IMG/VR virus record: IMGVR_UViG_3300009177_000094
Location: 1 to 29,482 of that record
DNA from: a virus
DNA length: 29,482 nt
Strand: one strand, 5' to 3'
Within the stretch, counting starts at the first letter, position 1, and each line of letters begins with the position of its first letter. Shown piece by piece: positions 1 to 29,482 of the stretch. Below the pieces are notes generated by a model. That model searched no databases. It had not been told where the DNA came from and saw only the letters and a program-made list of their open reading frames with translations. A program made the position numbers and the translations under genes.

Positions 1-2021
1 CCGGGCTTGCCGGGTACGCCCTGCGCTCCCGGCGGGGCCATGGCAGCCTGCTTCTGCTGAAGCTGCTGCATGTGCTTGAGCATATGCACCCGCACGACAC
101 CGTGGGGATCGCCAAAATTCATCAGCGGCTGATGGACATGAAGGTGCTGCGCGTCGTCGTCCAGCGGCGAGACCGGGATGTCGAAGCCATCGAGCAGCAT
201 GGCGTTCTCGAACTCGGCCGGCACCGACAGGCTGTCTTTGATGTCCTCCAGGATCAGCGGCGCCAGGCGCGGGCCAAAGGCATTCTCGGCCAGGCGCTCG
301 GCGAACGGGGCAAGGTTCAGCTTCTTGCCGGCCATCTTGTCGGGCGGGATGCCATTGAGCACGTTGACCGCAGCAATTTGCTGCTGAACCTGCTGTGCGC
401 TGCGCGCCGCCTCGACGCCTAGCCAGATATACTCGATCCTTGTATCCATCTGGATCGGCTCGATTTCCTGCATGACCGCCTTCATGCCGGCGCGGCCATA
501 CATCTTCACCGTGATCGCATCATCTCGGTACTGCGCGTCCAGCCACTGGAAGCGTTCGAGCATGTCGTTGAGGATGCCCGATTCCAGAGAGGTCACCACG
601 TCGGCGGTGGTCAGAACATCGACCGCCTGTTCGTTGGCGATCTCGGCCTGGTTCTTCTTCGACCGCCCGCCGGTCTGGCCCGGGATCATCGACGGGTTGA
701 CGCCGAGGGACTGCTGGATTTGCGCCTTGCACGCGCCGACGAGCTCAAGCCCGTCCTTCCACAGTTGCGGGAAGCTGGCGAACTTCGTGCTGTTCGGATC
801 GACCTCCCACACGGCGGCCAAGTCCATGACCATCGACCCGACGCGCGGGTTCCTGATCGGGTCGGTCATGACGATCGGCAGCAGCGCATAGGTGGCGCTG
901 TCGGCCGCCTGGTTCATGAAATCGTTGGCCTGATACTGGAAGGTGTCCACCTTCTTGACCGGCGAGGTACCTTTCATGACGCCTGAAATCTTGTCCAGCG
1001 GCGCGGAGATCAGCGGGCATAGGCCCGACCAGAACGGGTTCTGCTTGCAGCCGAGCACCGTCTGCCCGTCGCCGTAATAGGCCCGGCAGAGGGTCTTTTC
1101 GCCGTCCACCTCAAGCATGGTCCAGGTCTCGTACCCCAGGCAGTATTTGCCGTCGCCCTGGATGCCGGCGCTATCGACATGCTTTTTCTTCGCGTCCACC
1201 CGCTTCTTGTCGCTGTTCATCGTGTCGATCAGGCCCTCGGCCCGGGACTTGATGAACTCGCCTTCCTTGATCATCCGCTTGATATCGGATTTGGTCCACC
1301 GGCGCAGGATCGTGACGCTGCCGCCGCGCGCCAGCGCCTCGGCCACGCTGTCGGCAGTGTGCGGCAGGATCATCACGTCGCTGTCTGGGATGACCTCGAC
1401 CACCGGGCACATGGCCGGGATCGTCTCTTCCTTGATGTCGTCGATCGGCTCGTCGGTCTCGACCTCGATCCCGTCCATCTCTGGGCCGCGCTTGACCTTG
1501 TAGAGAACCTTGCGCTCGGTCTTGTTCCAGGTGACGTAGATGTTCCACTGGCCTTCCACGTCGCCATTGCGCAGCAGGGCCGGGATTACCGTGGGGCGCA
1601 GCTTGGCCCGGCGGATATAGTGCTCCATCAGCGCCATGCGCTCGAACGGCAAGTCGGCGTCCGTGGTGATCACCTCGACGTTGCGCCCGTTGCCAGGGAA
1701 CACCTGATTGGTGAAGCGGGTGACACGGGCGTCGATGGCGTCGCGGACCAGCGGCACGTAGATTTGCGCGTTGCCCTGGTACGCCTGGTTGTCCGTCGTC
1801 TCGCAGTTGTAGATATGCCAGTAGTCGATCTGGTCGTTGATCCTGCTGGCCGCCTTCAAAAAGGCGCTGTCGATGGTGTTGTAGAGTTCGAGCAAGTCCT
1901 CTTCGATGCCCTTGCGGCGGCCGAGCTCGGTATCGCGCGGCGTTCCTTTCTTCTCGGGCGTGACCTCTACCGTGGGCTCGTCTTCGTCCTCATCGCCGAC
2001 ATACTGGGAGGCATCTGTCAT
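1..2021 (-). CDS. Phage portal (head-to-tail connector) protein, 3' end cut by window edge
   Basis: The reading frame is open from an ATG at 2021 to the left edge, giving 673 codons without a stop, so the C-terminus is missing. The start overlaps the TerL stop as ATGA (2018-2021). The portal forms the ring through which DNA is packaged and to which the tail attaches. Support is mainly position (directly after TerL), length (over 670 residues, the size range of large podovirus-type portals) and overall character: an acidic N-terminus with a run of Asp/Glu, a long mixed alpha/beta body, and a C-terminal Gln-rich stretch. The last visible residues (GAQGVPGKPG) are collagen-like Gly-X-Pro repeats, which is unusual for a portal and suggests a flexible tail continuing past the edge. 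No catalytic motif is expected. The portal call is confident from context, moderately so from sequence alone. Confidence 0.8.
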   Translation of the reverse strand, partial: MTDASQYVGDEDEDEPTVEVTPEKKGTPRDTELGRRKGIEEDLLELYNTIDSAFLKAASRINDQIDYWHIYNCETTDNQAYQGNAQIYVPLVRDAIDARVTRFTNQVFPGNGRNVEVITTDADLPFERMALMEHYIRRAKLRPTVIPALLRNGDVEGQWNIYVTWNKTERKVLYKVKRGPEMDGIEVETDEPIDDIKEETIPAMCPVVEVIPDSDVMILPHTADSVAEALARGGSVTILRRWTKSDIKRMIKEGEFIKSRAEGLIDTMNSDKKRVDAKKKHVDSAGIQGDGKYCLGYETWTMLEVDGEKTLCRAYYGDGQTVLGCKQNPFWSGLCPLISAPLDKISGVMKGTSPVKKVDTFQYQANDFMNQAADSATYALLPIVMTDPIRNPRVGSMVMDLAAVWEVDPNSTKFASFPQLWKDGLELVGACKAQIQQSLGVNPSMIPGQTGGRSKKNQAEIANEQAVDVLTTADVVTSLESGILNDMLERFQWLDAQYRDDAITVKMYGRAGMKAVMQEIEPIQMDTRIEYIWLGVEAARSAQQVQQQIAAVNVLNGIPPDKMAGKKLNLAPFAERLAENAFGPRLAPLILEDIKDSLSVPAEFENAMLLDGFDIPVSPLDDDAQHLHVHQPLMNFGDPHGVVRVHMLKHMQQLQQKQAAMAPPGAQGVPGKP

Positions 2022-3988
2022 CGCGCCCTCAAGGTGCTCACATACCGAGTTCCGTCAGGGCGCGTGCGATAGTTGCGGTCCTCTTCGCTCTCGCTGCCGA
2101 GCGTCATAAGTCCCGCGAAGCTCTCCACGCCCTCCATCAGCGTGCGATATACACCCTCTTCGGGGTAATCATAAAGAGTTCCTTGTTTCGACAGCGCCCG
2201 GCAGTAGCCGCCCGAGAAGGCGTTGAGCGTCCAGCCGGCGCGGCTCGAGACCATCAGTCCCGGAAAACCCCGCACCTGTTTTTCAAGAAGCGTCCGAAGT
2301 TCTCCAGCGCCTCGCGATGGATCTGTGCCCGAACGGAGTTCGATGGGTATTCGGTTGGCGGCCTGGACGAGACCGACATTATTGTATCGGTCGAAGTGAA
2401 CGGGCGGGCAGATGTGGCGAAATCCTCGCCCAGCCTCGATTGACGCTTCTCGGACGATATCGGCGACTGTTCCATGTAAATCTCCCTCCCGCACCCAATC
2501 GGCATAGACCCGAAGCCAGCCCTCGAACATCTGCACCAGAGCCGCCGTCACGCCGCTGCTCCCGGCATTCCAGACAAGCCACAGCGGATGACCTTTCGAC
2601 GGCTGTAAATCCTCGCCGATATGCTGGACGGTGAAGTCCTCGTACATCGGCGCACCAGGGCGCAGCTTAAGGGCGTAGGCCAGGGCGTTCGGCGCATCGA
2701 TCCGGCCGGACGGGAAGTTCAGAAGCTGGGCGCGCAGGTCGGGCAGCTCCTTGGCGAATTCCAACTCACGCGCCTTGGCGAACGGCTGCAGGCCCCGGAT
2801 GAAGTCCATCTTACCCTTCGGGGCCAGGACGCCCTTGATCGGCAGCATGATCCGCCGGCGCAATTGCTCCTGGCGGATGTTCTGCATCGCCCATTCGTTC
2901 AGGCCGTCCATCTCGAACCCGACCATCACGGGATGGTGTTCGTCGTGCACGGTGAACAGGCTGTCCACGATCTCGTTCGGCATCAGCATCCGCGCCCATG
3001 CATCCCACACCACGATCTTCGGCCCAATATACGACCATGCCGCAAAGCCGGTCGAGGCGCTGTTGGCACCGACGGTGCGGGCCGGGTCGTGCATGGAATA
3101 GACTGCCTGCCAGGTGCGAACGCGCGGCTCAACGCGCAGCATCTCGGGCAGGAAGGTCTTATCCTCGGCCGCAGTCGCCTCGCACATATATTCGATCCTG
3201 AACTCTCGCCCGAGGCCTTGGCGCTCCAAGCCTCCCTGGATGCGCTCGATCCGCTTTAGCGGGAAGCGCTCGGGCCATGTCGGTTGCTCAACGCCCTGCT
3301 CATCCTTGAACTTGATCGGGTACTTTCGGATCGTCCACAGCGAGCCGTCGGCGCGGGCGTCCATCTTGATCTTGCCTACGATGTCTTCCGGGTCGCGCTG
3401 GGTCGCCAGGACGATACCCCTGGCATCAGGGTCGCAGGCCGGGATCACATCCGCCATCAGCCAGCGGTGGGCTTTGGCGCGGCCTTCCTCGGTTCGGACG
3501 CTTTCCCGGTCCTCGATATCGTCAGCCACAAAAAAATCTGGCCGATCCTCGAAATGCTTGATGCCAAGGATTGCCTGGCCTCTTCCGAGCGCCAGTATTC
3601 TTGCGCCTGTCGAGAGTTCGACCTCATCTTCCGTCCACGTTGGACCACGCAGTCGTCCGAAAACCTCGATGAATTCTTCATTGGCTTCGATGATCCTCTT
3701 GATGGCCGACAGGCGTTCGCAGGCCCGGTCGGACGATGAGCCCAGAAGAAGCATGTTCTTGAACTCGCGCATTCCCGCCTTCACCGACACGCCTTCCTCG
3801 GCGATGGTCGATTTCGCGCCGCCCCGGAACGCCTCCGTCAGCAGGTACGGGGTCTGGCAGAAATGGAAATCATCGATCATCAGATCGACATATTCGGGCG
3901 TATTGTGCTTGTGCGGGAACAGGACCCGATGGGCGAGGCGGCGATCGCGGTAGAAGGCGGCGAGGATTTCCTCTTGCGGCGTGATCAT
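2018..3988 (-). CDS. terL: Terminase large subunit (packaging ATPase and nuclease)
   Basis: A 656-residue motor protein that cuts concatemeric DNA and pumps it into the prohead through the portal. The N-terminal ATPase shows a Walker A variant (FRGGAKST, residues 54-61), Walker B followed by acidic residues (FFVADD, 152-157) and a coupling motif (LATQR, 194-198). The C-terminal RNase H-like nuclease shows the expected acidic triad in SMHDPAR (D301), GFEMDG (E359) and RIDAPNAL (D431). About 200 residues follow the nuclease core, longer than many TerL proteins. The ATG at 3988 overlaps the stop of the preceding small gene, and the stop overlaps the portal start, so all three are translationally coupled. 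No small terminase subunit could be recognised upstream. Confidence 0.95.
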   Translation of the reverse strand: MITPQEEILAAFYRDRRLAHRVLFPHKHNTPEYVDLMIDDFHFCQTPYLLTEAFRGGAKSTIAEEGVSVKAGMREFKNMLLLGSSSDRACERLSAIKRIIEANEEFIEVFGRLRGPTWTEDEVELSTGARILALGRGQAILGIKHFEDRPDFFVADDIEDRESVRTEEGRAKAHRWLMADVIPACDPDARGIVLATQRDPEDIVGKIKMDARADGSLWTIRKYPIKFKDEQGVEQPTWPERFPLKRIERIQGGLERQGLGREFRIEYMCEATAAEDKTFLPEMLRVEPRVRTWQAVYSMHDPARTVGANSASTGFAAWSYIGPKIVVWDAWARMLMPNEIVDSLFTVHDEHHPVMVGFEMDGLNEWAMQNIRQEQLRRRIMLPIKGVLAPKGKMDFIRGLQPFAKARELEFAKELPDLRAQLLNFPSGRIDAPNALAYALKLRPGAPMYEDFTVQHIGEDLQPSKGHPLWLVWNAGSSGVTAALVQMFEGWLRVYADWVREGDLHGTVADIVREASIEAGRGFRHICPPVHFDRYNNVGLVQAANRIPIELRSGTDPSRGAGELRTLLEKQVRGFPGLMVSSRAGWTLNAFSGGYCRALSKQGTLYDYPEEGVYRTLMEGVESFAGLMTLGSESEEDRNYRTRPDGTRYVSTLRAR

Positions 3989-4170
3989 GTGCGGGGGTCG
4001 GCCTGGAGCCCTACGGTCGTACCGTTCCTCGATGGTGCTGGGGACCTTGCGAGTCGTACCAGAACCCCCTCTCTGGGAATTTCATGCTCTCGGCGCACGT
4101 CGCAGTCGGCGCAGACATCCCACGCGCCAAAGCGTTTCCACCGGTGCTCGTGATCAAATCTTTCGCTCAC
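3985..4170 (-). CDS. Small Cys/His-rich protein upstream of TerL
   Basis: A 61-residue protein with a GTG start at 4170, preceded at a suitable distance by a purine-rich AAGGGC. It overlaps the 3' end of the KTSC gene by 17 bases and its stop overlaps the TerL start as ATGA, which supports real translation. The first half carries a His/Cys cluster (HEH, then CADC, then REHE) that could bind one zinc ion; the second half is Arg/Pro-rich and probably disordered. Position just before TerL would suit a small terminase subunit or packaging accessory, but the length and sequence do not show a recognisable TerS helix-turn-helix, so no function is assigned. Confidence 0.6.
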   Translation of the reverse strand: MSERFDHEHRWKRFGAWDVCADCDVRREHEIPREGVLVRLARSPAPSRNGTTVGLQADPRT

Positions 4171-4429
4171 CGAATCGGCCCTTCAGTTGCCGATGCAGAT
4201 AGGAGCCTGGGCTTTCGGCGCCCTTCAGCCCATGGAAGTGCTCTTCGTCCACGCCGGGATACTCCCATGTGCCGCCCGAGCGGAAGGTGACATGTAGCTT
4301 CCGCGTGCTCGGATCGTAGGCCGCGTGCTCGATATTGCCGCTGTGATCCTGTTCGAACGTGTGGCGCAGCATTACGAACTCCCGGTGTATCCAATTAACG
4401 ACGCCGGCGCCGCCGACAGCCAAAGGCAT
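4154..4429 (-). CDS. KTSC-domain protein
   Basis: A 91-residue protein whose residues about 35-88 match the small KTSC domain pattern: a Tyr-Asp-Pro entry (AAYDPSTRKL), a strand ending in FRSGGTWEYPGV, a helix with HFHGLKGAESPGSYLH, and a basic end (RQLKGRF). KTSC domains occur in phage and bacterial proteins and beside some lysyl-tRNA synthetases; their molecular role is not settled, and binding to nucleic acid or protein is the usual suggestion. The ATG at 4429 shares one base with the previous stop (TGATG). An internal ATG at residue 20 is an alternative start, because the first 19 residues look weakly hydrophobic and unlike the domain. Confidence 0.75.
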   Translation of the reverse strand: MPLAVGGAGVVNWIHREFVMLRHTFEQDHSGNIEHAAYDPSTRKLHVTFRSGGTWEYPGVDEEHFHGLKGAESPGSYLHRQLKGRFGERKI

Positions 4430-4815
4430 CAGGGGTTCTCGACCGGAGCCGGCGGGACAACCTTACCGCCGCTCTTGATCGTCTCGATCAATGTGTTCAG
4501 CCAGGCCACGCTCGTCGGGCTCAGGATCAGCGAGGCAATCGCCTCTTCCCGGTCGCACGCGGCGTGCGCCAGCATCACCGCTCGGGCCACATCGGGGATC
4601 GCCAGGGCCGCCGAGCCGCTGGCCTCACCCTCCGCGATGGCGCAGGCGTTCTGCACCGCCGCCTGATAGCCGGACACCTGCGCTACCTGGGCCGTGGTGC
4701 AGCCCGCCAGGGCGGCGAGCGCTGCCAACGCGAGAGCCCGGGATTTCCGGGTGAGCGGGGGAACGTGAATCAAGACGCAATCGGCGACGCTGGCGAGCAG
4801 TGCTGACTTCTTCAT
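4429..4815 (-). CDS. Predicted small lipoprotein next to holin-like gene
   Basis: A 128-residue product starting at an ATG that overlaps the stop of the holin-like gene (ATGA). A hydrophobic Ala/Leu stretch ends in the lipobox LAGC, after which residues are hydrophilic, so the mature protein would be lipid-anchored. The lipobox lies unusually far from this start (about 40 residues); a TTG codon just before IHVPPLTRK would give a more ordinary signal length. The order two-helix membrane protein then lipoprotein resembles a lysis cassette where the lipoprotein is an outer-membrane spanin, but the typical proline-rich Rz1 sequence and a partner i-spanin are not seen. The lipoprotein call is moderately sure; the lysis role is inference. 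Confidence 0.65.
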   Translation of the reverse strand: MKKSALLASVADCVLIHVPPLTRKSRALALAALAALAGCTTAQVAQVSGYQAAVQNACAIAEGEASGSAALAIPDVARAVMLAHAACDREEAIASLILSPTSVAWLNTLIETIKSGGKVVPPAPVENP

Positions 4816-5036
4816 GCTGGTTTCTCCTGCTCCGGCGCTGCCGCCGGGCTATTTGCTGCCTTCGGGTGGACGAGCCATGCCGCCGCCGAAGTGATGAGAA
4901 ACGTCGAGGCTTCGATCACCTCGGGCGACAGCACGATGTTCCAGTGGTGCAGCGCCGCCGCTACGATAGTCATGATCGCCCCAGCCAGGCCGCCGGCCGC
5001 GACCGTCCGGTACTGCGGCTGCATGACCGGGTTCAC
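4812..5036 (-). CDS. Holin-like small membrane protein
   Basis: A 74-residue protein with two predicted membrane segments (about residues 11-30 and 41-57) separated by a short polar turn, and a Pro/Ala/Lys/Glu-rich soluble C-terminus. This is the architecture of small phage holins, which form lesions in the inner membrane and time lysis. The GTG start at 5036 overlaps the previous stop (GTGA) and its own stop overlaps the lipoprotein start (ATGA). No endolysin gene is visible next to it, so the holin assignment rests on topology and on the downstream lipoprotein; another late membrane protein is possible. Confidence 0.6.
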   Translation of the reverse strand: MNPVMQPQYRTVAAGGLAGAIMTIVAAALHHWNIVLSPEVIEASTFLITSAAAWLVHPKAANSPAAAPEQEKPA

Positions 5037-5422
5037 GGCGCGGCTTCCGTCAAAGGGTCCGGCTGTGCCTCCGTCGCAGGTACAGGCTCTTCCGGCTGCG
5101 CAGGATCGCTCTCCGGTGATCCGGGAACTCCATCCTCGCCGACACCTTGATCAACCGCAGGAGCTTCGTCAGCAACAGCCGGTGTCTCAGGCTCAGGTGT
5201 TGCATCGGTCGCCTCCGTCTGCTGATCCGTGACAGCAGGCTCATCGTGCGGAACGTCGTCCGAGGAAGTCAGCGGCTCCGCGACCTCAGCCGTCTCGCCG
5301 TCCAGCACAATCGCCGCAAACCGCTGGAACGCGAACAGCATCTGCGTCCCGCTCACCCGGTCCAAATCGCCGAGCCCATGCAACTCAGACCGAAACCGCA
5401 TCATCCGATCCTGGTCGATCAC
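5033..5422 (-). CDS. Acidic, low-complexity late protein of unknown function
   Basis: A 129-residue product with a GTG start at 5422, chosen because AAGGAGG sits six bases upstream. The first 45 residues look folded (MIDQDRMMRF followed by a hydrophobic helix around AFQRFAAIVL). The remaining two thirds are rich in Glu, Asp, Pro, Ala and Thr and are almost certainly disordered and strongly negative. Such acidic tails occur in DNA mimics, scaffolding-type proteins and small virion proteins; nothing here decides between them. It overlaps the preceding gene by 38 bases and the holin-like gene by four. Confidence 0.6.
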   Translation of the reverse strand: MIDQDRMMRFRSELHGLGDLDRVSGTQMLFAFQRFAAIVLDGETAEVAEPLTSSDDVPHDEPAVTDQQTEATDATPEPETPAVADEAPAVDQGVGEDGVPGSPESDPAQPEEPVPATEAQPDPLTEAAP

Positions 5423-5627
5423 ACCACACCTCCTTCGCTTCGTGCATCGGCGAAAGGTCTATCGCCACAAGCCGATGACCAACCAATTCGTAAAGCCGAA
5501 CGTTCGTTGCAACCAGTATCCGGTTGTTGCAACTCGACATGCAGGTCACATGCTCCCCATCGGGGAACGTGAATACCTGCCCAACTCCCTCCGGAACAGG
5601 CGCACCTAAACCTACCCACGCCAGCAC
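5385..5627 (-). CDS. First gene of the leftward late block, unknown function
   Basis: An 80-residue protein. The GTG at 5627 is chosen because a GGAG lies seven bases upstream on the minus strand; an upstream TTG at 5672 would place the start before a strong hairpin and has no ribosome site. The product has a short hydrophobic N-terminus and then a probable beta-rich segment (VFTFPDGEHV, then NRILVATNVRLYELVGHRL) with two nearby Cys in CMSSC. No family was recognised. It is the first gene after the control region at 5628-5860 and probably heads the lysis/packaging transcript. Confidence 0.6.
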   Translation of the reverse strand: MLAWVGLGAPVPEGVGQVFTFPDGEHVTCMSSCNNRILVATNVRLYELVGHRLVAIDLSPMHEAKEVWCDRPGSDDAVSV

Positions 5628-5638
5628 AAGCCTACTCC

Positions 5639-5670
5639 AAAAACGCCCGGCGCCATTACAGCAGCCGGGC
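5639..5670 (-). terminator. Hairpin plus T-run before the late genes (terminator or attenuator)
   Basis: On the minus strand GCCCGGC (5670-5664) and GCCGGGC (5651-5645) form a perfect seven-pair stem with a 12-base loop, followed by GTTTTTGG (5644-5637). This has the shape of an intrinsic terminator facing the late genes, though the loop is long and the T-run is only five. It lies directly upstream of the first late start codon, so it could be an attenuator overcome by antitermination. Confidence 0.4.
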
Positions 5671-5704
5671 AAGGTTCAGGACCGTGGGAGGAAACCCACC
5701 CATC

Positions 5705-5735
5705 CGGATTACCCCCTTTATCTCTCACGGTAAAG
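5705..5735 (+). promoter_or_regulatory. Control element: operator-like CGGATTACCCC plus 19-base repeat, copy 1
   Basis: CGGATTACCCC (5705-5715) is the exact reverse complement of GGGGTAATCCG at 7129-7139. Two bases further on, TTTATCTCTCACGGTAAAG (5717-5735) differs by one base from the sequence at 7153-7171. Both lie in gene-free DNA, so coding constraint does not explain the match. It could be a binding site for a phage regulator or a promoter for a phage-type RNA polymerase; on the minus strand a weak TTGCAA-19-GATAAA pair also spans it. Confidence 0.5.
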
Positions 5736-5863
5736 CTGTTTTTGCAAAACCCGCCGACATTTTGGGTGGGTCTTACCCCAAAAATCCCCGCGACCGCCCG
5801 TCCCCTGGTTTTCCCCGAACACGAAAGCCTCGGCCGCGATTGCACGAACCGTGCCAAGCCGCG

Positions 5864-6052
5864 TCAGATGCGTTCGAGCTGCCTCCGCAACTCCTTCCGA
5901 TAGACCTCGGCGAACGCCTTGGGCTCGGTCACTGCGTCACTCTGGCACACCAGCGTCTCGATCGCCACGCGGATGGCCGCCTTCGCAGCCTCCCGCCCTG
6001 CCTGGCGCTGTCGGTATGGCCCAAGCCGGGCCAGTTGGGATGCTGGGAACAA
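5864..6052 (-). CDS. Possible small helical protein, unknown
   Basis: A 62-codon frame opening only with TTG at 6052; no ATG or GTG occurs upstream in frame, and no clear ribosome site is present. The C-terminal 45 residues look like a genuine amphipathic helical protein (REAAKAAIRVAIETLV, then AEVYRKELRRQLERI), and third codon positions are GC-rich as in neighbouring genes, which supports coding. The N-terminal part is less convincing, so the true start may lie inside. It has no neighbour closely coupled to it. No function assigned. Confidence 0.35.
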   Translation of the reverse strand: MFPASQLARLGPYRQRQAGREAAKAAIRVAIETLVCQSDAVTEPKAFAEVYRKELRRQLERI

Positions 6053-6099
6053 TCTACGCGCCTGTGCGGGTGTGTGTGGCCGTGGGGTGCATGGTTCAT

Positions 6100-6487
6100 A
6101 CCACAGCGAAGCGGAGGGTTTCTACAAACCCCTGCAGGCTCTCCGTGGTTCGCCTTGTCGGCTTGGGCACGCCAAGCCTTCATAGAGAAGCGAAGCGGGT
6201 TATGGGTTATCTCGGCGTCAGCCTACGGCTTCCTAAGTTCCGAGTAGGTCTCGCCTTAGTCTCGAAGTTTTTAGTAGTTACATCCGCATGAAGGAGAATG
6301 GACATGGCTTCGCCTTCCGGGCGTCGAGACCGGGGCGCAGCACATGTCCATAACGGGCGGCTGTCTCGACGCTGTCGGCTTACGCCTTGGCGCGATGGAG
6401 GCGGGGATAATGGCTCACCCGACCAACCGTAGACCGTCTCAACCCCTGGCAGTTCCGCACATCAGCTAGGCCGGCAGGGGGGATTCT
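6100..6487. ncRNA. Gene-poor stretch with dense inverted repeats: candidate structured RNA
   Basis: No convincing gene occupies this stretch on either strand. It is packed with inverted repeats: GGTTT/AAACC with loop CTAC (6117-6121/6126-6130) inside CGGAG/CTCCG (6112-6116/6141-6145); GGCTTGG/CCAAGCC; ATGGACATG/CATGTCCAT (6298-6306/6343-6351); GCGTCGAGAC/GTCTCGACGC (6321-6330/6363-6372); and CCCCTG/CAGGGG (6443-6448/6475-6480). The 9- and 10-pair arms interleave, the order needed for a pseudoknot. AGCGAAGCGG occurs twice (6105-6114, 6189-6198) and CGCCTT recurs four times. It resembles large ornate phage-associated RNAs in character, but no known family was recognised and the transcribed strand is unknown. 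Confidence 0.45.
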
Positions 6488-6919
6488 TCATTGGCGTCTT
6501 GGCTTCTTCCGGCTACCGCTGGATCGAGCCGCCTGACGCTTGGCGGATGCATACTCAGGGTGAAGGCGTTTGAAGCGCTTCCACCGCTGTGTGTGAGGCG
6601 TGGTGAGGGTTTCGCCGTTGAGACAGGGTTTGCCGAGCTTGGCGCCGCATTCGTCGCAACCGACACGATCGATGATCATCTGAGACTGCACCGAAACGAA
6701 GTTGCTGCGCGCCTTGTGGCGAGCTCGGACAGCTTGCTCGCTGTTGGCTTCAAGCCATGCTGCAGCGTCGCCGCGGTTGGGATTGTATCGAGGCGCACGG
6801 ACGGTGCCGACAGGCTCTTGCACCCGGCCAGACAGCGCAGCGATGGCAGCCCAGTCCATAAGCGGTTCACCGCCCTGGCGCGCTACCTTTCGCATGTGTC
6901 TGTGGGTGGATTTGTACAA
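6488..6919 (-). CDS. Phage zinc-finger DNA-binding-type protein
   Basis: A 143-residue protein. Residues 86-115 carry the phage zinc-finger pattern C-x2-C, then PC, then PH (CDECGAKLGKPC with C88, C91, C99; TPHTQRW with H109), often seen in small phage proteins and thought to bind DNA. The C-terminus is strongly basic (RSSGSRKKPRRQ), which fits nucleic-acid binding. The TTG start at 6919 has AGG five bases upstream and follows the preceding gene by six bases; an internal ATG at residue 21 (MDWAAIAALSG) is a possible alternative. It is transcribed toward the candidate RNA region. Confidence 0.7.
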   Translation of the reverse strand: MYKSTHRHMRKVARQGGEPLMDWAAIAALSGRVQEPVGTVRAPRYNPNRGDAAAWLEANSEQAVRARHKARSNFVSVQSQMIIDRVGCDECGAKLGKPCLNGETLTTPHTQRWKRFKRLHPEYASAKRQAARSSGSRKKPRRQ

Positions 6920-6925
6920 GCCAGC

Positions 6926-7126
6926 CTATTCCTCTTGAACCAGCCGCTTGATCGATTTACCGCGAGAGATTAACTTACTCGCCGGGTAGCCGATCACGTG
7001 CTGGTGATCCGACGGGGGTTGAGCTGCCAGGCTCGCCTCCGTCCCTGCCCAAATATCCTTCCGAGTTACCCCCTTCGTCAATCCCCTATCTGAACGCGTC
7101 AACCCGCCGCAGCGAGAGCGCTGCAA
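6926..7126 (-). CDS. Doubtful small gene upstream of the zinc-finger gene
   Basis: A 66-codon frame opening with TTG at 7126. Its C-terminal half (VIGYPASKLISRG, then KSIKRLVQEE) looks like a basic helical protein, and its stop lies six bases before the next gene. However, its N-terminal third coincides with a promoter-like pair and an operator-like site (7052-7081), and its 3' part contains a diverged copy of the 19-base control repeat (6955-6973). If that promoter is real, translation would have to begin inside, for example at the GTG of HVIGYP. Function unknown. Confidence 0.35.
   Translation of the reverse strand: MQRSRCGGLTRSDRGLTKGVTRKDIWAGTEASLAAQPPSDHQHVIGYPASKLISRGKSIKRLVQEE
6955..6973 (-). 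repeat. 19-base control repeat, diverged copy 3
   Basis: On the minus strand TTAATCTCTCGCGGTAAAT matches 16 of 19 positions of the copy at 5717-5735. It points toward the zinc-finger gene, just as copy 2 points toward the rightward early genes. It may also be read as coding sequence (LISRGK) in the doubtful gene at 6926-7126, so it is weaker than the other two copies. Confidence 0.4.
7052..7081 (-). promoter_or_regulatory. Leftward promoter candidate with operator-like spacer
   Basis: On the minus strand TTGACG (7081-7076) and GATATT (7057-7052) are separated by 18 bases. The spacer begins with AAGGGGGTAACTCGG (7075-7061), close to the operator-like AAAGGGGGTAATCCGG at 5719-5704 and to GGGGTAATCCG at 7129-7139. 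The arrangement suggests a promoter whose spacer is occupied by a regulator; it would serve the zinc-finger gene. Confidence 0.45.
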
Positions 7127-7128
7127 AC

Positions 7129-7171
7129 GGGGTAATCCGAGCGGATAAAATATTTATCGCTCACGGTAAAG
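7129..7171 (+). promoter_or_regulatory. Compound operator: GGGGTAATCCG, AT-rich inverted repeat, 19-base repeat copy 2
   Basis: Three elements abut: GGGGTAATCCG (7129-7139); an inverted repeat GAGCG-G-ATAAA / TTTAT-CGCTC centred near 7151 with one unpaired base; and TTTATCGCTCACGGTAAAG (7153-7171), which differs by one base from the copy at 5717-5735. It ends eight bases before the -35 box of the rightward promoter, a good place for an activator or repressor. Confidence 0.5.
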
Positions 7172-7178
7172 ATTTTTC

Positions 7179-7207
7179 TGGACAGGCCGCTAATCGCGGT
7201 CTACAGT
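7179..7207 (+). promoter_or_regulatory. Rightward early promoter
   Basis: TGGACA (7179-7184) and TACAGT (7202-7207) are separated by exactly 17 bases, a good match to a sigma-70-type promoter of a GC-rich proteobacterium. Transcription would start near 7214 and lead directly into the gene at 7247, whose ribosome site (GGAG, AGGA) follows. Confidence 0.6.
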
Positions 7208-7246
7208 CTGCGTATCGAAACCGAACGAATATCGGAGATCAGGACG

Positions 7247-7462
7247 ATGGACTTCACTCATCTAGACGCGCTCAATCTTCGGCTTTCACATGAGCGGGCT
7301 CGGTTGTTGGCGGCCACAAAGGATACGGAGAAATTGTTCCGTGCGGCGTGGGTGCAGCAGATCGAAAAAGAGATCGCCAACGAACGAAGGTTTCTCGGCT
7401 TGGGATCGCTGGGCGAAATCATGATGAGCGACGACGAACTGCTCAATGAGTTGATGGCCTAA
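7247..7462 (+). CDS. First gene of rightward early operon, unknown
   Basis: A 71-residue, highly charged, mostly helical protein (RARLLAATKDTEKLFRAAW, then EKEIANERRFLGLGSL) ending in an acidic tail (MSDDELLNELMA). It is the first gene after the promoter at 7179-7207, with an AGGA just before the ATG. Size, charge and position are typical of phage early proteins that modulate host functions, but no family was recognised and no specific target can be proposed. Confidence 0.65.
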   Translation: MDFTHLDALNLRLSHERARLLAATKDTEKLFRAAWVQQIEKEIANERRFLGLGSLGEIMMSDDELLNELMA

Positions 7463-7481
7463 CCCCACCCCACAATGCCAC

Positions 7482-7506
7482 CCTCAGCCCCTCACGGGGC
7501 TTGAGG
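7482..7506 (+). terminator. Strong hairpin between first and second early genes
   Basis: CCTCAGCCCC (7482-7491), loop TCAC, then GGGGC-T-TGAGG (7496-7506) form ten pairs with one bulged T. No T-run follows, so it is unlikely to be a complete intrinsic terminator; it may protect or attenuate the early transcript. Confidence 0.4.
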
Positions 7507-7535
7507 CGTCAGAGACGACAACCGAAGGAGAAATC

Positions 7536-7733
7536 GTGGGAGTAATAGAGCATAAGCGGGTGCGAGCCGAGCCGTTCGCGCGCCCCGAGAGTTTCGCCGC
7601 AGGATGGAACGACGCCTGCGCAGACAGGCAGAGGAACGGGAAATCGTGTGACTACGATCTCGGTTTCTCCGAGGCAATCAGGCGATCGGCCACGCGCGCC
7701 GACGCCTTCAACCAAGTCACCGTGCGGCAATGA
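7536..7733 (+). CDS. Small early protein, unknown
   Basis: A 65-residue hydrophilic protein with a GTG start at 7536, chosen because AAGGAG lies just upstream. The sequence (FAAGWNDACADRQRNG, then YDLGFSEAIRRS) suggests a small helical fold with two Cys but matches no family known to me. Its stop overlaps the start of the next membrane protein gene (ATGA, 7730-7733), placing it in the tightly coupled early operon. Confidence 0.6.
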   Translation: MGVIEHKRVRAEPFARPESFAAGWNDACADRQRNGKSCDYDLGFSEAIRRSATRADAFNQVTVRQ

Positions 7734-7903
7734 TCATCCTCTATATCGCCGGAGCCTTCGCCACAGTGGTGGCGCTCATGCGCACCGATGCCGGTGATCA
7801 GCCGGGATACTGCGCCCTCTCGGCGCTGCTCTGGCCGCTGTTCTGGCTGGCCGTGGGTGTCATGGGCGCTTGGCTGATGGTCGAGGAATGGAGGGGAAGA
7901 TGA
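7730..7903 (+). CDS. Small two-helix membrane protein
   Basis: A 57-residue protein starting at the ATG of an ATGA overlap and ending in another ATGA overlap with the next gene. It has a short hydrophobic N-terminal helix (MIILYIAGAFATVVALM), a polar turn (RTDAGDQPGY) and a longer second helix (ALLWPLFWLAVGVMGAWLM), so it is an integral inner-membrane protein with both ends on the same side. Early phage membrane proteins often act in superinfection exclusion or host takeover; nothing here decides its role. Confidence 0.6.
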   Translation: MIILYIAGAFATVVALMRTDAGDQPGYCALSALLWPLFWLAVGVMGAWLMVEEWRGR

Positions 7904-8133
7904 TCGAAGAAGTATGCATTGATCAGAATGGGTGGCGTTCTATCTCATCAGCGCCACGAGATGGAACTTGGATTTTGTGTTGGGTTTTCCCTTATGCGGA
8001 GTGCCCGGCGGTACTAAAGTTCTGTGATGGAAGGTGGATAGACGACGAAGAGGACGCCGACCCAGAGGGATCGAGATCCGAATGGCAGCCCACGCATTGG
8101 CAGCCATGCCCTAAGCCGCCCCACTCGAAATGA
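7900..8133 (+). CDS. DUF551-like small phage protein
   Basis: A 77-residue protein. The ATG at 7900 is preferred over an upstream ATG at 7870 because GGAGGGGAAG lies directly before it and it overlaps the previous stop (ATGA). The pattern W-R-S-I-S-S-A-P-R-D-G-T near the N-terminus, a Trp-rich middle and PTHWQPCPKPP at the end is that of the DUF551 family, small phage proteins of unknown function made of a compact beta fold. The acidic insert DDEEDADPEG is a local feature. It overlaps the XRE-type gene by four bases. Confidence 0.7.
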   Translation: MIEEVCIDQNGWRSISSAPRDGTWILCWVFPYAECPAVLKFCDGRWIDDEEDADPEGSRSEWQPTHWQPCPKPPHSK

Positions 8134-8324
8134 CCGAGCCTGACACGCACGCCATGCGGGCGCTGCGCAACCTCCGCGGCCTGACCATCCCGCAGATGGC
8201 CGAGCTGCTGAACACGCCAGCGAAGACCTATCAGAACTGGGAGCTGGGCCGCACCCGCCCGCCTGGCTGCCTGCTGGTCGCCCTCCGCTGCCTTGAGAAA
8301 CACCCACCGGAGAGGAAATTATGA
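8130..8324 (+). CDS. XRE-type helix-turn-helix regulator (short)
   Basis: A 64-residue protein containing a complete five-helix-type HTH core: MRALRNLRGLTIPQMAEL, then NTPAKTYQNWELGRTRPP, where QMAELLNTPAKTYQNWE is the helix-turn-helix and W-E-L-G-R is the usual XRE signature. It has no other domain, so it would bind DNA as a small Cro-like dimer. It sits inside the early operon with ATGA overlaps on both sides and may act on the operator-like sites upstream at 5705-7171. Confidence 0.75.
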   Translation: MTEPDTHAMRALRNLRGLTIPQMAELLNTPAKTYQNWELGRTRPPGCLLVALRCLEKHPPERKL

Positions 8325-8509
8325 GCGAGGCAGAGCTTGCGGAACTCATGCTGGAAGGCGCCAGAGTGCTGCACGGTCGCACAATCGTTCGATGGGATAG
8401 GTTAAGGCGCCCTGCGTTTTGCGGTGAATGCTTGGCCGAGAATGGAAACCATAAATCGTCTTGCATAGTATCGCGTTTGCGGTCCGCAGCAGAGACCTTG
8501 ACCAAATGA
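8321..8509 (+). CDS. Small Cys-containing early protein, unknown
   Basis: A 62-residue protein, ATG overlapping the previous stop. The N-terminus is an acidic helix (MSEAELAELMLEGARVL); the middle contains CGEC and a later Cys (HKSSC), a pattern that could bind zinc (C-x2-C ... H-x3-C). Base composition dips here relative to neighbours. Its stop overlaps the helicase start (ATGA, 8506-8509). Small zinc proteins preceding helicases are common in phages, but no specific role can be stated. Confidence 0.6.
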   Translation: MSEAELAELMLEGARVLHGRTIVRWDRLRRPAFCGECLAENGNHKSSCIVSRLRSAAETLTK

Positions 8510-10140
8510 TCCTCACCCACCGCAACGACCGCTTTATCTGCTTCGCCAGCTACGACGAGCGGCACATCCCGAAGGGCGCCGGCTTCCGCTGGGACGGTGC
8601 CACCAAGTCCTGGCACACGCTGGACGCGGAGACGGCTGCCCGGCTCGATCAGTTCGCCGATGACCACGCATGGCCGAAGCTGGAGGCATACTTTCTCCAG
8701 CGCCGCGCCAGCATCGAGGACAGCCGCGCAGAGAAGGCCGTGGGCGAGCTTCCGTGTCCCTCGGGCCTCTCCTACCTGCCATACCAGCGCGCGGGCATAG
8801 CGTACGCGCTGAAGCGCTCTGCGGTGCTGATCGGCGACGAGCCGGGCCTCGGTAAAACTATCCAGGCGATCGGCATCGTCAACGCCACGGAATACAGCGG
8901 CGCCCCGAGGGTGCTCGTCGTATGCCCGGCAACGCTGCGGCTCAACTGGCGGTTCGAGTGGCGCAAATGGTGCATCCATCCGATCAAGCCTGTCGTCGTC
9001 ACCGATATCTGGCCGACGGCGCTGCGCGGCCTCGACCTGTTCGGCGAGGGTGTGGCTGCGATCATGTCCTACGAAGGCGCCGTGAAGTGGAAGCATCACA
9101 TCGACCGGCTGCAATGGTCCGCTATGATCTTGGACGAGGCGCACGCGCTGAAGAACCCCGCGACGAAGCGCACCAAGGCGATCTTCGGAAGCCACAAGGG
9201 CAAGAAGGAAGAATGGATTGAGCCGGTGAAGGCAGAACGCAAGATTGCGCTGACCGGGACGCCGATCGTCAACCGGCCTGGTGAACTCTGGCCGCTGATC
9301 AAATGCCTGGACCCGGTCGGCCTCGGCTCGAACAAGAAACATTTCGATGACCGGTACGTGTACTCGACCGGGAACATGCGCGAGTTGCACGACCGGATGC
9401 GCGCCACCTTCATGGTGCGCCGGCTGAAGGCGGACGTGCTGAAGGAACTCCCCGCCAAGCGCCGCCAAGTGATCCTGATCGAGCCCGCCGGCGCCGGTGC
9501 CCTGCTGGCGACGGAGAACGCGCTCATCGCCCGCAAGCGCGCCGAGCTCGCGAACCTGGAGCATGAGAACGCGGTGGAGAAGCTGCGCATGTGGCGCGGC
9601 GCGGCGATGCAGGAAATCTCCCGCATCCGCCATGAGACGGCGCTGGCCAAGGTGCCCTCGGTGATTGACCATGTGTTCGGCGTGCTGGACGAGACCGACA
9701 AGGTGATCGTGTTCCACCATCATCATGACGTCGGCGATCAACTTGCCGCGGCGCTGCCCGGCGTCGTGCGGCTGGATGGCCGCTGCACACCGGAGGAAAA
9801 GGACACGGCGGTACGGCGGTTCCAGACCGACCCCAAGGCCCGCGTGTTCCTTGGCAGTATCCGTGCGGCCGGCATGGGCATTACGCTCACCGCTGCGTCC
9901 ACGGTGGTCTTTTGCGAACTTGATTGGAGCCCGGCCAGCATGATCCAGGCCGAGGACCGCGCGCACCGGATCGGCCAGCCGGAAAGCGTCCTAGTCCAGC
10001 ACCTCGTGATCGACGGGAGCATTGACCAGCGGATGAGCAAAATCCTGATCGATAAGGCCGACATGATCGGGCAGATACTGGACGGCGAGATGCCCCAGGC
10101 TCTGAAGGCCAGCGTTCTCGATGACATGCTGAAGGGGTAA
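8506..10140 (+). CDS. SNF2-family DNA helicase/translocase
   Basis: A 544-residue superfamily 2 ATPase. The ATG at 8506 is chosen because it overlaps the previous stop (ATGA); a frame extension to 8461 lies inside the upstream gene. Motif I is GDEPGLGKT (residues 110-118), motif II DEAH (210-213), motif III LTGTP (249-253), and the second RecA domain holds RLDGRCTPEEK, GITLTAAS and motif VI QAEDRAHRIGQ (481-491), the SNF2 hallmark. An N-terminal domain of about 80 residues (HIPKGAGFRWDGATKSW) resembles the accessory region of SMARCAL1-like annealing helicases. It would translocate on double-stranded DNA and remodel forks or bound proteins during replication or repair. Confidence 0.92.
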   Translation: MILTHRNDRFICFASYDERHIPKGAGFRWDGATKSWHTLDAETAARLDQFADDHAWPKLEAYFLQRRASIEDSRAEKAVGELPCPSGLSYLPYQRAGIAYALKRSAVLIGDEPGLGKTIQAIGIVNATEYSGAPRVLVVCPATLRLNWRFEWRKWCIHPIKPVVVTDIWPTALRGLDLFGEGVAAIMSYEGAVKWKHHIDRLQWSAMILDEAHALKNPATKRTKAIFGSHKGKKEEWIEPVKAERKIALTGTPIVNRPGELWPLIKCLDPVGLGSNKKHFDDRYVYSTGNMRELHDRMRATFMVRRLKADVLKELPAKRRQVILIEPAGAGALLATENALIARKRAELANLEHENAVEKLRMWRGAAMQEISRIRHETALAKVPSVIDHVFGVLDETDKVIVFHHHHDVGDQLAAALPGVVRLDGRCTPEEKDTAVRRFQTDPKARVFLGSIRAAGMGITLTAASTVVFCELDWSPASMIQAEDRAHRIGQPESVLVQHLVIDGSIDQRMSKILIDKADMIGQILDGEMPQALKASVLDDMLKG

Positions 10141-10143
10141 ATA

Positions 10144-10302
10144 ATGGATAGGGTTGAGATGCCCGTTGAGTTAAGAAAAGCGATAGAAAAAACATTCTCC
10201 CTCGTGCTGCACGGCAAGGAAAGCCATAGGCGGGCGATGTGGGAAATCGAGGACATCTATGCCCAAACCCATGATCGGCTACGCCAGCCGAACAGGAACT
10301 AA
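10144..10302 (+). CDS. Small basic protein between helicase and dpdA-like gene
   Basis: A 52-residue frame starting with ATG at 10144, with AGGGG overlapping the helicase stop as ribosome site. It overlaps the next gene by 44 bases in another frame. The product is helical and charged (MPVELRKAIEKTFSLVLHG, then RRAMWEIEDIYAQTHDRL), and the AT-rich codons before the overlap are unlike the helicase. Spacing and ribosome site make it plausible; there is no family match. Confidence 0.5.
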   Translation: MDRVEMPVELRKAIEKTFSLVLHGKESHRRAMWEIEDIYAQTHDRLRQPNRN

Positions 10303-10921
10303 GAGAAACCTAAGGGCTCTTTTGGCTGCCGGTTGGGGGCTCCTCGTATCTCGTGCTGGCGTATGGCGTACCGAGGGATTCGCCAATTGGGTTGCCGATA
10401 ACGGCGCATGGGCCGACTTCCAAGCTGGCCGGGCGTTCGATGAAGACGCATTCGAGCGCTTCCTATCCTGGGTCGAACAGCAGCCCATACCACCGCGCTG
10501 GATCGTGCTACCGGATATCGTTGCCGGCGGTCTCGCTTCCTTGGAAATGTCGAAGCGCTACATGAACCGATGCCTATCGATCGCACCGATGGTGTTGATC
10601 GCCGTGCAGGACGGCATGACGCCGGAGGACTTGCGCCCGCTGGTTGGCCCGTCAGTTGGGATATTCTTGGGTGGTTCGACCGAGTGGAAGATCGCCACAA
10701 TGAAGATGTGGGGAGATTTCTGCGCTGAACTTGGGATTTACTATCATGTCGCCCGCGTCAACACGCGGAACCGCATGATGATGGCCCACGCTGCGGGAGC
10801 CGATTCTGTCGATGGATCATCGGCAACCAAGTATGCGGTCACGCTGCCGAAGCTGAACAACTGGCTCCGGCAGTCGGACCTGTTCGCCCCTACCAGCCCG
10901 CAGGCTCGGTCCAGTCCTTGA
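10259..10921 (+). CDS. dpdA: DpdA-like (TGT-related) 7-deazaguanine DNA base-exchange enzyme
   Basis: A 220-residue protein of the phage branch of the tRNA-guanine transglycosylase superfamily, which exchanges guanine in DNA for a 7-deazaguanine such as preQ0. Diagnostic blocks are DNGAW (residues 48-52), VLPDIVAGG (83-91), LIAVQDGMT (113-121), FLGGSTEWK (136-144), HVARVNTRNR (163-172) and GADSVDGSS (180-188). D86, D118 and D182/D185 are candidates for the catalytic and base-binding acids. The length matches the short phage DpdA forms, not full bacterial TGT (about 370 residues). GAGG lies seven bases before the ATG. No preQ0 synthesis genes are in view, so precursor would come from the host or from genes outside the window. 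Confidence 0.8.
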   Translation: MPKPMIGYASRTGTKRNLRALLAAGWGLLVSRAGVWRTEGFANWVADNGAWADFQAGRAFDEDAFERFLSWVEQQPIPPRWIVLPDIVAGGLASLEMSKRYMNRCLSIAPMVLIAVQDGMTPEDLRPLVGPSVGIFLGGSTEWKIATMKMWGDFCAELGIYYHVARVNTRNRMMMAHAAGADSVDGSSATKYAVTLPKLNNWLRQSDLFAPTSPQARSSP

Positions 10922-11744
10922 TCAGCGGCTGATCGACCCTGCGGAACACTCCGCGCTCCCACACGATCTCGACCTTTCCGCCCGACTGGGCGTAATTCGA
11001 CTTCATGACCTTGAGCAGCCGAGCATTCGGCTTGTTCTCTGACTTGTCAGCGGTCAGGTACATGCGCGACCGCACGTCATTGTTCCACGCCCGCGAGCCC
11101 GCCAAGCCCGACCCACTCTGCACGCCCTCATTGCTCGGATGGGCCGTCATGATCACGCACCCCTGATGCTTGACCGCCCAGCGCCGGAGCATCTGCACGA
11201 ACCGGGCAACCTGCTTCTCAGCCACCTCCTTGCCGCCGAACGTCTTCCGGGTGGTGTCAAGGATCAGCATCTGCGCGCCCATGTTCTCCGTCGCGTGCTC
11301 GATCTGCGACCAGAGCGGCGTGGGGGATAGCCGGTCCTCGTAGCGGTCGAAGCTGCACAGGTAGTTGTCCATGTTCACGCCGACCTTGATCAGCATGTCC
11401 TCGCCGAGATCGCCGAAGGTGCAGCCATAGTGCTCGTTGATCGCCGACTGGCGCATGTGGAGCTCGCGCTTGTCGTCCTCGCAGAACAGGCCGAACGATC
11501 GGACGCCCTTGGTCGGGAAGCCCAGCCAGTCCTTGCCCAGCGCCGAGGCGGTCATGAGCTGCTGCACCAGCAGGGATTTGCCGAGGCCGCCGTCACCGGA
11601 GATCATGGCGACCTGCCCGACCGCGATCAGGCCGTCGATGATCCAGTCGCGGCCAGGGATCGGCTGGCCCTCCCACTCGGCCGGTGAGAAGGCATCGAAA
11701 GCTTGTAGCTGCTGGCCGGGGAAGGCGTGGACGTTGTTGCTCAT
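10890..11744 (-). CDS. RepA-like AAA ATPase (hexameric helicase family)
   Basis: A 284-residue RecA-fold ATPase of the RepA/AAA_25 type found in plasmid and phage replication modules. Walker A is GDGGLGKS (residues 50-57), an acidic CEDD follows at 88-91, Walker B is LILD (160-163), a sensor TAHPS lies at 200-204, and the typical GSGLAGSRAWNNDVRSR block follows at about 211-227. The start at 11744 overlaps the zinc-ribbon stop (ATGA). It ends the leftward replication operon and overlaps the convergent dpdA-like gene by 32 bases at the 3' ends. It probably acts as the replicative helicase or its loader. Confidence 0.85.
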   Translation of the reverse strand: MSNNVHAFPGQQLQAFDAFSPAEWEGQPIPGRDWIIDGLIAVGQVAMISGDGGLGKSLLVQQLMTASALGKDWLGFPTKGVRSFGLFCEDDKRELHMRQSAINEHYGCTFGDLGEDMLIKVGVNMDNYLCSFDRYEDRLSPTPLWSQIEHATENMGAQMLILDTTRKTFGGKEVAEKQVARFVQMLRRWAVKHQGCVIMTAHPSNEGVQSGSGLAGSRAWNNDVRSRMYLTADKSENKPNARLLKVMKSNYAQSGGKVEIVWERGVFRRVDQPLIKDWTEPAGW

Positions 11745-11923
11745 GCTGGCACCGATTCCATGCCCATGATGGCAATATTCTTCGGCTCGTTTCTGGTCCC
11801 GCACCAGAAAGGCTTACCGCAGTCAGAACAGCGAAATCTGTCTGTCGTCTTTTTCTCGGGCTTTGCGATCCGGTAAGTCACTCCGCACCGTTTGCACTGC
11901 CACCGGTCTATTTGTAGGTCCAT
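11741..11923 (-). CDS. Zinc-ribbon protein, second of an overlapping pair
   Basis: A 60-residue protein with two Cys pairs (CKRCG and CSDCG) flanking a basic linker, a classic zinc ribbon, plus a further Cys in FWCGTRNEP. The ATG before DLQIDRW has a GGA eight bases upstream; an earlier start at 11947 is possible. It overlaps the preceding small gene by about 100 bases in a different frame and the RepA-like gene by four. In a replication operon a stand-alone ribbon may serve as the zinc domain of a split primase, but this is inference. Confidence 0.65.
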   Translation of the reverse strand: MDLQIDRWQCKRCGVTYRIAKPEKKTTDRFRCSDCGKPFWCGTRNEPKNIAIMGMESVPA

Positions 11924-12065
11924 TGTCTTGTCCTTCCTTCTTGCCATTTACATTCGTTCCACATCCGGGACAGGTCCACCCAAGCCCCGCGATCCATTTC
12001 AGCCGAACCAGGGTGACCGCGCAGAACGCGCACTCCTGTAGCGTTGCGCCCGGCCCGATCTTCAT
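11823..12065 (-). CDS. Zinc-ribbon protein, first of an overlapping pair
   Basis: An 80-residue frame starting at 12065, four bases into the Toprim-like gene's end. The N-terminal 45 residues show CAFC and CPGCG around GLGWT, a zinc ribbon that reads as real protein. The C-terminal 33 residues lie over the start of the next gene in another frame and end in RQISLF, which resembles a beta-clamp-binding peptide (Q-x-S-L-F) but may be accidental because the other frame is clearly coding. Either a true overlapping gene or one half of a frameshifted product. Confidence 0.55.
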   Translation of the reverse strand: MKIGPGATLQECAFCAVTLVRLKWIAGLGWTCPGCGTNVNGKKEGQDNGPTNRPVAVQTVRSDLPDRKAREKDDRQISLF

Positions 12066-12631
12066 TCGACGATCACCGTGACACGCTCGACATAACTTGC
12101 CTGCTCTGCCCTCACAGCATCGGCCCAGCCGCTTTCGACCAGCCGGGGAGACATGAACAGGATCAGGTGATTGACGCTCTGCGGTGCCTGCACCCGCTGC
12201 ATCCGGCCGGCGCCCGCGCTCGCCCAGACCGGGATCGAGTAGCGCCGGGACTGCCGCAGCGCTTCCTCGACCGTCTCAGCCAGGCCCAGCGTGTCGCCCG
12301 GCTGGCCGAGTTGGATCGCGCCGTAGCCCAGCTTGCCGATTATTTGCCGCACAGGACGCGCAGCGCAGGCCGTGCAGTGGCATCCGGCGATGAGCGGGTC
12401 GGATGTACCGGGACGGAGAAAGGTGCGCTGTACGCCCGTCAGAATGCCTTCCGGGTTGCGGATGGCGGCGATGGCGCACGGAATGTCGGGGAGATCGAAA
12501 TAGTCGAAGGTGGAGAAGCCTAGAGATTTGGAGAGCGCCGCGGCTGATCGGCTGGTGAGGTTGAGGTATTTGGCGGCGAGCGTGCCGGCGAGCGGCTGGC
12601 GCTGGTTCCAGAGATCGATCGGGTCGATCAT
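12062..12631 (-). CDS. Toprim-like primase-associated protein, apparently lacking the DxD metal site
   Basis: A 189-residue protein. The ATG at 12631 overlaps the methyltransferase stop (ATGA). The middle (PCAIAAIRNPEGILTGVQRT, residues 51-70) matches the segment that precedes the Toprim fold in phage and plasmid primase-helicases, and LGLAETVEEAL (115-125) aligns with the Toprim glutamate motif usually written E-G-x-E-T-A. The following strand LILFMSP (156-162) sits where the D-x-D metal ligands should be, but no Asp pair is present. A Cys cluster (CHCTAC, 84-89) is inserted before the Toprim part. It may be a non-catalytic primase remnant or a structural partner of the RepA-like ATPase. Confidence 0.65.
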   Translation of the reverse strand: MIDPIDLWNQRQPLAGTLAAKYLNLTSRSAAALSKSLGFSTFDYFDLPDIPCAIAAIRNPEGILTGVQRTFLRPGTSDPLIAGCHCTACAARPVRQIIGKLGYGAIQLGQPGDTLGLAETVEEALRQSRRYSIPVWASAGAGRMQRVQAPQSVNHLILFMSPRLVESGWADAVRAEQASYVERVTVIVE

Positions 12632-13260
12632 GTTACCGACCGGATGTACTGGAGGGCGGCGCGGCCGATGAATTCGGCATATGCTGGCGGGACCGCGTGA
12701 GTGATTTCCGACTTCTCGGACATCCACTCGACGTCCATGTCTCTGGCCCACATCTTCGGCCGGTTTGGTCCGTGCCCTCCGTTGCCGGCCGCGGTGTACG
12801 ATCCTGGCCGCGTCTTCGGCCCGAAGGTTGCGCCGATGTCAGGTTGCATGGCGAAGAACGACAACTCGAAGTGCCGGCGCCGGTATGTGTTCAGCCCGAA
12901 CATGGCCCCGGTCAGAACCAGATCGGCTCTGATCTTGGCGTGGGGCACATTCTCAATGACTGTCAGCGGAAGTCCGGCGAGAAGTTCTCGGGTTGGCTCT
13001 ATCTGCTTGGCGTACTCCTTGCCGGCAGACTTCCACCGCTGGGCGCCGACGCTGGCATCCTGGCAACCGGGAGAGGCCCAGATCAGATCGAAGCGCGAGA
13101 GGTCGAACGGCGGGTTCAGCGCATCGGCCTGTACGAATGTGAAAGGGTAGTTGGGCTGCGGCTCGATATCCACGCCGATGACATTGAAGCCGGCGCGATG
13201 CAGTCCCATTGATGCCCCCCCCGCTTTGCAGAAGAGGTCCAGTGCTGACGGTTGGTCCAT
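12628..13260 (-). CDS. DNA cytosine C5-methyltransferase, compact form
   Basis: A 210-residue SAM-dependent enzyme predicted to methylate cytosine in DNA. Motif I is LDLFCKAGG (residues 8-16) with the SAM-ribose acid D31; motif IV is ASPGCQDAS (62-70) with the catalytic C66; motif VI is ENV (103-105); motif VIII-like YRRRHFEL lies at 126-133; the C-terminal helix returns with AEFIGRAAL. Full-length enzymes exceed 300 residues, so the target-recognition domain is very short. Motif IV reads P-G-C-Q in place of P-P-C-Q, a conservative change near the nucleophile. The ATG at 13260 is preferred because GGGAG lies just upstream. It probably protects phage DNA from restriction. Confidence 0.85.
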   Translation of the reverse strand: MDQPSALDLFCKAGGASMGLHRAGFNVIGVDIEPQPNYPFTFVQADALNPPFDLSRFDLIWASPGCQDASVGAQRWKSAGKEYAKQIEPTRELLAGLPLTVIENVPHAKIRADLVLTGAMFGLNTYRRRHFELSFFAMQPDIGATFGPKTRPGSYTAAGNGGHGPNRPKMWARDMDVEWMSEKSEITHAVPPAYAEFIGRAALQYIRSVT

Positions 13261-13348
13261 ATCCGCTCCCAAAGCGGCCCAAGGTTATGGCGGCGGGGCA
13301 CCCGCTTGGGTGTCGGGGATAGGGAGCTACCCTCGCCCCGCCTCTTTT

Positions 13349-13376
13349 ACGCTACTCCGAACGGGGTAGCCGTCAA
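13349..13376 (-). promoter_or_regulatory. Promoter/operator before the methyltransferase gene
   Basis: On the minus strand TTGACG (13376-13371) is followed by TAGCGT (13354-13349) after 16 bases. The spacer lies within a near-perfect 20-base palindrome, GCTACTCCGAACGGGGTAGC on the plus strand (13351-13370). Its right half AACGGGGTA equals that at 7127-7135. This suggests a promoter repressed by the same regulator, feeding the methyltransferase, Toprim-like and RepA-like genes. Confidence 0.5.
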
Positions 13377-13564
13377 GCGGTTTTACGGACCCTCGACGGG
13401 GCATTCCAGCGCTCGATGGCTTCCCACTCGGTGTCAGCCAGCGGGCCGGTGTGTTTGCACATGCCGCAGGCGACCCAGCGCTTGCCGGCGATGGGATTAC
13501 CGGTCAACTCGACGTAGCCGCTGCCACACTTCTCGCAGGGCTCGAACGTCTCTTCATCGGGCAT
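13373..13564 (-). CDS. Lar-family-like zinc-ribbon protein
   Basis: A 63-residue protein with the Lar pattern: C-x2-C (PCEKCGS, C10 and C13), a Trp-containing strand (GKRWVAC), a second C-x2-C (C33, C36) followed by G-P, and a C-terminal helix with the signature EWEAIERWN (46-54). Lar of the Rac prophage eases type I restriction; many homologues are small phage proteins with unproven activity. AGGAAG lies upstream of the ATG. The neighbouring methyltransferase fits an anti-restriction context. It overlaps the previous gene by 11 bases. Confidence 0.7.
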   Translation of the reverse strand: MPDEETFEPCEKCGSGYVELTGNPIAGKRWVACGMCKHTGPLADTEWEAIERWNAPSRVRKTA

Positions 13565-13880
13565 CGGTGCGGTCTTCCTGCTTGGCGGCCTCTCTCAACT
13601 TGGTGACAAGGCAGTCGGGAGCGTGGATAATTTTCACCGCTGAAACAGATGCTTGATCACACTTGGTACACTGCTCAACAATTCCGACAGAATTGTGTAT
13701 CCGTAGATACATTCCGTCCGCCGCCACCCGCATCAGCTCCCGCGCCTGGGTGAGGGAGGATTCTAGGCGGGCACGATCTTCCAAGAGATCGTGAATTGCC
13801 TCTCCGGCCCGCGTGCCAAGCCATCCGTCGGCCAAAAACTCTTCGGCAATGGTCTCTACTCTGGCCTTATGATCTTGCAT
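13554..13880 (-). CDS. Coiled-coil protein with a C-terminal zinc motif, unknown
   Basis: A 108-residue protein. The first 55 residues are helical and charged (ARLESSLTQARELMRVA). The second half has C-x2-C (CTKC, C71 and C74) and H-x3-C (HAPDC, H86 and C90), a likely single zinc site common in small phage proteins. The end is basic and disordered. Overlaps with both neighbours (14 and 11 bases) support coupling. Base composition is lower in GC than the flanking genes, especially around codons 60-85. Function unknown. Confidence 0.6.
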   Translation of the reverse strand: MQDHKARVETIAEEFLADGWLGTRAGEAIHDLLEDRARLESSLTQARELMRVAADGMYLRIHNSVGIVEQCTKCDQASVSAVKIIHAPDCLVTKLREAAKQEDRTDAR

Positions 13881-14292
13881 GACGGCCTCCGGTGATCCTG
13901 ATCCGAGTGCCCAGCATCGCCTCGATCACGGCCCGCCGCAGACGGCTCTCGCTCGCGTCGTGGCCCTTGAAGTCCTCGATCACGTAGACCCACTGTTCCC
14001 GGTCTTTGGAGTCGCGCTCGAAATAGGTGAAGTCGGCGGTGTACTTCGCCACCCGGCCCTCTGGGTATCCGGCGGAGCGGATGATCACGGGGCCGTTCTG
14101 AACCCTCATGGCAAAGGCGACCTGGCGGCGCACGTCGCGCACCTCGCCGGCCGCCTGTAGGGTCAGCAGCTCCATCCAGCGCTTGGCCTCGCCGGTGCTG
14201 TGGAAGCGGATGCCGTCAACAATAGTGGGCTTGGCGCCGAACTTTGATCTCTTCGGCTTGGTCGCAAGTGTCCTGTATTCTTCTGGCGTCAT
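13867..14292 (-). CDS. DUF1064-family predicted nuclease
   Basis: A 141-residue protein with the DUF1064 layout: a basic lead (KRSKFGAKPTIVDGIRFHST, residues 14-33), an E-A-K-R-W-x-E-L helix (35-42), a Q-rich strand, Y-x-A-D-F-x-Y (84-90) and V-I-E-D-F-K-G (104-110). E35, D87, D107 and K109 form a PD-(D/E)xK-type set, so metal-dependent cleavage of branched or flapped DNA is expected; related phage proteins are used in replication and recombination. Start: ATG at 14292, GAGG eight bases before. It follows a 141-base gap with an inverted repeat. Confidence 0.75.
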   Translation of the reverse strand: MTPEEYRTLATKPKRSKFGAKPTIVDGIRFHSTGEAKRWMELLTLQAAGEVRDVRRQVAFAMRVQNGPVIIRSAGYPEGRVAKYTADFTYFERDSKDREQWVYVIEDFKGHDASESRLRRAVIEAMLGTRIRITGGRHARS

Positions 14293-14359
14293 GGTGCGAG
14301 CCTCTGGCTTTTTGGTTGGTTGCTGGGCTTACAAAGCTTTCACGGGTAGACCACGAGGA

Positions 14360-14431
14360 ACGGGCGGAACCCTAGGAGCAATGCTTGGTATGCTGCGACG
14401 GCCCAGCGCGCCGCCTCCAAATTCCGCCCGT
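14360..14431. repeat. 10-base inverted repeat in the gap before the DUF1064 gene
   Basis: ACGGGCGGAA (14360-14369) and TTCCGCCCGT (14422-14431) are perfect inverted copies separated by 52 bases, immediately 3' of the GapR-like gene on its transcript. No T-run follows. It may fold as a long-range stem that stabilises the upstream message. A 26-codon TTG frame (14340-14420) lies between the arms but has no good ribosome site. Confidence 0.4.
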
Positions 14432-14433
14432 GA

Positions 14434-14901
14434 CTATGCGAGAGCGGCCTCGCTCTCAACGAAATCTTCGATATCGGTCTGCGTGATCACTTCGTCTTCG
14501 AGACCATGCTCAATGACAGCCTCGGCGATCTCCTCGGCGATCGTCTTCGCCTTCTTGGTCTTCTTGACCTTGGCCGGTTTCTCGGCCGCAGGCTCCGGTG
14601 CCGCCGGCGGCGGGTCGATCGCATCCATGAAGTTCATCTGCTGGCCGATGCCCAGAGCCGCGAATCCTTCCTTGAGCAGCCTGTTCAACTCGCTGCGCGG
14701 GTCTTCTTCCAGATCCACGAAGCGGATGAGCACATTGAAGTCGGCTACTTTTTCACCAAGCTCGGCCTTGATCCGGCCCTTGGCCTTCTTGGCGCGGAGG
14801 GAGAGTTCGCCCTTGGCAATCTCGATCTCATCGAGTTCCGCCTTGATGCTGCGGATGATTTCGGCGCGAGCCGGTTTGGAGTTGTCTCCGATCTCAGTCA
14901 T
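14434..14901 (-). CDS. GapR-like (DUF2312-like) phage protein
   Basis: A 155-residue protein. Residues 1-90 are helical: a coiled coil (AEIIRSIKAELDEIEIAKGE), a basic stretch (RAKKAKGRIKAELG), then VADFNVLIRFVDLEEDPRSE and LNRLLKEGFAALG. This order resembles the alphaproteobacterial nucleoid protein GapR, which clamps overtwisted DNA, though the similarity is judged by eye. A Pro/Ala/Lys-rich linker follows and an acidic C-terminal helix ends the protein. The ATG overlaps the repressor stop by eight bases. Phage GapR-like proteins might interfere with or replace the host factor. Moderately sure only of the coiled-coil class. Confidence 0.5.
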   Translation of the reverse strand: MTEIGDNSKPARAEIIRSIKAELDEIEIAKGELSLRAKKAKGRIKAELGEKVADFNVLIRFVDLEEDPRSELNRLLKEGFAALGIGQQMNFMDAIDPPPAAPEPAAEKPAKVKKTKKAKTIAEEIAEAVIEHGLEDEVITQTDIEDFVESEAALA

Positions 14902-15130
14902 TTTCGAGTTCCTTTTTCCGTTTCAAATAATCGGCGCACATGCGCATGGTGACCTGAGAGCCCGTGGCGTCCTCGATCTTCATGAGGGTGGCTAAGTTCG
15001 GCTCCCGGCCCTGGATCAGCTTGTAAATAGTGACCCGGCTGATCTTCGCGTCGTCGGCGAAGCGCCACGCCTTTACCCCCTGCCGGTCAAGCCAAGCCTG
15101 CAACGGATGTTCATCTGTGTTCATTGCCAT
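14894..15130 (-). CDS. XRE/Cro-type repressor
   Basis: A 78-residue DNA-binding protein made of a single helix-turn-helix domain: AWRFADDAKISRVTIYKLIQ (residues 21-40) followed by GREPNLATLMKIEDATG. Two in-frame ATGs (15130, 15124) are possible; neither has a clear ribosome site, so translation may be weak or leaderless. It is the first gene of the leftward replication operon and faces the rightward recombination operon across a 117-base region that contains an operator-like inverted repeat on a -35 box. It is therefore the likely regulator of that divergent pair. No C-terminal cleavage domain is present, so it is Cro-like in build. Confidence 0.75.
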   Translation of the reverse strand: MAMNTDEHPLQAWLDRQGVKAWRFADDAKISRVTIYKLIQGREPNLATLMKIEDATGSQVTMRMCADYLKRKKELEND

Positions 15131-15170
15131 GCGCAATCTGTGACACAATCTTTTTTCGCACACAACACAA

Positions 15171-15207
15171 AAATTCGTTGACAGCGAATTTCGATGAGAG
15201 CAAATAT
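15171..15207 (+). promoter_or_regulatory. Divergent control region: operator over the rightward promoter
   Basis: AAATTCG (15171-15177) and CGAATTT (15185-15191) are perfect inverted arms around TTGACAG, so the consensus -35 box TTGACA (15178-15183) lies exactly in the centre of a 21-base operator-like palindrome. AAATAT (15202-15207) lies 18 bases downstream as a -10 box. A TGTGACACA palindrome (15140-15148) is closer to the repressor start and may be its own operator. Confidence 0.6.
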
Positions 15208-15247
15208 CTTTTAACGCAAGCAACAAACATTTCAGGAGCCCGACATC

Positions 15248-15376
15248 ATGGACAAAAAGAGGATCGCCCTTCACCTGCTCGACGCCACGCCCGAGGATCG
15301 CAGCCGTCAGTCGCTGTTCCTCGCCGGCTTCGCCCTCGGGATGCTGGCCGCCACCGTGCTCGCGGTGATGCTGTGA
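15248..15376 (+). CDS. Small single-helix membrane protein
   Basis: A 42-residue protein with AGGAG nine bases before the ATG. The N-terminal half is charged (MDKKRIALHLLDATPEDRSR) and the C-terminal half is one membrane helix (LFLAGFALGMLAATVLAVML). It is the first gene behind the promoter at 15178-15207 and overlaps the next GTG start by four bases. Its function is unknown; a short membrane peptide in this position could anchor a partner or act on the host membrane early in infection. Confidence 0.65.
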   Translation: MDKKRIALHLLDATPEDRSRQSLFLAGFALGMLAATVLAVML

Positions 15377-15570
15377 GCCAGAAATTCGACCTCCTGCTGG
15401 ACAAGCTGGTGAGCACGGCCGAGGCGCTTGGCGTCGCGGAGAATGCCCGCCACCAGGCAGAAGCGCGTGAGCAGACAATGAAAATCCGGCTGGCCGAGCG
15501 CGAGGCTGAAATCGTGAAACTCAAGGCTGAGCTGGCCGCAATCCAGGAGAACCACAATGCTCACACCTGA
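15373..15570 (+). CDS. Small coiled-coil protein
   Basis: A 65-residue protein starting at GTG in a GTGA overlap. Nearly all of it is an amphipathic helix (QKFDLLLDKLVSTAEALG, then KIRLAEREAEIVKLKAELAA), predicted to dimerise as a coiled coil. It overlaps the exonuclease gene by 14 bases. Phage recombination operons often hold such small helical proteins; nothing more specific can be said. Confidence 0.6.
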   Translation: MSQKFDLLLDKLVSTAEALGVAENARHQAEAREQTMKIRLAEREAEIVKLKAELAAIQENHNAHT

Positions 15571-16357
15571 ACAGATCATCGAGCGCAAGAAGGGGATTGG
15601 TTCCTCGGATGCCGCCAAGATCATGACAGGATCGGACGAGGTGTGGTTCGACCTGTGGCGCGAGAAAACCGGGCGATACGAGCCGCCTCCCATCCTCGAC
15701 CCGTGGAACGCGCTGCTGCGCCACCACATCGAGCCGGCCATGATGGACTTCTACGAGACCGCCTATTCCTGCACCGTGATCCGGCGCGGCGAGGCGGTGA
15801 TCTCGGAGGAATTCCCGATCCTGCGGGCCACGCTCGACGGCGCCAACATGGCCGAGCCTCGCCTGATCGACGCCAAGCTGCTCAACATTTTCACGCCAGA
15901 CCCGGTGTCCTGGGCAACGGAGAAATACGCATGGCAGATGGTCCATCAGATGACCGTCTGTCAGGTGCCGAACGCCTCGCTCTACGTGAGCCTGGGCATG
16001 AAGAAGCCCGACCGGCTCGACTTCGAATACAACGAATTCGAGGCGATGGAATACGTCGATCGCTGCCTCCAGTTTTGGGACTATGTGGTCCGCGATGTCG
16101 AGCCGCCAGGAGCCCCCGCCGCGGTGGCTGCGCCGATGCCGGTGGATAAAATGCGAGTGGTGGACATGAGTTCGTCGAATGCATGGGGACAGTGGGCCGG
16201 GGAATGGCTGGAAAATCAGAAGGCCGCATCCCGCTTTAAGGCCGCTGAAAAAGAAATCAAGGAGTTGGTCGAAGCCGATGTTCGAGATGCCTCGGGCTTT
16301 GGCGTTCGAGCTGTTCGCGATGGCCGAGGTCTTTCTGTGAAGGCGATCAAATCGTGA
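15557..16357 (+). CDS. Lambda-exonuclease/YqaJ-type recombination nuclease
   Basis: A 266-residue PD-(D/E)xK nuclease predicted to chew one strand of double-stranded DNA and feed the ERF annealing protein. It shows the N-terminal R-K-K-G-I-G-S-S-D-A motif (residues 10-19), HHIEPAM with E59, ATLDG with D94, IDAKL with D105 and K107, and a helix YAWQMVHQM (124-132) that carries the conserved Gln residues. The usual E-x-K is D-A-K here, a conservative change. The ATG at 15557 lies inside the previous gene's end. Exonuclease and annealing protein in one operon form the standard two-part phage recombinase. Confidence 0.88.
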   Translation: MLTPEQIIERKKGIGSSDAAKIMTGSDEVWFDLWREKTGRYEPPPILDPWNALLRHHIEPAMMDFYETAYSCTVIRRGEAVISEEFPILRATLDGANMAEPRLIDAKLLNIFTPDPVSWATEKYAWQMVHQMTVCQVPNASLYVSLGMKKPDRLDFEYNEFEAMEYVDRCLQFWDYVVRDVEPPGAPAAVAAPMPVDKMRVVDMSSSNAWGQWAGEWLENQKAASRFKAAEKEIKELVEADVRDASGFGVRAVRDGRGLSVKAIKS

Positions 16358-16812
16358 TATTGACGGAAAAACATCGTCGGCTTTTCGAGCCAAAGTATCG
16401 GGTTGATCCCGATACAGGTTGCTGGATATGGCTGAGGGGATGCACGCCAGCAGGATACGGCACCTTCCATGTCGATAGAGTTGGTCACGGGGCTCATAGA
16501 GTCTCATGGGAATTGTATCGTGGGCCTATACCGGAAGGCTTCGACATAGACCATCTTTGCCGCGTAAGGCAGTGCTGCAATCCTGATCATCTTGAGCCAG
16601 TGACCCGCCAAGTAAATCTTCTGAGAGGTATTGGCCACACGGCAAAAAAGGCGGCTCAGACCCATTGCATCCATGGGCACGAGTTCACGGAAGACAATGT
16701 TTATATCCGTAAGAACGGATGCCGCACTTGCATGAAGTGTAGCGCTGAGAGGGCTCGTAAGTTACGGCGAGCGAGGAAATTGCAATCACCAACCACAGGA
16801 GACCTGACATGA
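16354..16812 (+). CDS. HNH endonuclease (free-standing homing type)
   Basis: A 152-residue HNH nuclease with a GTG start in a GTGA overlap. The core is AHRVSWELYRG (residues 47-57), DIDHLCR (64-70) and CCNPDHLEPV (74-83), a beta-beta-alpha-metal site; a C-terminal zinc-type group (C105, H107, H109; C123, C126, C129) follows. Codons are visibly less GC-rich than both neighbours, which suggests later arrival. Such genes cut cognate DNA and spread by homing. Its perfect stop-start overlaps on both sides show that it is well integrated into the operon. Confidence 0.88.
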   Translation: MILTEKHRRLFEPKYRVDPDTGCWIWLRGCTPAGYGTFHVDRVGHGAHRVSWELYRGPIPEGFDIDHLCRVRQCCNPDHLEPVTRQVNLLRGIGHTAKKAAQTHCIHGHEFTEDNVYIRKNGCRTCMKCSAERARKLRRARKLQSPTTGDLT

Positions 16813-17006
16813 AAATCACACTATCGCGGGACGAGATCACCGAGATCCTGCAGAAGAAGGCCCAGCAGATCGGCGAGGATTGCTGCGCCGACGATCAGAA
16901 GGTGCTTTCGATCAGCGTGCCGGAATTCTTCTACGCCTCCCACACGCTGACGATCGAGATCGGTGTGCCCGAAATCGAGACCGAGAAGAAGGACGCCACG
17001 GAATGA
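16809..17006 (+). CDS. Small acidic protein before ERF, unknown
   Basis: A 65-residue acidic protein, ATG overlapping the HNH stop. A helix (RDEITEILQKKAQQIGED) is followed by a beta-rich part (KVLSISVPEFFYA, then LTIEIGVPEIE) and a charged end. Two adjacent Cys (DCCADD) are present. Its stop overlaps the ERF start (ATGA). It has the look of a small single-domain recombination accessory, but no family was recognised. Confidence 0.6.
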   Translation: MKITLSRDEITEILQKKAQQIGEDCCADDQKVLSISVPEFFYASHTLTIEIGVPEIETEKKDATE

Positions 17007-17782
17007 CCATGCACGACAGCGAGACCGGGGAAGTGATGATCACGCCATCCCTGGATATCGAGACCTCGGCGACGTTCGGGGATCTCATGGGCGCAATCGC
17101 CCAGGCCCAGGCCAAGATCGAAAACGCGGAGAAGGATGCGAAGAACCCGCATTTCAACTCAAAATACGCCACGCTGGCGTCGGTCTATGCCGCCTGCCGC
17201 ACCGCACTGGCCGAGGCCGGCATCGCCGTGATCCAGGCCCCTTTCAACCTCCCTGACGGCGATATCGGCGTTGCCACCATGCTCGGGCACTCCAGCGGGC
17301 AATGGCTCAAGGCGCGCCTGTACTGCAAGCCGGGGAAGTACGATGCCCACGGGCTCGGCAGCGTGATCACCTACATGCGCCGGTACAGCCTCTCGGCGAT
17401 GGTCGGGGTGGCGCCGGAGGACGACGACGGCAACGCGGCTGTGGGGAAGCCCTCGGAGCAGCGTGCCTCGCCGCCGCCGCGCCAGCAGGCCCAGCAGCGC
17501 AGCCAGGACGGCCAGCAGCAGGCTTCGCAGGCCAACGGCGCAGAACCGGAGGACGCCAAGCGCGCCCGCATCCAGGCGGCCTACAACGCGATCAGCAAGG
17601 AGATCGCCGAGTGCCTCGACCATCAGGACCTGGACGATATCCGGGTGCGCAACGAGGCGGCGCTGGACGAGATCAAGGCATTCTCTCCGACCAGCTATGA
17701 GAAGCTGAAGGACCGGGTTGCCAAGCGGAAGGCGCAGATCACGAACGGCCCCGATGCAGGCGAAGCGGAGCCGAAGCTGTAA
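17003..17782 (+). CDS. erf: ERF-family single-strand annealing protein
   Basis: A 259-residue recombinase that anneals single strands exposed by the upstream exonuclease. The ATG at 17003 is preferred over an earlier in-frame ATG at 16880 because of its ATGA overlap and because the earlier part is a shadow of the previous gene. The ERF core runs from about residue 25 to 148, with KNPHFNSKYATLASVYAA near 47-64 and HGLGSVITYMRRYSLSAMVG near 116-135, ending in PEDDDGNAA. A Gln/Pro/Ser-rich linker (about 150-185) and a helical C-terminus follow, as in other ERF proteins. Confidence 0.92.
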   Translation: MTMHDSETGEVMITPSLDIETSATFGDLMGAIAQAQAKIENAEKDAKNPHFNSKYATLASVYAACRTALAEAGIAVIQAPFNLPDGDIGVATMLGHSSGQWLKARLYCKPGKYDAHGLGSVITYMRRYSLSAMVGVAPEDDDGNAAVGKPSEQRASPPPRQQAQQRSQDGQQQASQANGAEPEDAKRARIQAAYNAISKEIAECLDHQDLDDIRVRNEAALDEIKAFSPTSYEKLKDRVAKRKAQITNGPDAGEAEPKL

Positions 17783-18111
17783 TGTCTGACGGCTTCGAAG
17801 ACGGCTCGTTCCTTGATGCTCTCCGGTCAGCCTTGAAAGAGGCTGGCCGGTTGGCCGCGACCGAGAAGAACCTGGAGGACGAACGCAAGCGCACGATCTC
17901 CGGCCTCATCGCGGAGAGCAAGGAAGCCGTAACTCGGGCCGAGCATGTCGCCCGCTCGCACCGGGACGTTCAGGCGCTGGACGATCAGCTAGCCGAGGTG
18001 CGGCTCAAAGCTGCTGACGCGGCGGCCGAGGCGAAGGCGCTTGAGGTGCGATACGAGGTTTGGAGAACGCGCAGCGCGAGCTGGCGGGCAAAGCAACAGG
18101 GGCAAAGGTGA
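17782..18111 (+). CDS. Coiled-coil recombination-operon protein, unknown
   Basis: A 109-residue, almost wholly helical protein whose ATG shares one base with the ERF stop (TAATG). Heptad-like stretches (ALRSALKEAGRLAATEKN, later VQALDDQLAEVRLKAADAAA) predict a long coiled coil. The end (RYEVWRTRSASWRAKQQ) is an Arg/Trp motif often seen at the C-terminus of small phage proteins beside ERF. Probably an accessory of the recombination system; its activity is unknown. Confidence 0.65.
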   Translation: MSDGFEDGSFLDALRSALKEAGRLAATEKNLEDERKRTISGLIAESKEAVTRAEHVARSHRDVQALDDQLAEVRLKAADAAAEAKALEVRYEVWRTRSASWRAKQQGQR

Positions 18112-18287
18112 TGAGGATATCAGCAATGGTCAGGGTCACGAGCACACCGGTCTACGTGGTTGGTGTTTATGTGGGAGAGAGCAGCGAGCAATTATCGATC
18201 GCCGAGGCCGAGCGGCTTGAAAGCGCTCTGCGCAAAGTAATCCGACTTCTGAAAAGACAGATCGAAGACGATGGGATCGCCACATGA
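18111..18287 (+). CDS. Small protein, unknown (recombination operon)
   Basis: A 58-residue protein. The ATG at 18111 shares one base with the previous stop (TGATG) and has AAAGGTG upstream; an earlier ATG at 18060 lies inside the previous gene. The fold looks like two strands (SAMVRVTSTPVYVVGVYVG) followed by a long basic helix (SIAEAERLESALRKVIRLL). Its stop overlaps the next start by four bases. No family recognised. Confidence 0.6.
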   Translation: MRISAMVRVTSTPVYVVGVYVGESSEQLSIAEAERLESALRKVIRLLKRQIEDDGIAT

Positions 18288-18508
18288 CCGACGAACCCGA
18301 GACCTTCCAATACCAGATATTCCTACTCACGGGGCTCAGCTTCACCCTGACCTCGCCGCAGCCCTACACCGAGTTCCTGAAGAACACGCTGGTGCAGGGG
18401 TATGTGATGACCAATACCGATTTTGCGCCCTACCACGCCATATCGCTGATCCAGTCGGTGCGGGACGTTCCCGCCGGCGGAGCTGCCCATCTGAGGAGTT
18501 TGAATTGA
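18284..18508 (+). CDS. Small protein, unknown (recombination operon)
   Basis: A 74-residue protein with an ATGA overlap at its start. The sequence is polar and aromatic (FQYQIFLLTGLSFTLTS, then FLKNTLVQGYVMTNTDFAPY) and suggests a compact beta-alpha fold, not a membrane protein. It ends one base into the start of a 24-residue membrane peptide. No family recognised. Confidence 0.6.
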   Translation: MTDEPETFQYQIFLLTGLSFTLTSPQPYTEFLKNTLVQGYVMTNTDFAPYHAISLIQSVRDVPAGGAAHLRSLN

Positions 18509-18582
18509 TGATGCTCGTCTCATTTGGGTTAGGATGCGTGGTAGGATTCTTGGTCGGGTTTATCGTGTTCGGTGAGTCATGA
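18508..18582 (+). CDS. 24-residue membrane peptide
   Basis: A very short frame whose ATG shares a base with the previous stop (TGATG) and whose stop overlaps the next start (ATGA); GAGGAG lies upstream. The product is a single Gly/Val/Phe-rich membrane helix (MLVSFGLGCVVGFLVGFIVF) with a charged end. The two overlaps and the ribosome site argue that it is translated. Confidence 0.5.
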   Translation: MMLVSFGLGCVVGFLVGFIVFGES

Positions 18583-19457
18583 AACTCGCGAGCCTCATCG
18601 ACCGGGACATACCCGAGAAGGCATTCAAGCTCGGTCCCGGCCTCCCTAACGCCACCATGCAGCCGCTCGCGCAGTGGTCCAGCATCGCCGGGATGCTCTG
18701 CGCCCCCGGCTGCGAGGCGCAGACGTTCATGCTGCTGGCCTCCTTCGCCGCGCCGCTCATGTCGCTGTTCAAGACGCCCGAGGGTGGCGGCATCGTCTCC
18801 ATCCACGGCGGCAAGCGCTCGGGCAAGTCTGTCGCCCTAGCAGCCGCCGCCAGCGTGTGGGGTGAGCCGCGGTCGATCACCGTCCCGTCATGGGCGCCTG
18901 ACCGGCTGGAGCGTATCGCCAAGCTGGGCAACTATCCGGTGATCGCCGAGGGGATGCTGAACCGAGATCCGGCTCACACCCGCGAGTTCATCATCGATTT
19001 CTTGACCGGTCACAAACAGGACACCCCGTGGCAGACACTGCTTTTATCGGCGACCGGGATGCCTTTGTTTTCGACTGTGATGAGGACGGAGGATGCGCGG
19101 CCGGGCCTCGACCTGGCAGTGAAGGTGCCCCCGATGCTGATCGAGCCGAAATCTACGGGTCGCCTCGAATATACGTTGACGGCGTGCCGGGGCTGGGCTG
19201 GTTTGGCCTACCTGAGATACCTGTGCGCCAGCAATGTTACCCGCTGGGCGTGTGGGCAGCTTGTGTCTACCCTGGCCGGGTTCAACGATGATTTCGGGCT
19301 GGGCGAGGAATTCCGGTTCACGCTGCGGACGATCGCCGCTGTGCATGTGGCCGGCATGATTGTGTCGCGGCTGGGCATCGTGGATGTGGAGGCCGACCGG
19401 GTGACGAAATGGGCCTTGGAGAAGGCTGTACCGCAGAAGAAGGAGCGCGCGGCGTGA
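18579..19457 (+). CDS. DUF927-like AAA-type ATPase
   Basis: A 292-residue protein with a Walker A (HGGKRSGKS, residues 76-84) directly followed by an Ala-rich helix and SVWGEP, the pattern of DUF927 ATPases found attached to Toprim primases and in phage replication modules. A Walker B-like strand (YPVIAEGM, 119-126) follows, in which Glu occupies the expected acidic position. Upstream of the P-loop is a helical segment (QTFMLLASFAAPLMSLF). It probably acts as an ATP-driven DNA motor or helicase loader. The ATG overlaps the small membrane peptide stop, and the stop overlaps the next GTG. Confidence 0.75.
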   Translation: MKLASLIDRDIPEKAFKLGPGLPNATMQPLAQWSSIAGMLCAPGCEAQTFMLLASFAAPLMSLFKTPEGGGIVSIHGGKRSGKSVALAAAASVWGEPRSITVPSWAPDRLERIAKLGNYPVIAEGMLNRDPAHTREFIIDFLTGHKQDTPWQTLLLSATGMPLFSTVMRTEDARPGLDLAVKVPPMLIEPKSTGRLEYTLTACRGWAGLAYLRYLCASNVTRWACGQLVSTLAGFNDDFGLGEEFRFTLRTIAAVHVAGMIVSRLGIVDVEADRVTKWALEKAVPQKKERAA

Positions 19458-19597
19458 AATACTTGTTCTACAATGCTTTCCCGATCTCTTGCGTTGCCGG
19501 GTCAGTCTTTCTGATTTCTACGGGAAAAGACCATGGGTGGGGATGGCTTTTAGTCTTTGCCGCCGTTACTGCCGTTTGGCCGCAGAGCAAGGACTAA
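19454..19597 (+). CDS. Small membrane protein at the end of the rightward operon
   Basis: A 47-residue protein starting at GTG in a GTGA overlap. Two hydrophobic helices (LFYNAFPISCVAGSVFLI and WGWLLVFAAVTAVW) are separated by a short polar turn (STGKDHG). The codons are AT-richer than those of the preceding ATPase. Its TAA stop overlaps the TAG stop of the convergent gene at 19594, leaving no room for a terminator between the two operons. Function unknown. Confidence 0.6.
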   Translation: MKYLFYNAFPISCVAGSVFLISTGKDHGWGWLLVFAAVTAVWPQSKD

Positions 19598-19758
19598 GAG
19601 GCCCTGATCCGCGCCAGGATATCGCCCAGCTTGTCGCTCTGCTGCGACCGCAGCCGCGTCTCGTCCACCTTCGTCTGTGTGGACAGCACGGCTGCCAGGG
19701 TCTGCTGCTGGAACGCCAGCAGCTTCAGATAGTCGGGCATCGTCGGTTCCAGCCGCAT
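19594..19758 (-). CDS. Short helical protein ending the late operon; start uncertain
   Basis: From the ATG at 19758 the product is 54 residues (MPDYLKLLAFQQQTLAAVL, then STQTKVDETRLRSQ, ending in DILARIRAS), strongly helical and coding in appearance. The same frame stays protein-like upstream (LSALTELALDRAHDIL) as far as the ATP-grasp stop at 19824, but no ATG, GTG or TTG occurs there, and the 19758 start has no ribosome site. So either a CTG start or frameshifted reading from the ATP-grasp gene could be used. It may be a small virion or packaging protein; that is inference. Confidence 0.5.
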   Translation of the reverse strand: MRLEPTMPDYLKLLAFQQQTLAAVLSTQTKVDETRLRSQQSDKLGDILARIRAS

Positions 19759-19823
19759 CGAGAGGATGTCATGCGCCCGGTCCAGGGCGAGCTCGGTCAG
19801 CGCGGAAAGCTTCTCGGACTGGC

Positions 19824-21134
19824 CTAATACTCTAAGCCCGTCGCGTAACCCCTCGATTGGATCATCGGCAATTGCTTCTTCAGCCTGGCCCCGATGTCCG
19901 TTCGATACATCGGGGAGTTGGGGACCTTCAAGGTCTTCAAAATGCGGTAGGCCATCGTCGTCGCCTGCCGCACCGAACCACCCGTTCCCGACGCCACCAG
20001 CACGTAGTCGCCGGCCGTCACGAGGCATGGCGAGGTTACTATTTTGCCGTCCTGGTCCTGCGGCGCCGTTCCCAACATCATCTCGCACGGGTGCACGTTC
20101 TCCATCAGCTTGGGCGTCAATCCGTACACCGGCACCCCGCACACCTCCTTGCGGCTGATGTGGGAAAAGGGAAAGTCGGGGATCGCCATCAACACGCCGG
20201 CCGCCGTCAGATCCATTTTCCAGGGCTTCAAGTCTTGCCCGTCTGCGAGCGCGGCCAGCCATTCTGCATGATCTCCGTCGATGAGCGCCTGCTGGATATT
20301 GTAGAGCGGCCATCCGAAGCGCATGGTGAACTCAAGGGGCCACGGATTGCCCGCATCGTCAATGATGCAGTTGATGTCAACGTAGCCGCAGGCCCCCATC
20401 TTCACCAGGGTTTCCTCGAACGGCTTCAGCACCTTGTCGGCCAGCTTGGATTGCTTCACCACCCGCAGGACGGTGCCCATCTCTCCCGTCTGCATCCCGA
20501 GATCGCCGGGCATCATCTTCTTGAATTCCCAGTTCTCGCACCAGCCTTCGCTGAAGCCACCGGGGCCTATCCATCCGCCAACGGCCATCTCTACGCCGGT
20601 GACAAGTTCCTGCAGGATGAACTCCATCCGCTTCCCGGCCTTGTGCCATTTTTCCAGCATGAACACGAGGTCAGCCGGCGTCTTGGCGACATAGCTCATG
20701 TTCTTGTCGGGGCAGTCACCGATCGGCTTGCTGGCGAACGGGCGGTTTTCCTTCTTCACGTAGGCGATGGCATCGGGGTAATTCTTGAAGGTCTTGTAGG
20801 GCGGGATGTCAACGCCGTGCTTCTTGAACATCGCCATGCCGACGCCGCGGTCGATCTCCCAATCGGCTAGGTCCGTCGTGTGCCCGATGATCGGGACGCC
20901 GGCACGCTTCCATGGCTCAAGCTGGGCCATCCATTTTACATTGTCCGGCAGGAAGCAGAAATCGCACCATCTGATCCAATCACGCCAATCGCTCACGCGC
21001 TCGACCAGACCTTTGCCGATCAGCGCTGTCTTGGGATTGTCAGGGCAATAGACCTTGACCTCGTGCCCGTCGTCTAGGCAGCGCAGGTACCAGTCGAGGC
21101 TGAAATATCCTCCATCGATCGCCAGGATTCTCAT
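19824..21134 (-). CDS. PurD-like ATP-grasp ligase in the late operon
   Basis: A 436-residue ATP-grasp enzyme. The N-terminal part is a Rossmann-like pre-ATP-grasp domain (MRILAIDGGYFSLDWYL); the central domain has a nucleotide-binding lysine near FASKPIGD (K136), ILQELVTGVEMAVGG (173-187) and D253/N255 before the metal-binding segment LEFTMRFGWP (267-276), which matches the E-x-N-x-R-F-G-D-P block of PurD (phosphoribosylamine-glycine ligase) with Thr and Trp replacing Asn and Asp. It would join a carboxylate to an amine via an acyl phosphate. The ATG overlaps the ejection-protein stop (ATGA). Lying in a structural operon, it may ligate a small molecule or peptide onto a virion or host component and not serve purine synthesis. 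Confidence 0.75.
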   Translation of the reverse strand: MRILAIDGGYFSLDWYLRCLDDGHEVKVYCPDNPKTALIGKGLVERVSDWRDWIRWCDFCFLPDNVKWMAQLEPWKRAGVPIIGHTTDLADWEIDRGVGMAMFKKHGVDIPPYKTFKNYPDAIAYVKKENRPFASKPIGDCPDKNMSYVAKTPADLVFMLEKWHKAGKRMEFILQELVTGVEMAVGGWIGPGGFSEGWCENWEFKKMMPGDLGMQTGEMGTVLRVVKQSKLADKVLKPFEETLVKMGACGYVDINCIIDDAGNPWPLEFTMRFGWPLYNIQQALIDGDHAEWLAALADGQDLKPWKMDLTAAGVLMAIPDFPFSHISRKEVCGVPVYGLTPKLMENVHPCEMMLGTAPQDQDGKIVTSPCLVTAGDYVLVASGTGGSVRQATTMAYRILKTLKVPNSPMYRTDIGARLKKQLPMIQSRGYATGLEY

Positions 21135-22483
21135 TGGATCGGCTCGGCGCCGGGCAATGTGCCCATGATGTTGAACAGCCGGTTCGCCGTGTTCTGCTGG
21201 CTGTTGGCAAGCGAGCGCTTAGCGAGCGCCTGCGCGCCCAGGCCGATGCCCTCGCCGGCGACGAAGCCGGGAAGGTGGCCCAGACCAGCACCGATGCCGC
21301 CGGCCGCATAGGGCGCAAGACGGCTGGAAAGAAGCTTCAGCACCACGTCGGCCTTGCCGCTCTTCGCTGCGGCGCGCAGCGCTTCCTGCTCTGCCGTCGT
21401 ATAGGCGCGCATCCGCGCCGGGTTGGACAGCATCGTGCGCAGGCCGCTGCGGAAGGTGGCGGTCGGGTTCTCGGCCAGTTTCGCCCGCTCGTCGATCCGC
21501 TCGATATCCCTGATCTTCGCAGCCTGGGACCAAATCTGGCGGCCCTGCTTCAGCGCCGCCGCGCCGTTCTTGCCCGACTGGATATCGCCTTGTGTGGCGC
21601 TGTCCATGCGCCGGCGGAACTCGGACTGGAGGTCCTGGATTTGCTTACCCTCCTTGGACAGCCTGCCGTTGGCGTATTCCTTGTCGATCATGTCGGACAG
21701 GTGCTCGTCGATCTCCTGGGCAGCCTTGAACGTCATGGGCTGGTCTTTGATGGCCTCCAGCCGGCCGACCAGTTTGGTGACGTTGTTCTCGCCGGTCACC
21801 GCCTTGCCGAGCTCTTCCTGCGGCAGAACGCTCTGCGCGTGTTCGAGGAAGGAATTGCTGAATTTCGGCTTGAAGGTCGCGCCAGCGGCATCGGCGGCGG
21901 CGTATTGCTTGGCCGCAAGGGCCTTCATGGCGTCCGAGTTCGCCAGCGGGTTGCGCTCGACCGCCTTGGGCACAATCGAAGCGGCCTTTGACGCCACGCC
22001 CTCGGCCACGCGTGGAGCCGCCCGCGCAGCGCCGCGAACCAGACTTGCCTCCGCGCCAGGCCCAACCATCCCGATCCCGGCATCAGCGATGTTGGCGGCG
22101 GTCTGAGAGCCCGGCAGCTTCGTGTCGCGGATCGGATCGCTGACCAGAGCGCGGCCAGCACCGGTCACCGGCGAGACTGCCTGCTGCGCGCCGCCCAGCG
22201 CCGTGCGGATGCCGCCCATGACGCGCCCGCCCAGATCGGCCTGCTGGTTCATCAGATCGGCCTCGCCCTGCTTCACGTTCGCGCTGCCGGCGGCGAAGTC
22301 CTGGCCGATGTCCTTCGGGATGTTGGCGATCGGGCGCAGCGCAGCCGGAGGCTGCGAAGGGGCGGTGGCGGAATCGCCACTATCCAGCTTGAAACCCGCA
22401 GGAATAGGCGGAAGTTCGGCGGTGGTGGGAGCCGGTTCGGCGGTGTCGAGTTTGAAGCCGGGCGGGAGAGCAGGAAGGTCCAT
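21131..22483 (-). CDS. Internal virion / DNA-ejection protein with N-terminal repeats
   Basis: A 450-residue protein; the ATG at 22483 shares one base with the previous stop (TAATG). The N-terminus carries two copies of a short motif (LPPGFKLD, IPAGFKLD) seen in ejection proteins of podovirus-like phages. A long helical body follows (for example AEQEALRAAAKSGKADVV), and near the C-terminus there is a Gly/Ala-rich segment (YAAGGIGAGLGHLPG, then GEGIGLGAQALA) that could insert in or cross a membrane. Such proteins leave the capsid ahead of the DNA and form a conduit through the cell envelope. Confidence 0.75.
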   Translation of the reverse strand: MDLPALPPGFKLDTAEPAPTTAELPPIPAGFKLDSGDSATAPSQPPAALRPIANIPKDIGQDFAAGSANVKQGEADLMNQQADLGGRVMGGIRTALGGAQQAVSPVTGAGRALVSDPIRDTKLPGSQTAANIADAGIGMVGPGAEASLVRGAARAAPRVAEGVASKAASIVPKAVERNPLANSDAMKALAAKQYAAADAAGATFKPKFSNSFLEHAQSVLPQEELGKAVTGENNVTKLVGRLEAIKDQPMTFKAAQEIDEHLSDMIDKEYANGRLSKEGKQIQDLQSEFRRRMDSATQGDIQSGKNGAAALKQGRQIWSQAAKIRDIERIDERAKLAENPTATFRSGLRTMLSNPARMRAYTTAEQEALRAAAKSGKADVVLKLLSSRLAPYAAGGIGAGLGHLPGFVAGEGIGLGAQALAKRSLANSQQNTANRLFNIMGTLPGAEPIQ

Positions 22484-24087
22484 TACTGCACCGGTACCCA
22501 TGACTTACCATCGGGGCTCAAGGTCATCTTCTCACCGTTCGGCCCGGTGATCGTGGGACCTTGGGAGGCCGGCGCCGGGGCGTCGTCCTTCTTGCCGCCC
22601 ACCCGCTGGCCCTTGATCGCCTGCTCATAGGTCTGGATGCGGTTCTGCCCCTCGCCCTTCATCGCCTCGGCCACGGCATCGAACGACTTGGGCGTCATGT
22701 TGACGTTGGCCCACTTCTGCGCCTCTTCCATCGCGCCCTGGTGAAGCTGGGCGGTCGATGCCTGGCCACCGGACAGGATGCGGGCGGATTCCGCCGCCAC
22801 CGCGCTCATGTGGTAGAACAGGCTCGAATAAGCCGGGTCGCCGGTCCACTTCTCTTCGCCGCGAGCGATGGCGTTGATGATCGGCGACAGGTCCGAGGAA
22901 CCCATCTTCTTCAGATCGCCCTTCACCTGGTCGATATTGTAGTCGAGCTGGCCGACCGCCTGCTTCGTCGCGCCCAGCATCTGGGTAAGCTGACCGGAAC
23001 TCTTCTTGCCACTCTGGAACTCGATCGACCGGTTGGCGAGTTCCTGGCCGGCTTCCTCGTCGGACATGCCGGGGTTCTGCGCCTTGATCTCCTGCCGGGC
23101 ATCGGACATGGCCTGCGCTCGAGCGCGAACAGCCTCCTTGCCGTAGCCGGGGATGATCTGGTTCAGCGGCTGGCCGGTCGCCACCTGGGCGGCAATGGCC
23201 TTGCGGTCCTCCGGTGTGGTCGGAATTCCGCCCTGAGCATCAGCGAGTTTCTTCTGGTCGAGCGTGAGACGGCCCTGCTCAACTCCCAGCCGCTGACCTT
23301 CCAGACCGATGCGCTGCCCCGCCTGTCCCTCGTCCACCCGGTCGTGGCGCGAGGTCTCGGTGATCCTCTGCTGCTCCAGCGTGTTCTTGATGTGGTTCTG
23401 CACCGCTTCGGCCTGATCCTTGAACACCGGCTGAAGCGTCTTCAACTGCTCAAGCTTCTGGTTCATCAGCATGGCGAACAGCGTCGGGTTGTTCTTCGAC
23501 GCTGGTACGGACTGGAAAATCTCGTTCGCCATCTGCTGGCCGATTTGCTTGAACTGTGCCATCGGGTCGCCAGGAGGCGCAGGAGAGGCCCCTGGCATCG
23601 GCGCGGGCATGGGTGTTCCTTGCGGTCCAGGGGCTGCTGGCGGGCCACCGGGCGCGGGCGGCGGGGCCATCGGAGGCGGCATGGAGCCATCCGAGTTCGG
23701 CTGATTGGCTGCTGCGTTCAGCGCGGCCTGCTCTGGGCTGCCGGCAGCAGGGCTCAGGGGATCGTATCCACCGCCACCGGGACCGATTGTGGAGGGACCG
23801 AAAAGAGACGGCACTGACGGCTGACCCGGCATCGGCTGCTGTCCGGTCTGCGGCGGCGGGGGAGGCATCTGCGGAGCGCCGACGGGCTGGGCACCGGGCA
23901 AGCCGCCACCGCCGTAGGACTGCAACAGCGCGGCATCGGACATCTGCTGCCGCTGGAGTTGCGCCTGCTGCTGTTCCTGCGCCTGCTGTTCGATTGCCAG
24001 CCGCTGGAGGGCAATCTGCCGTTGCAGAGCCTGATCCTGCGCTTGCTGATAGCCGCCCGCGACGGCGCCGAGACCGGAGAGGTTCAT
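22483..24087 (-). CDS. Internal virion / ejection protein, Gln- and Pro-rich N-terminus
   Basis: A 534-residue protein. The first 50 residues are an almost pure Gln/Ala/Leu coiled coil (LQRQIALQRLAIEQQAQEQQ), then a 130-residue Pro/Gly/Met-rich linker, then a long helical region (residues about 180-330) and a mixed C-terminal domain ending in ITGPNGEKMTLSPDGKSWVP. It lies one base after the previous gene. Low complexity, coiled coils and its place among ejection-type genes make an internal virion role most likely; a tail-associated role is the alternative. Confidence 0.65.
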   Translation of the reverse strand: MNLSGLGAVAGGYQQAQDQALQRQIALQRLAIEQQAQEQQQAQLQRQQMSDAALLQSYGGGGLPGAQPVGAPQMPPPPPQTGQQPMPGQPSVPSLFGPSTIGPGGGGYDPLSPAAGSPEQAALNAAANQPNSDGSMPPPMAPPPAPGGPPAAPGPQGTPMPAPMPGASPAPPGDPMAQFKQIGQQMANEIFQSVPASKNNPTLFAMLMNQKLEQLKTLQPVFKDQAEAVQNHIKNTLEQQRITETSRHDRVDEGQAGQRIGLEGQRLGVEQGRLTLDQKKLADAQGGIPTTPEDRKAIAAQVATGQPLNQIIPGYGKEAVRARAQAMSDARQEIKAQNPGMSDEEAGQELANRSIEFQSGKKSSGQLTQMLGATKQAVGQLDYNIDQVKGDLKKMGSSDLSPIINAIARGEEKWTGDPAYSSLFYHMSAVAAESARILSGGQASTAQLHQGAMEEAQKWANVNMTPKSFDAVAEAMKGEGQNRIQTYEQAIKGQRVGGKKDDAPAPASQGPTITGPNGEKMTLSPDGKSWVPVQ

Positions 24088-24088
24088 A

Positions 24089-25045
24089 TCAGCCTCCCCA
24101 AGCCGGCACGGCGCCGGGGTCCTGATACTGCGTGATCGGCTGGTACTGGAGCGTGCTGCCGTACGTCCCGCCGCTCACCGGCTGTGGACCGCCGAACAGC
24201 TGCTGGCCGTAGCCCGAGAGCGCCGACAGCCCCGCGCCGAGGTTCTGGCCGTTCACCTGTGCCTGGTTGAACCCGGCCTGCTGCCCTGCCTGACCGATCT
24301 GGAGATAGTTGCCGGCCGCCGTGGACTGGTTCCCATACAGGCCCGAGGACGTGCCAAGCGCGCCGAGGCCCGCGTTCTGAATGCCGTTATAGGTGCTGTA
24401 CGGCAGGGACGAGCCGGTAAGCCATGCCTGCGCGCCAGCACTGCCGAGGTTGCCCGCCGCCGAATAGGCGTTTCCGCCCTGACCCAGATACTGGCCGTAC
24501 GACTGCAATCCGGACTGCTCACGCGCAAGCTGGTTGTTGCGCCAGTCGATGTTGAAGTTGCCCAGCGTCTGGCCGAGGACGCCGGCACCGTAGGGGGAGT
24601 TACCGACGCCCGTGGCCGACAGCCCGGCCAGGGTCTGGTCGCGCGTCTGCTGCAGCGTCCGGTTATAGAGCGCGTTCTGTGGATCGAACGCCGTGCGGAG
24701 TTCATCGCCCGCCGCCGCAAATCCCCTGTTCGCCTGCCGGCCGAGGTTCGTGGCATCATGCCGAAGCTGCGGCGAGAGCGTGTAATCGAGATAATGCCCG
24801 GCGCTTCTCGCGCCCTGCATGGTCTGCGTCTCGTACGGGTTATTGATGATCCTGCCGGCGAGGTTCGCGCCCGACCCGGCGTTCCGGCCGAGACCCGCGA
24901 TGGCGCTCTGATCGGCGGTGTCGGCCCCGGCTTGGTTGGTCGGGATGTAGGCCGAGCCGCCCTGACCGTTCCCGCCCGCCATGTTTGAGATGGAACTCGC
25001 CGTGCTGGCAACGGCAGCGATGGCGCCAACATAGGCAAAAGGCAT
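24089..25045 (-). CDS. Small ejection-type virion protein (Gly/Gln/Ala-rich)
   Basis: A 318-residue protein. The ATG at 25045 is preferred over one at 25072 because GGAG lies seven bases before it. The N-terminus is a short hydrophobic helix (AYVGAIAAVASTASSIS), typical of the small podovirus ejection proteins (P22 gp7 or T7 gp14 type). The remainder is rich in Gly, Gln, Asn, Ala and Tyr (LGQGGNAYSAAGNLGSAG, and similar), a flexible sequence compatible with passing through the tail. Its upstream neighbour is the AspH-type hydroxylase. Confidence 0.7.
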   Translation of the reverse strand: MPFAYVGAIAAVASTASSISNMAGGNGQGGSAYIPTNQAGADTADQSAIAGLGRNAGSGANLAGRIINNPYETQTMQGARSAGHYLDYTLSPQLRHDATNLGRQANRGFAAAGDELRTAFDPQNALYNRTLQQTRDQTLAGLSATGVGNSPYGAGVLGQTLGNFNIDWRNNQLAREQSGLQSYGQYLGQGGNAYSAAGNLGSAGAQAWLTGSSLPYSTYNGIQNAGLGALGTSSGLYGNQSTAAGNYLQIGQAGQQAGFNQAQVNGQNLGAGLSALSGYGQQLFGGPQPVSGGTYGSTLQYQPITQYQDPGAVPAWGG

Positions 25046-25058
25046 GTGCGCTCTCCAG

Positions 25059-25616
25059 CTAAGGGAGGTCACCCTCGGTGCGGCAACACAAGATCAAAGT
25101 CACCCGCTCGGTGTCCCCATCATTATGAACACTATGTACCCGCAAATTGTCGAACGTCCAAGCTTCTCCTGGGCGCATGTGCACCCGGTCATGCTCGCAC
25201 TGATTCCAGCAATCGGGGTTGTTGACGATCGGCAGGTAGATTTTGCAATTGTGGAACTCGGCGTGCCATGAGCCCCGGTCATCATGCGGCAGTATCTGCC
25301 CGCCGGGCGGAATGCGCGTGATCAGGATCGCGCCCAGGTGCGTAGCCTCGACCAGCCGCATCAGGTCGAACACGATCGGCTTCAGCGCCGGCAGCGCATA
25401 CCAAGCCGGGTAGAACTCGCCCCAATGCGGCTCCCGGTAGTTCTTCGGCTCCATCAGCTCGCCGAGCGGGCGGTAGCGAACCCAGATATCCGTCATCTCG
25501 GCATGGACGCCCGAGCGGCGCTGCGGGTTGGCATTCCACAGTTCGGGCGAGCGCTCGAGCTGGTCGCGCAGCGGGCGGATATCGATCCCGCTCTTGAGCA
25601 GGGTGAAGTTTTTCAC
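25059..25616 (-). CDS. Aspartyl/asparaginyl beta-hydroxylase-type 2-oxoglutarate oxygenase
   Basis: A 185-residue Fe(II)/2-oxoglutarate dioxygenase of the AspH class. Starts at GTG in a GTGA overlap with the sulfotransferase stop. The iron-binding H-x-D is in PPGGQILPHDD (H111, D113), the distal His in FDNLRVHSVHN (H161, H164 alternative) and the 2-oxoglutarate Arg in DTERVTLI (R171), all within the usual AspH spacing. The first 80 residues are a variable cap. Members hydroxylate Asp/Asn side chains in proteins, and some act on small molecules. Here the target may be a virion protein, as the gene stands between tail and ejection genes. Confidence 0.85.
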   Translation of the reverse strand: MKNFTLLKSGIDIRPLRDQLERSPELWNANPQRRSGVHAEMTDIWVRYRPLGELMEPKNYREPHWGEFYPAWYALPALKPIVFDLMRLVEATHLGAILITRIPPGGQILPHDDRGSWHAEFHNCKIYLPIVNNPDCWNQCEHDRVHMRPGEAWTFDNLRVHSVHNDGDTERVTLILCCRTEGDLP

Positions 25617-26161
25617 AGCGCCATCCCATACATGGCCCGCAGCCCGGCCATGTTCTTCGTCCCGGCGTCGATCACCGATTTGGCGTCGGTCTGCACGTTC
25701 ACGCCGCTCCAGAGGTCCCACCAAGGCATTGTCAAAGCATTGCCGAGACAATGCCGAAACAACCAATCGTAGGTCTCGAAGTCGTTCAGCTCCTCGAACC
25801 GGACCACGATGGCATGACGCAGCCAGGAGGCCCGTTCCAGCGCGGCGGCAAGGTGGTCGAGGAAGGGGCTGGTCATCGGGAAGCCGATCCGCGCCATGCT
25901 GGCCCGCACATCCTCTGTCTTGCGCCTAACGATCACCATGCGCGTCCGTGGGAGGCTTGCGGCGATGTCCTCGGCACGGAGGCCCAGCATGGTATCGGAC
26001 AGCCCCACACCAGCCCGCAGCGTCTCCAGCACCTCTTCGAAGCTGGTCATGGTGGCGGTGCCCTCATGCCGGCACTCGCGCCCGCCGTAGGACAGGAAGT
26101 TCGCCAGCCAGGCGGTTCGGCTCCGGGGCAGGCCGAGGACGCAGAACGGGTTATTCGGCAT
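25613..26161 (-). CDS. Sulfotransferase-like P-loop protein
   Basis: A 182-residue protein of the PAPS-dependent sulfotransferase fold. The PAPS 5'-phosphosulfate loop is LPRSRTAWL (residues 11-19), with the usual following helix, and the 3'-phosphate segment is RMVIVRRKTEDVRASM (74-89), where R79/R80 and S88 are candidate contacts. It is shorter than cellular enzymes (typically 250-350 residues), so the acceptor-binding part is small. The ATG at 26161 overlaps the previous gene by 11 bases. The acceptor is unknown; candidates are hydroxylated residues made by the neighbouring oxygenase, or surface sugars. Confidence 0.8.
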   Translation of the reverse strand: MPNNPFCVLGLPRSRTAWLANFLSYGGRECRHEGTATMTSFEEVLETLRAGVGLSDTMLGLRAEDIAASLPRTRMVIVRRKTEDVRASMARIGFPMTSPFLDHLAAALERASWLRHAIVVRFEELNDFETYDWLFRHCLGNALTMPWWDLWSGVNVQTDAKSVIDAGTKNMAGLRAMYGMAL

Positions 26162-26621
26162 CGACCGGAACCACATCCACGACCAGGTGTATCCGGTCGT
26201 TCATGCCGAGGTTGATCTCGCTGTGCAGCATCCGGTGATTGAGCAGCACAAGCTGGCCGACCGGCGCCACCATCGCATCGCCGCCGCAGTAGAGCCAAGC
26301 GGCCGGAGATGGGACGAGGCACACATGCACACGCACCATCTGCTCCGTCTCGACGCTCTTTTCCTCCTGCCAGGGCGTGAAGCCACCCGGTGGCAAGGAG
26401 ACGATCTCGGCGCGGCGGATGAGGCAGTCGCGGTCACCGCCGACCAGCCGCTTGATCCGGTTCAGCAGGTTCTTCGCCGACTTGAACTTGTCCAGGATCG
26501 GGCGGTCGCCGTCGCCGTCGCGCAGCATGATCGAGCCGCCCATGAAACTGTCGCGGTGCCTGACCAGCAGGTTGGCGGTCATCATCGACACGTCGATGAA
26601 GCCGAGGGAGCGGAGGCTCAT
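26151..26621 (-). CDS. AspH-like oxygenase homologue with degenerate iron site
   Basis: A 156-residue protein sharing the AspH core with its neighbour: LPPGGFTPW (residues 76-84), VRVHVCLVPS (96-105) and HSEINLGMNDRIHLVVD (133-149). In the position of the iron-binding H-x-D it has W84-Q-E86, so the first His is missing and Asp is replaced by Glu, while the distal His (H133) and the 2-oxoglutarate Arg (R143) remain. It may be inactive, a regulatory partner of the active hydroxylase, or use a changed metal site. It ends where the sulfotransferase begins (11-base overlap) and starts just after the GH76-like gene. Confidence 0.7.
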   Translation of the reverse strand: MSLRSLGFIDVSMMTANLLVRHRDSFMGGSIMLRDGDGDRPILDKFKSAKNLLNRIKRLVGGDRDCLIRRAEIVSLPPGGFTPWQEEKSVETEQMVRVHVCLVPSPAAWLYCGGDAMVAPVGQLVLLNHRMLHSEINLGMNDRIHLVVDVVPVDAE

Positions 26622-26624
26622 TTG

Positions 26625-27926
26625 TCAGTGCAACGAGGCATAGTAGCCTGCCTGGATCAGGTTGGCGCCCTGCGCCGAGACCATCTCAACCAAGTTCACG
26701 TTGTTCGGCGACTGGTTGTTGTACCAGACGCCTTGGCACGGGCCCTGCCAGTCGCCGCCATAGCTGAAATACTGGCATGTGTCGTTGTTCACGACCGAGT
26801 TGGCCGTATTCACCAGCGTGGTCTTGTCGGCCTGAGTGCCCGCCGGCCCAGTCAGCAGCGGAACAACCTCGTTCGCGTAATAATACGCCGCGAAAGCGTT
26901 GTCGAAGGCATCCCTGTCGTCCAGTAGGATGTTGCCGGAGACCGTCTCACGGGTCTTTATCCCGGTCGCCGTCAGGTTCATGCGGGTGAGATAGGCGAGC
27001 GTCCCGGTCTCGTTGTATAGACGGGCCTCCAGAACCGCGAACGCCATATTGCCCTCCAGCAGCGTCACGCTCCCGGCCAGGGCGATGGAATTGGGCGTCG
27101 CGCAGTTCTGCGAGACGCCGTACGTGTTCGCGCCGTTCACCTGAGTATCGATCCAGAGCAGGCCATCGACAGGGTAGCTTGTGACCGCAGGGTTTGAGCA
27201 TCCCGTAATCGTCTGGCCGTTGCGGAACAGCGCGTTGACCATCCAGGATTCCAGAGAGAGCGCCCGCGTGTGATAGGTCGCGTCTGCCGTGTCTTGCCAA
27301 TACTGGTAGGTCGCGAGAGCGTATTGCGCCTGATAACTCGCCTTTGTGGTCCTAGTGTCGTCGTACCAAAGGCCGCCACCCAATGTGCTGTCCTGCCAGC
27401 GCGTCCAGGCGCAATCGAGGATTGCCTGGGCGTACTGCCGGGCAACATCGTCACCGGTCGCCTCATATAACTCTATGATCCCGCTTGCTCCCCATGCGGC
27501 ATCATCCTGTGCGGTGCTGACCGTATTGGCGACGGCCCCACAGGTCTGCATGTTGCCCAGCGTGTAGGTGGCCTTAATGAATGCCCATGTGGCCGTCAGG
27601 CGCGAGAGCGCGTCGGATGAGCCAGTGACCTTCCAATACGAGTAGGTGACATTGATCGACTGAGCGAAGCTCCAAAGGTTGAACTTGTGGAAGGTCTGTT
27701 GCGACAGCGGCTGGATCAGCGCGCCGCTGCCGTTCAGATTGATCAGGTTGTAATTGCCGCTGGTCAGGTTACCGAAATAGAAAAGGCTGTTCGTGTTGCG
27801 GTAAGCCGCCGTGGCCGAGGTCGCAAGCGATGGGATCGCGTTGCCGTTGCTTCGGCCGCCGATCTGAGCCTGTGCTGAAACGGCACCGAGCAGAAAAAGC
27901 AGCGCTATGCCAAGCCTGCGGATCAC
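26625..27926 (-). CDS. Exported GH76-like glycoside hydrolase (tail depolymerase candidate)
   Basis: A 433-residue protein with a GTG start in a GTGA overlap. A signal peptide is clear: basic MIRRLG, hydrophobic IALLFLLGAVS, cleavage after AQA near residue 20. The mature part looks like an alpha/alpha barrel of the GH76 (alpha-1,6-mannanase) type: the catalytic Asp pair lies in AQDDAAWGASGI (D141, D142), and GGGLWYDD (183-190) is the matching substrate loop. It probably cuts a host surface polysaccharide. A secretion signal on a tail-region protein is unusual for a phage. Confidence 0.75.
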   Translation of the reverse strand: MIRRLGIALLFLLGAVSAQAQIGGRSNGNAIPSLATSATAAYRNTNSLFYFGNLTSGNYNLINLNGSGALIQPLSQQTFHKFNLWSFAQSINVTYSYWKVTGSSDALSRLTATWAFIKATYTLGNMQTCGAVANTVSTAQDDAAWGASGIIELYEATGDDVARQYAQAILDCAWTRWQDSTLGGGLWYDDTRTTKASYQAQYALATYQYWQDTADATYHTRALSLESWMVNALFRNGQTITGCSNPAVTSYPVDGLLWIDTQVNGANTYGVSQNCATPNSIALAGSVTLLEGNMAFAVLEARLYNETGTLAYLTRMNLTATGIKTRETVSGNILLDDRDAFDNAFAAYYYANEVVPLLTGPAGTQADKTTLVNTANSVVNNDTCQYFSYGGDWQGPCQGVWYNNQSPNNVNLVEMVSAQGANLIQAGYYASLH

Positions 27927-29083
27927 TGGACCACGCGGACGTTATAGGTTACCGAGGCCGGCGTGACCGCGACAATCGCGCAGACCCGAACAGTTACCGT
28001 GTCATTTGACGAAACGAAGGCATAGAAAGCGATTCCGGTCGAGAGGACGCTATCCGGGTCTGCCGACGGCGACGCCGTTGCAACCATTGTGGAGCGCGCT
28101 CCTGTCACAGTAGCGGTTCCTGCCGCACAAGCGCCCGGCGTCAACGCGCCGCCGCCGATTGCTGAGGTCGTGCCGATCAGAATCGGGAGGTCGCCGGCAG
28201 GGCACGTGCTCGTGAGGTTCTTGCTCGCGTCGGTGCAGACCGGAAGGGAGGCAGTCAGGTTCGGGACGTTAAGGTTCTGCGAACTATCGATTGTCAATGC
28301 GTTCGTTAGAGTGCCTGAAGCATTGGCGGTGAGAAATTTTATCCGTCCAGGGACGATTCCCGAACTCACCGCCGCATCGACTTCGCCACGGATTAGCGAG
28401 CTATCCTGAAAGTTGGTGCCGTCGCTGCCCTCAATATAGACACCGCCGAGTTGTGTTCCCGAGGCTACAGCGGTCTGATTGCCGAACGTATTATTGTTGC
28501 TTTGCGCAAGATACAGGGCCGCAGGAAAGGTGGTCGCCGCCCTATACGAAAAATCGACGATGGCCCCGGTGCCGCTGCCATTTCCCTGAACTTGGAAGGG
28601 TGGCGTCGCCCCGCCGTTCGAGACGGTCCTGTTGTTAAGGCTGTTGCCTACAACGAAGGTCGAGCCGACCAGAGAAAATGCCGTTGTGCCGGCCTGAGAG
28701 AATCCAAGCGTGCCGCCCGATTTGAAGAACCCGGTGTTGCTAGAAGCAATGGCAACCGCTGGTGTGGAGACACTGCCACTGGCATCGCTGGAGAGAAACA
28801 CGGTTCCCGTTGTGGTAAGCCCAGCAGCCGTTATCGTGCCGCTGTCGGTCAGGCCGCTTGTCGTGGGGCTCGCCGACAGGACCGCCGTGCCGGTTCCGGT
28901 CGTGCCGGTGACCGTCGTTCCCTGTATCTTGCCGAGGGTCGGGTTCGGATAGGTGCCCGATAGGTCGCCGCCGGCCGTCGAGCCCGAGGCAAGGCCAGGC
29001 CCCGCGCTGATGCTCGGGTCAGCGGCAAGCGCGCTGGTGCTAGCGATGGCGAGAGCGAGTGCCGCGGCGAGGATGCGGCTCAT
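27923..29083 (-). CDS. Tail-fibre-like protein with N-terminal signal peptide
   Basis: A 386-residue protein whose ATG at 29083 overlaps the previous stop (ATGA). It begins with a signal peptide-like segment (MSRILAAALALAIASTSALA, cut after residue 20), then LSGTYPNPTLGKIQG, a phrase typical of phage tail-fibre and tail-collar proteins, and long Gly/Thr/Ser-rich beta repeats (TTTGTVFLSSDASGSVSTP, SNTGFFKSGGTLGFSQ). The C-terminus is a compact beta domain with several Cys. Receptor binding is the likely role. Like the following GH76-like protein it is predicted to be exported. Confidence 0.7.
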   Translation of the reverse strand: MSRILAAALALAIASTSALAADPSISAGPGLASGSTAGGDLSGTYPNPTLGKIQGTTVTGTTGTGTAVLSASPTTSGLTDSGTITAAGLTTTGTVFLSSDASGSVSTPAVAIASSNTGFFKSGGTLGFSQAGTTAFSLVGSTFVVGNSLNNRTVSNGGATPPFQVQGNGSGTGAIVDFSYRAATTFPAALYLAQSNNNTFGNQTAVASGTQLGGVYIEGSDGTNFQDSSLIRGEVDAAVSSGIVPGRIKFLTANASGTLTNALTIDSSQNLNVPNLTASLPVCTDASKNLTSTCPAGDLPILIGTTSAIGGGALTPGACAAGTATVTGARSTMVATASPSADPDSVLSTGIAFYAFVSSNDTVTVRVCAIVAVTPASVTYNVRVVQ

Positions 29084-29482
29084 TTGTAGTAATCCACGCC
29101 GACCGTGCACGATCCGCCGCCGCTCGGCAGGATGAACTGGATTGTCGAGATATTGGGGTTGTTCACATAGACCTGACCCGAGGCCAGCCCGACGATATCG
29201 CCGGCAACCGGGACGGTCCCGTCATCGCGGAAGTTAGCGCAGTTTCCGTTCGTTCCGTTCACGCCGTTGAAGAAGATATCGGCGAATTTCGCCGTGGCTG
29301 GAACTGTCAGGGACTGGGCCGTTCCGCTCACGGTCAGGTTCTGCCGAGATGCCACCGGAGTGCGCAGGTAGGTACCGCCGCCGGGGCCCGGCTTGGTCAG
29401 CAGGTTGCCGGCGGTATCCACCTGGAAGCGGGTCGATTGCTTGTCGCCCAGGCTCGGCGGCGTCGCGTTATAGGTGCCGCCG
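29080..29482 (-). CDS. Virion protein, 5' end cut by window edge
   Basis: The frame is open from the right edge and ends at 29080, giving 133 visible residues. It contains ATPPSLGDKQSTRFQVDTAG, a phrase common in small phage structural proteins, then a beta-rich domain with aromatic and Asn/Gly residues and Cys near the end (GNCANF, SCTVGVDYYK). Its stop overlaps the tail-fibre start (ATGA). A head-decoration or tail-surface protein is likely; the true start lies beyond the window (the internal GTG at 29421 is not needed). Confidence 0.55.
   Translation of the reverse strand, partial: GGTYNATPPSLGDKQSTRFQVDTAGNLLTKPGPGGGTYLRTPVASRQNLTVSGTAQSLTVPATAKFADIFFNGVNGTNGNCANFRDDGTVPVAGDIVGLASGQVYVNNPNISTIQFILPSGGGSCTVGVDYYK

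Follow-up and report, generated by a model that had tools for sequence, protein, structure and literature searches.

The window, that is, the whole stretch of DNA analysed here, is a record of 29,482 bases from a tailed virus of bacteria; according to the ORF list, Pfam and PHROG, a late operon that reads leftward occupies its right part. The operon runs from a tail fibre gene and a putative glycosidase gene through three genes that we call HydB, ST and HydA to three presumed ejection-module genes and an ATP-grasp gene (Table 1). A first-pass annotation had described two AspH-type proteins flanking a short PAPS sulfotransferase. We find all three minus-strand ORFs, with PF05118 matches for both flanking proteins and with motif and fold pointing to a sulfotransferase between them. 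The tight gene junctions that it described are also there. HydB begins 3 bases past the end of the upstream gene. The best ST start is the ATG at 26161 (182 aa, MPNNPF, the same in its relative), which overlaps the end of HydB by 11 bases; a 187-aa version starting at 26176 is less likely. The best HydA start is the GTG at 25616, within a longer ORF, where a 4-base overlap (GTGA) joins HydA to the stop of ST.

Table 1. Genes of the late operon around the HydB-ST-HydA trio (window positions).
Feature	Position	Strand	Basis
Tail-fibre-like protein	27923..29110	-	PHROG 18345, E 2e-7
Gene upstream of HydB, weak GH76-type glycosidase similarity, signal-peptide-like start	26625..27926	-	PDB profile matches
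HydB, putative pseudo-oxygenase, 156 aa, predicted 2OG oxygenase fold, Q-x-E for H-x-D	26151..26621	-	Pfam, model and fold search, motif, selection, relatives L003 and L105
ST, predicted minimal PAPS-type sulfotransferase, 182 aa	25613..26161	-	motifs, model (pLDDT 95.8), TPST match, relatives
HydA, predicted AspH-type 2OG-Fe(II) oxygenase, 185 aa, GTG start, full H-x-D...H and Arg	25059..25616	-	Pfam, alignments, relatives
Putative gp7-like ejection protein gene, directly 3' of HydA, candidate target of the enzymes	24089..25047	-	alignments; position as P22 gene 7
Two more presumed ejection-module genes, 534 and 456 aa	21131..24087	-	position only; same order kept in L003
PurD-like ATP-grasp ligase gene, operon end	19824..21134	-	family searches

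The same annotation placed the trio between tail genes (fibre, GH76) and ejection genes. The late-operon position stands, while the GH76 label is only suggestive, as the gene upstream of HydB has no Pfam match and its glycosidase-type matches in PDB reach only E 0.04 and 0.59. The gene directly 3' of HydA, preceded by GGAG, has no PHROG match and is a putative ejection protein gene from its position and the gene order in relatives; the 534- and 456-aa genes have no family matches in Pfam or PHROG. The PurD-like ATP-grasp gene (436 aa) that ends the ejection module scores far under the purD cut-off. It is found in 20 of the 32 HydA loci whose downstream sequence extends over at least 6.4 kb, and its ligase could add to the modifying enzymes of this operon. 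Elsewhere in the window, a short ORF at 4154-4429 resembles a KTSC-domain protein by eye. The reverse complement of 9521-10403, compared with L023 7840-8200 and 8564-8941, shows 95-97% identity between the window and a second viral record, that of L003; these stretches adjoin genes only about 70-80% identical, a sign of recent recombination.

HydA matches PF05118 with an E value of 2.7e-13 (50.5 bits against a cut-off of 22.6), and its catalytic set is all present: H111-x-D113 and H161 of the metal triad, and the 2OG arginine R171. Triad and arginine are conserved in 41 of 43 aligned rows, one of which is truncated; the two exceptions, at H-x-D, are the HydB rows. Judged by this sequence evidence, HydA is a complete AspH-type 2OG oxygenase. 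Its solved relatives, from a profile search of PDB, are AspH and proline hydroxylases, free-proline enzymes among them, and the match to the NCBIfam lipid A hydroxylase LpxO reaches 34 bits against a cut-off of 500. Relatives of HydA are encoded on at least 433 viral contigs and in only three records of the phage-record collection. Limnohabitans phage DC33 likewise carries an AspH-type beta-hydroxylase (PF05118), its ORF8, which was reported as a metabolic gene in a paper that describes neither a pre-ejection position nor partner genes (PMC12195039); in DC33 the hydroxylase gene precedes a GNAT gene. At NCBI, DC33 (PQ492659.1), a 39 kb double-stranded tailed phage, is listed among the Inoviridae, apparently a clerical error.

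ST falls under the Pfam cut-offs (Sulfotransfer_3, 15.1 vs 22.8 bits; Sulfotransfer_4, 13.8 vs 27 bits), and its profile found no match among PDB sequences. It has a 5'-phosphosulfate loop of PRSxT type; P12, R13, R15, T16, A17, W18 and H32 are invariant in all 63 relatives. R80 (kept in 59 of the 63) and S88 (in 56) stand eight residues apart, like the 3'-phosphate site of known sulfotransferases. The ST model (pLDDT 95.8) is closest to TPST1/2 (for TPST1, Foldseek 1.5e-5; Z 11.9, rmsd 3.3, 157 aligned), with which ST shares the PRS-type PAPS loop, although ST is far smaller, about 13% identical in the structural alignment, and cytoplasmic. Other sulfotransferases lie within 2 Z units of this best match. 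Because sugar (P-loop) kinases follow at Z 10.9, within 1 Z unit of TPST1, it is the PAPS motif and not the fold that decides the identity of ST. A kinase, nearly tied by fold alone, was rejected: the Walker A lysine is missing and the PAPS motifs are kept. Motif and modelled fold together identify ST as a minimal PAPS sulfotransferase.

Relatives of ST occur on at least 303 viral contigs, often fused to GNAT; many are about 355 aa long with a C-terminal GNAT domain (L119 4998-6059 is an example, and there are many similar loci). The GNAT-domain profile of these fusions also picks up a GNAT encoded on its own in phage PfAn1 (E 6e-19), which has HydA as well. ST relatives adjoin genes for tail collar/fibre proteins and the DNA-ejection gene phrog_598 (23 of the 110 neighbours that were scanned). 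Sulfotransferases (PF13469) are known from marine phages, where their function was called unclear (PMC10580990); the reports of them do not connect them with a hydroxylase, with a pseudo-oxygenase or with an ejection slot.

The L003 record is the only other sampled record with the full trio HydB-ST-HydA. HydB, ST and HydA are 94, 80 and 91% identical between it and the window, with dN/dS of 0.15, 0.36 and 0.09 and a synonymous excess at Fisher p of about 1e-6, 1e-5 and 4e-22, respectively (for HydB, 20 synonymous and 11 non-synonymous differences over 116 and 352 sites). This purifying selection rules out chance ORFs. A 79-aa ORF without a family match lies between ST and HydA in L003 (1151-1390) and is missing from the window. 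When we looked for co-conservation in relatives, this one close relative had the trio and the next, L105, two of its three genes: HydB-ST, then an ejection gene of the same kind as in the window, with no PF05118 match in the whole 43 kb record. ST and HydA without HydB were found in L004, L005, L036 and L177, and also in L110, where a fused ST-GNAT precedes HydA. ST thus adjoins HydA in seven records, including the window and L003, that are scattered over the ST tree, and the other 59 of the 66 rows of that tree have no HydA nearby. As L105 has HydB-ST without HydA and five records have ST-HydA without HydB, HydB accompanies ST, and ST can do without HydA. A fixed three-gene cassette is ruled out by the full trio being present in only two sampled records, and an obligate hydroxylation-sulfation cassette by the 59 rows and by L105. 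The trio had been presented as one unit, and this view fails on L105 and on the HydA genes, which mostly have a cupin in place of ST (below). The full trio is rare, and each of its parts belongs to a widespread, apparently undescribed arrangement.

HydB matches PF05118 at 22.7 bits, barely above the 22.6 cut-off. The first-pass annotation had read W-Q-E in place of H-x-D, which is shifted by one residue: the ungapped alignment sets L-P-H111-D-D113 of HydA opposite P-W-Q-E-E of HydB, so that H-x-D becomes Q-x-E (Q85-x-E87) with a Trp before it. The distal histidine H133 and the 2OG arginine R143 are retained, and a Gln/Glu/His metal site in HydB of the window is conceivable. Its model (pLDDT 84.7) has the double-stranded beta-helix fold of 2OG oxygenases, with 7v4m as best match (Z 15.3, rmsd 2.5, 138 aligned). 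The third copy, that of L105, is 54% identical and keeps the Trp and long invariant stretches; at the metal motif it has W-Y-Q-D, and the arginine is gone. Together with dN/dS, this third copy rules out a decaying gene. HydB has the pattern of a pseudo-enzyme, since it keeps its sequence and, in the model, its fold under selection without the metal motif. The annotation's view of HydB as a non-catalytic paralogue is strengthened by the L105 copy, because the 2OG arginine has been lost there as well.

Scans of viral contigs found no HydB copies beyond the L003 and L105 records. Among phage records, window HydB gave only a weak 30% match, to the DC33 hydroxylase, and L105 HydB gave none; among plasmids, HydB gave a weak 28% partial match. 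Vaccinia C16 (PDB 8ag3), a protein of an unrelated virus, has the 2OG oxygenase fold and is among the fold matches of HydB. C16 is not known to have a working metal site, and it binds the active host enzyme, whereas the probable partner of HydB, judged by gene linkage, is ST.

We then considered what occupies this place, directly before the ejection genes, in other viruses. The locus counts come from similarity-selected viral contigs (the best 80 per scan), and the slot and partner frequencies are therefore descriptive. Among the matches listed, 53 HydA loci were non-redundant at 95% identity and had adequate flanks; the partner of HydA was a cupin in 45, ST in five and GNAT in two, one locus had none, and no locus had two partners (Fisher p 5e-8, uncorrected for kinship). 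The usual order is HydA, a small metal cupin (Cupin_2, with H53, H55, H59 and H93 invariant) and an ejection-type gene. The cupin gene lies directly 3' of HydA in most relatives, as at L063 7561-7842 and 34 similar loci. One locus with HydA and cupin, L266, belongs to a candidate inducible prophage of Paraburkholderia phenoliruptrix LMG 22037. Counting gains or losses as label changes, the ST label needs four changes on the HydA tree, at least two of them forced by supported branches, and the HydA label needs four on the ST tree, at least three of them forced. The partner exclusivity fits a shared target; limited room in the operon could give the same pattern.

Anchoring on the window-type ejection gene, with the closer alignment set (A13) and not the diverse one (A9), gave 64 loci among the matches listed. 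These held HydA and cupin in 24 cases, GNAT in 22, other combinations of HydA, ST, cupin and GNAT in five, and none of the four in 13. Four of these 13 hold GNAT-like ORFs below profile detection (the one in L191, which has no Pfam match, was judged by its likeness to L195 and L204). That leaves about nine of the 64 loci with no such enzyme, which means that occupancy of the slot is optional. In the tree of ejection genes, those of the window, L003 and L105 group in one supported clade, beside a supported clade with GNATs, while HydA of the window is nearest to HydA of phages having a more distant ejection type. Since the two trees place the window differently, we conclude that enzyme modules are exchanged at the slot.

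The small genes of T7 gp13 (PF11090) and P22 gp14 (PF11039) take this place too, separating the tail genes from the first ejection gene. The two proteins differ in fold from HydA, HydB (PF05118) and ST and are not homologous to them, and as single sequences they gave no match to the phage GNAT profile built here. Pfam labels T7 gp13 a probable scaffold protein and P22 gp14 DUF2824. In Cobavirus a GNAT beside the internal virion proteins has been likened to T7 gp13 (PMC6775973). We found no paper on phage or virion sulfation in the open-access literature, which is weak evidence, and no description there of the slot as such, of the HydA partner exclusivity or of a HydB-ST pair.

The gene identities (from sequence and fold), the position, the purifying selection, the HydB-ST and ST-HydA linkage and the exclusivity of HydA partners are established. 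The enzymatic activities, a protein substrate and the role of HydB we infer from them as follows. The trio would fill a slot directly before the ejection genes in short-tailed phages, where small enzymes co-expressed with the virion genes are the usual occupants. HydA would most likely hydroxylate, and ST most likely sulfate, residues in a protein of the virion, either ahead of assembly or in its course, and these modifications would be alternatives to those made by HydA with cupin or by a GNAT acyltransferase. The likeliest target would be the gp7-like ejection protein encoded next, with a tail protein second. HydB would work with ST as a pseudo-oxygenase, probably by positioning the target or the enzyme. 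We give a probability of roughly 0.45 to this reading, in which late slot enzymes modify an ejection or tail protein and HydB is a non-catalytic partner of ST. A point against a protein target is that the relatives of HydA include free-proline enzymes and, far below cut-off, lipid A enzymes. Four Tyr of the ejection protein seemed specific to the ST clade, and showed no enrichment over other residues.

The first-pass annotation had gone further and proposed hydroxylation followed by sulfation of the new hydroxyl. The five further records in which ST adjoins HydA agree with a connection between the two genes; sulfation by ST of the hydroxyl that HydA introduces is not supported as stated, given the 59 of 66 ST rows without HydA. 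A wider version would have HydA hydroxylating a virion residue and ST sulfating it, with cupin or GNAT processing the same hydroxyl differently elsewhere. The scatter of ST-HydA adjacency over the ST tree speaks for this, and the exclusivity of cupin, ST and GNAT as companions of HydA fits alternative second steps, but besides the ST rows there is L105, with HydB-ST and no PF05118 match at all, and GNAT, whether fused to ST or alone, works without HydA. We regard such a two-step scheme as unlikely; sequential action is compatible with our preferred reading and not needed by it, because ST is usually found without HydA. Late in infection the enzymes could instead modify a host molecule, be it lipid A, a glycan of the cell surface or some small molecule, for instance to keep progeny from re-adsorbing to debris or to block competitors. 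The distant LpxO match, the free-proline hydroxylases among the nearest solved relatives of HydA and the possible glycosidase upstream of HydB would suit this, yet the genes sit tightly inside a virion operon beside ejection genes across very different phages, and by fold ST comes closest to protein sulfotransferases, albeit with other sulfotransferases close behind. We consider a host target improbable.

Equally improbable in our estimation is that the slot proteins chiefly chaperone or scaffold the assembly of the ejection protein, with catalysis secondary and the enzymatic folds a matter of convenience. The Pfam name of T7 gp13, the selection on the fold and sequence of HydB without its metal motif and the replacement of one fold by unrelated ones in the slot all point that way; however, a pure scaffold needs no catalytic residues, and those of HydA and ST, like the metal ligands of the cupin, are almost invariably conserved. 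That the genes are passengers, the slot being a tolerant insertion site for mobile single genes with no common function, would account for the repeated changes of gene content and for the genomes with nothing in the slot. It is very unlikely in the face of the strong purifying selection on the trio, the catalytic residues, conserved almost completely in hundreds of contigs, and the finding of one partner per HydA and not random mixtures.

Our preferred reading, modification of an ejection or tail protein by enzymes of the slot, can be extended to a more specific form: short-tailed phages would finish this protein interchangeably by GNAT acylation, by hydroxylation plus cupin or by sulfation, and the present phage would couple hydroxylation to sulfation, with a pseudo-oxygenase targeting ST. 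We hold this extended form to be rather unlikely. If true, it would mean that a virion protein of a phage is sulfated and that a pseudo-oxygenase pairs with a sulfotransferase; we found no description of either. A pseudo-oxygenase that travels with a sulfotransferase is a further point of interest.

Ejection proteins exit the capsid and reassemble into a channel that spans the cell envelope. To our knowledge, the small proteins encoded just before the ejection genes, such as T7 gp13 and P22 gp14, have no settled chemistry. A recurrent slot in which intact genes for acyltransferase, oxygenase, cupin and sulfotransferase interchange would give them a testable reason, the covalent finishing of the ejection machinery, and would offer a role for the phage sulfotransferases whose function was called unclear (PMC10580990). 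With other small enzymes at this spot in related viruses, the slot suggests that phages of this kind complete their injection machinery chemically, by means that can replace one another.
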